64,000 nt of DNA from Persicimonas caeni (GCF_006517175.1 NZ_CP041186.1:1825001-1889000), one strand, 5' to 3'. Counted from the stretch's first letter, positions 1 to 64,000 are shown. The notes: generated by a model not told the origin, from the letters alone. Program-made: numbers and translations.

Positions 1-346
1 TGGTCTCGGCGCGCTCGACGTCGGCGCGGTCGCCCGACTTGCGGAAGCGCTCGAAAAGCGTGTGGGCGAGCTCCGAGCGCGCCTGCATATGCGCCGGCAG
101 CAACACGATCGCTTCGTCGAACTCGGCGACTGCGTCGTCCAAGCGGCCGTAGCCGCGGAAGTTGCGCGCGCGCTCGAGGTGCTCGAGCCCCTCCTGGCGC
201 GCGGCGTCGAGGTCTTGTTCGCTCAGCCCGATCTCGAGGCCGATCTCGTGGACTTCATCCTCGCTGAGCGCCCGGCCGCGCTCGTTGCTCAGGCGCATGA
301 CGCGCACGAGGAAGGCTTGGAGTTGGTCGTCGCTCTGGAAGGTCAT
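1..346 (-). CDS. TPR-like protein, 3' end cut by window edge
   Basis: An open frame starts at an ATG (complement of 344-346) with AGGA about 8 bases upstream and runs off the left edge, giving 115 residues. The protein is acidic and mostly helical. Residues about 55-100 (LERARNFRGYGRLDDAVAEF, then DEAIVLLPAHMQARSELAHT) read like one to two tetratricopeptide repeats, which usually mediate protein-protein contacts. No signal peptide is visible, so it is probably cytoplasmic. It lies in the same direction as the L-domain lipoprotein, separated from it by a terminator. The C-terminus is missing, so nothing more precise can be said. Confidence 0.6.
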   Translation of the reverse strand, partial: MTFQSDDQLQAFLVRVMRLSNERGRALSEDEVHEIGLEIGLSEQDLDAARQEGLEHLERARNFRGYGRLDDAVAEFDEAIVLLPAHMQARSELAHTLFERFRKSGDRADVERAET

Positions 347-486
347 GCTCGAGTCCTGCTTGGGTGGTTTGGTGGGGGGAGTTTAGCAGGTGAGGTCCAA
401 GGCAGCCATATTCACCCCCGTTGCCTCGCCCGGGGGTGACGGCGCGGAGGCGCCGGGGGGGCATCGTCGCGAATCGGCAATGCCTA

Positions 487-525
487 CAAAAACAAAAGCC
501 CGGAACCCCAAAGGGCCCCGGGCTT
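487..525 (-). terminator. Rho-independent terminator of the L-domain lipoprotein gene
   Basis: Read on the minus strand, AAGCCCGG and CCGGGCTT form a stem around a 14-base loop, followed by TTTTGTTTTT. It lies about 40 bases after the stop at 565. The rest of 347-564 holds no gene that I can see. Confidence 0.8.
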
Positions 526-564
526 CGCAAAGGGTCACATCACTGCGTTGCTCTCCCCTCCTCC

Positions 565-2331
565 TTATTCGCTGTCGAAGTCGTCAAAATCGGGCAACTG
601 CCCGATGGGCCCGGCCTGGCCCTCCATGAAGTTCGAGCAGGCGTCCGGCGTCAGGCTGAACACGCGCACCACGCCGCCGATATCGTAGAAGTCGATCTGG
701 CCGACCAGCGCGTAGACGTCGCAGTTGGCGATGAGCGGGTTGTAGTCGATGAAGACGTCGCGGGCGACGAACTCGAGCTCGGGCATCGAGATGCTCTCCA
801 GGGCGAGGTTGCGCTGGATGCGCAGCGACTGGCCGATTTGGACGAGCTGCGGAGCAGCCAAGGACTGCAACTCCTGGTTGTAGCGCACGCGCACGCTGCC
901 GACCGAGTGGACGAGGCTGTCGAGGCTCAGCTCGCGCAGGCTGTCGTTGTTCTCGACGTTGATCTGCGCGCCGAGCCACTCGACCGACGACAGGTCGGCC
1001 GTCAGCAGATCATCGACCCCGCCGAGGACCGTCTGGTCGCCAATCGCCTCGACGTTGCCCAGTCCGAGGCCGGTCAAGGTGGGCTGGTCGAAGACGTGCA
1101 GCACCGTGCCGATGACCTCGAGTTCCGGCAGGTTGGCGCTGGCAAGCACAGGGTTCTCCTCGACGACCAGGCCGAAGCCGATAAAGCGCAGGTTCGACAG
1201 CGCGTCGAGGCTCGTCAGGCTGCTGTTTTGGGCCACGCTGACCCATTCGCTCACGAAGCGAAGCCCGCTCAGCGCGCTCAGGTCGGTGATGTCGGAGCTC
1301 TCGCGCACAAATAGCCCGCCGCGAATCGACAGGCACTCCGCGCCGGCAAATTCGGCCAGGTCGGCCTGCTCGTCAACAAACACGTCCCCCTCGACGATGC
1401 GACACTCGGAGGTTTCACCGAAGTCGAGCTCACACTCCTGCGGGCCGTTGCGCGTGGCGAAGGGCTGGGCGCCGATATCGAAGATCCCCACCGAGTCGAC
1501 GAGTCCCTGGATGGTGCACGTCGACAGGCTCTCGTTGCCGATGAACTGCAGCGGGCCGCCGATAAAGTCGAGCGAGCCGAGCATCAGGGTGGTCAGCGAA
1601 TCGTTGAGGCGAAATTCGAGGGTGCTCTCGACCGAGGCGAGGTTGGGCGCGCCGAACATTTCGAGCTGGTTGTTGACCTCGATGAGCGCAAAGCCCATCA
1701 GGCGCTTGAGCGCCGGAAAGCGCGCGGCGGTCAGCTCTTCCATGTGCTGGATGATGAACGCGTCTCCCACGTAGGCCAGCGACGCGAAGGTCACCTCCTG
1801 CAGCGGGCTCGTCGCCAGGATGAACTCGGCGCCCACCGACTGCAGGCTCGACGCGTCGAGCTGCGTGAGGCTCGGGTTGTCGAAGATGTGGAAGTTGCGG
1901 GTGACGTAGCTCAAGCTGGGCACGTTGATCGACTCGAGCGCGTCGTTGCCCTCGACGACGAACGTCTGGCCCACAAAGATCAGGTTCTGCAGCCCGTCGA
2001 GGCTCTGCAGCCCGGTGTTCTCGCCGATGGCCACCCCGTCGCGCACGAAGCGAAGCCCGCTCAGTTCGCTCAAGTCCTGCACGTCGGTGGTGTTCCGCAC
2101 CACCAGGCTGCCGTGAATGGCTAGACACTCGGTGCCGGCAAACGCCTGCAAGTCCGCCGGTGTGTCGATGATTACGCTGGTGTCGATGATCTCACATGCC
2201 TGATCCGGGGCCGTGTGGCCCACGCCTCTTTCGGCCTCGGTGATATCACCCGGCGCGGTCGCCTCACTACACCCCGCCAGGGCGAGTAAAATAAACACTC
2301 CCAATGCTCGCCGAATAAAGTGCGTCCGCAT
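565..2331 (-). CDS. Lipoprotein with two L-domain-like leucine-rich modules
   Basis: 588 residues. The start at 2331 is chosen because AGGGAGG lies a few bases upstream and the protein then opens with a lipoprotein signal (MRTHFIRRALGVFILLALAG, then C), predicting a lipid-anchored envelope protein. The rest is two long copies of one module, about residues 44-305 and 305-575. Each begins with Cys-x-Ile and carries repeated short strands such as LSGLRFV, SLDGLQNLIFVG and SLDALSNLRFIG. This resembles the receptor L-domain/leucine-rich beta-helix fold that many bacteria display at the surface. Function is probably binding or adhesion; the ligand is unknown. The duplication is internal and extends over nearly the whole mature protein. 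It has its own terminator and appears monocistronic. Confidence 0.75.
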   Translation of the reverse strand: MRTHFIRRALGVFILLALAGCSEATAPGDITEAERGVGHTAPDQACEIIDTSVIIDTPADLQAFAGTECLAIHGSLVVRNTTDVQDLSELSGLRFVRDGVAIGENTGLQSLDGLQNLIFVGQTFVVEGNDALESINVPSLSYVTRNFHIFDNPSLTQLDASSLQSVGAEFILATSPLQEVTFASLAYVGDAFIIQHMEELTAARFPALKRLMGFALIEVNNQLEMFGAPNLASVESTLEFRLNDSLTTLMLGSLDFIGGPLQFIGNESLSTCTIQGLVDSVGIFDIGAQPFATRNGPQECELDFGETSECRIVEGDVFVDEQADLAEFAGAECLSIRGGLFVRESSDITDLSALSGLRFVSEWVSVAQNSSLTSLDALSNLRFIGFGLVVEENPVLASANLPELEVIGTVLHVFDQPTLTGLGLGNVEAIGDQTVLGGVDDLLTADLSSVEWLGAQINVENNDSLRELSLDSLVHSVGSVRVRYNQELQSLAAPQLVQIGQSLRIQRNLALESISMPELEFVARDVFIDYNPLIANCDVYALVGQIDFYDIGGVVRVFSLTPDACSNFMEGQAGPIGQLPDFDDFDSE

Positions 2332-2649
2332 ACGTCCTCCCTTTACCCAAGGATCGCGATACCGAGAGCACCAGCGAGATAAACCAGGCCACACCGCCGG
2401 CCCAACAGCGTCGGGTGCTCCCCCCAAACGAGACTTCAGTTGCTACAAACTCATCGTATTCACCGCTCGGGTTTCGCCAGCCCCCCTGCTGTAGCTCCTT
2501 GCCTTCTTCTGAGACGGGTGGTGGGGCGCAGAAGCGCTTGAATGGCCGACGAGAGGGCCGTCGTCCTTCGCGAGCAAAGATCGAGATTTTTCGTTTATTT
2601 GCAGGGACTTGCGGGGAACGCAAGCCTTCGTTCGGCTGCGTAGCTTCTC

Positions 2650-2812
2650 GAGGCCCCCCATCCGCCTCGCGCTGTACGGCACGCGAGGCACCTTCCCCGA
2701 GGGGAAGGGATGCCCCTGCGAATAGCCGCGTGGTTCAGGCGCGCTAAGGCATCCCTTCCCCCGGGGGAAGGTGTCTGGCGCGTTTTATAGCGCCAGACGG
2801 ATGGGGGGCGTC
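2650..2812. repeat. Fold-back inverted repeat with 65-bp arms
   Basis: Two 65-base arms (2650-2714 and 2748-2812) are imperfect reverse complements separated by 33 bases. Each arm contains its own hairpins: CCTTCCCC/GGGGAAGG in both, and CTGGCGC/GCGCCAG in the right arm. A third partial copy of the GCGCCAGACG end lies near 2850. No transposase is adjacent. The gap 2332-2891 holds no gene that I can support. Confidence 0.75.
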
Positions 2813-2891
2813 ATCAAGCTATGCCTTGCTGTTCGAAACAGCGCCAGACGAACGGGGGCACCGAAAAGCAAACACGTCGCAAACCGCAGCG

Positions 2892-4763
<1,872 letters not shown>

Positions 4764-4847
4764 CTACATAGGCAATTAAGGACATAAGGGTTGCGAATCG
4801 TGAATCACTTCCGGCTCGCTGCCCCTATGTCCTTAATTGCTCATGTA
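4764..4847. repeat. 22-bp inverted repeat between divergent genes
   Basis: Left arm 4764-4785 and right arm 4826-4847 match at 20 of 22 positions (core GCAATTAAGGACAT), with a 40-base loop. Similarity continues weakly outward, so both strands begin the same spurious peptide (MSLIA). It could be an operator for the ABC exporter and PAP2 genes or a decayed mobile element. A short direct repeat (CTCTGCAAGGCC) lies just to the right at about 4860-4895. Confidence 0.65.
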
Positions 4848-5024
4848 GAGGGAGTTGCGCCTCTGCAAGGCCCACTCTCCTCTGCAAGGCCTACACAACC
4901 GACATACCCCACCCCAGCCCGATTGCAAGAAAACGCCCCCCTTTCAAAGCCCTCGCAGTGTTTAGGCTTAGAGGTGACATCACCGTCACCCGAACGTGTC
5001 ACGCTCCCATCGACCACACTTGTT

Positions 5025-5825
5025 ATGGATGTTCGCAAGACCGTCCGCGAAATCGACTACAAAGCGATGCTTCGCCGCCCGGAGACACGCATCGGCGGCG
5101 CCCTGCTGGTCATGGTGGCGAGCATCTGGGCGTTCGTCGAGATCGCCGACGCGGTCAACGAACGGGAGACCTCGGCCTTCGACCGCGCGATCATGCTGGC
5201 GATGCGCGAGGGGCCGAACAACGCCGAGATTGCCGGGCCCTTCTTCGTCGAGAAATTCGCCAAGGACCTGACCACTCTGGGCGGCTATCCATTCGTGGTG
5301 CTGCTGACGTTTATCGTCATCGGCTATCTGGTGCTCAACCGCCACATTCGCCACGCCGTCGAGGTGACCCTGTCGGTCGCCGGCGGTGCGGCGATCGTGA
5401 TGGGGCTCAAGGAGCTGTTCGGACGCGCGCGCCCCGAAATCGTCCCGCCGATGTACGAGGTGGCCACCTGGAGCTTTCCCAGCGGCCACTCGTCGACCGC
5501 GGCGGTCGTCTTTTTGACGCTGGGGATTTTGATCGCGCGGTTTGTGACCCGCAAGCGACTCACCCTGTACGTCATCGGCGTCGCCTTCTTGCTGACGTTC
5601 ATCGTCGGTTGGTCGCGCGTGGCCCTGGGGGTCCACTACCCCACCGACGTGCTCGCCGGCTGGGCGATGGGGCTGACGTGGGCGCTCTTTAGCTGGCTGG
5701 TGGTTAACTTCTGGGAGAACTGGAAGTCGCGGCCCGTGCGGGCGCGTCGCGAAGCCGAGATGTACGAAGATACCGAAGCCGAAGTCACTCACATGCCTCG
5801 TGAAACTGGGGAGCAACCCACATGA
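5025..5825 (+). CDS. PAP2-family phosphatase, integral membrane
   Basis: 266 residues starting at the ATG at 5025. The open frame extends upstream to 4791, but the added residues are low complexity and include the inverted repeat, so they are excluded. All three PAP2 phosphatase motifs are present: KELFGRARP, SFPSGHSST and SRVALGVHYPTD, giving the catalytic histidines and aspartate. Five to six hydrophobic segments place it in the inner membrane with the active site on the periplasmic side. Family members dephosphorylate phosphatidate, phosphatidylglycerol phosphate or undecaprenyl diphosphate; which applies here is unknown. Its stop overlaps the next start (ATGA), indicating translational coupling with the 89-residue protein. 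Confidence 0.88.
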   Translation: MDVRKTVREIDYKAMLRRPETRIGGALLVMVASIWAFVEIADAVNERETSAFDRAIMLAMREGPNNAEIAGPFFVEKFAKDLTTLGGYPFVVLLTFIVIGYLVLNRHIRHAVEVTLSVAGGAAIVMGLKELFGRARPEIVPPMYEVATWSFPSGHSSTAAVVFLTLGILIARFVTRKRLTLYVIGVAFLLTFIVGWSRVALGVHYPTDVLAGWAMGLTWALFSWLVVNFWENWKSRPVRARREAEMYEDTEAEVTHMPRETGEQPT

Positions 5826-6087
5826 GACAAGTCATCGTGAAGCAATGGTTCGAATCGGAAGGCGGCTACGGGCGCACACCGCGCTACTCGCTGCACCCGG
5901 ACGCCGACGCCTGCCGCACCTTCGCCGAAGACCACCAGAGCGACCGGTTGCACCCGGACGGAAAGGCATTTGGCGCCGAGGTCGACGACGACGTCTACGA
6001 AGAGCTCGAGTCGTCGGGCGCCGGCATCTGGTTTAGCGGACGGGTGCGCATGGACGGCAAGGACGTCGAGCTGGGCAAGTCCAAAAA

Positions 6088-6091
<4 letters not shown>
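5822..6091 (+). CDS. Small protein of unknown function coupled to PAP2
   Basis: 89 residues, acidic and soluble, with no signal peptide, membrane segment or recognised motif. The start codon overlaps the stop of the PAP2 gene by 4 bases, which strongly suggests cotranslation and argues that this is a real gene. Its stop overlaps the stop of the convergent histidine kinase (6088-6091, around the palindrome ACTAGT). A role linked to the upstream phosphatase is inference from coupling only. Confidence 0.65.
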
Positions 6092-8118
<2,027 letters not shown>

Positions 8119-8315
8119 CAAACCTCCTTTCAGCCATGTCGGACCTTCCAAAAACATCGGCCACGCTGCTCGCCTTCCAGCAAAGTTACCTCAAGGCGAC
8201 AAAACTAACCACCGCGCCGACATACCGCGTCACGACAGGCCAATTGTAGGCCAGCAGAACAAAGCGCCTCGATGTCCGCGGGTAGACGACAGCCCGGAGA
8301 GGTCGGCAACTCCTT

Positions 8316-10367
<2,052 letters not shown>

Positions 10368-10432
10368 GCCAGATCCTGCTCCGGTTCAATAGGATGCTGC
10401 GAGATCTCGAAGAGACGCACACGCGTGGCTTA

Positions 10433-10479
10433 TTTACAACACCGCTCCTGTTGTACAGGCATCGGCGGGCTGTTGTAAA
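10433..10479. promoter_or_regulatory. Inverted repeat, candidate operator between divergent genes
   Basis: TTTACAACA at 10433-10441 and TGTTGTAAA at 10471-10479 are perfect inverted arms 29 bases apart. A smaller palindrome CCTGT-TGT-ACAGG (10447-10459) lies between them. It sits about 65 bases upstream of the kinase start at 10367 and about 70 bases upstream of the YdjM-like gene, so it could control either or both. Confidence 0.4.
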
Positions 10480-10550
10480 TTGTCCACGCTTTTGGCTCTC
10501 GCAACTCGACACCTCTACTTTTTGCCCCTGTACTCCGGTAGACCTCGTCT

Positions 10551-11672
10551 ATGGACAACCTCGCCCACTCCCTCGTCGGCGCCGCTTTGGCCGAAGCGGG
10601 GCTCAAAAAGAAGACGCCGCTGGCGACCGCGACGCTCATCATCGGCGCCAATTTTCCCGACGTGGACGCCGTGGCCATGGTCATCGGCTCGGACTTCTCG
10701 TTGTGGTTTCGCCGTGGCTGGACCCACGGGGTGCTCGCCTGGGTGGTGTTGCCCCCAATCTTGGCGATGCTCATGCTCGGCTGGGACAAGTGGATACGCC
10801 GGCGACGAAATCCCGACGCCGAGCCGGTCCACGTGGGATGGCTGGTGGGCCTGTCGTATCTGGGCGTGTTGACCCATCCCTTCTTAGACTGGCTCAACAC
10901 CTACGGCGTGCGCCTTTTGATGCCGTTCGACGGGCAGTGGTTCTACGGCGACAGCCTCTTCATCGTCGACCCGTGGCTGTGGCTCCTATGCGCCAGCGCG
11001 GTGGTCTTGGCCCGCTCGCAGTCCAAATTGAGCATCGCCGCCTGGGGCGTACTCGGCGCGGCGACCAGCGCGATGATCTTCGGCTATGGCGGCATCCCAG
11101 TGCTGGTCAAAGTAGTGTGGGGGTTGGGCGTGGGAACGATTGTGGCCATGCGTGTGGCCGGCTGGCTCGAAGATCGCACCCGGCAGTTGGCTGCCGTGGC
11201 GCTCGGGCTGGCCTCGCTCTACATCGCCGCGATGGTGTCGGGGACCGTGTATACCCGCTCACTGGCCACCGACGCCTTCGCCGAGCGCGGCGTCGAGGTC
11301 GACCAGATCTTGTCCGGTCCGGTGCCCGGCAATCCGCTGGTGCGCGAGGGGCTGGTGCGCGGCGGCGGGGAGTATCGCTACTTCCAGATCGACCCGCTGG
11401 CCGACACCACGTTCGTCGAGCCCCAACCGGGCGTGCCCGTCGAGGAACCCGGCCCGGTCGTCAAAGCGGCGCTCGCCGCCCCGGAAGTGCGCGGCTTTCG
11501 CAACTGGATGCGCTTTCCGAGTTGGGAGGTCGAAAAGCTCGACGACGGCTGGCGGGTCATCCTGCGCGACCTGCGCTACGCCGAGCCCGACGAGTACGAG
11601 GAGGGCTTCGGCGTGGCGATCGTCGAGCTCGACGAAGAGTTGAACCCTCGCCTCTCCGAAAAGGCTCCGTGA
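10551..11672 (+). CDS. YdjM/DUF457-type membrane-bound metal-dependent hydrolase
   Basis: 373 residues. The N-terminus (MDNLAHSLVGAALAEAG, then ANFPDVD, GWTHGVLA and LTHPFLDWLNTYG) matches the YdjM/DUF457 family, whose members are polytopic inner-membrane proteins with conserved His and Asp residues suggesting a metal-dependent hydrolase. Here H6, D37, D39, the H of WTHG and HPFLDW are visible. Four to six membrane helices are followed by a soluble C-terminal region of about 130 residues (from about 240), which is larger than in minimal members. The E. coli relative is LexA-regulated; no LexA box is seen here. The substrate is unknown. It converges with the TetR gene, with stops 6 bases apart. 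Confidence 0.8.
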   Translation: MDNLAHSLVGAALAEAGLKKKTPLATATLIIGANFPDVDAVAMVIGSDFSLWFRRGWTHGVLAWVVLPPILAMLMLGWDKWIRRRRNPDAEPVHVGWLVGLSYLGVLTHPFLDWLNTYGVRLLMPFDGQWFYGDSLFIVDPWLWLLCASAVVLARSQSKLSIAAWGVLGAATSAMIFGYGGIPVLVKVVWGLGVGTIVAMRVAGWLEDRTRQLAAVALGLASLYIAAMVSGTVYTRSLATDAFAERGVEVDQILSGPVPGNPLVREGLVRGGGEYRYFQIDPLADTTFVEPQPGVPVEEPGPVVKAALAAPEVRGFRNWMRFPSWEVEKLDDGWRVILRDLRYAEPDEYEEGFGVAIVELDEELNPRLSEKAP

Positions 11673-11678
11673 GCGCCA

Positions 11679-12290
11679 TCAACTTTCCTCGAGCAAGTCA
11701 TCGAGCACCAGGTCGAGTAGCCAGTGAAGGTGCTGTCGCCGCTCTTCGAAGCTCTCGGGGCCCATCGGATCGCCCTGCCACCCCGGCTCGAGCGCCGGCG
11801 CGTAGGTGAAGTAGTTGACCACCGCCCCCACGAACGTCAGGTAGAGCTGGCGCGCCGCGCGCGGCCCTTTCTCGGGCGACAACTCCGAGAGCGCCTCGAT
11901 CGTCCAGTTATAAATCGGCGCGAACGTGCGCTTGATTGCCTCTCGGCGCTCGTTGTCACTCGCCAAAATCCCCTGGATCAACCGCGAATAGCGCGCGTTC
12001 TCCTGCATGAACGACCAGTAGTTGTCGATCAGCCGGTGCATCCGCTCGCGGGCGCCCCCTTTCATATCGAGCGCGTCGCTGAGCCACTCACGATGCAGAT
12101 CCCAGTAAGTATTTAGAACTGCTTCGAAAAGTTCTTCTTTGCTGCTGAAATAATAAAAGACCGAGGCCTTGTTGACGCCTGCGTGACGAGCGACGTCTCG
12201 GATGCTGACTCCGTCGTATCCATATTGGCAGAATAACTCGTCGGCAGCCTGAAAAATACGCGTTCGGGTGTCGGTAGTTTCTTCTGCCAT
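11679..12290 (-). CDS. TetR-family transcriptional regulator
   Basis: 203 residues. The start at 12290 has GAGGT at suitable spacing; the frame extends further upstream without a better start. Residues about 10-60 form the typical helix-turn-helix (GVSIRDVARHAGVNKASVFY, then YFSSKEELF). The remainder is the helical ligand-binding half, with no recognised ligand signature. It is divergent from the exported PAP2 gene at 12423, with 132 bases between starts, which is the usual arrangement for a TetR repressor and its target. A small dyad CGTC-TCAC-GACG (12339-12350) in that gap is a possible operator. Regulation of the PAP2 gene is inference. Confidence 0.9.
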   Translation of the reverse strand: MAEETTDTRTRIFQAADELFCQYGYDGVSIRDVARHAGVNKASVFYYFSSKEELFEAVLNTYWDLHREWLSDALDMKGGARERMHRLIDNYWSFMQENARYSRLIQGILASDNERREAIKRTFAPIYNWTIEALSELSPEKGPRAARQLYLTFVGAVVNYFTYAPALEPGWQGDPMGPESFEERRQHLHWLLDLVLDDLLEES

Positions 12291-12422
12291 GTTGAGTGAC
12301 CTCGACGAGAGAAAGAGGGATGGCGCTGCTCTGTTAATCGTCTCACGACGGAAAAAATGCAAGGGCAGTTCGGCGTATTCTCGTCACACGCAAACAAAGT
12401 CGTAGCAGTAACCAGGAAAGCC

Positions 12423-13331
12423 ATGAGCAGTATTGAGCGCTTTTCGGCGTGTGTCGTTGTTGTCGTCTGTCTACTTTTCAGCCACCCGACGGTGGCGTCC
12501 GCACAGGATTTCGAAGATCCCCGCGGGCGTCCAGCCGGCTCGGTCTGGTCGCCGTCGTGGGAGCAACCCGACTGGTTCGACGCCGCGCTGACCGGCGGTC
12601 TGTTCGCCGGCGGTGCGGCCATCCAATTCGGCCTCGGCGCCCCCACACGACCGCGCTGGATCGGCCCGGTGCTCGCCGACGGCTTCATGCGCGACAGCCT
12701 GCTGGCGACCAGCGCCAACGGGCTCTCCCTAGCAGGGGGAGCCAGCGATATCCTGCTGTATTCGCTGATCGCCTCGCCGCTGCTCGTCCAACCCGGCTTG
12801 GCCTGGATGGGTCTGGGGGACGCGAACGCGGCCGCCAACTTGGCGCTGATCAATGCTCAAGCGCTCGGGGTGACCTTTTTCTCGACCGTGGCGCTCAAGC
12901 ACACCATCGGCCGCCAACGCCCGCCCATCGGCGCCTGTTGGGATGATCCGAACGCCAGCCCGACTTGCAAGGAACGCGACACGCTCAGCTTCCCGAGCGG
13001 ACACACCAGCATGGCCTTTGCCGGCGCCGGATTGGTTTGTCTCAACCACGAGGTCCTCTCGCCGCTGGGCGGCGGCTGGGACCGCGCCGCGTGTTACACG
13101 GCGCTGAGCGCCGCCACCGCCACCGGCGTGCTGCGCATGGTGGCCAACAAGCACTACCTGACCGACGTGGTCGCCGGCGCCGCGCTCGGCCTAACCGCCG
13201 GCTATCTGCTCCCCAAGTGGCTCTACTTCGGCTTCGGCGACGCCGAGGACGGCGTGCTCGGCGAGCACGATGCCAGCGTCACCCCTTCGGTCGGCGAGGT
13301 CAACGGGGTCAACTTCAGCTTTACGTGGTGA
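12423..13331 (+). CDS. PAP2-family phosphatase, exported
   Basis: 302 residues. An N-terminal signal sequence (about residues 1-28, ending VASAQ) is followed by a PAP2 domain with KHTIGRQRPP, SFPSGHTSMAF and RMVANKHYLTDVV. The third motif has Leu-Arg in place of Ser-Arg but keeps the catalytic His and Asp. The hydrophobic segments are weaker than in the PAP2 protein at 5025, so this may be a periplasmic or outer-membrane type phosphatase. An insertion with two Cys (CWDDPNASPTCKERD) precedes the PSGH motif. It is followed after 62 bases by a third PAP2 gene on the same strand, probably an operon. Likely substrate: lipid phosphates. Confidence 0.85.
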   Translation: MSSIERFSACVVVVVCLLFSHPTVASAQDFEDPRGRPAGSVWSPSWEQPDWFDAALTGGLFAGGAAIQFGLGAPTRPRWIGPVLADGFMRDSLLATSANGLSLAGGASDILLYSLIASPLLVQPGLAWMGLGDANAAANLALINAQALGVTFFSTVALKHTIGRQRPPIGACWDDPNASPTCKERDTLSFPSGHTSMAFAGAGLVCLNHEVLSPLGGGWDRAACYTALSAATATGVLRMVANKHYLTDVVAGAALGLTAGYLLPKWLYFGFGDAEDGVLGEHDASVTPSVGEVNGVNFSFTW

Positions 13332-13393
13332 GCGCCCCCCGTTGTAGAACATCCCAGCGTGAATAGCTTCAGAGGCACCAAAGCTTTGAATGT

Positions 13394-14482
13394 ATGTCTC
13401 CGAGTAAAGGGCTGGATGTGTCTGCCAGAAGACTGCATGCACTTGTCGTAGTGCTGATGTGCGTGACCACTGTCGGTGTCGCAATCCCGGCTGCAGCTCA
13501 AGGTGGGGGAGGTGACTCCGGCGAGCGCGTATCAGCAGCCAGCGTCGACGCCGACGACATCGACTCCGAGGAGCCGGTGCCGGTCATGGACAACTTTACC
13601 GTCGGCGAGCTGGTGCTCACCGGCAGCTTCGCGGTCACCGCCGCGGTCATCGGGTATTGGGGCGAGCATATCGTCGGCTTTCCCGACGAGAGCATGAAGC
13701 CGCCCGAGCCGGGGAGCCTCGATTGGGAGGCCTCCTACGAACTGCGACCCGACGCCGACCTCGAAAAGCCCTTCTTGGGGGGCGTACCCGACGTGATGGC
13801 CGACCCCTTCTCGATCGTGGGCGCGGGGGTCTACTACGGCTTCGGCGCCGCCGGCACCTGGTTTACCGACGCCGACTGGATTCCCGACACACGCCACGAG
13901 TTTCTGGCCTACGCCGGCGCGGCCACCTGGACGCAAATTTTCGTTCAGGGATTGAAGTTCTCGTTCGGCCGAAAGCGCCCCTACGTGGTCCGCCGGTGCA
14001 ACCCGCCTGAAGATCCGTGCGGCAAGTACGGCATCCCGCCCGAGCGCAACGTCGACCCCAACCGCCAGGATATCCTGGCGTTTCCGGGCGGTCATACGGC
14101 CTCGACCGCGGCCACGCTCAGCTTCGTGTATCTCGATCTGTCCGACTACCTCGTCTACGACGCGCTGGCCGACTCGTCGGACTCCACGCGTTTTTGGGTC
14201 GGGCGCGTCCTGCCCTTCATTCCCACTTACGGTCTGATCGCCCTGAGCTTCTACGACCGACTCTACGAGCAGCAGCACTGGCTCTCCGACCAGGTCGTGG
14301 GCACCATCGCCGGCCTGACGGCCGGAAACGTGTTCTATTTGCTCCACTTCGACGACACCGGCGCCCCGCGTCGCGAAAACCGCGATGCCGACGACGGAGA
14401 CGACGTCATCAGCGACAGCACCGTCATGCCCGTGCTCATGCAGGACGGTCAGGTCGGCGCCGGCTGGGGATTTCGCTGGTAA
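13394..14482 (+). CDS. PAP2-family phosphatase, exported, larger form
   Basis: 362 residues. A signal peptide (about 1-36, ending PAAAQ) is followed by an acidic linker and a PAP2 domain with KFSFGRKRP, AFPGGHTAST (Gly replaces Ser in PSGH) and DRLYEQQHWLSDQ. The catalytic histidines and Asp are retained. A Cys-containing insertion (CNPPEDPCGKYG) before the second motif parallels that in the upstream gene, so the two are diverged tandem duplicates. The start ATG at 13394 has no strong ribosome-binding site. The 3' end overlaps the convergent membrane-protein gene by 47 bases. Confidence 0.82.
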   Translation: MSPSKGLDVSARRLHALVVVLMCVTTVGVAIPAAAQGGGGDSGERVSAASVDADDIDSEEPVPVMDNFTVGELVLTGSFAVTAAVIGYWGEHIVGFPDESMKPPEPGSLDWEASYELRPDADLEKPFLGGVPDVMADPFSIVGAGVYYGFGAAGTWFTDADWIPDTRHEFLAYAGAATWTQIFVQGLKFSFGRKRPYVVRRCNPPEDPCGKYGIPPERNVDPNRQDILAFPGGHTASTAATLSFVYLDLSDYLVYDALADSSDSTRFWVGRVLPFIPTYGLIALSFYDRLYEQQHWLSDQVVGTIAGLTAGNVFYLLHFDDTGAPRRENRDADDGDDVISDSTVMPVLMQDGQVGAGWGFRW

Positions 14483-15317
14483 CCGCCCACAAATACAGCA
14501 CCAGCGGCACGCCGCCGTTGGCTGCGCGCTCCAGCGCCATGAACCCCTTGTCCCAGCCGCCAAACACAATCCGGCTGCACGCGGTCACCACTCCCCAGAA
14601 AGCCATCCACAACAAGACCCAGCGCCACTTTCGCGCCACGATCACGAGGACGGCCAACGAGACGTCCATCAGGCCGATGGCCGTGAGCATTCGACGAGCC
14701 ACCGGCTCGGCCAGCTCGTAGTTGAGCAATTTGTCCGAGGCGACGAGCAGATAGTCGACAAAGCGCGGATGATGGTAGAGCGCCTCGAGGCCATGGATCA
14801 GGAACGTCGACGCGAGGGCGATGCGCAGCAGCCACCTGATGGTCTTCTGGACACGCTCGGCGTCGACGCGCAAAGGCTGGATCAGAAAGGCGAGCGCCAG
14901 CGGCGCCATGTAGCGCACCGCGTGGGCGCCGAGCGCCCAATCGGTAAACGCCGCCCCGCCGCGGTAGGTGTGACCGGCGGCGAGCAGCATGAACCATCCG
15001 GCGACCAGAAGCGGAACCACGCGGCTCCGCGTGACCAAGACGGCCGCCGCCGAAGCCACCATGAACCAGAAGCCGACCTGCTCGACGAGCAACGCCACCG
15101 ACTCGGAGACGCCCCACTCGAAGAAGAGCGTGCCCCCCACGTTAGTCATGTTGAGCGTGGCCCCCCACGCAGCGCCCAGGCACTGCAGAGCCACGATGCC
15201 CCGCAGCGTCCAGAGGACAGCCTCAGAGACAGCCGTCGAGGCTGTCGATGGGTGGGATTGTGGAGACGAAGGCCGCGCAGAGAACGCGCGTTCGACAACA
15301 GAGACCAACGAGGCCAC
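14436..15317 (-). CDS. Polytopic membrane protein of unknown function
   Basis: 293 residues from a GTG at 15317, chosen because TAGGAG lies 5 bases upstream; a longer frame begins at a GTG at 15383, but that codon sits inside a hairpin. About eight hydrophobic helices, with motifs such as AAGHTYRGGAAFTDW and STFLIHGLEALYHHPRFVDY, vaguely recall DoxX-like proteins; I do not recognise the family. Gene order does not reveal a partner: it is convergent with a PAP2 gene (47-base overlap) and downstream of the isomerase gene on the same strand. Inner membrane location is clear; function is not. Confidence 0.68.
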   Translation of the reverse strand: MASLVSVVERAFSARPSSPQSHPSTASTAVSEAVLWTLRGIVALQCLGAAWGATLNMTNVGGTLFFEWGVSESVALLVEQVGFWFMVASAAAVLVTRSRVVPLLVAGWFMLLAAGHTYRGGAAFTDWALGAHAVRYMAPLALAFLIQPLRVDAERVQKTIRWLLRIALASTFLIHGLEALYHHPRFVDYLLVASDKLLNYELAEPVARRMLTAIGLMDVSLAVLVIVARKWRWVLLWMAFWGVVTACSRIVFGGWDKGFMALERAANGGVPLVLYLWAVTSEIPSRRRPDRPA

Positions 15318-15348
15318 ACGGACTCCTACTTCGGATGACGACTCAAAC

Positions 15349-15386
15349 CTAGTGGCAGCCCCAAGAGCTGGGGCGTTCGCCACTAG
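15349..15386. promoter_or_regulatory. Two-tier hairpin upstream of the membrane-protein gene
   Basis: CTAGTGGC (15349-15356) and GCCACTAG (15379-15386) are perfect inverted arms. Inside them GCCCCA and TGGGGC form a second stem around AGAGC. There is no T-tract, so an ordinary terminator for the isomerase gene is doubtful. It could be an operator or a leader structure. Confidence 0.5.
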
Positions 15387-15442
15387 TAAGCCGTCAGGCC
15401 TCGCCGCTATTCCCCGCAGCGGCCTGTGCGTAACGGCGAGCG

Positions 15443-16276
15443 TTACTGCTCTTGCTCGACGACGCTGGCGTCCTCGATGTAGTCGAGGCGCGGAAAGTTC
15501 TTCTTGAGGTACGGAAGCCCCTCTTCCATGGCGAGCTTCTGGTTGGGACCGGTGGGCGGTCCGCCGCCGTAGCCACTATACAGCTTGTCGACGACCTCCA
15601 TGCCCTCGACGACCTTACCCACCGGGGTGAAGTCCTGCTGGTCGAGCGCCGAGTTGTCCCCGTAGTTGATGAACATGTGCGTGGTGCGCGTGGTCGGGTC
15701 GCTCTTGGGGCGCATGCCGGGCCGCTCGGGCGCCTTGGAGCGCTGGGCGAACGAGACGAACCCGCGAGTGTTCGACTTTTTGACCGGGTCGGCCTCGATG
15801 GTCGCTTCTTTCCACGCCTCGTTGACCTTCGGGTGATTGTGGATGCCGAACTGCGCCATGAAGTTGGGCATCACCCGAAAGAACGCGATGCCATCGTAAT
15901 AGCCCGACTTGATGAGGTTGTAGGCGCGATCGGCTCCGTTGGGCGCCCAGTCGCGGCGAAACTCGATGACAAAGTCGCCCTTGGTCGTCTCGAACTTCGC
16001 CTTGAAGGTCTCGGGCGCCTTCTCGTCAAGCTTCGACGGGTCCATGAGCTTCGGATCGGGCTCGCCGAGCTCGACCTCTTCGGCCTTCTCTTCGTCGGCC
16101 GCGGCAGCCTGCTCCTGTTCGGCCGGCTCTTCGGGCTCTTCAGTCTCCTCGGCTTTGTCGGCCTCCGCCTTCTGCTCGGCCGCGGCTTTCTCCTCGGCCT
16201 GCTCCGCCTTCTTGTCGCAGCCCGCCAGCACGACCAGCGCCGCCAAGAGCAGCACCAACCACTTCGTCGTTCTCAT
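15443..16276 (-). CDS. Cyclophilin-type peptidyl-prolyl isomerase lipoprotein
   Basis: 277 residues with GAGGC before the ATG. A lipoprotein signal (LLLAALVVLAG, then Cys20) is followed by a long Glu/Ala/Lys-rich linker (about 22-75) and a cyclophilin domain: TTKGDFVIEF, FFRVMPNFMAQFG and HMFINYGDNSALDQQDFTPV. The enzyme should catalyse proline cis/trans isomerisation during folding of envelope proteins. The usual QGGD after the PNFM motif is QFGIHN here, and the domain has extra loops, so activity may be altered. The charged linker probably spans from the anchored membrane toward substrate. Confidence 0.87.
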   Translation of the reverse strand: MRTTKWLVLLLAALVVLAGCDKKAEQAEEKAAAEQKAEADKAEETEEPEEPAEQEQAAAADEEKAEEVELGEPDPKLMDPSKLDEKAPETFKAKFETTKGDFVIEFRRDWAPNGADRAYNLIKSGYYDGIAFFRVMPNFMAQFGIHNHPKVNEAWKEATIEADPVKKSNTRGFVSFAQRSKAPERPGMRPKSDPTTRTTHMFINYGDNSALDQQDFTPVGKVVEGMEVVDKLYSGYGGGPPTGPNQKLAMEEGLPYLKKNFPRLDYIEDASVVEQEQ

Positions 16277-16355
16277 CGATTTGCCTCACATGTGGGTAAA
16301 AACAACATTCGGGCGGGATTATAACAAAACGATCGTGTGTGGCTATTGGCCTCGA

Positions 16356-17003
16356 TCACTCCTCATGCGTATCACTCAACGGGCGGTCGCTGCCCGGCTT
16401 GCCGCCGGCGAGCGTCTGCTCGTCTTCGTCGGTCGACTCGTGGCCGGTGGCGATTTTGGTCTCGCCGTAGGGATTTTCCTGAGCGGCGATGGAGTCCGGC
16501 TGCCCCTCGACGGGCTTCGATTCGCTCACCGGCTTCTCGCTGCCAGGCTTGCCGCGCGCAAGGGTGCGCTCGTTGGCCTTGGCGGTGTGTTCGAGGGGAC
16601 GCTCCGGCGCTGCGGCGCCCTCGTGGGGGTTGACGAAGAGCTCTTCGTACTCTTCGGGCAGCCGCCTGCGAATACGCTTGGCGACCTCCGGGCTGACCGA
16701 CCGCGACAACACCCGCCCGACCACCTGCGCCGTCTCGCGCGCCAAGCCTCCGTTGAGCCGCTCCTCTTGGCCCACGCGCTGATAAAACATCTCGAGGTTA
16801 TAGTCCCGATTGGGCTTCCGCGTGCAAAGCGCAGCGCGCAGCGCCTCGGGCAACTCCTCGGCCAAGGCCTCTCGGTCCGTGTCGACGAGCACCTCGCCGA
16901 GCACACAGAGAACGGCCTGAGCGACACTCTCGGCGCGCTCCGCCGATTCGAATCCTCCACGGTGACAAATGCTGTCGAGAAACGCGTCGTAAGTCATCTG
17001 CAT
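16356..17003 (-). CDS. DUF2267 protein with repetitive acidic tail
   Basis: 215 residues from ATG 17003, chosen because GAGGAA lies 6 bases upstream; a second ATG at 17030 lacks one. Residues 1-125 match DUF2267 (TYDAFLDSICHRGGFESAER, then LAEELPEALRAAL), a soluble helical domain of unknown function with paired similar halves. The tail contains two copies of a short unit (TLARGKPGSEKPVSES and TLAGGKPGSDRPLSDT), a recent internal duplication, and is predicted disordered. It is divergent from the acyltransferase gene. No enzymatic role can be assigned. Confidence 0.78.
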   Translation of the reverse strand: MQMTYDAFLDSICHRGGFESAERAESVAQAVLCVLGEVLVDTDREALAEELPEALRAALCTRKPNRDYNLEMFYQRVGQEERLNGGLARETAQVVGRVLSRSVSPEVAKRIRRRLPEEYEELFVNPHEGAAAPERPLEHTAKANERTLARGKPGSEKPVSESKPVEGQPDSIAAQENPYGETKIATGHESTDEDEQTLAGGKPGSDRPLSDTHEE

Positions 17004-17079
17004 TTTTGTTTCCTCTTGGCTGTGGCTCATGGTCCAGCAGGAAAGTGCTGCCAATTGAGCAAAAAGCAAGCCCGTCGAG

Positions 17080-17223
17080 TTTTTGGTTCTTGGTTCTTGG
17101 TTCTTGGTTTCTAGATTCTCTGTGCTGTCTTGAATGTGCGAAGGCCCTGCCACAACGCAAATGAGCTCCAACTCCAGCAAGGCCTCCACGGGACCAAGAA
17201 CCAAAAACCAAGAACCAAGAACC
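17080..17223. repeat. Inverted clusters of a TTCTTGG heptamer
   Basis: GGTTCTT units repeat in tandem at about 17080-17111, and their reverse complement repeats at about 17193-17223, so the two clusters can pair across an 80-base loop. They lie in the divergent promoter gap 17004-17280. No gene is seen in the loop. Confidence 0.7.
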
Positions 17224-17280
17224 GCTCATCAGGCTGCCACTTCCAGCAACCCAACAGCCACAACACCCCCAAAGCATGCC

Positions 17281-18645
17281 ATGGAATCCACACTTTCGAG
17301 CGTCGACACTGCCTGGTACCGCCTCGACTCGCCCAACGATCCGGCCGATATCATCGGCGTGCTCATCTTCGACGGCCAAGTCGACTACGACCGCTTGCGC
17401 GCGACCATCGAGACCCGCTTCTTGCACTTCGAGCGGTTTCGCCAACGCATCGACGACTCGGGCATCGGGAGGCCACAATGGCGCGACGATCCCGAGTTCT
17501 CTCTCGACGACCACCTCCAACGCATCGAGCTCCCCGAGCCCGCCGACCGCGCTGCGCTGCAGGACAAGATCGGCGAGTTGATGAACTCGCCGCTCGACAA
17601 GCGTAAACCCCTGTGGCGCATCTATCTGGTCGACAACTACGAGGAGGGCTCGGCGCTCATCGCTCAGTTGCACCACTGCATGGGCGACGGGTTTGCGCTC
17701 GCCCATGTCTTGTTGCGACTCGCCGACCACGACCCGGACGCGCCCTGGCCGTCGCACTCCGACATCGAGGAAGTTCGCGCCGGCGAAGACGTCCACGAGC
17801 ACCGCTGGTTTCGCGACGTGGTGCTCGACAAGGTCGAGGATTTGGCCAAGCACCCGTCCCATGCGACCGATATGGCCAAGAAGGTCCAGAAGACCGCCTC
17901 CGCGCTCGGCCACCTGGTCATGATGCCCTTCGACCCGCCGACTATGCTCAAACGCGAGCCCACCGGCCAAAGACGCGTCTCCTGGTCCGATGGCATCTCG
18001 TTGCAGCGCGTCAAAGACATCGCCCACGGCTTCGGCGGCACCGTCAACGACGTGCTCATGGCCGCGCTCACCGGCGCCTACCGCCGCTATCTGATCGAGC
18101 GCGGCGACAACGTCGACGACCGCGACATTCGCGCGCTCGTGCCGGTCAACCTGCGCCCGGTGCGCCGCGTCGAGGACATGCCCGACGAACTCGGCAACCA
18201 CTTCGGCCTGGTCTTCTTGACGCTGCCGGTCACCGAGGCGACCGCCGCCGGGCGCCTGCGTCGGGTCAAAGAGTGCATGGACGAGCTCAAAAAGAGCCCC
18301 GAGGCCTTCATCCTCTTCGAGGTCTTCAACCTCGCCGGGCACACCCCCGAGATGGTCGAGCACCTGGTCGCCGACACCTTCGGCAAAAAGGCCTCCACGG
18401 TCGTCACCAACGTCCCCGGCCCCCGCGAGCCACTGTATCTGGGTGGCCGCGAGGTCACCGACCTGATGTTCTGGGCGCCCCACCCCGCCCGGTTGGGAAG
18501 CAATGCGAGCATCATCAGCTACAACGGCGTGGTCCGTGTGGGCGTGCGCGGCGACGAGAATGTGCTGCCCGATCCCGAAAAGGTGGTGGGGTATTTTGAC
18601 GAGGAGTTCGATGGTTTGGAGAATATGTCGGATCGCAAGCCGTAG
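17281..18645 (+). CDS. Wax ester synthase/diacylglycerol acyltransferase (WS/DGAT)
   Basis: 454 residues, the typical family length. It carries the catalytic HHxxxDG motif as HHCMGDG (about residues 131-137), plus the conserved NDVLMA, PVNLRP and TNVPGP blocks. These enzymes transfer acyl-CoA to fatty alcohols or diacylglycerol, making storage wax esters or triacylglycerol at the inner face of the membrane. The start is the first ATG that fits the family N-terminus (MESTLSSVDTAWYRLDSP); no strong ribosome-binding site is visible. It is followed by a dispersed repeat and then the thiC riboswitch, so it appears monocistronic. Confidence 0.92.
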   Translation: MESTLSSVDTAWYRLDSPNDPADIIGVLIFDGQVDYDRLRATIETRFLHFERFRQRIDDSGIGRPQWRDDPEFSLDDHLQRIELPEPADRAALQDKIGELMNSPLDKRKPLWRIYLVDNYEEGSALIAQLHHCMGDGFALAHVLLRLADHDPDAPWPSHSDIEEVRAGEDVHEHRWFRDVVLDKVEDLAKHPSHATDMAKKVQKTASALGHLVMMPFDPPTMLKREPTGQRRVSWSDGISLQRVKDIAHGFGGTVNDVLMAALTGAYRRYLIERGDNVDDRDIRALVPVNLRPVRRVEDMPDELGNHFGLVFLTLPVTEATAAGRLRRVKECMDELKKSPEAFILFEVFNLAGHTPEMVEHLVADTFGKKASTVVTNVPGPREPLYLGGREVTDLMFWAPHPARLGSNASIISYNGVVRVGVRGDENVLPDPEKVVGYFDEEFDGLENMSDRKP

Positions 18646-18654
18646 CTTGATGGC

Positions 18655-18866
18655 GCCCCAACCGACCCCAAGGCAAGCCTTGGGGCTGCACCGGCGAAGG
18701 CTCCGCTCGGGGCAAGCCCCGGCTCCGCTTTTCGCTACGCGATCAACTGGCCCAAACGGAGCGGCCGCTTGCTGCCCGCGGAGTTCGCCGCGCTGTTTGC
18801 GGCGCCCGTTCAGCCCCGCGGGCTTGCCCCGGGGTTTGGCGGCCAGCAACCATATACCTTGTTGAC
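18655..18866 (+). repeat. Dispersed intergenic repeat, copy A (two blocks)
   Basis: Block 1 (about 18663-18745) holds the nested palindrome CCCCAAGG-CAAG-CCTTGGGG and GGGGCAAGCCCC. Block 2 (about 18765-18860) starts CCGCTTGCTGCCCGCGGAG and ends CAGCAACCAT. Both blocks recur, on the opposite strand and in swapped order, at 25590-25915. No coding function. Confidence 0.75.
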
Positions 18867-18905
18867 ATCCGCCAGCCCGGTACCTACCGTCCGTCACGTC
18901 AATAG

Positions 18906-20751
<1,846 letters not shown>

Positions 20752-22230
20752 TCAGATCCTCGCCCCGAACTGCCAGGTGTCGTCGGCCGGCTCGTCGCCG
20801 CGCACCGCCTCCAGCGTGCGCTTGGCCTCGAATTGGGTCAGCCAATCGGGGTCATCGCGCATCGCCTCGAAGGTGGGCGTCATCTGGCGCACAAGCGCCC
20901 CCAGGTTCTGGAACGCGCGCAGCGCCGCCCGTCGCACCTCCGGGTGCTCGTCCTCCAGGGCGTGAGCCAGCGTCGGGAGTTCTTCGAGCGCGGCATCGCC
21001 CATGCGCCCCAGCGCAAAGAGCGCCGTGGAGCGCGTGGGCGCTTCGGGAGCTTTGACCAGCTCGGCGAGCCGGGGCACCGCGTCGGCGGCCGTCGTGCCC
21101 ATCCACCCGATGGCGGCGGCAGCGCCGCGGCACACCGCCGCCGAGTTGTCCTCCAGGGCATACTCGAGCGCGCGCAACGCCGGACGGTAGCGGCGGTCCC
21201 CCGAAGCCAAGAAGATCCCCAGGCACAGGGCGGCGGTCTGGCGAATCCGCGAGCAGTCGACGAAGAGCGAGCGCTTGAGGTTGGCCAGCGCATCGTCGGG
21301 GTCGGGGCCGATGGCAACCAACGCATCGGCGATGGCGCGGCGTACCGCCTCGTTGCGGTCGCCGAACCGCTCGAAGAGCCGCTCGCTGGCCGGCCGAGCG
21401 TGGGCGCCGAGCCCCTCGATGATGCGCGCTGCGTGCAGACGCTCGCGGCTCTTGCCCTCCCTCAGATGCACACACACTTTGTCGAGCGCGAGCTGAGAAA
21501 TGCGCTCGAGAAGATGGTCCGATTGGGTCGGCACCAGCGAACCGTCGGCGCCCTCGGGGTGCGGGTCGACCAACTCCTGGACCACCTCGCGCAAAGCAGC
21601 GAGGGCCGCCGAACGCACCGTCGGACTGTCGTCGTCGAGCAGGCGCAGGACCTCGTCGACCGCTTCGTCGCCCAGCACTTGTCCCGCCGCCCGCACCGCC
21701 GAGGCCCGCACTCGAAAGTCGAGGTGGTACAACATCTCGTAAATCGCCTGCCTGGCCGGATGTGCTTCTTCGCCCAGCAGTGTCAGGTCGTCGAGCGCTC
21801 GCTCCAGGGTGGCGATGTCGGTGCTTCGGGCCAGCGTGGCGGCCAAATCTTGCGGATCGCGGCGCAACCTGCGCCAAATATGCATGACTCCGCACCACTC
21901 CGAATGCGTCATCTGCACGCCCATCTTGGCGGGCAGGCGCCCAAACGGCCACCAGTCGGGCACCCCACTCTGGCGCTCCAAGTGGTCGAGAATCGCCGCG
22001 CGCAGCCACTCGGGCTCGATACGATCCCAGTGGCCGCCCGTGCTGTACAGGTGCCGGTAGCAAACCGGTGCGACCTCGCGCTCGTAGATCTCGGTCAACT
22101 CGGCGTGGCTAAAGCCCGACTCTTTGAGCACGTGCGCGATCTGGCGCTGTCGCTCCTCCCCAAGCTCCCCGTCGACGAATAACTTCGACAAGGCCTGCCA
22201 CACCGGCAGACGGCGATCGACGTCGAACAT
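20752..22230 (-). CDS. HEAT-repeat protein with N-terminal DUF7079-like domain
   Basis: 492 residues. Residues about 5-85 (RRLPVWQALSKLFVDGELGE through RHLYSTGGHWDRI) resemble DUF7079. From about 130 to 470 the chain is a run of HEAT/armadillo-type helical pairs (for example VRASAVRAAGQVL, VRSAALAALREV, ARIIEGLGAHARP, VCRGAAAAIGWMG and VRRAALRAFQNLG), forming a solenoid for protein binding. No signal peptide or catalytic motif, so it is probably a cytoplasmic scaffold or sensor. Its stop touches the thiC stop (convergent). It lies downstream of the symporter on the same strand, 148 bases away. Confidence 0.8.
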   Translation of the reverse strand: MFDVDRRLPVWQALSKLFVDGELGEERQRQIAHVLKESGFSHAELTEIYEREVAPVCYRHLYSTGGHWDRIEPEWLRAAILDHLERQSGVPDWWPFGRLPAKMGVQMTHSEWCGVMHIWRRLRRDPQDLAATLARSTDIATLERALDDLTLLGEEAHPARQAIYEMLYHLDFRVRASAVRAAGQVLGDEAVDEVLRLLDDDSPTVRSAALAALREVVQELVDPHPEGADGSLVPTQSDHLLERISQLALDKVCVHLREGKSRERLHAARIIEGLGAHARPASERLFERFGDRNEAVRRAIADALVAIGPDPDDALANLKRSLFVDCSRIRQTAALCLGIFLASGDRRYRPALRALEYALEDNSAAVCRGAAAAIGWMGTTAADAVPRLAELVKAPEAPTRSTALFALGRMGDAALEELPTLAHALEDEHPEVRRAALRAFQNLGALVRQMTPTFEAMRDDPDWLTQFEAKRTLEAVRGDEPADDTWQFGARI

Positions 22231-22337
22231 GGCTCCCCCTTAAAGCTGATGCTGCTAATACGTCTCCCCTGCAGTTGAATGTACTTCCGAGGCAGAAACG
22301 GACAATGGGAGGAGCAGAATGAGGAGGGGGGGAGGCC

Positions 22338-22369
22338 GGGAGCCGGAACCGCGTTCGGCCCCGGCTCCC
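22338..22369 (-). terminator. GC-rich hairpin after the symporter gene
   Basis: GGGAGCCGG (22338-22346) and CCGGCTCCC (22361-22369) form a perfect 9-bp stem just after the symporter stop at 22379. No T-tract follows, so intrinsic termination is possible but not certain; it may only protect the 3' end. Confidence 0.45.
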
Positions 22370-22378
22370 AGATTTAGC

Positions 22379-24466
22379 TCAGCCGATCAGCGTCACCACG
22401 ACTCCGTCCCCATCCTCGATGCCGGCCGCGCCGAGCATCTCTTCGGGGAACTCCACGCGCCCCTGATGGGTCGAATCGGCGTCGTCCACACGCGCCTGGA
22501 TCGACTTGAGGCCGCCATGCCAGAAGCCTCGAGCAGCCACGTGGATCAGGTCGCCGGGCTCGGTGCCCAGCTCGTCGCGGTCGATGGGATGCATGCGCAC
22601 GAAGATCTCGTCGGTGCCCTCCACACGGCGGGCCTCCTCGGCCACGGCCTGCAGCTTGAGCTCGATCTTCGCGCCGCCCTCTTTGGGCTCGGCGTCGCCG
22701 GCCTTGAACGCGCGGATGGCGTCCTCTTCGGGGCCGGCGACCAGAAGCGGGCTCTTCTCTTCTTTCTCACGGAACACCAGCACGCCGATGACCGCCAGCG
22801 TGCTGCAGACGACCACGCCGTAGAAGGCGCGCATGTACTTGTAGGCTTTCATGCCCTCGCCGCCCGGCTCGACGCCCTGCGAGAACGGGGCGATGACGTC
22901 GGGGAAGAAGAGCGAGACGATGACCGCCACCACACCGCCGACCAGGGTCAGCAGCGCCGCCTTCTGGTTGTAGCGCGACCAGACCGCGCCCAACACCAGC
23001 GTGACCGCCATGGGCGGGACCACCGCGGCCACGAAGGTGGCGTGGGCCAGGTAGATGGAGTCGAACGTGGCGAAAAGCGGCACCAACACGATGCCGATGA
23101 CCGCGGTCACCAGCGTCGCCCAGCGCGCCATGCGCAGGTCCTCGGCGTCGGCGTGATGCGGCTTGGCGAAGTAGGGGCGCCAGATATCGTTGACCACGAT
23201 GGCCGACACCGCCGTCAACAGCGTATCGGCGGTCGACATCAGCGCCGCAGTAAGCGTCGCCATGACCAGCCCGAAGATGCCCGGGGCGGCCAGAATCGAG
23301 CTGACGATGACGAAAACGTTGTCCGGCGAGGTGTCCGCGGCGATGTCGCCCGTCGAGACCATTGCCTGACCGATCCAACCCACGCCCGACACCGCAATGG
23401 CGGCCAGCGGCATGACCACCAGGATGACCAGGGCGACCGCCTTGCGGCCCTCTTTGACCGAGCGCGCCGACATAAAGCGCATCAGCATGCCCTGGTTCAT
23501 GAAGTAAAACGCCACGCCGCCGACCATCGCGTCCTGCCAGAAACGGCCCATCGTGTGGAAGCCGTCGGGCTCGGTCAGAGGCGCCAGGCCCGCCCGGTGC
23601 GGCCCGGGAAGGTGCTCCCAAAACAGCCCGAAGCCGCCCACGTAGTCGATGCCCACCAGGAACAGGCCCAGACCGACCGCCAGCAGGATAAAGCCCTGCA
23701 TCAAGTCGGTCATGATGACCGAGGTCTGCCCACCGACGGTCACGTACAACGCCGTACAGATGGCCGCCCCGCAGGCCGAATAGAAGATGCTGTAGCCGGT
23801 CAGCGCGTGCAGCGCGGTGCCCAGCGTGTAGAAGTTGATGCCCACGTAGCCGATCAGATAGACCAGCAAGATGAAGGTCGCCGCCGCCCGGGCCTTGTGC
23901 CCGAAACGCCGCTCGAAGTACTCGGGCACCGATTGGATGCGCCCGTAGTAGATGATCGGCAGCCACACGAGCATCCACAGCGGCATCCAGAACCAGTCGT
24001 TCAGGTAGCTCATCGAGCTCGACAGCCCGAAGCTAAAGCCCGCCGAGGCGTATTTGACAAACGAATACGCCCCGATGGTCGTGGCCACACACGACATCGC
24101 CAATAGCCACCCAGAGAAGCGCCTGCCCCCGAAAAAATAATCGGAGCTGGTCTTCGTGAACTTGGCGAAGTAGGCGCCGGCGCCGACGATGCCGGCAAAA
24201 TAGATGAACACCACCGCGATGTCGGCGGTCGTGCCGATGGTGCCCTCCGCGCCGCGGGCGTCTCCGGCCACGGGGAAGGCGCCGACCGAGCCGGCGGCCT
24301 GCAACAGTCCGTGCAGGAGCAGGTAGAAGGCAAAGCCGCCCAACAACAGCGGCAACATCCGGCCCGGCTTACTCAACGCCCCCTTTCGCCAGGCGATGAA
24401 CAACCCGGAAAAGAAGACCAGACCACCGATGCCGTACACATAAAAATAGGGATACCAAAGTTCCAC
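22379..24466 (-). CDS. Sodium/solute symporter (SSS family) with C-terminal extension
   Basis: 695 residues from a GTG at 24466. About 14-15 hydrophobic helices and SSS family blocks (SCVATTIGAYSFVKYASAGF, then MSTADTLLTAVSAIVVNDI) identify a Na+-coupled solute permease of the inner membrane. Substrate class (sugar, proline, acetate or another) cannot be called. After the last helix (about 590) there is a soluble tail of about 100 residues ending in a compact domain (EIFVRMHPIDRDELGTEPGD through EDGDGVVVTLIG) that resembles a small double-psi barrel-like fold and could be regulatory. The gene appears monocistronic. Confidence 0.88.
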   Translation of the reverse strand: MELWYPYFYVYGIGGLVFFSGLFIAWRKGALSKPGRMLPLLLGGFAFYLLLHGLLQAAGSVGAFPVAGDARGAEGTIGTTADIAVVFIYFAGIVGAGAYFAKFTKTSSDYFFGGRRFSGWLLAMSCVATTIGAYSFVKYASAGFSFGLSSSMSYLNDWFWMPLWMLVWLPIIYYGRIQSVPEYFERRFGHKARAAATFILLVYLIGYVGINFYTLGTALHALTGYSIFYSACGAAICTALYVTVGGQTSVIMTDLMQGFILLAVGLGLFLVGIDYVGGFGLFWEHLPGPHRAGLAPLTEPDGFHTMGRFWQDAMVGGVAFYFMNQGMLMRFMSARSVKEGRKAVALVILVVMPLAAIAVSGVGWIGQAMVSTGDIAADTSPDNVFVIVSSILAAPGIFGLVMATLTAALMSTADTLLTAVSAIVVNDIWRPYFAKPHHADAEDLRMARWATLVTAVIGIVLVPLFATFDSIYLAHATFVAAVVPPMAVTLVLGAVWSRYNQKAALLTLVGGVVAVIVSLFFPDVIAPFSQGVEPGGEGMKAYKYMRAFYGVVVCSTLAVIGVLVFREKEEKSPLLVAGPEEDAIRAFKAGDAEPKEGGAKIELKLQAVAEEARRVEGTDEIFVRMHPIDRDELGTEPGDLIHVAARGFWHGGLKSIQARVDDADSTHQGRVEFPEEMLGAAGIEDGDGVVVTLIG

Positions 24467-24556
24467 GATACTGCTTCCGTAAGTTGCGGGACTGCCAAAT
24501 AGACGCCCGATGATATCGCATCGTGAACAGTGCGCAACTCAATCGCAGAACTGTAT

Positions 24557-24640
24557 TTTTCACCGCGGGGCCCCACGGAGATCACGGGGAACATCTTTTG
24601 TTTCTTCCCCGTGTCCCCTGTGTCCCCCGTGGTGATTTTC
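24557..24640. repeat. Hairpin intergenic repeat, copy 1
   Basis: TTTTCACCGCGGGG... and ...CCCCCGTGGTGATTTT form a long imperfect stem, with CACGGGGAA and TTCCCCGTG repeats inside. It lies between the symporter promoter and the end of the LysM gene. A second copy is at 25021-25099. Confidence 0.75.
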
Positions 24641-24654
24641 CTAGCTCGGTTGGC

Positions 24655-24933
24655 CTAGACCTCCCGCTCGAGGCGAGGGATCTGGATTTTGAGGCCGGGG
24701 AACATCTCGTCGGGATCTTCGAGGATGGAGTCGTTGGCGTCCCAGATGCGGCGCCACTGGCTCTCGTCGTCGTAGAATTTTAACGAGATCGACTCCAGCG
24801 TGTCACCTTTTTGGACGGTGTAGGTCTGATGCTCCGGCGTCTGCCGAAACTGCGGCTGGGCGCTCTCGGATTGGTTGGGGTCGAAGACGTTGGGATCGTG
24901 CTCTTTCTTATGCTCTCGGCGCTCTTCGCTCAT
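24655..24933 (-). CDS. Small LysM-domain protein
   Basis: 92 residues, with GGAGGG 5 bases before the ATG. Residues about 38-90 form one LysM module (YTVQKGDTLESISLKFYDDE, then DPDEMFPGLKIQIP), which usually binds peptidoglycan or other N-acetylglucosamine polymers. The N-terminal 35 residues are charged and probably disordered, and there is no signal peptide. Cytoplasmic LysM proteins of this size include YgaU-like and tail/spike-associated ones; neither context is present here. It stands alone between two copies of a hairpin repeat. Confidence 0.85.
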   Translation of the reverse strand: MSEERREHKKEHDPNVFDPNQSESAQPQFRQTPEHQTYTVQKGDTLESISLKFYDDESQWRRIWDANDSILEDPDEMFPGLKIQIPRLEREV

Positions 24934-25020
24934 GGTGTCCCTCCAGGTGTAGTCGAAGCGTGGACGCGCGATTCGTCACACACACAACCTGACCACACCT
25001 GGCGAGGAGTGAAACGGCGT

Positions 25021-25099
25021 GTTTCACCACGGGGGGCACGGAGCTCACGGTGAAGGCCTTTTGTCTTTTCCCCGTGTCCCGGTGCCCCCCGTGGTGAAC
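25021..25099. repeat. Hairpin intergenic repeat, copy 2
   Basis: GTTTCACCACGGGGGGCACGG pairs with CCGTGTCCCGGTGCCCCCCG and GTGGTGAA across a short loop (AGCTCACGG to TTTTCC). It is closely similar to the copy at 24557-24640, and together they bracket the LysM gene. Confidence 0.78.
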
Positions 25100-25107
25100 A
25101 CCTGACG

Positions 25108-25464
25108 TCAACTCGCGTGACGCTCCGGCTGCACCCGCCGGAGCGTGCGAAGCTTCTTGACGAACATGTCGAGCCAGGGCTCGTCTTCGGCGCAGACCTC
25201 GCAGCGGTAGCAAAACCGGCGCGCCGTGCCCCGGGCGATGTCGGCCGAGTCGAGCCCGACCGTGCGTCGGTCGGCGACGCGAACGCGCAGTCGGCAGCGC
25301 TCGCGCACGCTCGACACGAGCGCGACGACCTCGACCTCCTCGTCCTCGCCCAGGTCGTAGGCCCCCAGCAGTGAAAAATTGGCCTCGCCCCATGCTTGCT
25401 TCCCTGCTCGCAGGTGGCGAAAGAAATCCGTCTCGTCGGCGAACCGACAGATAACCGTGCGCAT
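25108..25464 (-). CDS. Small conserved-looking protein, possibly PilZ-like
   Basis: 118 residues from the ATG at 25464, with AGGAG 6 bases upstream. The middle (ANFSLLGAYDLGEDEEVEVV, then SVRERCRLRVRVADRRTVGL) has the alternating strands of a small beta-barrel and loosely recalls the atypical PilZ domains common in deltaproteobacteria, but the c-di-GMP binding RxxxR motif is absent. A CYRCEVC pair near the C-terminus could bind metal. No signal peptide. I do not recognise the family with confidence. It is followed by the hairpin repeat and the LysM gene on the same strand. Confidence 0.6.
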   Translation of the reverse strand: MRTVICRFADETDFFRHLRAGKQAWGEANFSLLGAYDLGEDEEVEVVALVSSVRERCRLRVRVADRRTVGLDSADIARGTARRFCYRCEVCAEDEPWLDMFVKKLRTLRRVQPERHAS

Positions 25465-25589
25465 TGATGCTCCTTGCCGTCCGTGGCGTCGGTGCAACTG
25501 GCTAATCAGCAGAATCGTTGTCGCGGTGGTGCGTTCTGCGCCCAGTATGCCCGGTGGCCGCCGGCTGGCAAATTTTTTCCTGATGATCC

Positions 25590-25915
25590 CGCCCGTGCAG
25601 CAAGCAGCCGTTGCGGAGCGGGGGCTTGCCCCCAGCGGAGCACATCGCCCGTGCAGCCCCAAGGCTTGCCTTGGGGTAAACCGTGCAATGCCTGAACTCG
25701 GTTCAACTCGCATCGTCCCAAAGTGGCAACCCCTCCACATTCCGTTTGCACCGCATCGACAAGACGGCATGTCGCAAAACCGAACACATGATGGTTATTG
25801 GCGATCAAAACCCCGGGACCAGCCCCGGGGCTGCACGGGCGCCCCAGACAACGGGGCGAGCTCCGCGGGCAGCAAGCAGCCGCTTCGCAACAACATCTCG
25901 AACCGCCCCAACGGA
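25590..25915 (-). repeat. Dispersed intergenic repeat, copy B (blocks swapped)
   Basis: On the minus strand, block 2 (about 25805-25905) precedes block 1 (about 25592-25680), the reverse of the order in copy A at 18655-18866. A 24-base stretch holding CCCCAAGG-CAAG-CCTTGGGG is identical between copies. About 120 bases of unrelated sequence separate the blocks. The gap 25465-25982 contains no gene that I can support. Confidence 0.72.
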
Positions 25916-25982
25916 ACTTCCACCGCCCTCGCGTGTCCAACCCATGAAGCCAATGGAAAACCCGTGATGCCGAGGACTCCCC

Positions 25983-27980
25983 ATGCGCCCCACCCTGTTC
26001 AAGTACTTGCTGATTGCCTGCGCCCTCTCCTTTGCCGCCTGCGAGGCCGAGGAGCCCAAGACGATGGACGTGCCCGACAAGGCCGAGGAACCCGACCGGT
26101 TCGTGCAGATGATGGCCCAGCCGGACGAGGCCCAAGCCGAGGAGGCCGAAGAGGCCAAAGAAGGCGAAGAGGCCGCAGTCCCCACTCCTGAAGCAGACGA
26201 AGCGCAAGCCCAACCGGCCGTGGGTCCCGCATCGACAAAGGCCGGCGAGGACATGGCCGGCGTCGAGAAAGTCTTCGAGAAGAAAGACTCCAACCTCTGG
26301 AATGGAAAGTCGGACGCCAAGGTAGGTTCGGACGCCATCACCGCGCTGGGCTCGCTCGACGGCGAGGGCGGCTCAGCCCGAGGCTTAGGTGGCCTGGGCA
26401 TCTCCGGTGCCGGGCGCGGAGGCGGCGGTATCGCCTCGAAGGGCGTGGTAGGAAGCGGCGAGGGGTACGGGCGCATCCAGGGCTTGGGCTCGGTGAGCAC
26501 CGGGGGCGGCAAGGGCTACGGCTCGGCGAGCGTGGGTCGCAAGGTCAAGGCGCGCAAGGTGTACCCCAACCTCGCGCCGGCTCCCGAGCCCAACACTGCC
26601 CAACGCAACACCGAAAGCTACGCCAACCACGGAGTCAACCAGATGACCGACACGGCCAAAGACGCTAAGTCGACGTTCGCCATCGACGTCGACACCGGCG
26701 CCTACACCATCGCGCGCCGCAAGCTGCAAAACGGTCAGGTGCCGCCCGAGGCGTCGGTGCGCGTCGAGGAGTTCGTCAACTATTTCCGCTACAGCTACCC
26801 CGACCCCGACTCGGGCGCCTTCGCCGTACACATGGAGGCCGCACCGAGCCCGTTCCTCGCCGAGGACGAGGGCAAGACCCGCAAGATCCTGCGCGTGGGC
26901 GTGCAGGGGAAACGCGTCACCAAGACGACCCGAAAGCCGGTCCACCTGACCTTCTTGGTCGACGTGTCGGGGTCGATGTCCAGCCCCGACAAGCTCGGGC
27001 TGGCCCAGAAGTCGCTCGAGATTCTGACCAACAACCTGCGCCAGGGTGATTCGGTGGCCATCGCCACCTACGCCGGCCGCGTCGCCAAGATCCTCGACCC
27101 GACCGGCCTGGAGAACAAAGGGCGCATCCTCACGGCCATCGAGAGCCTCAAATCGGGCGGCTCGACCGCCATGAACTCCGGCCTCGAGATCGCCTACAAA
27201 CTCGCCCTGGCCAACTTCCAGAAAGACCACGTCAACCGCGTCATCGTGCTCAGCGACGGCGACGCCAACGTCGGCCCGAGCTCGCACCAGGCTATCTTGA
27301 AGCGCATCGAGCACTTCGTCGACGAGGGCGTGACCCTGTCGACCATCGGCTTCGGCATGGGCAACTACAAAGACACGCTCATGGAGCAACTCGCCAACAA
27401 GGGCAACGGCAACTACTACTACATCGACACCGCCAAAGAAGCGCGCAAGGTCTTCGGCGAGCAGCTCGACGGCACGCTGCAGGTCATCGCCAAGGATGTG
27501 AAGATTCAGGTGGAGTTCGACAAGGAGGCGGTCAAATCGTACCGGCTCATCGGCTACGAAAACCGTGACATCGCCGACAAGGACTTCCGCAACGACAAGG
27601 TCGACGCCGGCGAGATCGGCGCCGGACACACGGTCACCGCGCTGTACGAGATGGTGCTGACCGACAAGGCCAAAGACGCCAAGAAGCTTGCGACGGTGCG
27701 CATCCGCGCCAAAAAACCCGACGGCGCCAAGGCGAGCGAGCAAGCCTTCCTGCTCACCCACGGCGACCTGAAGGACTCGATTCGAAAGGCCAGCAAGGAC
27801 TTTCAATTCGCCGCCGCCGTGGCCGGCTTCGCCGAGTTGTTGCGCGGCAGCAAGTACGCCAACGCGCTCAACTACGACCTGATCCACGAGATCGCTAAGT
27901 CGGGCACGTCGGCCGGCCAACAAGACCGCCAGGAATTCTTGAAGTTGGTCGAGAAGGCCAAGAGCCTGCAGAAGGGGTGA
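25983..27980 (+). CDS. VWA-domain lipoprotein (YfbK-like)
   Basis: 665 residues; GAGGA lies 6 bases before the ATG. A lipoprotein signal (LLIACALSFAA, then Cys20) is followed by an acidic linker and a glycine-rich stretch (about 130-185, such as GGLGISGAGRGGGGIA). The family N-terminal region (about 215-320) precedes a von Willebrand A domain with a complete MIDAS site: DVSGSMS, a downstream Thr in GGSTAMNSG, and Asp in VLSDGDANVG. The C-terminal part matches the YfbK-type extension. These proteins bind partners through a metal ion at the cell surface. The ligand is unknown. A second lipoprotein gene starts 67 bases downstream on the same strand. Confidence 0.88.
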   Translation: MRPTLFKYLLIACALSFAACEAEEPKTMDVPDKAEEPDRFVQMMAQPDEAQAEEAEEAKEGEEAAVPTPEADEAQAQPAVGPASTKAGEDMAGVEKVFEKKDSNLWNGKSDAKVGSDAITALGSLDGEGGSARGLGGLGISGAGRGGGGIASKGVVGSGEGYGRIQGLGSVSTGGGKGYGSASVGRKVKARKVYPNLAPAPEPNTAQRNTESYANHGVNQMTDTAKDAKSTFAIDVDTGAYTIARRKLQNGQVPPEASVRVEEFVNYFRYSYPDPDSGAFAVHMEAAPSPFLAEDEGKTRKILRVGVQGKRVTKTTRKPVHLTFLVDVSGSMSSPDKLGLAQKSLEILTNNLRQGDSVAIATYAGRVAKILDPTGLENKGRILTAIESLKSGGSTAMNSGLEIAYKLALANFQKDHVNRVIVLSDGDANVGPSSHQAILKRIEHFVDEGVTLSTIGFGMGNYKDTLMEQLANKGNGNYYYIDTAKEARKVFGEQLDGTLQVIAKDVKIQVEFDKEAVKSYRLIGYENRDIADKDFRNDKVDAGEIGAGHTVTALYEMVLTDKAKDAKKLATVRIRAKKPDGAKASEQAFLLTHGDLKDSIRKASKDFQFAAAVAGFAELLRGSKYANALNYDLIHEIAKSGTSAGQQDRQEFLKLVEKAKSLQKG

Positions 27981-28047
27981 ATGTTCGTCGGGTCGCATGC
28001 GTCTGACCGAACGAGCGATAACACAGACGAAGCGACCCGACTCCATC

Positions 28048-30195
28048 ATGACCGACACGACGATGCCACCCCGGCGCCTCGGGCTACTCGCGCTCGGAGC
28101 AACCCTCCTCGCCGCCTGCGCGAGCTCACCCGACACGCACGACGCCCGTCGGTCCTCCGAGACCGAGACGCTCGCCAAGGCCGCCAAGGTCGTCCACCAA
28201 CAACTCGACTTCACCCATCGCAACGCGCGGGTCTACGGCACCTTCGGCGAGTCGGGGACCGTCATCGGGCCGCAAGGCGCGCTGATCGACCCATTGTCAG
28301 GTGTCGTGCGCAAGCGGCTCCCCGGAAGCTCCATCGCCCTCGGCCCCGACGGCCGACACGCCTGCATGCGCAAGAGCGAGCAGGACATCGGCGTCTACGA
28401 CACCGTTGCGGAGCGCTGGCTGTGGACGCAGCCCATCGAGAACGCCGGGCGAGCGCTCGTCTCGAAAGATGCCTGTGCGTTTCCCGTCTCGGACGAATGG
28501 CGCAGACTGCGCCGCTGGCGAGTCTTCGACTTGAAGTCGGGCGAAGCAAGACCTGCCCTCGAGCCGAGCCGCCCGGCCCGCTACCCCGGGTCGGCCGCGT
28601 CATTTCGCTACTCGCCCGACGGGCGCTGGCTGGTCGTCTCGGCGCCGCCGGCGGAGGCATCGGCCTCCGAGCACCCCGACGTGCGCTCGTTTCGCCCCTG
28701 GCTCCACCGCATCATCGACCTCGAGGACTTCTCGGTCGTGCGCACCGAGCGAGCGCGTTGCCTGACGTGGACCACGAAGGGCGCGACCGCGTGCGCCGAG
28801 ACCGTCGGCTACGAGCCCTACCGCCGCTACGTCGCCCCACTGCCCGACGGAAAGCACGTCCTCATCGAGCAACGCACCCAGCTCGTCACGCTACCCGACG
28901 ACGGCAGCCAGGACCTCGAGCGACGCTACGTCTCTCGCGAGATCGCCACCGTCGAGCGCGGCTCCGGTGCGCGCAAAGCGCTGCTCGATCCGGTCGCGCG
29001 CAAAGGCATCTCGATCGCCCAAAGCCACGGCATGCCCGTCGTCGCCTCTGCCGACGGACACGTGCTCTACTGGCACAACGACGCAGGCGTCTTTCGCTGG
29101 CGATGGAAGCGCGGCGAGCGGCCCGAGCAACTGTCGGACGCGCCGATGACGTTTCGGTATTACTGGCAGTATATGCGGCTTTTGGGCCCCGAGCTCTCCC
29201 CGCAGGGCAACTACCTGGGCTTTATCGACCCCTCCAGCCGGCTCCACCGCATCCGTCTGTCGGACGACACCGCGCTGCCTGTGGTCGCGCTTCCGACCAC
29301 CGCGCCGGGTAACTCGACGCCGATTTGGCGATACGCCATCGACGACGACGGCAGCGTCGCGGTGTTGGTCGATGATAAGGAGAATAACAAGAACACCCGC
29401 GGGCTCTTCGTCGCCGGCCCCGACGAGGACAAGCTCACGCGCGTGTCGAAATGGAAGATGATCGCCGACATGCCCGCCGAAATGCAGTGGGTCCGACGCG
29501 ACGACGAGCGACGTCTGGTGGTGCTCGACGGCAAATACGGCCTGTACGTCTTCGACCCCGACGGGTGGACGTTCGCCCATTACGCGCCCCGCAAGCCGAC
29601 CTACAGCGTCTACGAGGCCCTCGCCGTCGCCCCGAACTCCACGGCCGTCTCGTTCGCGAGCACGGGCACGGGCAGCGACGACAAAGACTCCGGGCGAGGC
29701 ATCTGGGTCACCGACCTCTTCGATCTCGAGGGCGCCGAGCGCCTCGATTACCCCGAAAACTGGCGAAATTACCGTCCTCGGTGGTCGCCCACCGGCGAGC
29801 GACGCTCGCTGTTCTACGATCCCCAGTCCGACAGCCACGTCCTGCGCGACGACACGTCCGACGCCGCCGCGACTCGCGTGTTATCCGAAATCGTCGGCTC
29901 TCTCCCCCTCGTGCGCACCCCACAGAGCGAGCTCTTTTTGGTGCAACGTCACGGCGAGCCGGCTCTCAGCCTGCTCGACCGAGACGGCCACACCCGGCTG
30001 ACCTTCGGCCTCGTCGCCGACGGCCCCTACGCCTACACCCCCGAAGGAAGCTACTTCTGCGAGGGTCGAGGCTGCGAGATGTTTCGATGTATGTTGGGAG
30101 ACGCCAAGGCGGTCGAGCCGAACCAATGCCACGCCGTCGTCACCGACGACTTCACAGCCGTGCTCCCCCGCCCCGCTCACTCCCCGTACAAATAG
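28048..30195 (+). CDS. Lipoprotein with propeller-like repeats, unknown function
   Basis: 715 residues from the ATG at 28048. A lipoprotein signal ends LLAALALGATLLAA-type with Cys (GLLALGATLLAACASS). The rest is rich in repeated strands of the WD40/PD40 kind (FRYSPDGRWLVVSAPP, GPELSPQGNYLGFIDPSSRL, YRPRWSPTGERRSLFYDPQS), suggesting a beta-propeller on the envelope. No catalytic triad typical of prolyl peptidases is seen. It probably forms an operon with the VWA lipoprotein upstream. Its 3' end overlaps the convergent metalloprotease gene by 19 bases. Confidence 0.72.
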   Translation: MTDTTMPPRRLGLLALGATLLAACASSPDTHDARRSSETETLAKAAKVVHQQLDFTHRNARVYGTFGESGTVIGPQGALIDPLSGVVRKRLPGSSIALGPDGRHACMRKSEQDIGVYDTVAERWLWTQPIENAGRALVSKDACAFPVSDEWRRLRRWRVFDLKSGEARPALEPSRPARYPGSAASFRYSPDGRWLVVSAPPAEASASEHPDVRSFRPWLHRIIDLEDFSVVRTERARCLTWTTKGATACAETVGYEPYRRYVAPLPDGKHVLIEQRTQLVTLPDDGSQDLERRYVSREIATVERGSGARKALLDPVARKGISIAQSHGMPVVASADGHVLYWHNDAGVFRWRWKRGERPEQLSDAPMTFRYYWQYMRLLGPELSPQGNYLGFIDPSSRLHRIRLSDDTALPVVALPTTAPGNSTPIWRYAIDDDGSVAVLVDDKENNKNTRGLFVAGPDEDKLTRVSKWKMIADMPAEMQWVRRDDERRLVVLDGKYGLYVFDPDGWTFAHYAPRKPTYSVYEALAVAPNSTAVSFASTGTGSDDKDSGRGIWVTDLFDLEGAERLDYPENWRNYRPRWSPTGERRSLFYDPQSDSHVLRDDTSDAAATRVLSEIVGSLPLVRTPQSELFLVQRHGEPALSLLDRDGHTRLTFGLVADGPYAYTPEGSYFCEGRGCEMFRCMLGDAKAVEPNQCHAVVTDDFTAVLPRPAHSPYK

Positions 30196-31598
30196 TCGTA
30201 CATCTTCCGCATCGCCCGGGTCTTGACGTAATCGACCAACCACAGCCCGCCGAGCTCGTCGAAGGGCTGCTGCTCACGCGCCGCCACGATATTCTCGGCG
30301 GCGCGCCGGTCGAGGCTGACGGCTTCATCGAGCGTCTCGAACGAGGCGGTATTCGCCAGCTCCAGAATCCGGTTGGCCACTGGCTGGCACGAGGCGAGGA
30401 CGCGGCCGTCGGCGTCGAGCTCCTCGGGGCAGCGCCCGTCGACGTACAGGTAGTCGTATAGCTTGCGCACGCCCTGCTCCTCCAAGTACCGCATCGCTTT
30501 GAGGTCGGCGAGCGTGTGGAACGGCTGGCGGTCGCGGTGGGCGAGGATGTCGTCGACGGCGCGGGTGTCGAGGCGAGCCCAGTCGTCCAAGATCTCGGCG
30601 CTGGCGGTATTCGCCAGCTCGACGATCTGGTGTTCGACGGGCACGCAGTCCTCGCGCACGTGGCCGTCGGCGTCGAGCTCCTCGTCGCAGCGCGCGAGCT
30701 TTTCGTAGTCGGGATAGAAGAACGCCGCGCCCTCCTTGTCCGTCTCGGTCAGCGTCAACGACCAATCGCCCTCACCGTTGCACTGCGGGTAGTGCATCAC
30801 GGAGCTTGCGTCGTAGCCGGTGATCGGCCGGTAGTTATCGTCCTCGAAGCACCAGCTGTAGTTGGCCTCCGGGCGAGTATGCTCGTGGCGAAACCCGAGC
30901 ACGTGGCCCAACTCGTGGCGTAGCACGCCCTCGAGGGTCAGGTTCTGGGCGAGTTCGTCGTTGCCGGTGAGCGCGTCGTCCATCGAGGCGACGTTGATGC
31001 GCACCTGGCGCTCCTTGGTCTCGTAATTCGGAAAGAAAGCACGCGCGAAATACGGGGCGTCGGCGGACGGCGGCGTCAGCACGGGAAAGAGCACCCGGTC
31101 GGTGCCCATATCACAGTCGGCGTCGGCCTCGGGCACGTGGCGAAACTCGGCGTGCGCGTGCTCCTGCCAAGCTGCAGCCGCGCCGGCCATCGCCTCGATG
31201 ACCTCGGCTTTGCGGTCACCAAAGGCGTCGGAGACGCAGTAGGTCAGCTCGAATCGCTGCGCGCGGGGCCACCGGGCGTCCACGCCGTCTTCGTGCTGGA
31301 CGCTCAGCGCGCTGCGGCTGCCGACCACGCGCGCCTCGTAGTAGGCGCGCAGGCCATCTCGGCCGCCGGCGATGGGCAGGTCGCCTTCGACGATGCACAC
31401 GTCGGTATCCGGCTCGCAATAGATCTGCTCGGCGAACTCCTCGAACGACGGCGTCTCCCCGGTATTGCCCCACCAGTCGCCCTTGCCGCCAAAGTCGTCG
31501 TCGGTCTCGGTTTCGGCCGGCTGGGCGTCCTGGGCCTCACCGCAGGCGGTGGGGAGCAGCAACAGGGCGCAGATCAAGCAGAGGTGGGTCGATTTCAT
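30177..31598 (-). CDS. Secreted metzincin-type metalloprotease with helix-hairpin-helix repeats
   Basis: 473 residues from the ATG at 31598. A lipoprotein-type signal (LICALLLLPTA, then Cys19) predicts envelope location. The protease core has the zinc motif HELGHVLGFRHEH (HExxHxxGxxH) and a Met-turn (SVMHYP), as in matrixins and astacins. After about residue 320 come two similar modules (ELANTASAEILDDWARLDTR and ELANTASFETLDEAVSLDRR, each followed by a PFxxL segment), which match the helix-hairpin-helix units of ComEA-like DNA-binding proteins. A protease carrying such repeats is unusual; they may bind DNA or simply act as a spacer. It is convergent with the propeller lipoprotein. Confidence 0.82.
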   Translation of the reverse strand: MKSTHLCLICALLLLPTACGEAQDAQPAETETDDDFGGKGDWWGNTGETPSFEEFAEQIYCEPDTDVCIVEGDLPIAGGRDGLRAYYEARVVGSRSALSVQHEDGVDARWPRAQRFELTYCVSDAFGDRKAEVIEAMAGAAAAWQEHAHAEFRHVPEADADCDMGTDRVLFPVLTPPSADAPYFARAFFPNYETKERQVRINVASMDDALTGNDELAQNLTLEGVLRHELGHVLGFRHEHTRPEANYSWCFEDDNYRPITGYDASSVMHYPQCNGEGDWSLTLTETDKEGAAFFYPDYEKLARCDEELDADGHVREDCVPVEHQIVELANTASAEILDDWARLDTRAVDDILAHRDRQPFHTLADLKAMRYLEEQGVRKLYDYLYVDGRCPEELDADGRVLASCQPVANRILELANTASFETLDEAVSLDRRAAENIVAAREQQPFDELGGLWLVDYVKTRAMRKMYDYLYGE

Positions 31599-31696
31599 GG
31601 CGCGGTTCCAAACATGATTCAATGCAGACGTCGCGGCCAAGCTACCGAGTCACTCCAAAGCGCGCAACTGCGGTGAGAAGCCGTGCAGGAAGAGTC

Positions 31697-31925
31697 TCTG
31701 AGCTTCGCAGCCGCTGCAGACGTCTCTCGCGAAAATCTCTGACCTTCGCAGCCGCTGCAGACGTCTCCGAGAAAAATCTCTCGCCTTCGCAGCCGCTGCA
31801 GACGTCTCTCGCGAAAATCTCTGACCTTCGCAGCCGCTGCAGACGTCTCCGAGAAAAATCTCTGACTTTCGCAACTGCTGCAGACGTCTCCGAGAAAAAT
31901 ATCTGACCTTCGCAGCGGCTGCGCT
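31697..31925. repeat. 41-bp tandem repeat, about five and a half units
   Basis: TTCGCAGCCGCTGCAGACGT recurs exactly every 41 bases (31704, 31745, 31786, 31827, then diverged at 31868 and 31909). The linker alternates between CTCGCGAAAATCTCTGACC and CCGAGAAAAATCTCTCGCC types, giving an 82-base higher order. Because 41 is not a multiple of 3, the peptides in all frames are accidental. It fills the divergent gap 31599-32151; nothing else is seen there apart from a degenerate GCAGCGGCTGCGCTGGC pair at 31912-31975. Confidence 0.9.
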
Positions 31926-32151
31926 GGCCTCCGAGGCTGCAAAATCGGGCGCGCAGCGGCTGCGCTGGCGACGCTGTTTCCCTTGAACAGCGCGTCGAGG
32001 CCGCGGTCGAGGTCACTGCCGCGGGGCGACACGGTCGTCTGCGGAGCGCCTTATATATTTTCTGTTAAAGAAAGAACGCAGGTGTGTCGTTGTGCCAAGG
32101 GACTCGTACGCAACTCGTGGGCATCATGGCGGCCCACTGCAGGAGAATCGC

Positions 32152-33321
32152 ATGCCTCGACAATTCGCGTTCGCCACTCCCGCCTCCGACGAAGAGCGTC
32201 TCGGCCTCATGGATCGTTGGGGAATCGGCCAACTCGAGGACGCCCCCATCTTCAATCAGATCGCCGAGGCCGCCGCGGCTATCTGCGATACGCCCATCGC
32301 CCTCGTCTCGTTCATCGACCGCGCCGAGCACTGCAATCTTGGGTCGGTGGGCACCGACCCGCACCGATTTGCGCGCGAGTTGTCGATTTGCAACCACGTG
32401 GTCAAAAGCCCGCGCGTGCTCATTGTGGAGGACCTGCGCGAAGACGAGCGCTTCGCGCACCTGCCGTCGGTGGCCAATCCCGACGGGATCCGGTTCTACG
32501 CGGGCATCCCGCTGATGATCGACAACCGCGCGGCCGTCGGCGTGCTCTGCGTCGTCGACACCAAGCCGCGCCGGCTGATGCTCCAGGAGCGCGCCGGCCT
32601 CATGGACCTGGTTCGCCAGGCCGAACTTCATCTGAATCGCCACGTCGCCGAGCAGGAGTCTGCAGCATCCGACACCGCGGAGGCCCCCTCCCAGGACGCC
32701 CGTCCGCTCTTCGAGCGCAAGCTACGACTGGGACAACTGATGCTCTCGGCCCTGGCCGAGCAGCTCGGCTTTTTGAGAGGCGACGCCGAGTACCTGAGCA
32801 CCCACGACGGCGACCGGCGACAGAAGAGCGGCGTCTTTCGCCAGCTCTACCAGACCCTCGACGAGCTCGAAGACCTCGTCGAGAGCACAAAATGTTTGCT
32901 CGCCGACCCATCGGCAAAGGTAGCCAACGTCCAGCCGGTTTCGTTCGGACAGCTCGTCTCGGACGTCACGCGCACCTTCGCGAAGCGACTCGAGACGCAC
33001 GGACTGCGCCTATCGGTGACCAACCGCGCACTCGACGACCGGGTCGCGGGTCAACCCGCGCTGCTGCACGACCTGATCACACGCGTCTTCGAGGTGACGC
33101 TGCGTAGCGCACCACAAGATACGAGCGTCGACATCGACATCGACATCGACCGCGACGGCGACAAGCTCGTCTGGACGGTGCGATCCCACGGCGACTGGAC
33201 GGCGTCGCACGAGACGTGCGCGATGATCGTGGAGAGCCACGACGGCACGATCGAGACGCAAAAGGAGGGAGACGACCGGCGACGGCTGCGTGTGCGTCTG
33301 CCGTCGGTGGGAAGGGGCTAA
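32152..33321 (+). CDS. GAF-domain sensor with degenerate kinase-like C-terminus
   Basis: 389 residues; AGGAG lies 7 bases before the ATG. Residues about 15-170 are a GAF domain (APIFNQIAEAAAAICDTPIA, then FYAGIPLMIDNRAAVGVLCV), of the kind that often precedes histidine kinase domains. Residues about 200-385 keep the length and strand pattern of a HisKA/HATPase unit, but no HExR phospho-acceptor is visible and the N-box position reads LITRVFEVTLRS, so ATP binding is doubtful. It may be a signal-binding regulator. No membrane segment. The first base of a 21-base palindrome is the last base of its stop codon. Confidence 0.75.
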   Translation: MPRQFAFATPASDEERLGLMDRWGIGQLEDAPIFNQIAEAAAAICDTPIALVSFIDRAEHCNLGSVGTDPHRFARELSICNHVVKSPRVLIVEDLREDERFAHLPSVANPDGIRFYAGIPLMIDNRAAVGVLCVVDTKPRRLMLQERAGLMDLVRQAELHLNRHVAEQESAASDTAEAPSQDARPLFERKLRLGQLMLSALAEQLGFLRGDAEYLSTHDGDRRQKSGVFRQLYQTLDELEDLVESTKCLLADPSAKVANVQPVSFGQLVSDVTRTFAKRLETHGLRLSVTNRALDDRVAGQPALLHDLITRVFEVTLRSAPQDTSVDIDIDIDRDGDKLVWTVRSHGDWTASHETCAMIVESHDGTIETQKEGDDRRRLRVRLPSVGRG

Positions 33322-33341
33322 CACGGTGTCTGACACCGTGT
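33321..33341. repeat. Perfect 10-bp-arm palindrome, copy 1
   Basis: ACACGGTGTC and GACACCGTGT flank a single T. It overlaps the TAA of the GAF gene and could act as a terminator stem, but no T-tract follows. Identical or near-identical copies lie at 33650-33670 and 38592-38612. Confidence 0.9.
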
Positions 33342-33649
33342 ATCGCGGACACGCCGAAGCGCCGAGGCGCTGCGCTGATGCGCTGACACGCTGAAGCGCC
33401 GAGCCCGCTGAATGCATGATCCGCTGCACGCGGAAGCGCTGAAGATTCATCTGAGGTTCGCTGTACCCGCTGCAGAAGGCTGCCTACCACCGCACGTCGA
33501 CACACCGCAGCGACGTCGTTCTGCAGCGCCCTCCGCGTCGTTCAGATGAATCTTCAGCGCCTCAGCGTTCCGCGCATCAATACTCCCGCGCCTCCGCGCC
33601 TCCGCACCTCCGGGTTTCCGCGCCTCCGCGGTCGCGGTCGAGGGGACCA
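33342..33649. other. Low-complexity intergenic segment with an 18-bp inverted repeat
   Basis: No gene is seen. The left part is rich in CGCTGAAGCGC-like words, and the right part in CGCCTCCG words. CGCTGAAGATTCATCTGA (33437-33454) and its exact reverse complement (33542-33559) form a perfect 18-base inverted repeat around 87 bases. The whole segment is bounded by two copies of the same palindrome. Confidence 0.7.
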
Positions 33650-33670
33650 ACACGGTGTCTGACACCGTGT
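33650..33670. repeat. Perfect 10-bp-arm palindrome, copy 2
   Basis: Same arms ACACGGTGTC / GACACCGTGT as copy 1. It lies 6 bases after the 3' end of the 1606-residue regulator gene, where a terminator would be expected; on the minus strand no T-run follows. Confidence 0.9.
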
Positions 33671-33676
33671 TTGTGG

Positions 33677-38497
<4,821 letters not shown>

Positions 38498-38530
38498 GGA
38501 AATCCGTGGTCAGAAATTTGCGCCCTCTTA

Positions 38531-38580
38531 TGACAGAACTTTCTGTCATGACTGTCAAACTATTTCTGACACTTATGTCA
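38531..38580. promoter_or_regulatory. Cluster of TGAC/GTCA dyads upstream of the giant regulator
   Basis: TGACAGAACTTTCTGTCA (38531-38548) is a perfect 8+8 palindrome. It is followed by TGACTGTCA (about 38549-38557) and TGAC-ACTTAT-GTCA (38567-38580). On the minus strand TTGACA at 38558-38553 with CATAA-type bases about 18 away looks like a sigma-70 promoter overlapping these sites. Operator function, perhaps autoregulation, is inferred. Confidence 0.5.
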
Positions 38581-38591
38581 TTCTGTCACCA

Positions 38592-38612
38592 ACATGGTGT
38601 CAGACACCGTGT
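38592..38612. repeat. 10-bp-arm palindrome, copy 3 (one mismatch)
   Basis: ACATGGTGTC and GACACCGTGT flank a single A. It differs from copies at 33321 and 33650 by one base in the left arm. With copy 2 it brackets the 4.8-kb regulator gene. Confidence 0.85.
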
Positions 38613-38771
38613 TGGGGCGCGACGAACCCACCACTTAACCCCTAATTTCCAACAGCTTATCAATTTTACGAAAATATCTCGCACCTGCTGGCACACCCAT
38701 TGCTTTACAGAAACCCGAGCCCGCAACCACCGCGTTGCCCTGTCGCTGACTCGAATCTGAAGGAGCTGAAA

Positions 38772-39848
38772 ATGATGTGCTCGAATAAGAAAAGTGGACA
38801 ATCGCTCATCTGGTTGGTTTGCATCGTCGCCCTCGTCGCCGCGACCGCCTGCGGAGACCAGAGCTCGACCGAGCAAGAGGAGACCGAGGAGTTTCGCGCC
38901 GCGCTCGTCTCCGAAGGCGACATCATGCTGAGCTACGAGGGAGAAGAGGAAGGGACGCGCTCGAGCGCGCTCAACGGCGAAGTCAGCGGCATCGCCGCGC
39001 TGACGGCCGAGACGGTCGTCAAGACCAACGCCTTTTTGGGAGGGCATATCGGGATGATGCGCGCCATCGTCAGCCTGCCGCCTACCACCGCCGAAGAGGA
39101 CCGGCGCACCTGGGAGGGCACCCACGACGGCTATTTCCTGCGCGTCGAGGTCGAACGCAGCGACGCGCCGCGGGGCACGCGCTTCGACTATTCGCTGACC
39201 GCCCGCCCCGCCGACGACAGCGCCCACGAGATGCTGACCATCTTCGACGGCCACGTCGTGCGCATCGAGACGCGCCCGCACTTCGACAAACAAGGCTGGG
39301 GCATCGTGCGCTACCACTTCGACCACGCCAACACCCTCGACCCCGCCCAGCAGATCGACGGCAAGGTGCGCCTGGCGTTTCGCCGCGTCGGTAACGTGCG
39401 CCAGGTGCGCGCACACTTCGTCGGCGTGCAGACGCCCCGCGACCCCAACTTCCCCGACGCCGCCGCCTATGACTACGTCTTGCTCCCCAACCGCGCCGGG
39501 CGCATGAAGTGGTTCGCCAAGGCTGACTTCAACCAAGACGGCGGTCAGCCGCTCGAAGGCATCGCGGTGCACTCGTACTGGCGAGGCGACCTGAGCGGCG
39601 CGGGCGTTGCCCTGGCCACCGGCGGCACCCTCGAGGTCGACTTCCTGCGCTCGGCCCAATGCTGGGACGACCAGCTGCACAAAGCCTACGAGCACCTGAG
39701 CTGGCCCGAAGGTCACACCGAAAAGGGCGACCGCGCCAGCTGCGTGCAGAATACCGACGACCTCGAGCCGCCGGCCGTCGAGGAGAACCTGGCCGACGAA
39801 GATCCCGCGATTCCGGCCGCTCACCCGGCCGAAGAGTCGGGTGAGTGA
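38772..39848 (+). CDS. Lipoprotein of unknown family, paralogue 1
   Basis: 358 residues from the ATG at 38772 (a second ATG follows), with AGGAG 7 bases upstream. A lipoprotein signal (LVCIVALVAATA, then Cys27) is followed by a domain of about 300 residues. It shares with its downstream neighbour a LNGEVSG/LTGALVG start, an AFRRVGNVRQVR/AFRARNGVRQVR block, FAKADFNQDG/FGRGDFGEDG, a QCWD block and the C-terminal ending PxxPxAHPxE. I do not recognise the domain; the strands and aromatic pattern suggest a beta-rich fold. The pair is probably an operon, with a GC-rich hairpin between them. Confidence 0.75.
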   Translation: MMCSNKKSGQSLIWLVCIVALVAATACGDQSSTEQEETEEFRAALVSEGDIMLSYEGEEEGTRSSALNGEVSGIAALTAETVVKTNAFLGGHIGMMRAIVSLPPTTAEEDRRTWEGTHDGYFLRVEVERSDAPRGTRFDYSLTARPADDSAHEMLTIFDGHVVRIETRPHFDKQGWGIVRYHFDHANTLDPAQQIDGKVRLAFRRVGNVRQVRAHFVGVQTPRDPNFPDAAAYDYVLLPNRAGRMKWFAKADFNQDGGQPLEGIAVHSYWRGDLSGAGVALATGGTLEVDFLRSAQCWDDQLHKAYEHLSWPEGHTEKGDRASCVQNTDDLEPPAVEENLADEDPAIPAAHPAEESGE

Positions 39849-39861
39849 GCCTCCGGTCCCT

Positions 39862-39892
39862 GCGCCTCCCGGTCCACCCGGCCGGGAGGCGC
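39862..39892 (+). terminator. GC-rich hairpin between paralogous lipoprotein genes
   Basis: GCGCCTCCCGG and CCGGGAGGCGC form a perfect 11-bp stem with a 9-base loop, 14 bases after the first gene's stop. No T-tract follows. It may attenuate or separate expression of the pair. Confidence 0.5.
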
Positions 39893-39975
39893 TCCTGTCG
39901 TCAAAGCTGCATTTGAACACCACAGCATTTATAGTCGTCCAAGCCGGTGACTGAGTCCGTAACCGAGACAAGCTC

Positions 39976-41034
39976 ATGCCCCTCGCAACTCCCAAGCTCG
40001 CTATGTCCCCGAGCCTCGTGCTTCTGGCGCTCGTCTCGTCGCTGGCGTTGTCATGCGGCCCGACCACCATCGAGCCGGTGCCCGATATCCCCCAGACGGT
40101 CGACTACGACACGGTCAAAATCGACTACGCCGGCCAAGATGGCGTCGAGCAGCCCCAAGCGGGGACATTGACCGGCGCGCTGGTCGGCGAGTCGTCGGGC
40201 CTGGCCGAGTTCACCCGCAAGACGGTCTTTGGCACCAACGAGATCATGTACGGGGTATTCGAGCTCATCGACCGGATCACCGCGTACCCGGCGCGCCAGC
40301 CCCAGGAGGGCCGCTGGGTCTGGGAGACCCCGCCGCGCGCCGACGACTACCTCTACCTTCAAATCGACGCGGTCGACGCCGAGACCTTCAGCTACTCGCT
40401 GCGCTGGGGCAACAGCGCCCAGGACAACCGCGAGATCTTCTCGGGGTGGTTTACCCCCTTCGAGACTGCCGACTCACCGGACGACGCTCGACAAGACCAG
40501 CAAGGCGAGGGGCTGCTGTACCTGGACTTCGACGCCTTCCACGCCTACGACCCGACCTCCTTCGAGGGCAAGATGGCCATCGCCTTTCGGGCGCGAAACG
40601 GGGTGCGCCAGGTGCGCGTGGGCTTCGACCAGTTCACCAATGGCGACAACGAGCCGCTCAACGCCATCTACCGCTATGTGCAGCTCCCCTCGGGACGTGG
40701 CCGGCTGGTCTTCTTCGGGCGAGGTGATTTTGGCGAAGACGGCGAGCCTCACGAGTTTTTCAGCGTCGACGCGGCCTGGCTGCCCGACGCCCAGGGGCGC
40801 GTGGCCGCGCGCATCGAAGGAGGCACCCTCTCCCAGCCGGTGGTGGTGCGCCAGTGTTGGGACGCGAGCGAGACGATCGTTTGGGAGGAGAGCCAGCCGA
40901 CGCGACCGCTGCACGACGGCGGCTCGCCGGACGCCTGCGCTGCCACCCTGCGCGCGTTGACGATCGACCCGCCCACCTACGAGCCGCCCAACGGCCGCGA
41001 CCCCGAGGTGCCCGAGGCACATCCCAGCGAATAG
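39976..41034 (+). CDS. Lipoprotein of unknown family, paralogue 2
   Basis: 352 residues. The ATG at 39976 is used; a second at 40003 (MSPSLVLLALVSSLALS, then Cys) would give a more typical lipoprotein signal. The body is a diverged copy of the upstream lipoprotein, with matching blocks listed there and the same QCWD and AHPSE ends. Tandem duplication followed by divergence is the simplest reading. A small hairpin (GAACACC/GGTGTTC, 41053-41075) follows the gene. Function unknown; envelope location is predicted from the signal. Confidence 0.73.
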   Translation: MPLATPKLAMSPSLVLLALVSSLALSCGPTTIEPVPDIPQTVDYDTVKIDYAGQDGVEQPQAGTLTGALVGESSGLAEFTRKTVFGTNEIMYGVFELIDRITAYPARQPQEGRWVWETPPRADDYLYLQIDAVDAETFSYSLRWGNSAQDNREIFSGWFTPFETADSPDDARQDQQGEGLLYLDFDAFHAYDPTSFEGKMAIAFRARNGVRQVRVGFDQFTNGDNEPLNAIYRYVQLPSGRGRLVFFGRGDFGEDGEPHEFFSVDAAWLPDAQGRVAARIEGGTLSQPVVVRQCWDASETIVWEESQPTRPLHDGGSPDACAATLRALTIDPPTYEPPNGRDPEVPEAHPSE

Positions 41035-41172
41035 GGTCATCGCAGTCATCGAGAACACCTTGGCGAAGGGTGTTCGGCCCGCGCAGTCGGCTGACTCGTT
41101 GACGCCTCCGGGGACGCGTGCATCTTTGGCCCACGAGGCAGTTAATCGAATCATGTCAAACCGGAGCTTCTC

Positions 41173-41448
41173 ATGAATCTGTCGAACCCGTTTAGCAGTG
41201 ACAACCGCCGCGACCGCTACGATCAACTCATCGATCGCGTGGGTCTGCAGCGCAAGACCTCCAACGATAACACCCTGGCTGCCATCGGCCTTTTTGCCAT
41301 GGGTCTGGGACTGGGGGCGACGCTGGGCATGCTGTTTGCGCCCAAAGAGGGGCGTGAAATTCGCCAGCAAGCCAAGGAGAAGCTGCCAGGCATTCGCAGC
41401 GGCAGTAGCATCGAGTCTCAAGAGCGCATTTACGAACAGCGCACCTGA
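41173..41448 (+). CDS. YtxH-family small membrane protein
   Basis: 91 residues with GGAG 6 bases before the ATG. One hydrophobic glycine-rich helix (NTLAAIGLFAMGLGLGATLG, ending MLFAPKEGREIR) matches the YtxH/general stress family, in which a short membrane anchor with a characteristic FAPxxG turn is followed by a charged helix. It is probably anchored in the inner membrane. These proteins are often stress-induced, but the molecular role is unknown. A strong terminator follows, so it is monocistronic. Confidence 0.85.
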   Translation: MNLSNPFSSDNRRDRYDQLIDRVGLQRKTSNDNTLAAIGLFAMGLGLGATLGMLFAPKEGREIRQQAKEKLPGIRSGSSIESQERIYEQRT

Positions 41449-41472
41449 TCGAACCCCGTGTTCGACAATCAA

Positions 41473-41512
41473 GGCCGCCGAAGCTGTCTCACGGCTCCGG
41501 CGGCCTTTTTTT
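41473..41512 (+). terminator. Rho-independent terminator after ytxH-like gene
   Basis: GGCCGCCGAAGC and GCTCCGGCGGCC form a near-perfect stem around TGTCTCACG, followed by seven T. It lies 24 bases after the stop. Confidence 0.95.
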
Positions 41513-41584
41513 CGTTGGTAATGCTGTGCTTTCGCTGTTTTGCCCTATGCTCCCGCTTGGTCCCGTGTTGGATGGATGCTCACC

Positions 41585-42562
41585 ATGGCCCGACTCCTCG
41601 ACGCACTCCGTCTGCATCGGCTCTTTCACCGCGGCTTGATGCTGCTCGCCTGTGTCACCGTGCTGTTCGCCAACGCGGAAGCCAGCGCTGGAGACTCCAA
41701 GAGCGTCGACTGCCGCTACGAGCCGTCCGAGGTCGTCGAGCCTGACGTGGTCCTCGAAGGCGGCTTCTTACCGACCAGTGATGTGTTCCGCCCACTTCTG
41801 GCCGACGTCAAAGAGCCGCGCTTTGCCGCGGCCATCCAACGCGTCAGCTTCGACCCGGGCATCCTGTCGACCCAGACCACCGGCCAAGGCATCTGGGCGG
41901 GGGTGGTCAGCTTCGGCAGCATCTTGGGGCTGTACGGCTGGCGCTCCGAACAATCGTGCGACGGCGTCCAGATCAGCCTGGCGGGCGGGGTCTTCTCGCA
42001 GTTCAACCTCGACGCCCCGTCGGTGCCGCTGATCAACTCCGACTTCATCATCGGCGTGCCCGTGACCTTTCGCAGCGGCCGCTTCTCGGGGCGAGTGCAC
42101 CTGTATCACCAGAGCAGCCACCTGGGCGACGAGTTCATCCTGTTCAACCCCCAGGTCGAGCGCATCGACCTGGGCTACGAGATTGTCGATGTGGTGCTCT
42201 CACTGCAGGACCACTGGTGGCGGGTGTATGGGGGCGGCGGCTACATCATCCACTCGCAGACCGACGACTTCGCGCGCGGCAAAGCGCAGGCCGGCATCGA
42301 GTTTCGCGCTTACGACTGGCAGGTGAGCCTGTTCGACGACGACCAGATCGAGCCGGTGCTCGGCCTGGACGCCACCTCATTCGCCGAGCGCGACTGGGGC
42401 ATCACCTTCAGCGCCAAGGGCGGCCTGTCGGCCAGCGCCAACCACAGCACGCGGCACATCCGTGTGATGGCGGTCTTTATGCGTGGATTTTATCCATTCG
42501 GCCAGTTCTTCGACGACGACCAACTCACCAACTACGGGCTCGAAGCCCAGTTCGAATACTGA
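41585..42562 (+). CDS. DUF1207-family exported protein
   Basis: 325 residues from the ATG at 41585; an in-frame ATG at 41576 is an equal alternative, and neither has a good ribosome site. A signal peptide (about 1-33, ending AEASA) is followed by the DUF1207 blocks: FLPTSDVFRPLLADVKEPRF, GIWAGVVSFGSILGLYG and HLYHQSSHLGDEF. Alternating strands with aromatic residues, and the final LEAQFEY ending in Tyr, suggest an outer-membrane beta-barrel, though the family is uncharacterised. The final aromatic residue is typical of barrel assembly signals. Confidence 0.85.
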   Translation: MARLLDALRLHRLFHRGLMLLACVTVLFANAEASAGDSKSVDCRYEPSEVVEPDVVLEGGFLPTSDVFRPLLADVKEPRFAAAIQRVSFDPGILSTQTTGQGIWAGVVSFGSILGLYGWRSEQSCDGVQISLAGGVFSQFNLDAPSVPLINSDFIIGVPVTFRSGRFSGRVHLYHQSSHLGDEFILFNPQVERIDLGYEIVDVVLSLQDHWWRVYGGGGYIIHSQTDDFARGKAQAGIEFRAYDWQVSLFDDDQIEPVLGLDATSFAERDWGITFSAKGGLSASANHSTRHIRVMAVFMRGFYPFGQFFDDDQLTNYGLEAQFEY

Positions 42563-42611
42563 TCCGAGTGCGGAGTGGCTCGCCCACCGAGCCGGTTCGA
42601 AGGCGACGCGA

Positions 42612-42800
42612 TCAATTTGGGGCTTTGCGCACCAGGCGCTCCAAGATCGGCGCGGCCTTCGAGCGCAATTGCGACCAGCGCTCTTTGAGCGCGGCCAGGC
42701 GCCGCTCGACGCCCTTGGCCGCTTCGTCGCCAAAGGTGGGATGGTCCGGACGGCGCGGTGGCGCCTCCGGGCTGCGGTTATGGCGGATGTAGGTACCCAT
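42612..42800 (-). CDS. Possible small basic protein
   Basis: 62 residues from an ATG at 42800; the frame continues upstream to 42923 through repeat-rich leader sequence. The product is basic and helical (VERRLAALKERWSQLRSKAA). There is no visible ribosome-binding site, and no recognised family, so it may be leaderless or not a gene. It lies convergent to the DUF1207 gene and divergent from the cold-shock leader. Confidence 0.35.
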   Translation of the reverse strand: MGTYIRHNRSPEAPPRRPDHPTFGDEAAKGVERRLAALKERWSQLRSKAAPILERLVRKAPN

Positions 42801-42826
42801 GCAAAATAATTTAAGCACTCGACGGC

Positions 42827-43147
42827 CTCGAAAAACCCCTCGGGCGGCCTCGACGTGCGGTTTTTCGAGCAAGCCTTTGGATTTTAAGGGGTTTTTTGCA
42901 CTCTTCTTGGAAGGTCGAGCCACTCGAGGGCGTTAACATCCCCGAAGCTGGTCGGAAGGCCTTTGGCACACGGGGTCGAGCAAGCAGAACCCCGCAACGT
43001 GCCAGCAAGCAAAAGAACCTTCAGGCTGGCGGGCCCTCGTAAGCAGCGAGGCCCATGGGGGCTGTCGTACTCGAAGAGATTCTTGGGTCGAGCAGCCGTA
43101 AGCAAGCAATGCACATCGACTCTAGCAGCAAGCAGAGAGGTATCATC
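42827..43147 (+). promoter_or_regulatory. Long structured leader of the cold-shock gene
   Basis: CTCGAAAAACC (42827-42837) pairs with GGTTTTTCGAG (42859-42869), while AAAAACCCCT (42831-42840) alternatively pairs with AGGGGTTTTT (42887-42896), which is followed by one further T. The two pairings exclude each other. Another hairpin (GGGCCCTCG/CGAGGCCC, about 43031-43054) and six AAGCA motifs (42982-43134) follow. No gene is seen. A temperature- or protein-responsive 5' UTR is plausible, since E. coli cspA has a long regulatory leader. Confidence 0.45.
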
Positions 43148-43363
43148 ATGGCGACCGGTTCGGTTAAGTGGTTCAACAACGCAAAGGGTTACGGTTTCAT
43201 CAACGTCGAGGGAACCGACGAAGACATCTTCGTGCACTACAGCCAAATCCTCGAAGAGGGATTCAAGACGCTGCAGGCCGACGAGCCGGTGCAGTTCGAG
43301 CTGCACCGCGGCCCCAAGGGCCTGCACGCCTCCAACGTCGAGCGCGTCGATAAGAACCAGTAA
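43148..43363 (+). CDS. Cold-shock protein (CspA family)
   Basis: 71 residues, the normal length. RNP1-like KGYGFINVE and RNP2-like DIFVHYSQI motifs are intact, so it should bind single-stranded nucleic acid as an RNA chaperone. The start at 43148 follows GAGAGG at good spacing; the upstream open frame is leader sequence. Flanked by a 300-base leader and a strong terminator, it forms a single-gene unit. Which paralogue it corresponds to, and whether it is really cold-induced, cannot be read from the coding sequence. Confidence 0.97.
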   Translation: MATGSVKWFNNAKGYGFINVEGTDEDIFVHYSQILEEGFKTLQADEPVQFELHRGPKGLHASNVERVDKNQ

Positions 43364-43413
43364 CTCCAGCAACACATGTGGTATGCCGTAAACCTTTGCG
43401 GCGAACCGACACT

Positions 43414-43444
43414 GCCGGCCGGGGGATTCCCCCCGGCCTTTTTA
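43414..43444 (+). terminator. Rho-independent terminator of the cold-shock gene
   Basis: GCCGGCCGGGGG and CCCCCCGGC form a stem around ATT, followed by TTTTTAT. It lies 50 bases after the stop codon. Confidence 0.92.
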
Positions 43445-43563
43445 TACCCACTGCCCTCCACCCTTCACAAACCACTGAAAAGCAAGTAGAATCGGTTGCG
43501 ACCTAAGTCATCTGACTTGTGATACAGATGCGCTTTGCCTCACCGTAGCTTTGTGCCGTGCTC

Positions 43564-44106
43564 ATGCGATCGATTCTTTGCTGCTTGCTCTCCGCCCACC
43601 CGTTTCACCTCTTCTCGAAGGCCCTGCTGACGGCGCTGATCACCGTGGTGGTCTGTGGCTGCGGACCCAACGAACAAGACCTGGTCTTCGACGTGACCTA
43701 CGACCCGTGCTTGCCGCTGGTGGTCGAGCCGGTCGGGGATTTGCGCGACAGTGAGCTCGAGGCGGTCGACCAGGCGCTGGCCATGTGGAACGCCGCCGGC
43801 CCGCTGCAGCTGACGCGTGAAGACCTGGCCGACGCCCCTCGCCTGCCAATTTTTTTCCAACGGGGCGCGCCGTTCGTCAACGGCTACTACGATGACGAGC
43901 TGGGCGAAGTGATCATCAACCGCAGCTTGGCCGACTCCCGCCAACGCACCATTACCATCGCCCACGAGTTGGGCCACGCCTTCGGCCTGCGCCACGTCGA
44001 CCCCGCCAAGCGCCGCTCGCTGATGAACGCGGGCAACTTGGAGACTCCCCTGACCGAGCGCGACGTCGAGGCGGTTATCCAGCGCTGGCAGGGCTGCCCC
44101 CAATAG
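43564..44106 (+). CDS. Small exported metalloprotease (matrixin-like)
   Basis: 180 residues from the ATG at 43564; a GTG at 43558 is in frame. An N-terminal hydrophobic segment (KALLTALITVVVCG, then Cys) could be a lipoprotein signal. The zinc motif is HELGHAFGLRHVD (HExxHxxGxxH), followed by the Met-turn SLMN, as in matrix metalloprotease-like enzymes. It is close to minimal size, with no propeptide or extra domain. Substrate unknown. It stands alone between the cold-shock terminator and the outer-membrane barrel gene. Confidence 0.85.
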   Translation: MRSILCCLLSAHPFHLFSKALLTALITVVVCGCGPNEQDLVFDVTYDPCLPLVVEPVGDLRDSELEAVDQALAMWNAAGPLQLTREDLADAPRLPIFFQRGAPFVNGYYDDELGEVIINRSLADSRQRTITIAHELGHAFGLRHVDPAKRRSLMNAGNLETPLTERDVEAVIQRWQGCPQ

Positions 44107-44340
44107 CTTGGCCGCCGGTTGCGGCGAAGCCGCACCTGCTCTTCGTGCCGGCCCACGCCTTTTGTTTGGTTGACCTCCCTGCCCAAGATTTTAACTTTCG
44201 GATTGAAACCGCCGCAGGAGATACGCGGCGATGTGAAGAGGCTTTCGACTCTTACGGCATCGTCCGTTCAGGGGGACACTCAAGTAAAAGTAGTACACAC
44301 ATGACGTGCTGTCGCGCTCGCCGGTCAGCAGTGCTTCGAA

Positions 44341-44363
44341 GACGTATCGAAACGACGTATCGA
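44341..44363 (+). promoter_or_regulatory. Direct repeat in the outer-membrane protein leader
   Basis: GACGTATCGA occurs twice, at 44341-44350 and 44354-44363, about 60 bases before the barrel gene. Thirteen-base spacing (about 1.3 helical turns) is compatible with a regulator site. The rest of the gap 44107-44420 contains no gene; TTGACC at about 44169 is a weak −35 candidate. Confidence 0.35.
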
Positions 44364-44420
44364 CATTGAGTGAGAAAGTCTCCACTTGGCGAGCAAGACA
44401 TCAGCAAAGGGAGTCACATC

Positions 44421-45116
44421 ATGAAGAATACCAAGTTGTTAGGACTCGTATTCGCAGCGGCAACGCTTCTGGTGGCCGGACCTGTGGCCGCCCAAGACTA
44501 CGGGGAGGACGAAGAGATGGCCGAGCCCGTCGAGATCGACGAGCCGTATGAGGAGCCTGAACCGCTGGTTCAGGACGACCGGGCCGACACGCTGACTCCG
44601 TTCGGCATGGGCGTTCAGATTGGTGGTGGCGCCGTTGGCTTTACCGACGGTGACTTCAACGACTTCGTCGACGTCGGCGGTGGCTGGGAGGGTCGCATCC
44701 TGCTCGGCACCCGCACGCTGCTCGGCTTCGAGGCGGCCTATATCGGTAGCGCCAACGACATCGACACCTTCGGCGTCGAAGACGACGCCATCCTGCTGTC
44801 CAACGGTGTTGAAGGTGCTTTCCGCCTCAACCTCGCGACCACCCGCGTCAAGCCCTACATTCTGGCAGGCGCCGGCTGGAAGCACTATGAGGTCGAGAAC
44901 ACCGACGTCAACACCTCGAGCCTGCAGGACGCTGACGACGTCATCGAGTTTCCGCTCGGTGCCGGTCTGAGCTACAGCTACAATCGTTTCATCGCCGACG
45001 TGCGCGGAACCTTCCGCCCGGCGATCGACAACGAGATGCTGCGCTCGGAGGTCGCCAACGACGAAAACGAACTCCATAACTGGAGAGCCGGTGCCAACGT
45101 CGGCTTCGAATTCTAA
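44421..45116 (+). CDS. Outer-membrane beta-barrel protein
   Basis: 231 residues; GGGAG lies 8 bases before the ATG. A signal peptide (MKNTKLLGLVFAAATLLVAG, then PVAAQ) is followed by an acidic linker (about 25-55) and an eight-stranded-looking barrel: repeated amphipathic strands such as GMGVQIGGGAVGFTDG, GRILLGTRTLLGFEAAYIGS and KPYILAGAGWKHYEV, ending with FEF, the terminal aromatic expected for outer-membrane insertion. It resembles OmpA/OprF-type small barrels without a peptidoglycan-binding domain. It has its own bidirectional terminator and a direct repeat in the leader. Confidence 0.82.
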   Translation: MKNTKLLGLVFAAATLLVAGPVAAQDYGEDEEMAEPVEIDEPYEEPEPLVQDDRADTLTPFGMGVQIGGGAVGFTDGDFNDFVDVGGGWEGRILLGTRTLLGFEAAYIGSANDIDTFGVEDDAILLSNGVEGAFRLNLATTRVKPYILAGAGWKHYEVENTDVNTSSLQDADDVIEFPLGAGLSYSYNRFIADVRGTFRPAIDNEMLRSEVANDENELHNWRAGANVGFEF

Positions 45117-45142
45117 ACTTAACGACCACTGACACACAAAAA

Positions 45143-45179
45143 GACCCGCTCAGCCAAGTGCTGAGCGGGTCTTTTTTTT
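45143..45179. terminator. Strong, probably bidirectional terminator
   Basis: GACCCGCTCAGC and GCTGAGCGGGTC form a perfect 12-bp stem with a CAAGT loop, with eight T on the plus strand and a run of A before it (T on the minus strand). It serves the barrel gene and the convergent histone-like gene. Confidence 0.96.
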
Positions 45180-45216
45180 CACCTCGAGCGCTGCCAGGCA
45201 ACGCCGGTCGAGATGA

Positions 45217-45450
45217 TTACTCTTCGCCGCCGAAGAAGGTCGGCACATCTTCGCGGGCGTCCTCGTCGCCCTTCTTGATGGCCTGGATCTCCTGACGAGC
45301 TTCGTGGAAAGCCTTCTTGGCCTGCAGGAAAGCCTTGCGCACGCGGGTCGCAGCGGCCTTGTTGGTGCCGGCATAGGCCTGCTGGATGTCGCCGTTCTCT
45401 TCGGCTTCTTTGAGGGCCTTCATCGCTTCAATGTACTGTTCGGCTGCCAT
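45217..45450 (-). CDS. Small histone H1-like (Hc1-type) protein
   Basis: 77 residues from the ATG at 45450, chosen over 45456 because GGAGG then lies at normal spacing. The core (GTNKAAATRVRKAFLQAKKA, then FHEARQEIQAIKKG) matches the bacterial Hc1/histone-H1-like family seen in Chlamydiae and Bacteroidota, which binds DNA through a lysine/arginine-rich helix pair. The tail is acidic, unlike the basic tails of larger relatives, so DNA compaction is likely modest; a general nucleoid role is inference. Single-gene unit ending at the bidirectional terminator. Confidence 0.72.
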   Translation of the reverse strand: MAAEQYIEAMKALKEAEENGDIQQAYAGTNKAAATRVRKAFLQAKKAFHEARQEIQAIKKGDEDAREDVPTFFGGEE

Positions 45451-45610
45451 TGTCATACCTCCATTCAAGGCTTGGTTTGCGTGGTGGTCATTACATGAAT
45501 TGTCGTAATCTTCAAGCGTTTCATCGCACGATTCAGGCATTTTCTCAAGACCCAAACCACATCACGATAATCACGCCATGGCTAGAGGATCGCACGCTCG
45601 ACCCTCGAAA

Positions 45611-47710
45611 CTACCCGTCGGCGGGATAGCAGACATTGGCGGCACATAACAAGCCCTCACAACAGTCGGCGCTGGTGCTGCACGTCTCTGTCAGCTCTCG
45701 GCACCTTTCGGGGGGCGGTGGTGAGCACACCAAGTCCCCACCCTCATCGGGTAGGCACTCGCCACTACAACATTCTCCCCCCACACTGCAACCCTCACCG
45801 TCCTGTCGGCACGCCTGTGGGGCCCAGTAGGCGGCGATATTCATCGACTGGGTGTTTTGTCCGGGCAGCCAATACCCCACTTCAGACGGGTCCTGGCCGG
45901 GGTCGGGGTTCTTTTTGACCGCCGACACCCAGATTTGCTGTCGCGACGCCCCTTGTGTGCCTGCCTGAGCGTTGCCGTAATCCCTGCGAGACAGGTAGCT
46001 GAGCCAGAAGTAGTCCTCGGTCTCGAACGGCGAGAAGTTCGGCTGGAAGGTGTCTGCAGCACTCGGCCCACCCGAGGCATGGTCCAGGCGGACCACCCCG
46101 GAGCCATCGCGACGCATCATATACAGCGCGGCCTGCTTGTCCTCACTGCGCGAGCCGGTGCCGTGGGCGAACGCGATCCACTGCGAATCGGGGCTCCAAG
46201 TCGGGTAACTGGCGGCCTGGCCCGCGGGCTGGGCGTTCGGGATGTCGGTGCCGGCGCGAAGGGTCTGCGGCGCACCGAAGCTGTCGGGGCCGGTCACCGG
46301 CAAGACGGCCACGTCGCCGGTGGTGTTGGCGCCGCCCCACGCGTTCACGTTGTTGATGTAGGCGATCAGGCTGCCGTCGGGCGACCAGGACGGGTGCGTG
46401 ACTCCTCCGCCGGGAAGCGCTCCGCTCTGGGGCGGGACGACTTGGCCGGTGAACGGGTCCATCAACGCCATTTTGCCGTTCGCGCCGCCCTCGGTCTGCG
46501 TGACCATCAGCCGCGTGTCGTCGGGATTCCAGGTCGAGAACCACCAGCGTGTGCCGTTGTTCGGGTCGACGGGGAACTCGCTGGGCGGCGGATTGCCGCT
46601 CAGGTCCTGCGTGAGATCGAAGACCGTCCCGATATTGTCGCCGCCGCCCAGGCGCCCGACCATGTAGCGGCCGCTGTTGGACACCGAGTGGCAGCCCACA
46701 CAGCGGGTGCCCGTGCCGTCGTCCGGCGGGGTCGGCATGAACTGCTCGGGGGTGCCCGTGCCGTCCTTGATGCGTACGATACGCCCTGCGCCGATATCCC
46801 AGTAGTACACCGAGCCGGCCACGGTGCCTTTGGCAAAGCGCATACGCACCGGGGTGCCTCCGATCACGTCGCCGCTGGCGGCTTCCAGGCGTGTCACGGC
46901 GATACTCATCGGCTCGTCTTGCTCCGTCTGCGCCATCGCACGCCAAGCGTCGGCGTCGGCCAGCCAGTGGTTGCCAAAGCTCGGGCCGGTATGCTTGACG
47001 TAGCTGACGACCTCGGCGCTCGGCTTGACCAGCCGGATCTGGAAGATGTCGTCCTGAACTCCGTTGGTCCACTGGATATCGGCCGGGTAGACATTCTCGG
47101 GCATGACCGCCCCGTCGAGCGGATAGACCACCGTGGACGCACGCGTCGGGTCGGTGACCTGGGCCCCCTGGAAGCTCTGGGCGACGTCGTCGGGCAGTCC
47201 GTCGGCCACGAGTGTACGCTTGACGAAGACCCGCACGGTGGCCGTGGCCGGGGGAATACCCGCCGTCGCGTCGACCGCCGTGGCCGTCACCTGCGTCTCG
47301 CCACCGAGGATACCGTGGGCTACGAAGTTGCCGTTGGCCGCGTCGATATAACCGATCTTCTCGTCGGCCACCGAAAACTCGACGTCGCCGCCAAATGGCT
47401 CGGTGTGGCCGTCGGCAAAGGTGGCGACCACCGCGAAATCATGCTGCGGCTGCGAGCCGTTCTCCGAGAGCAAGTCGACGCTGGCCGGCTCGATCTGAAT
47501 CGCGGTCAGCGGGCCGTGATCACCGGTGTCGCCGCTGCCACCTCCGTCGTCCGGACCGCCCGTGTCCCACGAGCACTCACTGCCTGTGCAGTCGCCCGTA
47601 TCCGACTCGGTTTGGGAACCAATAGTGGTACGCCCGTCGTCGCATCCGAGACCGACGAGCGACAGACAAATGAAAAGAGATAAGACCCTTGGCAAGTTCG
47701 AGGCGGCCAT
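45611..47710 (-). CDS. PD40-type lipoprotein with one CxxCH motif and Cys-rich tail
   Basis: 699 residues; TGGAG lies 7 bases before the ATG at 47710. A lipoprotein signal (FICLSLVGLG, then Cys) is followed by an acidic linker, a bacterial Ig-like domain (about 65-155), and a region containing one c-type heme motif (CVGCH near 345). A propeller-like region with PD40/TolB-like units follows (WSPDGSLIAYINN, WSPDSQWIAFAHG), then a tail with about 16 Cys (CCSGECLPDEGG and CCEGLLC) of knottin appearance. Together these suggest a surface or periplasmic protein; whether heme is bound is untested. It has no obvious operon partner. Confidence 0.77.
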   Translation of the reverse strand: MAASNLPRVLSLFICLSLVGLGCDDGRTTIGSQTESDTGDCTGSECSWDTGGPDDGGGSGDTGDHGPLTAIQIEPASVDLLSENGSQPQHDFAVVATFADGHTEPFGGDVEFSVADEKIGYIDAANGNFVAHGILGGETQVTATAVDATAGIPPATATVRVFVKRTLVADGLPDDVAQSFQGAQVTDPTRASTVVYPLDGAVMPENVYPADIQWTNGVQDDIFQIRLVKPSAEVVSYVKHTGPSFGNHWLADADAWRAMAQTEQDEPMSIAVTRLEAASGDVIGGTPVRMRFAKGTVAGSVYYWDIGAGRIVRIKDGTGTPEQFMPTPPDDGTGTRCVGCHSVSNSGRYMVGRLGGGDNIGTVFDLTQDLSGNPPPSEFPVDPNNGTRWWFSTWNPDDTRLMVTQTEGGANGKMALMDPFTGQVVPPQSGALPGGGVTHPSWSPDGSLIAYINNVNAWGGANTTGDVAVLPVTGPDSFGAPQTLRAGTDIPNAQPAGQAASYPTWSPDSQWIAFAHGTGSRSEDKQAALYMMRRDGSGVVRLDHASGGPSAADTFQPNFSPFETEDYFWLSYLSRRDYGNAQAGTQGASRQQIWVSAVKKNPDPGQDPSEVGYWLPGQNTQSMNIAAYWAPQACRQDGEGCSVGGECCSGECLPDEGGDLVCSPPPPERCRELTETCSTSADCCEGLLCAANVCYPADG

Positions 47711-47786
47711 CAAACGCTCCAGTAGAAATGTCACGTTACCGATGGGCCACACTATAGCAGAACGCTGGTGCCGTTGCAGTGGCAAC

Positions 47787-47821
47787 AAAAAACCCCGGCC
47801 GCCAAGCATGCGGCCGAGGTT
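47787..47821 (-). terminator. Rho-independent terminator of the second ABC transporter gene
   Basis: On the minus strand AACCTCGGCCGC and GCGGCCGGGGTT form a stem around ATGCTTG, followed by TTTT then G. It lies about 110 bases after the transporter stop. Between them are two GCAAGCA words and two copies of TCTAGAGCG. Confidence 0.85.
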
Positions 47822-47932
47822 CTCGTGACTCTAGAGCGCAGAGAGGTGTTGCAAGCAGAAGAGCTCTAGAGCGGTGCAGGTGTGTGCAAGCAAAAGGAGG
47901 CGGTCACCTGCGCCCGCCGTGTAGGCGAGGGG

Positions 47933-49699
47933 TTAGCTCGCCAGACGGATATGTCCGGTTTGTTGTTCCACCAGGTAGGCGTAGTAGCCGTCCTGCGCCA
48001 TCAACTCGGCGTGCGTGCCGCTCTCGGCGATGCGGCCGTCGCGCAGCACCAGGATGCGGTCGGCGCGCACCACCGTCGACAGCCGGTGTGCGATGATAAA
48101 GGCGGTGCGGTTCACCAACAGCTTGTCGAGCGCGCGCTGGACGAGAGCCTCCGATTCGGCGTCGAGCGCCGACGTGGCTTCGTCGAGCACCATCACCGGC
48201 GGGTTCTTGATGAGCGCGCGCGCAATGGAGATGCGTTGGCATTCGCCAGCCGACAGTCGGCTGCCCGACTCACCGACGACCGTGTCGTAGCCGTTGGGCA
48301 GCTTGACGATAAAGTCGTGCGCGTAGGCTGCCTTGGCCGCCTCGATGACCTCCTCGCGCGTCGCCTCGGGGCGGCCGTAGGCGATGTTGTTGGCGATGGT
48401 GTCGCGAAACAGCATCGAGTCTTGCAGAACCATGCCCATCTGATGGCGCACCTTGCGCTGCTCGAGGTCTCGCAAATCGTGACCGTCGATGCGCACCGAA
48501 CCAGCGACCGGATCGTGCAGGCGCTGTAGAAGACTCATCATCGTCGACTTGCCGGCACCGCTCGGGCCCACCAAGGCGATCGTCTCACCGCGCTCGACGC
48601 GAAGGTCGATGCCCTCGAGGACCATCTCGCCGTCGTCTTCGTAGCGGAAGTGTACGTTATCGAAGGCAATGTCGCCCTGAATCTCGCCCGGATCAATCGC
48701 GTTGGGGCTATCCGGCACCGGATCCTCACCGTCGAGGATGGTGAAGACCTCGTCGACGGCCGCCGCGGCCTTGCGCACCGTCTCGTGCACGCCCGTCAGG
48801 CCCTGGACGGGGCCGAAGAGGCCGTGGATATAGCCCATGAACGCCACCAGCGTACCGACGGTGACCTCACCGTTGATCGCCAGCCAAGCGCCCACACCGA
48901 TGGCCGAGATACGCGCGCCGGTGACCACCAGGTTCGAGGCCACGCCCACGCTGGTGTCGAAGCCCACGCCACGCACCACCACGTCATTGGCGTCGTCGAC
49001 GTGGCGCAGAAAGCGCTCCTTCTCGTGATCTTCCATGGCGAAGCTGCGCACCAACGACAGGCTGCGCAGCACTTCGTTGAAGCGTCCGTAAATCGTCGCC
49101 CACTTGTTGAGCAGCTTGCGCTCGCGGCGAGTCTGGGTGGGCGCGGCCCACGCCGAGATGATGGCCGGCAGCGGGACAAACGCCATGACGACGAAAAAGA
49201 GGCGCCAGTCGAGCTTGATCATCGCCACGGCGGCAAACACCAAATAAGCGATGGCCGGCAGGACCTGAAACGAGATCTGGCTGACGGCATTGACGAAGCC
49301 GTCGATCCCTTTCTGCAGCCGCGTGAGCACCGCGCCGGTGCCTTCATCGCTGCAATAACTCGACGGCAGCCGCTGCAGGCTGTCGACCGACTCCTCGAGG
49401 AGCGCGTACTGAATCCCAATGCGCGTGCGCCACGTCAGCCAGTTGCTGAAACCCTGGCACGCTTCGCTGACGAGGGTGATACCTACCAACAGGCCCAGCC
49501 CCCACATCACCGCCTCGACGGTGCCGCCCTCGCTCAACTGGTCGAAGATATGCTTCATGACCAGGGGCTGCGCGGCACCGACGACGGCCACGATCATGGT
49601 CAACGCGAGAATGAATACGATGGACTTGCGGTGTGGACGCGCAAAAGAGAGTGCGCGCCGGAGCCTCGCCCAGTGATCTGACTTCTTACTACCACTCAC
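47933..49699 (-). CDS. ABC half-transporter, exporter type, atypical signature
   Basis: 588 residues from a GTG at 49699 with GGAG about 10 bases upstream; the frame extends further but without family similarity. Six transmembrane helices (about 20-320) precede the ATPase domain: Walker A GPSGAGKST near 376, Walker B VMVLDEATS, and H-loop IIAHRLST. The signature reads LSAGE instead of LSGGQ (about 481), which may slow ATP hydrolysis or reflect a specialised partner. It should act as a dimer in the inner membrane; homodimer or a heterodimer with the ABC gene at 2892 are both possible. It is divergent from the membrane histidine kinase. Confidence 0.86.
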   Translation of the reverse strand: MSGSKKSDHWARLRRALSFARPHRKSIVFILALTMIVAVVGAAQPLVMKHIFDQLSEGGTVEAVMWGLGLLVGITLVSEACQGFSNWLTWRTRIGIQYALLEESVDSLQRLPSSYCSDEGTGAVLTRLQKGIDGFVNAVSQISFQVLPAIAYLVFAAVAMIKLDWRLFFVVMAFVPLPAIISAWAAPTQTRRERKLLNKWATIYGRFNEVLRSLSLVRSFAMEDHEKERFLRHVDDANDVVVRGVGFDTSVGVASNLVVTGARISAIGVGAWLAINGEVTVGTLVAFMGYIHGLFGPVQGLTGVHETVRKAAAAVDEVFTILDGEDPVPDSPNAIDPGEIQGDIAFDNVHFRYEDDGEMVLEGIDLRVERGETIALVGPSGAGKSTMMSLLQRLHDPVAGSVRIDGHDLRDLEQRKVRHQMGMVLQDSMLFRDTIANNIAYGRPEATREEVIEAAKAAYAHDFIVKLPNGYDTVVGESGSRLSAGECQRISIARALIKNPPVMVLDEATSALDAESEALVQRALDKLLVNRTAFIIAHRLSTVVRADRILVLRDGRIAESGTHAELMAQDGYYAYLVEQQTGHIRLAS

Positions 49700-49923
49700 G
49701 GCTGGCGTTCTCCGTTCCTCGAGGTAAATTCGCGAACTTTGGACACGGCAAAACCCGACATTTCGCCAGGCAAACCAGGCACTTACGGCACTCCAGCACC
49801 GCGTATCGTACACCCTGTCGAATCCACCAAGGAGCGGGTCTATTCCGTTGTGGCTAAAAAATTTTACTGTCACGGTGAAACTCTACCGGCAGCATCTTCC
49901 GTTATCGTCGATCAGCACGAGCG

Positions 49924-49939
49924 TGGCACGGTTCTGGCA
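49924..49939 (+). promoter_or_regulatory. Candidate sigma-54 promoter before the membrane kinase
   Basis: TGGCACGGTTCTGGCA has GG and GC dinucleotides separated by 10 bases, as in −24/−12 promoters, about 145 bases upstream of the kinase start. The −12 part is TGGCA rather than TTGCA. The remainder of 49700-50083 holds nothing else that I can identify. Confidence 0.35.
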
Positions 49940-50083
49940 CTCTAATTTGGGTGTGAACGCGCATGGGCTGGCGCGCTCGGATTCAAAGTCGTTTTACCGG
50001 CGGCATTTTTGCACTTCCGAGCTCTAACGCGCAGGTTTTGCGCCCAAGCAGTTCAGAGTTGTCCCCTCTACTGTGGCGGGCTT

Positions 50084-52342
50084 ATGGAGACGCAAGAAAA
50101 CAACTCCACCGATGAGCAGACCGAGACGGCAGCCTCACGCCGACACCTGACCCTGAGCGGTCAACTGATGGTGCTCGTCGCCGTTTTGGCGCTGGGACCT
50201 CTCTTGGTCACCAACTACATCGGCTATCAACGCACCAAGGACGTTCTTGCGGAGATGACCCACCAGGCGTTGAACAACGCGGTGAGTCTGGCGGCTACGG
50301 AGACCACTGACTTTATCAGCGAGCGAAAGAAGCTGCTCTCGTCATTGGTCGCCGGCAACCTCCATCTGTCGCAGGCCTCAGACGAGGCCGCCCGGCTGAT
50401 CGCGGAAGAGCCGAGCCGACTCAACGCAACGCTGACGCCGCTCGAGCGTCACCTCGAGGCCAAGGCCGAGTCCACCGATGCACAAGCGCGTTTTTATGTG
50501 CTCTCCCCTGAGGGGCAAGTGCTCGGCTCATCGGAGGGCGTCCAGCCGCGCGGGATGTGGCGTCGCGACGATCTTTGTCTCGAGTTGGCCGAACAGCCAA
50601 GCCGGCTGGCCATCCATCACGAGAGCGATTCGGTGCTGTACGTGGCCGAACCACTCGACTCGTCGAGCCAGAGCAGCAAAGGGGCCGCGTCTGCCCCGAT
50701 TCTCTGCGCGCGCTTCGACTTTGCCATGGCCAGCCGACTGCGCGAGCTGAGCCACTCGCAAGCACCGGTCGAGCGCTTTCGGATCATCAACGAATCCGGC
50801 GAAGTACTCATCGACACCGAAGGCGCCATGGATTCAGATGACAGCGCCATGGCAGTGCTCTTCGAACAACTCGACGAGCAGGACCCCCGGTACGGGACCT
50901 ACGACAGTGCCGAGCACGGCACCGTCTTCGCCGCAGTCGCGCCCATCAGCAGCACCGACTGGATGGTCACCGCCGAAGTCCCCAGCGCAAAGGCGATGGC
51001 CATGCTCGAAGATCTCAAACGCCGCGTCTTCTGGATGGGCTCCGGCTTCGTGGCGATCGTGCTGCTCGGCATGTTCTTGATGGTGCGCACCACCATCGAT
51101 CCCCTGCGCGACCTGGTCGAGGCCACCAAGAAGATGGCGCGTGGGGAGTTGGCGCAGACGGTCGCCACACGCGGACCGCGTGAGGTGGCCCATCTGGCCT
51201 CGGTCTTCAACAAAATGAGCCGCCAAGTCTCCGATCTACACCACAACCTCGAAGAGCGCGTCGACCAACGCACCGCCGAGCTGCACCAAAACCAGGCTTT
51301 CTCACAGATCCTGTTCAATTCGATGCACGAGAACCTGATGGTGATCGACCGCGACTTTCGTGTCATCAAAGCCAACGATGCCGCCCGGCGCACCTACGGC
51401 GACGAGTTGGTTGGCAAGCTGTGCCACGTCGCCTTCCAAGCGAGTGACTGTGAGGACGAAAATTGCCCGCTGCGACGCGCCCTGGAGAGCGGCGAACCGG
51501 TCGAAGAGGAGCGGGTTCACCTCAACCAGACCAGCCCCGAGATCATGCACACGCAGGTCTTCCCACTACCGGCGCCCACCGGCCAGCCGCCAAACCAGGT
51601 GCTCATGGTCACTCGCCCGATCACCGACGAGAAACAAGAACTCGCCTCGACCGCGGCCGACGAGAAGGTCTCGGCCTACGCACTCATGGCGGCCAGCGTC
51701 GCCCACGAGATCGGCAACCCGCTGTCGTCCATCAGCGCGCAGTTGCAATTGGCCAAGCGAAAGAAAGATCCCGAATTCACCGAAAAGGTCATCGACATCA
51801 TCGACGGACAGGTCTCGCGCATCGACAAGCTGTTGCGCGACATGACCGCCTTTTCGAGCCGACAGTCCAACCACGCCACCTTCGTGTACTGGAACCAGGT
51901 CATCGAGGATGTGGTGCGATTGCTCCGCCACGGCCCCCACGGCCGCTTTGTCAGCTTCGAACTCGACCTGGCCGACGAGCTTCCGGCGGCCTACGCCGCC
52001 CCCGAGCGCTGCTTCCAAGTGCTCCTCAACCTGGGCCTCAACGCGCTCGACGCCATGGAAGGTCGCGGGACGTTGACCATCGAGACCTGGCTCGACGGCG
52101 AGGACATCGTGATCCGAACCAGCGACACCGGCCCGGGCATCGCGGACGACGTCGAGGAGCATATCTTCGAGCCCTACTTTTCGACCAAAGACCCACACAA
52201 GGGCAGCGGGCTGGGGCTCTTTATCAGCAAGCGCATCGTCGAGCAGATGGACGGCGTACTCGAATACAAGGCCGTCGAGGGTGGTGGCGCGAGCTTCATC
52301 ATTCGCGTCCCCGTGGCCACCCGAGCCCGCGTGCGCGCCTGA
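50084..52342 (+). CDS. Membrane-bound histidine kinase (NtrB/NtrY-like)
   Basis: 752 residues. Order: TM1 (about 28-48), extracytoplasmic sensor region of about 270 residues (dCache/CHASE-like), TM2 (about 318-338), HAMP (about 340-393), PAS (about 400-520), HisKA with His541 in ASVAHEIGNPLSS, and HATPase with NLGLNALDAMEG and DTGPGIADD. The HExGNPL form of the H-box is typical of NtrB-like kinases, whose partners are often sigma-54 response regulators, but none is adjacent. It senses an external ligand by architecture; the ligand is unknown. Confidence 0.9.
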   Translation: METQENNSTDEQTETAASRRHLTLSGQLMVLVAVLALGPLLVTNYIGYQRTKDVLAEMTHQALNNAVSLAATETTDFISERKKLLSSLVAGNLHLSQASDEAARLIAEEPSRLNATLTPLERHLEAKAESTDAQARFYVLSPEGQVLGSSEGVQPRGMWRRDDLCLELAEQPSRLAIHHESDSVLYVAEPLDSSSQSSKGAASAPILCARFDFAMASRLRELSHSQAPVERFRIINESGEVLIDTEGAMDSDDSAMAVLFEQLDEQDPRYGTYDSAEHGTVFAAVAPISSTDWMVTAEVPSAKAMAMLEDLKRRVFWMGSGFVAIVLLGMFLMVRTTIDPLRDLVEATKKMARGELAQTVATRGPREVAHLASVFNKMSRQVSDLHHNLEERVDQRTAELHQNQAFSQILFNSMHENLMVIDRDFRVIKANDAARRTYGDELVGKLCHVAFQASDCEDENCPLRRALESGEPVEEERVHLNQTSPEIMHTQVFPLPAPTGQPPNQVLMVTRPITDEKQELASTAADEKVSAYALMAASVAHEIGNPLSSISAQLQLAKRKKDPEFTEKVIDIIDGQVSRIDKLLRDMTAFSSRQSNHATFVYWNQVIEDVVRLLRHGPHGRFVSFELDLADELPAAYAAPERCFQVLLNLGLNALDAMEGRGTLTIETWLDGEDIVIRTSDTGPGIADDVEEHIFEPYFSTKDPHKGSGLGLFISKRIVEQMDGVLEYKAVEGGGASFIIRVPVATRARVRA

Positions 52343-52462
52343 GACCAGCCCACCTCACCGCCCCCAGCGGCGCTTGTGGCGTTGAAAGCGTGCCACGGTT
52401 CTGACATCATGGCGCGCCCAATGGCCTGTACCCCGCCCTCATCTGTGACGTCAGGAAATTTT

Positions 52463-52942
52463 ATGCCAGCGGTCGACCAACTCGCCATCCTTCAAAAGAC
52501 CTGGGATGGCCTCAAGCATCTGCCCGGAGGCGGCCTTATCATGGGCCGGATCGTCGGCCGACTCGCCCCGTACACCGGCACCATCAAGCCCGAGGTCGTC
52601 GAGCTTCGGCGCGGCTATGGTTGCGTGCAGATGAAAGATCGCAAGAAGGTGCGCAATCACCTGCAGTCGATCCACGCCATTGCGCTGATGAATTTGGCTG
52701 AAGCCTGCTCGGGCCTGGCGTTCACCTATTCGCTGCCGGAGCGCACCCGCGCCATCCTGACCGGCCTCGAAATCGAGTACGTCAAGAAGGCGCGCGGCAC
52801 GCTGACCGCCGAGTGCTACTGCATGATTCCCGAGACCAACGAGCGCTCGGAGTACGAGCTCGAAGTTGTCACCCGCGACGCCTCCGGCGACGTGGTCACT
52901 CGGGCCAACGCCCACTGGCTCGTTGGCCCGCTGGACAAATAG
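52463..52942 (+). CDS. DUF4442 hotdog-fold protein
   Basis: 159 residues with AGGAA 7 bases before the ATG. It matches the DUF4442 family of hotdog-fold proteins related to acyl-CoA thioesterases: residues HLQSIHAIALMNLAEACSGL form the central helix, with H and the conserved NxxE pattern, and GLEIEYVKKARGTLTAECYC the strands. A thioesterase-type role on acyl-CoA or acyl-ACP is likely but not demonstrated. It is downstream of the kinase by 120 bases on the same strand and convergent with the exported methyltransferase, separated by 8 bases. Confidence 0.85.
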   Translation: MPAVDQLAILQKTWDGLKHLPGGGLIMGRIVGRLAPYTGTIKPEVVELRRGYGCVQMKDRKKVRNHLQSIHAIALMNLAEACSGLAFTYSLPERTRAILTGLEIEYVKKARGTLTAECYCMIPETNERSEYELEVVTRDASGDVVTRANAHWLVGPLDK

Positions 52943-52950
52943 ACCGCGCG

Positions 52951-53769
52951 TTATTTTTTCGGCTTCGTGCCGATGACGATATATTGCTTGGGCAATGTCT
53001 CGTCGGCGATCTTGGCCTCGAATCCAGCCAAGCGTAGCTCCTCGGCGACCTGCTCGGGCGCCAGGCGCATCTCTTTGGGTGGCCCCTGCGTGGCCTCTTT
53101 GGTGTAATCGACCACCGCCAACTTGCCGCCCGGGGTCAGCGCTTCGTATAGCTTGCGCCCGTATGCTGCTCGCTTGGGGATGTGGTGCCAGGTGTTGACC
53201 GTCAGAATGCGGTCGACCGACTCGGACTCCAGCCCAGGATCATCGACAGCGACCTTCCGAGCCTCCACGTTCTCCAGGCCTCGTTCACCGGCGAGTTCGG
53301 AGATGAAGTCGACCATGCTCTGCTCGATGTCGAGCGCGACCACTTTGCCGTCCGGGCCCACCTCGCTGGCCAACGGCTCGACAAAATAACCGGTGCCGGC
53401 CCCGAGGTCGACGACAGTCATCCCCTCGCCGAGCTCCATGACCTGGGCAACTTCCCCGGGTTTTTGCCACTCGTCACGGGCCGGGTCGTTCCAGTTCTCC
53501 GCCCATTTCTCGGGATTCTCGAAGCGATGACCGTGGGGCTCGGCGCCGTGGCCGTGCCCTTCGCCATGCTTCTCCGATTGATGCTTCTCCGCTTGGTGCT
53601 CGCCTGAAGCATGCGCCTCCTCGTTCGCCTCGACGAATTGCGTCTGCTCTTCGACCTTATCCGACGCGTCGGTCTCACGCGTCTGCTCCCCGGCGCCCGA
53701 GCAGCCAATCGAACCAGCCAGCAGCACGACCACCAAACCTGTCGACCAAGCGTTTCCAAATACTTTCAT
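52951..53769 (-). CDS. Exported SAM-dependent methyltransferase-like lipoprotein
   Basis: 272 residues; GAGGTGG lies 5 bases before the ATG. A signal sequence (MKVFGNAWSTGLVVVLLAGS, then IGC) predicts lipidation. Next comes a His/Glu/Lys-rich stretch (about 45-80, such as EHQAEKHQSEKHGEGHGHG) and then a class I methyltransferase domain with motif I VVDLGAGTGYF, the following VVALDIEQSM and a LTVNTWHHI block. Finding a SAM-dependent enzyme outside the cytoplasm is unexpected, because SAM is cytoplasmic. The His-rich stretch could bind metal. Related exported forms exist in other bacteria, but their role is not known to me. Confidence 0.8.
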   Translation of the reverse strand: MKVFGNAWSTGLVVVLLAGSIGCSGAGEQTRETDASDKVEEQTQFVEANEEAHASGEHQAEKHQSEKHGEGHGHGAEPHGHRFENPEKWAENWNDPARDEWQKPGEVAQVMELGEGMTVVDLGAGTGYFVEPLASEVGPDGKVVALDIEQSMVDFISELAGERGLENVEARKVAVDDPGLESESVDRILTVNTWHHIPKRAAYGRKLYEALTPGGKLAVVDYTKEATQGPPKEMRLAPEQVAEELRLAGFEAKIADETLPKQYIVIGTKPKK

Positions 53770-53877
53770 CAGCCACCTCATCCAGTCAGCGATTACGTTC
53801 GAGATACGACAGCCTGCCGTACCACATGTCAGTACGACAGGTATCGTTTCAACGATTCGCCGCCGGCGCAACAGCCA

Positions 53878-54357
53878 TCACGTGCCTTCGGCCTGCCCCA
53901 TCGCCTCTTGCTGGCGCTTCTTCATCTCCTCGGGGCCGACGTCTTCGACCTTGGAAGCAAAGGTCCACTTGTGCCCGTAGGGATCGACCACCGAGCCCAT
54001 GCGGTCGCCCCAGAACATGTCGGCCGGTGGCATCGTAACCTCGGCGCCGGCCTCCACCGCCCGCGCGAAGGCCGCGTCGGCGTCCTCGACGTACAGCCAC
54101 AGGCCCACCGGAGAGCCGCCGAGCGCCTGCGGGCCGTGCGCCCCCTGTTCGGGGTACTCGTCGTTGAGCATCACGATCGAATCGCCGATCTGGATCTCGG
54201 CGTGCCAGACGCTCCCTTCGGGCCCCGGCGCGCGCATGCGCTCCACGGCGCCCAGGGCGTCCTTGTAGAACTCGAGCGCCTCCGCGCAGTCGCGCACCGT
54301 CAGGCTCGGGGTGATGGTGTGGTAGCCATCTGGGATCGGATTTACGGGCTCAGTCAT
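53878..54357 (-). CDS. VOC-superfamily (glyoxalase-like) protein
   Basis: 159 residues from the ATG at 54357, chosen over 54363 because GAGGAG is then 8 bases away. The paired beta-alpha-beta modules of the VOC fold are visible: TPSLTVRDCAEALEFYKDAL and VWHAEIQIGDSIVML, then GLWLYVEDADAAFARAVEAG and MGSVVDPYGHKW. Family members range from glyoxalases and dioxygenases to metal-binding antibiotic-resistance proteins; PhnB-like forms are the closest in appearance. Metal ligands are plausible (H in WHAE, final E/H), but the substrate is unknown. Confidence 0.87.
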   Translation of the reverse strand: MTEPVNPIPDGYHTITPSLTVRDCAEALEFYKDALGAVERMRAPGPEGSVWHAEIQIGDSIVMLNDEYPEQGAHGPQALGGSPVGLWLYVEDADAAFARAVEAGAEVTMPPADMFWGDRMGSVVDPYGHKWTFASKVEDVGPEEMKKRQQEAMGQAEGT

Positions 54358-54480
54358 CGTCATTCTCCTCACAAGTTCGAAACCAACCACCCACTGAACG
54401 CATGTACAGCGATCTAATCAGATCATACGGGTCGGTCAAGCCCCGCGCAGAAAAATTTCGACGATGAACTCCGCGTCGTC

Positions 54481-54987
54481 TCAGGGCGACTCGATATAAA
54501 ACTCGATCGCTTTTCGAACCGTGACCGACTCGGCATCGGGCGCCGGGAGGGCCCAGCCGCGCACCGCGTCGGCGACGCAGCTGCCGGCCACCTCGCCGAC
54601 CGAATTGTCGACGACGCGAACCTGCTCGGCATAGCCCGCTGGAGGCACGACGAATTGCAGCGTCAGCGCCCCTTCGGCGCTGCCGTTGGCGCGCAGCTCT
54701 TGGCGGTAGCACGCCAGCACCACCTCGGTGCGCGCGTCGAACAACTCGTCGATCTCGGCGGCGTCGAGCTGCCCCGGGCCGACCACCTGGGCGGCCTCGG
54801 CCATCGACGCGTCGACGTCGGCCTCGAGGCGCTCGTCAGCTCTGGGCTTTGGCTCCTCGGGATCGACGATCGTGTGTGGATATTCGACCCACTCCCTGAG
54901 TTCGTACTCGGTGGGTTGGATACACGAGGCGAGTCCCAGCGCCAGCACGACGCCGAGCAACGATGGGATCAGTCTTCGATGCAGCAT
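54481..54987 (-). CDS. Lipoprotein with AgmX/TonB-like C-terminal domain
   Basis: 168 residues from the ATG at 54987; only a G-rich stretch precedes it. A lipoprotein signal (LLGVVLALGLAS, then Cys22) is followed by a Pro/Glu-rich spacer and a domain of about 85 residues: VVLACYRQELRANGSAEGAL, TLQFVVPPAGYAEQVRVV, SCVADAVRGWALPAPDAESV. The CY...L...G.L.....G......C pattern with two Cys matches the C-terminal domain found in AgmX/PglI-like and TonB-like proteins of deltaproteobacteria. It may couple to an energy or motility complex, but none is encoded nearby. Confidence 0.72.
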   Translation of the reverse strand: MLHRRLIPSLLGVVLALGLASCIQPTEYELREWVEYPHTIVDPEEPKPRADERLEADVDASMAEAAQVVGPGQLDAAEIDELFDARTEVVLACYRQELRANGSAEGALTLQFVVPPAGYAEQVRVVDNSVGEVAGSCVADAVRGWALPAPDAESVTVRKAIEFYIESP

Positions 54988-55083
54988 ACGGCCCCCCGAA
55001 ATGCGAGTGACGATCCACGGACGCAGTGGTCCCTTGTGATCGCAAGTTAAGCACGGGAGGCGAAGAGACGGGAGAATTGAGCG

Positions 55084-55258
55084 GGCCCCACCGGTCTCGC
55101 AAATAACGCTCGACCACCTCCCCATGGCCTGCAAGACGGCCTGGGGAGGGGGATTGCCGCACAGGAAAACACGTCGAGGGAGCAATCCTCCTCCCCGAGG
55201 CGTCATTCAGCCTGCGGGGAGGTGTCGGCGAAGCGTAGCTGAGCCGACGGTGGGGCCT
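55084..55258. repeat. Nested fold-back inverted repeat
   Basis: GGGCCCCACCG...CACCTCCCC (from 55084) reappears inverted as GGGGAGGTG...CGGTGGGGCC (to 55258). Inside, GGGGAGGGGGATTGC and GCAATCCTCCTCCCC form a second stem. The layout and the CACCT(T)CCCC core resemble the fold-back at 2650-2812. No gene is seen in 54988-55277. Confidence 0.7.
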
Positions 55259-55277
55259 CTTCGGCAAGCAAGGCGGT

Positions 55278-55961
55278 TTAGTTCGACGACTTCACCGGTC
55301 GGAACGGATGGACGAAGCGTGCGAGCGCGTCCGCGCTGCGGGTCGACACCCATACGGTGCCCTGGCCGCGGAATTCACACACGTAGCCCTCGCCGCCGCC
55401 GAAGAAGCTCTTCAGGCCACCCACCGAGCGCAGGTCGTAGTCGAGCCCGCCGGTGAACGCGACGATGTGGTTGTTGTCGACGATATAGCCGCCGGGGCCG
55501 ACTTCGACGGCGTGGATGCCGCCGTAGCTTCCTACGAACAGCGGGCCGGTGCCGTCGGCGCGCACCATGAACATGCTCGTGCCGCTGAAGAAGCCCTTGC
55601 CGCCCTGCCACTTGGTGTCCAGGTCGATGTCGGGGCCGCAGGCCACGAAGTTATCCGAGCTCATGAACACCGGCTCGGTGCCGTCCATGTCGAAGGTCAT
55701 CAGGTCGCCCGAGCCGGGAGGGGCAAACCAGATGGTCTCGCCGGCGCTCGAGGCGGTAAACGTGTTCTGAAAGAGGCTCTCGCCGCCCAGAAGCTTGCGC
55801 TTGGCCGCGCCCATCAGGCCGCCGCGCATCTCGGTCTTCATCTGCAGTTCGGTCGACTTGGCCACCATGGCGCTGGCCTCGAGCACGATCTGCTCGCCAG
55901 TCTGCTCGAACTCGACCTTGGCGATGGCGAAATTCGGATTGGAAAGGATTTCGTATTTCAT
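55278..55961 (-). CDS. AIM24-family protein, third of three
   Basis: 227 residues. It matches the AIM24/TIGR00266 family of beta-rich proteins (FEQTGEQIVLEASAMVAKST, ESLFQNTFTA, VGSYGGIHAVEVGPGGYIVD, CEFRGQGTVWVSTRS). Yeast Aim24 supports mitochondrial complex assembly; the bacterial role is unknown. No signal peptide is seen, so it is probably cytoplasmic. It is the last gene of a three-gene operon (gap of 54 bases) and the most diverged in its ends. It lacks the conserved Met-rich N-terminus seen in the other two. Confidence 0.9.
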   Translation of the reverse strand: MKYEILSNPNFAIAKVEFEQTGEQIVLEASAMVAKSTELQMKTEMRGGLMGAAKRKLLGGESLFQNTFTASSAGETIWFAPPGSGDLMTFDMDGTEPVFMSSDNFVACGPDIDLDTKWQGGKGFFSGTSMFMVRADGTGPLFVGSYGGIHAVEVGPGGYIVDNNHIVAFTGGLDYDLRSVGGLKSFFGGGEGYVCEFRGQGTVWVSTRSADALARFVHPFRPVKSSN

Positions 55962-56015
55962 CTGTATCTCGTGTCTGGCTGAATGGACAGACGTCCGAAG
56001 TCTTGATTGCGCGGT

Positions 56016-56729
56016 TTAGGCGTTTCGGGGCGGAAGCATATCCCCGACGGCCCGGCCGAACTCGATCGGCTGGCGCGTCTGGAGCCACACCCGGCCCTGT
56101 CCGCTGATCTCGAAGACCTTGCCCTCGCCCGAGAGCAGAGAGCCAAGCCAGCTCGACGATGCCTTCTTCAGGTTCAACTGCAGCGTGGAGTCCCAGGCGA
56201 CCAGGTGACCGTTGTCGATGACGATGGAGCCGTCGACCTGCATCTCTTCGATGCCGCCAAAGGCGCCGATGACCACCTGCTGACCGGGTGCGGTCGGGGT
56301 CGCTTCGAGCACGAACAAGCCCTCGCCGCCAAAGAAGGTCTTAGCGCCGCCCATCTTCGCCTCGATGTCCACCCCGGGGGTGTTGGCGATATAGGCGCCC
56401 GACTGCATGGTGATGCCCGTCTGGGGGACTTCCTCGACGAAGATGTCGCCGGTCAGTGCCTGAGCCAAGAGCACCTCACCGGGGCCGCCGGCGGCAGTGA
56501 AGGTGTTGGTGAAGAACGACTCGCCGCTGAGCATCTGCTTGGCGGCGCTGGCGATTTTCCCCAGCAGGCCGCCCTTCTTTTGCTTGGACGACTCGCGCAT
56601 GCCGGTCGACATGCTCACGTTGGTGCTCATGCCGATCATCGCGCCCGGCTCGGCGACGACCTGCTCGCCGTTCTCCAAGCTGACGCACGCGATGCTGTTG
56701 GTGGGACGATATTTGATCTCGATATTCAT
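56016..56729 (-). CDS. AIM24-family protein, second of three
   Basis: 237 residues with GAGGT 6 bases before the ATG. Family blocks: VAEPGAMIGMSTNVSMSTGM, GESFFTNTFTAAGGPGEVLL, GAFGGIEEMQVDGSIVIDNG and FEISGQGRVWLQTRQP. The repeated strands form the trimer-type jelly-roll fold known from family structures. An extra Lys-rich segment (RESSKQKKGGLLGKIASAAK) lies in one loop and could touch membrane or nucleic acid. It is located between two paralogues, with gaps of 86 and 54 bases, so cotranscription is likely. Confidence 0.9.
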   Translation of the reverse strand: MNIEIKYRPTNSIACVSLENGEQVVAEPGAMIGMSTNVSMSTGMRESSKQKKGGLLGKIASAAKQMLSGESFFTNTFTAAGGPGEVLLAQALTGDIFVEEVPQTGITMQSGAYIANTPGVDIEAKMGGAKTFFGGEGLFVLEATPTAPGQQVVIGAFGGIEEMQVDGSIVIDNGHLVAWDSTLQLNLKKASSSWLGSLLSGEGKVFEISGQGRVWLQTRQPIEFGRAVGDMLPPRNA

Positions 56730-56815
56730 CGATAAACCTCAATTCTTTGCATCTAACGAAAGCGTGACACAAAAGCGTCGGCGTCACGCAAGCCCCAAAG
56801 GCTCCGTCAGCTCAC

Positions 56816-57514
56816 TCAGTTGGGAAGCATGGGCGTGAGCCATTCGGCCAGCGCCGAACGGTTACGTGTCTGGATATAGACGGTGCCCTGGCCGCGAAAC
56901 TCCTTGACCAAACCTTCGCCCGAGGCGAACAGCCCGGTGAGTCCGCCGCCGACGCTCTTGGTCTTTTTCTCCAGCGACCCCTCGTAGGCGACAATATGGC
57001 CGTCGTCGACCACGTAGCTGCCGTTGACCTCGATCTGCTGGATGCCCCCGTAGCTGTTGAACCACAGATCCCCGGTGCCGGTGGCCACCAGCTTGAAGGT
57101 GCTCTTCCATGGAATCAGCAGGCCCTTGAGCCCGCCGAACTTGACCGCAATCTGCACGTCTCCGCTGGAGGCCAGATACGCGCCCTTGGCCAGGTTGATC
57201 GTCTCGCCGTTGAGCCGGCGGTGGTGGATATCGCCCATATACGTCGGCGAGACCCACACCTGGCCGCCCTGGGCGGCGTTGTAGTGGTTGAACATGATCG
57301 ACTCGCCCCCGAAGAACTTCTTGGCCAAGGCAAAGAAGAAGGTGATCAGCTTGGCGAAAAAGCCGGTCTTGTCGTCGGCGCTCATCTTGGCTTGGAGATC
57401 GATGTCGCGCGACATGGCGATCATGGCACCCGGCTCGGACACAAACTTTTCACCCGGCTCGAGATCGACGCGGAGCATCGAGAACCCGGGTTTGTGAGTG
57501 ACTTCGTGCTGCAT
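56816..57514 (-). CDS. AIM24-family protein, first of three
   Basis: 232 residues from the ATG at 57514, with GGAGG about 9 bases upstream; the longer frame back to 57637 lacks family similarity. It carries the AIM24 pattern (VSEPGAMIAMSRDIDLQAKM, GESIMFNHYNAAQGGQVWVS, NSYGGIQQIEVNGSYVVDDG and EFRGQGTVYIQTRNRSALAE), plus a hydrophobic helix-like loop (TGFFAKLITFFFALAKKFFG) that might associate with membrane. It is the promoter-proximal gene of the operon; a perfect 12-base inverted repeat lies about 110 bases upstream. Confidence 0.91.
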   Translation of the reverse strand: MQHEVTHKPGFSMLRVDLEPGEKFVSEPGAMIAMSRDIDLQAKMSADDKTGFFAKLITFFFALAKKFFGGESIMFNHYNAAQGGQVWVSPTYMGDIHHRRLNGETINLAKGAYLASSGDVQIAVKFGGLKGLLIPWKSTFKLVATGTGDLWFNSYGGIQQIEVNGSYVVDDGHIVAYEGSLEKKTKSVGGGLTGLFASGEGLVKEFRGQGTVYIQTRNRSALAEWLTPMLPN

Positions 57515-57623
57515 TACACATGCCTCCAGGAGGGGGTCGGTGACGAAAAAAGTGCTGCTTTTTGGTTGTTCGAGAACGCAATCACCATACGCCCCTCCCC
57601 TTGATTGAGCAAGCGCTGTGATT

Positions 57624-57672
57624 ACTGGAGCTTCCACCCGGCCACCACAGTTGCCACCACGGAAGCTCCAGT
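57624..57672. promoter_or_regulatory. Inverted and direct repeats in a divergent promoter
   Basis: ACTGGAGCTTCC (57624-57635) and GGAAGCTCCAGT (57661-57672) are perfect inverted arms. CAGTTGCCACCA also occurs twice in direct orientation at about 57648 and 57670. They lie between the AIM24 operon (minus) and the Kazal lipoprotein (plus), so shared regulation is possible. Confidence 0.45.
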
Positions 57673-57802
57673 TGCCACCAGCGATCCTGCTTTCACGGGC
57701 GCTCCATGCGCCTGTGCGCTTGGCGCGTGTCTTGCAGCTGTTTCACCCACGTCACTGAATTTTTATCAAATGGTCCCACGACGCATCATTGAGGAAATTG
57801 AA

Positions 57803-58630
57803 ATGAGCAAGACCGACAAAGTTTTGACAGTCCTGTCCGGCGTGATGGGCGCGCTGGTACTGCTGAGCATCTTGGCCTGTGGTGGCAGCGGCGGAGGCGG
57901 TGAAGAGCCGTCGCCGACCTCGAGCTTCGACGACTGCGGCGGCATCCAAGGGCTGACCTGCCAGGAGCCCGGCGAAGTGTGCATCTTCGAGCAGTCCCAA
58001 AATTGCGGACGCTGGGATCAGATGGGCACCTGCCAGCTGCCGCCCGAGATCTGCACCCGCGAGTACATGCCGGTGTGCGGCTGCGACGGCCAGACCTACA
58101 ACAACGAGTGTGAAGCACGCGGCGCCGGCGTGTCGGTCGAGTCTCAGGGCGAGTGCCCGACCACCGGCCAAGACTGCGGCGGACGCCTGGGCAACACGTG
58201 CGCAGCCGACGAGCTGTGCGTCTACGAAGAGACCGCTCAATGTGGTTGGGCCGATGCTACCGGCACCTGCCAGCCCCAGCCGACCTTCTGCACCGAGAAC
58301 TACGCTCCGGTGTGCGGCTGCGACGGCCAGACCTACTCCAACGAGTGCAAGGCCCACGCGGCGGGCACCTCGGTGCTGCACACCGGCACCTGCCAGACCA
58401 ACGGCTGCTCGAGCAACGCCGACTGCGCTCCCGACGACTTCTGCGCCTTCGACGACGCCGCCCAGTGTGGCGCCAGCGGCCAGGGCACCTGCACCTCGCG
58501 CCCCGATTACTGCACCCAGCACTACGATCCGGTGTGCGGCTGCGACGGGCGTACCTACTCCAACTCGTGCATGGCCGCCAACCAAGGCGCCTCCATCGCC
58601 CACGACGGCCCCTGCTCGACCAACCAGTAA
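57803..58630 (+). CDS. Lipoprotein with three Kazal-type domains
   Basis: 275 residues; GAGGA lies 8 bases before the ATG. A lipoprotein signal ([13 protein letters not shown], then Cys26) is followed by three Cys-rich modules, each with the Kazal signature [28 protein letters not shown] and [14 protein letters not shown]. Each is preceded by another CxxxDDFCxF-like half. Kazal domains inhibit serine proteases, so this surface protein may defend the cell against host, prey or self proteases. Such multi-Kazal lipoproteins are frequent in deltaproteobacteria; the target is unknown. Confidence 0.9.
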
Positions 58631-58794
58631 CTCCCAGCGCGCTTAGCTGGAGCGCCCCCCCCGGCGCGGTTGCACTCGTCGGGGTGGCTCGGTAGAATCC
58701 ACCGAGTCATCCCGACACGATTTTTCCGAGTGTAGTGCCGCAGCTCCGGGACCCGGACACCACGGCCCTACCGACCCCAACCGGGCCGAGTTCG

Positions 58795-60195
58795 ATGACC
58801 GACAAAAAACCGTCACCTGACCAGGGCACAACCGGGCTGGGTGTCCAAGCCCTCGGACTGGCCGTTTTGGCCTTTATCGTGGGTGCCACGGTAACCCGCT
58901 TCGAGACCTTCCCCTATCCGCAGCTGCTCGAGGCCCCCTTCGAGGCCCTGCAAGCTCACGGCGAGCAGATCCAACTGGGCACGCTCCCCAAGACCGAAGC
59001 CAACTTCTGGGCGCCCGCGCGCACCGACCAAACCGGCGTGACCGTCTACGAAAAAGGCGAGGCCTTCGAGGGCTACACGCTGTATACCTCCGGGCACAAC
59101 CACGGCGCTCAGCTCATCGACATGCAGGGCAAGGTGCTCCACGAGTGGGAGGTCCCCTTCGACAAGGCGTGGTCGGACCCGCCGCACCTCTCCTCGCCGA
59201 TGGACGCGCGCTTTATCTACTGGCGAGACGCCCACATCTTCCCCAACGGGGACGTCATCACCCAGTATTACGCGGCCGGCGACACCCCGTACGGCTACGG
59301 GATGATCAAGGTCGACAAAGACTCCAATATCCTGTGGCGCTACGCCGACAACGCCCACCACGACCTATTCGTGGCCGACGACGACACCATCTGGACGATC
59401 GGCCAGGCGTTCCGCGACACCGACGAGCGCCCCGTGCAGGGCGCGCCGCAGCTCGAGCCCAAGGTGCTCGAAGACTTCATCATCCAGCTCTCCCCGGAGG
59501 GCAAAGAAATCTTGCGCATCCCCGTGTTCGAGGCGCTGGCGGACACGCCCTACGAGCATATGCTCAGCTTCTACACCAATTTCCGGGCCGAAGACGCGCC
59601 CTGGGACCCGCTGCACACCAACTCCATCGAGATCGTCGGCCGCGAATTCGCCAGCCATCACGACTTCGCCGAGCCGGGCATGGTGCTCATCTCCATCCGC
59701 TCGATGGACGCGCTGGTTCTGGTCGATCTGGAGACCGAAAAGGCGGTGTGGGCCACCCGCGGCTTCTGGCTGCACCAGCACGACCCCGACGCGCTTCCCA
59801 ACGGGCGCATCCAGCTATTCGACAACCGCGGCCACGTCGGCCACGGCGGCGGCTCGCGCATCATCGAGTTCGATCCCCGAAACAACGCGATGACCTGGGT
59901 GTACGCCGGCGACGAGGAGAACTACTTTTACAGCAAGATTCGCTCGAAGCAGCAGCAACTGCCCAACGGCAACCTGCTCATCAGCTCCCACGAGCCCGGG
60001 CGCATCTTCGAGGTCACCCGCGATAAAAAGATCGTCTGGGAGTTCTTCAGCCCCCACCGCCACGAGGAGGACGGCACCGAGTACGTCGCTGCCGTCAGCG
60101 GCGTGATGCGCGTGCCCAAAGACTACCTCGACTTTAGAATGACCGGCCCCAAAACGACCGACAACAACGCCGACAAGCAAGCCCAGACCGAGTGA
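58795..60195 (+). CDS. Arylsulfotransferase (ASST)-family protein, membrane-anchored
   Basis: 466 residues from the ATG at 58795; no strong ribosome site. One N-terminal helix (GVQALGLAVLAFIVGATVT) anchors an extracytoplasmic domain that matches the ASST/arylsulfotransferase propeller: YTLYTSGHNHGAQLIDMQGK, WRDAHIFPNGDVITQYYA, NAHHDLFVADDDTIWTI, LHTNSIEIVG and HQHDPDALPNGRIQLFDNRG. Several His that could carry the sulfuryl group are conserved in position, though the catalytic His cannot be fixed without alignment. Classical ASST moves sulfate between phenolic compounds without PAPS. It opens a four-gene cluster ending in a PAPS-type sulfotransferase. Confidence 0.88.
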   Translation: MTDKKPSPDQGTTGLGVQALGLAVLAFIVGATVTRFETFPYPQLLEAPFEALQAHGEQIQLGTLPKTEANFWAPARTDQTGVTVYEKGEAFEGYTLYTSGHNHGAQLIDMQGKVLHEWEVPFDKAWSDPPHLSSPMDARFIYWRDAHIFPNGDVITQYYAAGDTPYGYGMIKVDKDSNILWRYADNAHHDLFVADDDTIWTIGQAFRDTDERPVQGAPQLEPKVLEDFIIQLSPEGKEILRIPVFEALADTPYEHMLSFYTNFRAEDAPWDPLHTNSIEIVGREFASHHDFAEPGMVLISIRSMDALVLVDLETEKAVWATRGFWLHQHDPDALPNGRIQLFDNRGHVGHGGGSRIIEFDPRNNAMTWVYAGDEENYFYSKIRSKQQQLPNGNLLISSHEPGRIFEVTRDKKIVWEFFSPHRHEEDGTEYVAAVSGVMRVPKDYLDFRMTGPKTTDNNADKQAQTE

Positions 60196-60200
60196 CCACC

Positions 60201-60479
60201 ATGGACGTATTTAGTTTCACCGGCGCAGCCCTCCTGACGAGCGTGGTCGCCTATATCGGCCCCGGCCCCGGCTTGAGCATGCTCACCGCCCTGCTCGGCC
60301 TGCTGGGCACGGTGCTTCTCGCTATCGTGGCGGTGTTCTTCCAGCCGCTTCGCATTCTGTGGCGCAAGATGCGCAACGGGTCGAGCGACGCGGACGCCGA
60401 CGCGGCCGACGACGAGCAGGCCGAAGACGCGGCCGGCGAGGGTGAAGACGACGCCGACGAGGTCCGCTCGGATGCTTGA
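60201..60479 (+). CDS. Small membrane protein (YIGPG type) with acidic tail
   Basis: 92 residues from the ATG at 60201, 5 bases after the ASST stop; an in-frame GTG at 60192 overlaps that stop. Two hydrophobic helices around a YIGPGPGLSML turn are followed by FFQPLRILWRK and a strongly acidic tail (DADADAADDEQAEDAAGEGE). I have the impression that short proteins with this GPGxGLS turn often sit in envelope-polymer clusters, but I cannot name the family. Its stop overlaps the next start by 8 bases, so it is cotranslated with the DUF106-like gene. Confidence 0.75.
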   Translation: MDVFSFTGAALLTSVVAYIGPGPGLSMLTALLGLLGTVLLAIVAVFFQPLRILWRKMRNGSSDADADAADDEQAEDAAGEGEDDADEVRSDA

Positions 60480-60921
60480 TGCGCTGTTCTCACCGGTCGA
60501 CTCGCTGTTGAGCTTCATGCCGTTTTGGTTGCGCGTGAGCACCTGGGGACTGGTGCTCGGCGCGGCCACCATGCTCGTCTACAAGTGGTTGTCTCCTCAG
60601 GAAAAGATCGCCGACATCGCCCAGCGCGCCGCCGACGCCCGCCGAAAGATGCAAGCCTACAAGGGCGACGACATGTCCGAAGTGATGGGCCTGGTCAAGC
60701 GCTCGCTGGCGCTCTCTTTCGAGCAGATGAAGTTCGTGCTCGGCCCCACCCTGGTGGCCGCCGCGCCGGTGCTGCTGGCGATGTATTGGATGGAGGGCGC
60801 CTGGGAGGGAAAAGAGGCGCTCGCCTGGGGCCCCGAGCTCGTGCGCACCTGGCATACGACCTTTCTGGCGGCGATGAGCGTGTCGGCTCTCGGCCTCAAG
60901 CTGGGCCTGGGAATCAAGTAG
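60472..60921 (+). CDS. DUF106/EMC3-like membrane protein (Oxa1-superfamily architecture)
   Basis: 149 residues from the ATG at 60472. Layout: a first hydrophobic helix (about 10-40), a charged amphipathic helical hairpin (about 42-85, QEKIADIAQRAADARRKMQA), then two further helices (about 92-115 and 130-145). This TM1, coiled-coil, TM2-TM3 order with a KFVLGPTLVAAAPVLLAMYW block is that of DUF106, EMC3 and YidC/Oxa1-type insertases. Archaeal DUF106 proteins are thought to assist membrane insertion. A bacterial member inside a sulfuryl-transfer operon is unusual; assignment rests on architecture, not on alignment. Confidence 0.62.
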   Translation: MLDALFSPVDSLLSFMPFWLRVSTWGLVLGAATMLVYKWLSPQEKIADIAQRAADARRKMQAYKGDDMSEVMGLVKRSLALSFEQMKFVLGPTLVAAAPVLLAMYWMEGAWEGKEALAWGPELVRTWHTTFLAAMSVSALGLKLGLGIK

Positions 60922-60922
60922 T

Positions 60923-62032
60923 ATGGCCTACGACGCCTTCCACGTGCCCCTGAGCCGCCACCTGACCTCCGGGATGGTGCACGCCACCCGCTGGCTGTGG
61001 CGCTGGATGGGCAACCTCGAGACCAAGATGCTCGCCGACCAGCTCGACGCGCAGACCATCGAGGCGCCCGTCTATATCACCGGGCTGGCGCGCGCGGGCA
61101 CGACCATCCTGCTCGAGATCATCGCCCGCCACCCCCACGTCGCCACCCACCAGTACCGCGACTTTCCGTTTATCTACACGCCCTTTTGGTGGCACCAGAC
61201 GCTGCAGCAAAACGCGCCCAAGCAGCTCGAATCCGCCGAGCGCGCCCACGGCGACCGCCTCGAGGTGACCCCCGAGAGTCCCGAGGCGATGGAAGAGATG
61301 CTGTGGATGGCCTTTTTCGACGGCCTGCACGACCCGTCGCAGTCGAACGTGCTCGACGCCGACACCACAAACGAAAAATTCGAGCGCTTCTACCGCGACC
61401 ACATCCGAAAGCTGCTGCTCGCCGAGGGCAAGACACGCTACGCCGCCAAGGGCAACTACAACGTCACCCGCCTCGAGTACCTGCTCGCGCTCTTCCCCGA
61501 TGCGCGGTTCATCGTGCCGGTGCGCCGGCCGCAAAACCAAGTCGCCTCGCTCCGAAAGCAGCACAAGCTCTTCACGAAGGCCGCCCGAGAACACCCGCGT
61601 TCGGTCGCCCACCTGCAGCGCGTCGGCCACTACGAGTTCGGCGCCGACCGCCGCGCCATCAACGCCGGCGACCGCAAGCTGGTCGCGTCTGTGGAAAGCC
61701 TGTGGAAAACCGACACCTCGGCGGACCAGGTGCGCGGCTGGGCCCGCTACTGGGCGCACCTGTACGGCTATTTGGCCGACCGCCTCGACGCCAACCCCAA
61801 GCTTCGCGACGCCGTGCACCTGGTGCGCTACGAAGATCTCTGCTCGAACACCGAACGAGAACTGCACGCCCTGCTCGATCACGCCCAACTGACCGACTCC
61901 CAAGACGCCATCGTCGCCCACTACGCCGAGCGTATCTCGGCGCCGAGTTATTATTCGCCGGATTTTTCGGATGAAGAACGGGCCGCGATCGACGAGGAGA
62001 CGGCGGAAGTGGCGGGGTGGTTTGGGTATTGA
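60923..62032 (+). CDS. Sulfotransferase-family protein
   Basis: 369 residues starting one base after the previous stop. The PAPS-binding P-loop-like motif is GLARAGTTILLEII (about residues 54-67), the 3'-phosphate region is VPVRRPQNQVAS (about 195), and LVRYEDLCSNTERELHALLD matches the family C-terminal block. It should transfer sulfate from PAPS to a hydroxyl or amine acceptor, probably a carbohydrate or lipid. It is cytoplasmic, unlike the ASST domain upstream, so the two would act on opposite sides of the membrane. Last gene of the operon. Confidence 0.87.
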   Translation: MAYDAFHVPLSRHLTSGMVHATRWLWRWMGNLETKMLADQLDAQTIEAPVYITGLARAGTTILLEIIARHPHVATHQYRDFPFIYTPFWWHQTLQQNAPKQLESAERAHGDRLEVTPESPEAMEEMLWMAFFDGLHDPSQSNVLDADTTNEKFERFYRDHIRKLLLAEGKTRYAAKGNYNVTRLEYLLALFPDARFIVPVRRPQNQVASLRKQHKLFTKAAREHPRSVAHLQRVGHYEFGADRRAINAGDRKLVASVESLWKTDTSADQVRGWARYWAHLYGYLADRLDANPKLRDAVHLVRYEDLCSNTERELHALLDHAQLTDSQDAIVAHYAERISAPSYYSPDFSDEERAAIDEETAEVAGWFGY

Positions 62033-62078
62033 GAGGGTTCGAGCGAGTAGGCCTTGCAGATGCGTAGCCTCAACCCCT

Positions 62079-62130
62079 CCCCCCTACGGGGACCTCCCCT
62101 AACGGCAAACTGAGCCGTTGGGGAGGGAAT
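62079..62130. repeat. Short fold-back repeat after the sulfotransferase operon
   Basis: CCTCCCCTAACGGC and GCCGTTGGGGAGG form a stem with one bulge around AAACTGA, preceded by ACCCCTCCCC. It resembles the inner stems of the fold-backs at 2650 and 55084. It marks the edge between the GC-rich genome and the lower-GC segment. Confidence 0.55.
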
Positions 62131-62291
62131 GGCTGCTCAGTCGACCGCGTGTGGTTTGTGATATCAGCCTCAGCAATCTCGCCCCCCATTTGACCAACCA
62201 TTCGCCCGCAACGCCAACGACGCAAGGGCAAAACCGGCAAAACGGAACACCATTTAGAAAGGCACTCAATCTTCCCGCTATAGCCTAAGTA

Positions 62292-63347
62292 TTAGGTTGC
62301 CTCGTAAAGCCCAAAGCCACCATCCAGCAACCAAACTCGGTCGAACTGCGAGTCCAGAATCTCTCGCTCAAAGGCCTCATGGTCTACCTCAACCATGGAG
62401 GCAGTGGAGTTCTCGACGTGCGAATACCATGCGTGTACGAGAAGCCAACATTCGTCACACCGGTGGAGATAGCGCTTTGTTAGCTTCTTCTCTTTCTTCT
62501 TGAACTGCCTGCTTTCGCCCAAGCTGGTTGGCGTAACAGTTGGAAGAAATCCACCAGTTACCGTCGGATATTCGAGTCCGTCCGGCGCGATCGCAAAACG
62601 AACGCGATCAATGTATTGAGGAAATGACTTCAACTTTCCAACGAGTTGAACTTTCCACTCAGGAAGCAACCCGCTTGGACAGGAAGACGAGAGTCCAGCG
62701 CTCTGTACTAGCTCCATTTTCGCTTTGACCTCATAGATGTCACTCACGTCAAACGAAGCCAAGTTGATGTCGAGAGGCGGAACCTTGGGAAGGTGTTCCA
62801 AGATAGCTATTAACTCGGCAGTAAGTGCATCAACAGGCAGCCATCGTGCGGATGTACTCCAATCAACCTCAACTACGAGATTTGCGCCGAAACGTTGTCT
62901 ATACCAAGCACGAACCGTCTTCCGAATTTGAGCTTTTGCAACATCAAGCTCTAACCGTTTCTGATCAGTTAGGCTCGTGACCTCAATCCCGAGTACGGAA
63001 CCGTCTCTTCGCTTTATGAGAAAGTCAGGTGATTCTGTTGCCTGTATCGGATGTTTCCATTGCGCCGTAAGCGATAGCGGAAGTTGTTGATAAAGATGCG
63101 ATACCGCCCATAGCTCGTCCTGCGCAGCTTCGCCTGTATTTGCGATTGTAGGCGCGTGCCTCACACACCACACGATTGGCTCAGTACCTTCGACACAGTC
63201 TCGCACCAACCACTGAGAAACCCCTCCATTAAGTTGCTGGCATTTCAGATGAACGACACTGCCTTTGTCCGGAAGGTCTCGCCCTTCAGCAAAGTCGACT
63301 TCGGCAATAGTCTCACCTGTCTTTTCTTCTAAGAAACGCACTTTCAT
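62292..63347 (-). CDS. Possible PD-(D/E)XK nuclease-like protein in a lower-GC segment
   Basis: 351 residues from the ATG at 63347, with weak AGAGACAG upstream. The DNA is visibly less GC-rich than the rest of the window. Residues about 100-125 read HPIQATESPDFLI, then GSVLGIEVTSL: Asp108 and Glu122-Val-Thr resemble the core of PD-(D/E)XK restriction-like nucleases, with Thr replacing Lys. The C-terminal CDECWLLVHAWYSH and DRVWLLDGGFGLYEA blocks recall the same superfamily. No known family can be named, and activity is uncertain because the Lys is missing. Such orphan genes are often mobile or defence-associated. Confidence 0.65.
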   Translation of the reverse strand: MKVRFLEEKTGETIAEVDFAEGRDLPDKGSVVHLKCQQLNGGVSQWLVRDCVEGTEPIVWCVRHAPTIANTGEAAQDELWAVSHLYQQLPLSLTAQWKHPIQATESPDFLIKRRDGSVLGIEVTSLTDQKRLELDVAKAQIRKTVRAWYRQRFGANLVVEVDWSTSARWLPVDALTAELIAILEHLPKVPPLDINLASFDVSDIYEVKAKMELVQSAGLSSSCPSGLLPEWKVQLVGKLKSFPQYIDRVRFAIAPDGLEYPTVTGGFLPTVTPTSLGESRQFKKKEKKLTKRYLHRCDECWLLVHAWYSHVENSTASMVEVDHEAFEREILDSQFDRVWLLDGGFGLYEAT

Positions 63348-63523
63348 TTTGCTGTCTCTACTTCAAAGTCCTCCGCCATCCCGGCGGTGGGGGGACGTCA
63401 TCGCAACGCCCGCACATAAAGTGTCCCGCACCAGTAACGTTAGGCCAAACACTACTGAAAGCTCGTTCAGACGCCAACAACAGATGCTTCAAGCCCAATT
63501 GAGTCTCGGCAGCATTATCATTA

Positions 63524-63700
63524 TCACTGCTCATCTTTAATTTTCGCCTTAACCTCGCGCCAAGAACGGGTGTCGCTGGGGTCCTTTCGATGCGCCTCGA
63601 GACGCATATCTAGTTCAGCGCGCTGCTCGTCGCTGATGCCCACGCCTTCGTGTTCCAGTGCCTTACCGGCGCTTATCCTTCTGTTCTTCTCGTCGCTCAT
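63524..63700 (-). CDS. Addiction-module antitoxin-like protein (orphan)
   Basis: 58 residues, too short to be called by length alone. The sequence MSDEKNRRISAGKALEHEGV, then GISDEQRAELDMRLEAHRKD and a C-terminal SWREVKAKI, resembles the small antitoxin family (TIGR02574-like) that partners ParE/RelE toxins: an ERAEL-type segment followed by SW.EV.A.I. No toxin frame is found in the 176 bases before the next gene, so the toxin is lost or the protein is an orphan. AGGAG lies about 12 bases before the ATG. It is co-directional with the cut gene 47 bases upstream. Confidence 0.6.
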   Translation of the reverse strand: MSDEKNRRISAGKALEHEGVGISDEQRAELDMRLEAHRKDPSDTRSWREVKAKIKDEQ

Positions 63701-63747
63701 TGCTGGCGTAGACTCCTGCTAAATCACCGTCACGATAAGCTTCGCGC

Positions 63748-64000
63748 TCACAATACCCGAAATCCCTCACAGGCTACGCAAAACGTGACAAAATCTTCGA
63801 GCCACGCTCGATGGACGGAGTAATTCTTCCACGTCTCGTTGTCTTGGTAGAGCGTGCCGTCGTCGGGTTCGTTGGTAATCGTACCGTCGTACAAGATGCG
63901 ACCGCCTTTGGGAATATGAGGGAGCAACTCCTCACGGATACGGCGACCAACCTCTTCAGCCTGCGCTGCAGTGAGCTTGCCTCCACAAGCGTTCGCGCTC
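63748..64000 (-). CDS. Unknown protein, 5' end cut by window edge
   Basis: The C-terminal 83 residues are visible before a TGA at 63750-63748. The chain includes GGKLTAAQAEEVGRRIREEL, then HIPKGGRILYDGTITNEPDD and NYSVHRAWLEDFVTFCVACE, ending EGFRVL. The reading frame is open to the window end and its composition is coding-like; other frames are not. No family is recognised. Being just upstream of the antitoxin-like gene, it belongs to the same accessory segment. Confidence 0.65.
   Translation of the reverse strand, partial: SANACGGKLTAAQAEEVGRRIREELLPHIPKGGRILYDGTITNEPDDGTLYQDNETWKNYSVHRAWLEDFVTFCVACEGFRVL

Follow-up and report, generated by a model that had tools for sequence, protein, structure and literature searches.

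Near the end of the stretch of Persicimonas caeni DNA analysed here (64,000 nucleotides, hereafter the window), positions 58795-62032 hold four intact genes, all open and in frame from an ATG start on the plus strand. In order, they encode an arylsulfate sulfotransferase-like protein (ASST, 58795..60195, 466 aa), a small membrane protein with a YIGPG turn (GPG, 60201..60479, 92 aa), a second small membrane protein (M, 60472..60921, 149 aa), and a sulfotransferase (ST, 60923..62032, 369 aa). The gaps between them are +5, −8, and +1 bases, exactly the spacing given in an earlier note on this DNA, and the coexpression that the note drew from it is supported. A strong terminator-like hairpin on the same strand (58678..58716, a 16-pair stem followed by a T run, identified by pattern match only) sits between the operon and the gene directly upstream, which encodes a protein with three Kazal domains (57803-58627, plus strand). 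Farther upstream, 3 tandem AIM24 (PF01987) genes occupy 55281-57637 on the minus strand. The host genome is a single contig of 8.05 Mb. GPG and M gave nothing over cut-off in Pfam or NCBIfam.

The first gene product matches PF14269 (E=2.4e-37, 129.4 bits against a cut-off of 27) and PF05935 (E=2.1e-11, 43.9 bits against a cut-off of 24.2), and is predicted to consist of a signal-anchor followed by an exported, PAPS-independent arylsulfate sulfotransferase domain of the beta-propeller type. Its single N-terminal hydrophobic segment (residues 15-33 by hydropathy) would leave this domain anchored outside the cytoplasm, where the earlier note had also placed it. The putative catalytic residues H188/H189, H274, N276, R302, and H329 are kept, with H189, H274, N276, and H329 conserved throughout (64/64), R302 in 63/64, and H188 in 62/64. 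In the family profile, the HH motif (H188/H189) aligns with the THES of AssT 3elq at 251-254 (position 252), and H329, which lies in a QH motif, aligns with position 436, the sulfated nucleophile of AssT. The AssT catalytic residues are H252, H356, R374, and H436; the ASST counterpart of H356 was set by motif and that of R374 by spacing rather than from a printed alignment. The AssT-DsbL-DsbI system of uropathogenic E. coli is similar in that its ASST is periplasmic and its catalytic residues (H252, R374, and H436 of 3elq) match those seen here, but the AssT operon carries a thiol-oxidase pair and no PAPS sulfotransferase, GPG, or M.

The fourth gene product matches PF13469 (Sulfotransfer_3; E=2.3e-19, 71 bits against a cut-off of 27). 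It contains a P-loop, GLARAGTT, and a 3'-phosphate site at R201/S209, and residues R57, G59, T61, R201, and S209 are invariant across five diverse relatives; YRDFPF and ERAHGD are further signatures of the family. Hydropathy places its only hydrophobic segment at the P-loop region, and it has no export signal. A model of a relative in which M and ST are fused (pLDDT 86.9) matched mycobacterial STF9 and STF1 and the tyrosylprotein sulfotransferase TPST2 in Foldseek with E ~1e-5. ST is predicted to be a PAPS-dependent sulfotransferase, and the PAPS-type enzyme that the earlier note envisaged inside the cell is supported.

The earlier note had proposed looking for the same genes side by side in other genomes, and this search found the set recurring across phyla, so that the note's main ground for refutation, rarity of the four genes as neighbors elsewhere, did not hold. 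Among 58 related genomes searched for ST, it was present at high similarity in 5 (the host genome G000 and G015, G035, G043, and G049) and rare in the others. G035 and G049 have the genes in the order ASST-GPG-ST; G043 has ASST-GPG on one contig and ST on another, and in G015 M-ST runs to the contig edge. The operon in G035 reads cysD-cysN/C-ASST-GPG-M/ST-sulfatase, with the last gene belonging to the PF00884 sulfatase family, and the presence of PAPS-making cysD and cysN/C in a relative's operon lends support to the note's general theme of sulfation. Single loci with tandem or triple ASST copies were also seen (L039, on contig C38 of G015, and L127).

A scan of GTDB using one genome per species and ST as the only anchor returned 80 loci from at least six phyla, with lineages, as given in database records, that include the Alpha- and Gammaproteobacteria, Desulfobacterota, Myxococcota/Bradymonadaceae, Bacteroidota, Planctomycetes, and Gemmatimonadetes. 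The hosts are many unrelated bacteria, often marine, with Halomonas cupida, H. stenophila, and Yoonia as examples. Adding the window and two relatives and removing two duplicates gave a set of 81 ST-anchored loci, in which genes within 8 kb and on the same strand as ST were counted as neighbors. GPG occurs in 78 of these loci, M in 78, ASST in 71, and all four genes in 67. Fourteen loci are incomplete, and in ten of them a contig ends no more than 3.5 kb away; two non-edge loci in the whole set have no ASST nearby. Clustering of the neighbors revealed no recurring family around the module beyond ASST, GPG, M, and ST, and protein P0003 had no relative on plasmids. The recurrence of the four-gene set across phyla is far beyond chance.

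Since the loci counted here had also supplied the profiles for GPG, M, and in part ASST, a sample of 201 Halomonadaceae genomes was chosen independently of the module. GPG is encoded in 19 of these genomes, in one copy each, and M and ST adjoin it in all 19. All 19 carriers also encode a full-length ASST, adjacent in 15 and elsewhere in the genome in 4, compared with a full-length ASST of the module clade in 1 of the 182 genomes without GPG (Fisher p=1e-25, with relatedness not corrected for). The 4 genomes in which ASST lies away from GPG-M-ST indicate that close linkage is not obligatory. Module-type GPG is single-copy in each of 16 module genomes. The distance matrices of ST and ASST correlate (r=0.73, 0/2000 permutations), a correlation to which shared host ancestry may contribute. 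Together, the co-occurrence counts, the Halomonadaceae sample, and the matrix correlation argue that the four genes form one unit.

Within this unit, the best reading of M is that it anchors ST in the membrane and is a free-standing form of a domain that is fused to ST elsewhere. This reading follows from the fusion of M to the front of ST in about half of the loci (41 fused and 37 separate in the 81-locus set) and, for the free form in the window's clade, from the matching helix layout and the fact that both types of M fill one slot. Hydropathy gives the window's M three hydrophobic segments, and its AF2 model (pLDDT 93) has helices at 18-40, 43-62, 68-110, and 127-146. In the model of the fused relative, the N-terminal domain has helices at 2-20, 22-41, 47-90, and 104-130, a common layout that includes an unusually long third helix. 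Free M and the fused M domain likely share one fold, as the modeled layouts agree, while profile similarity between them is weak (hhalign probability 5.7%, E=0.0067). Many relatives carry an insert of ~95 residues between TM2 and TM3 that the alignment shows to be missing from the window's M.

Two small membrane proteins do lie between the enzymes, as the earlier note had it, but its assignment of M to the DUF106/Oxa1/EMC3 group is not supported. No Oxa1-superfamily Pfam match was found among 14 and then 27 relatives of M. The structural comparison that the note had suggested for the product of 60472-60921, made with Foldseek and the pLDDT-93 model, gave no PDB match with E<0.001, and the top 50 included no member of the Oxa1 superfamily (YidC, EMC3, Get1, or TMCO1). 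We therefore reject this identity on both counts. M does resemble Oxa1, EMC3, and DUF106 proteins in its three TM helices, the first two of which are linked by a charged segment in the cytoplasm, but it has no sequence or fold match to them and instead pairs with or fuses to a sulfotransferase.

GPG has two hydrophobic segments by hydropathy that flank the YIGPG motif, in the order N-terminal hydrophobic segment, Y18-I-G-P-G turn, TM helix (28-46), and a basic and then acidic tail. The tyrosine, the G-P-G, and P49, the proline following the TM helix, are invariant in 33 relatives. In most relatives an AxA signal-peptidase-like site precedes the invariant tyrosine, and where it does, the tyrosine would lie on the outer side of the inner membrane. 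The window's GPG has no clean AxA site at this point.

PAPS is made in the cytoplasm. We infer that the four genes may constitute a dedicated membrane sulfation module working as a sulfate relay, a reading to which we give about an even chance of being correct. M would keep ST on the inner side of the cytoplasmic membrane, where ST would transfer a sulfo group from PAPS to a carrier bearing a phenolic or similarly activated hydroxyl. The charged carrier would then cross or sit in the membrane, aided by GPG and M, and the anchored ASST outside would take the sulfo group through a sulfo-histidine at H329 and pass it to an acceptor outside the cytoplasm, for which a polysaccharide, secreted or on the cell surface, is the likeliest candidate. 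The outcome would be sulfation outside the cell while PAPS remains inside. Relay, carrier, acceptor, and topology are in this way read from the co-occurrence of the genes, the M-ST fusion, and the conserved catalytic-type residues that comparison of the loci brings out. The carrier is probably phenolic, and since no carrier-making gene recurs in the module, it would be expected among the common metabolites, for example as a quinol or tyrosine-type phenol. A literature search for sulfomenaquinone as a precedent for such a carrier gave passing mentions only.

A two-step sulfation of this kind is known from caprazamycin biosynthesis in Streptomyces, where the PAPS-dependent sulfotransferase Cpz8 sulfates a triketide pyrone that then serves as the donor for the ASST Cpz4 (PMC4257720, PMC6731281). 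The module shares with this pair the joint encoding of a PAPS-dependent sulfotransferase and a PAPS-independent ASST, and the near-constant pairing of ST with ASST suggests Cpz8/Cpz4-like chemistry conducted across a membrane. The systems differ in several respects. While Cpz8 and Cpz4 are soluble, the ASST of the module would be anchored and exported and ST held by a membrane domain, with GPG and M as near-constant companions. The module has no linked type III polyketide synthase, and no aryl-carrier synthase recurs with it. Finally, the module is distributed across phyla, whereas Cpz8/Cpz4 belongs to one antibiotic pathway.

In an alternative to the relay, the two enzymes would share a product rather than a carrier: ST would sulfate a lipid-linked glycan or lipid precursor inside the cell, the precursor would be flipped, and ASST would redistribute or add sulfate outside, drawing on that product or on environmental aryl sulfates. 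This was the version offered in the earlier note, whose scheme of an acceptor sulfated inside and then moved or re-sulfated outside stands to the extent that it is one form of the favored relay, but has a two-step precedent in Cpz8/Cpz4. In its favor, almost every locus encodes both enzymes, and sulfated glycans made on lipids inside the cell are the usual model for sulfated capsules (PMC11641403). We nevertheless consider it unlikely, as the modules contain no recurring glycosyltransferase or flippase genes and ASSTs, as far as known, need activated aryl-type donors (reviewed in PMC13426309).

Several genomic contexts bear on the acceptor in the relay. PAPS is made by the host genome, where a polysaccharide cluster (L140, C1:3588000-3602000) contains cysD-cysN/C among GDP-fucose-type sugar genes, together with a GDP-mannose dehydratase, a glycosyltransferase, and another Sulfotransfer_3 gene, suggesting that this cluster makes a sulfated polysaccharide. 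In one Halomonadaceae genome (L202, G193 C1), a module-type ASST that is unlinked from the other genes lies ~9 kb from a permease-cysQ-cysD-cysN/C-capsule export cluster, which is a suggestive pointer to a polysaccharide acceptor; the neighbors of unlinked Halomonadaceae ASST copies are mostly what we take, by eye, to be the biotin operon (bioB, bioF), and the ASST at L202 adjoins bioB. The module is also found in Halomonas maura and H. stenophila, both of which make sulfated exopolysaccharides. These contexts hint, indirectly, at a polysaccharide as the ASST acceptor. The capsule clusters of Cobetia and Vibrio (kps with cysDNC and sulfotransferases) are similar in that these related marine bacteria use PAPS synthesis and sulfotransferases for a polysaccharide at the cell surface, but the descriptions consulted present sulfation as cytoplasmic and carried out by PAPS enzymes only, and mention neither ASST nor GPG.

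A function outside biosynthesis is less likely still. ST could sulfate toxic or redox-active phenols and ASST recover or exchange the sulfo group outside, giving a shuttle for detoxification or scavenging. Small phenols are substrates in vitro for members of both the ASST and ST families (PMC13426309, PMC6731281), and the module stands alone, with no biosynthetic neighbors. For detoxification, however, a strict tie to an anchored ASST and two small membrane proteins would be costly, and the operon of the relative that includes cysDNC and a sulfatase-fold gene looks biosynthetic.

The identity of GPG also bears on the relay, and a second type of operon helps to place it. In G057 and in Desulfatibacillum, a GPG segment heads a PF01663 phosphodiesterase, a fusion that occurs in ~30 of 237 sampled genomes of the phylum. 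All 13 loci examined in this phylum (L158 and L180-L191) have, behind the fusion, an ORF for a second PF01663-like enzyme and one for a member of the M family (profile E 1e-10 to 1e-20); a P-loop sulfotransferase-like protein of ~205 residues follows as well in 10 of the 13. This operon is undescribed. Very unlikely, given these fusions, is a role for GPG itself as sulfate acceptor or carrier, in which cleavage at a likely signal-peptidase site (AxA/Y-IGPG) would expose a membrane-bound tyrosine to be sulfated. In favor of this role, all 33 aligned proteins keep the tyrosine, ST is close in fold to tyrosylprotein sulfotransferases, and ASSTs sulfate tyrosine peptides according to references in a review (PMC13426309). 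Against it, the window's protein lacks the clean site before the tyrosine, and AYIGPG also heads the phosphodiesterase fusions, whose operons showed no ASST. The tyrosine thus also occurs outside ASST systems, which weakens its candidacy as an ASST-specific acceptor.

For the relay, the phosphodiesterase operons suggest a wider use of its membrane components. They resemble the module in combining the GPG and M families with a sulfotransferase-like protein in one cluster, but differ in that the exported enzyme is an alkaline-phosphatase-fold phosphodiesterase and not an ASST. The occurrence of this trio in both operon types points to a core serving different exported enzymes. We tentatively propose, as a possibility that is more doubtful than the relay itself, that GPG and M are a membrane core which can be reused with exported enzymes of unlike fold, either ASST or the phosphodiesterase: a P-loop sulfotransferase would do the charging on the inner side, and the core would carry the activated group to the exported enzyme. 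If true, the GPG and M core would be a general route to extracytoplasmic sulfo-group chemistry without PAPS export.

No description of the four-gene module was found in the mostly open-access literature that was searched. The earlier note's statement that no described system has this set agrees with the lack of an equivalent in the literature searched, but must be tempered by the Cpz8/Cpz4 precedent, a known two-step sulfation that keeps the module from being categorically new. What is new are the two unnamed membrane families, GPG and M, and the wide spread of the set.

According to a 2026 review, the natural substrates and roles of bacterial ASSTs have not been identified (PMC13426309). A widespread operon that pairs an ASST with a PAPS sulfotransferase makes the question of the donor directly testable, as whatever the partner ST produces should be that donor. 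The module would explain how bacteria could carry out sulfation outside the membrane despite making PAPS inside, and it predicts which marine bacteria sulfate molecules there. More broadly, it suggests how bacteria may move sulfate groups across the cell membrane.
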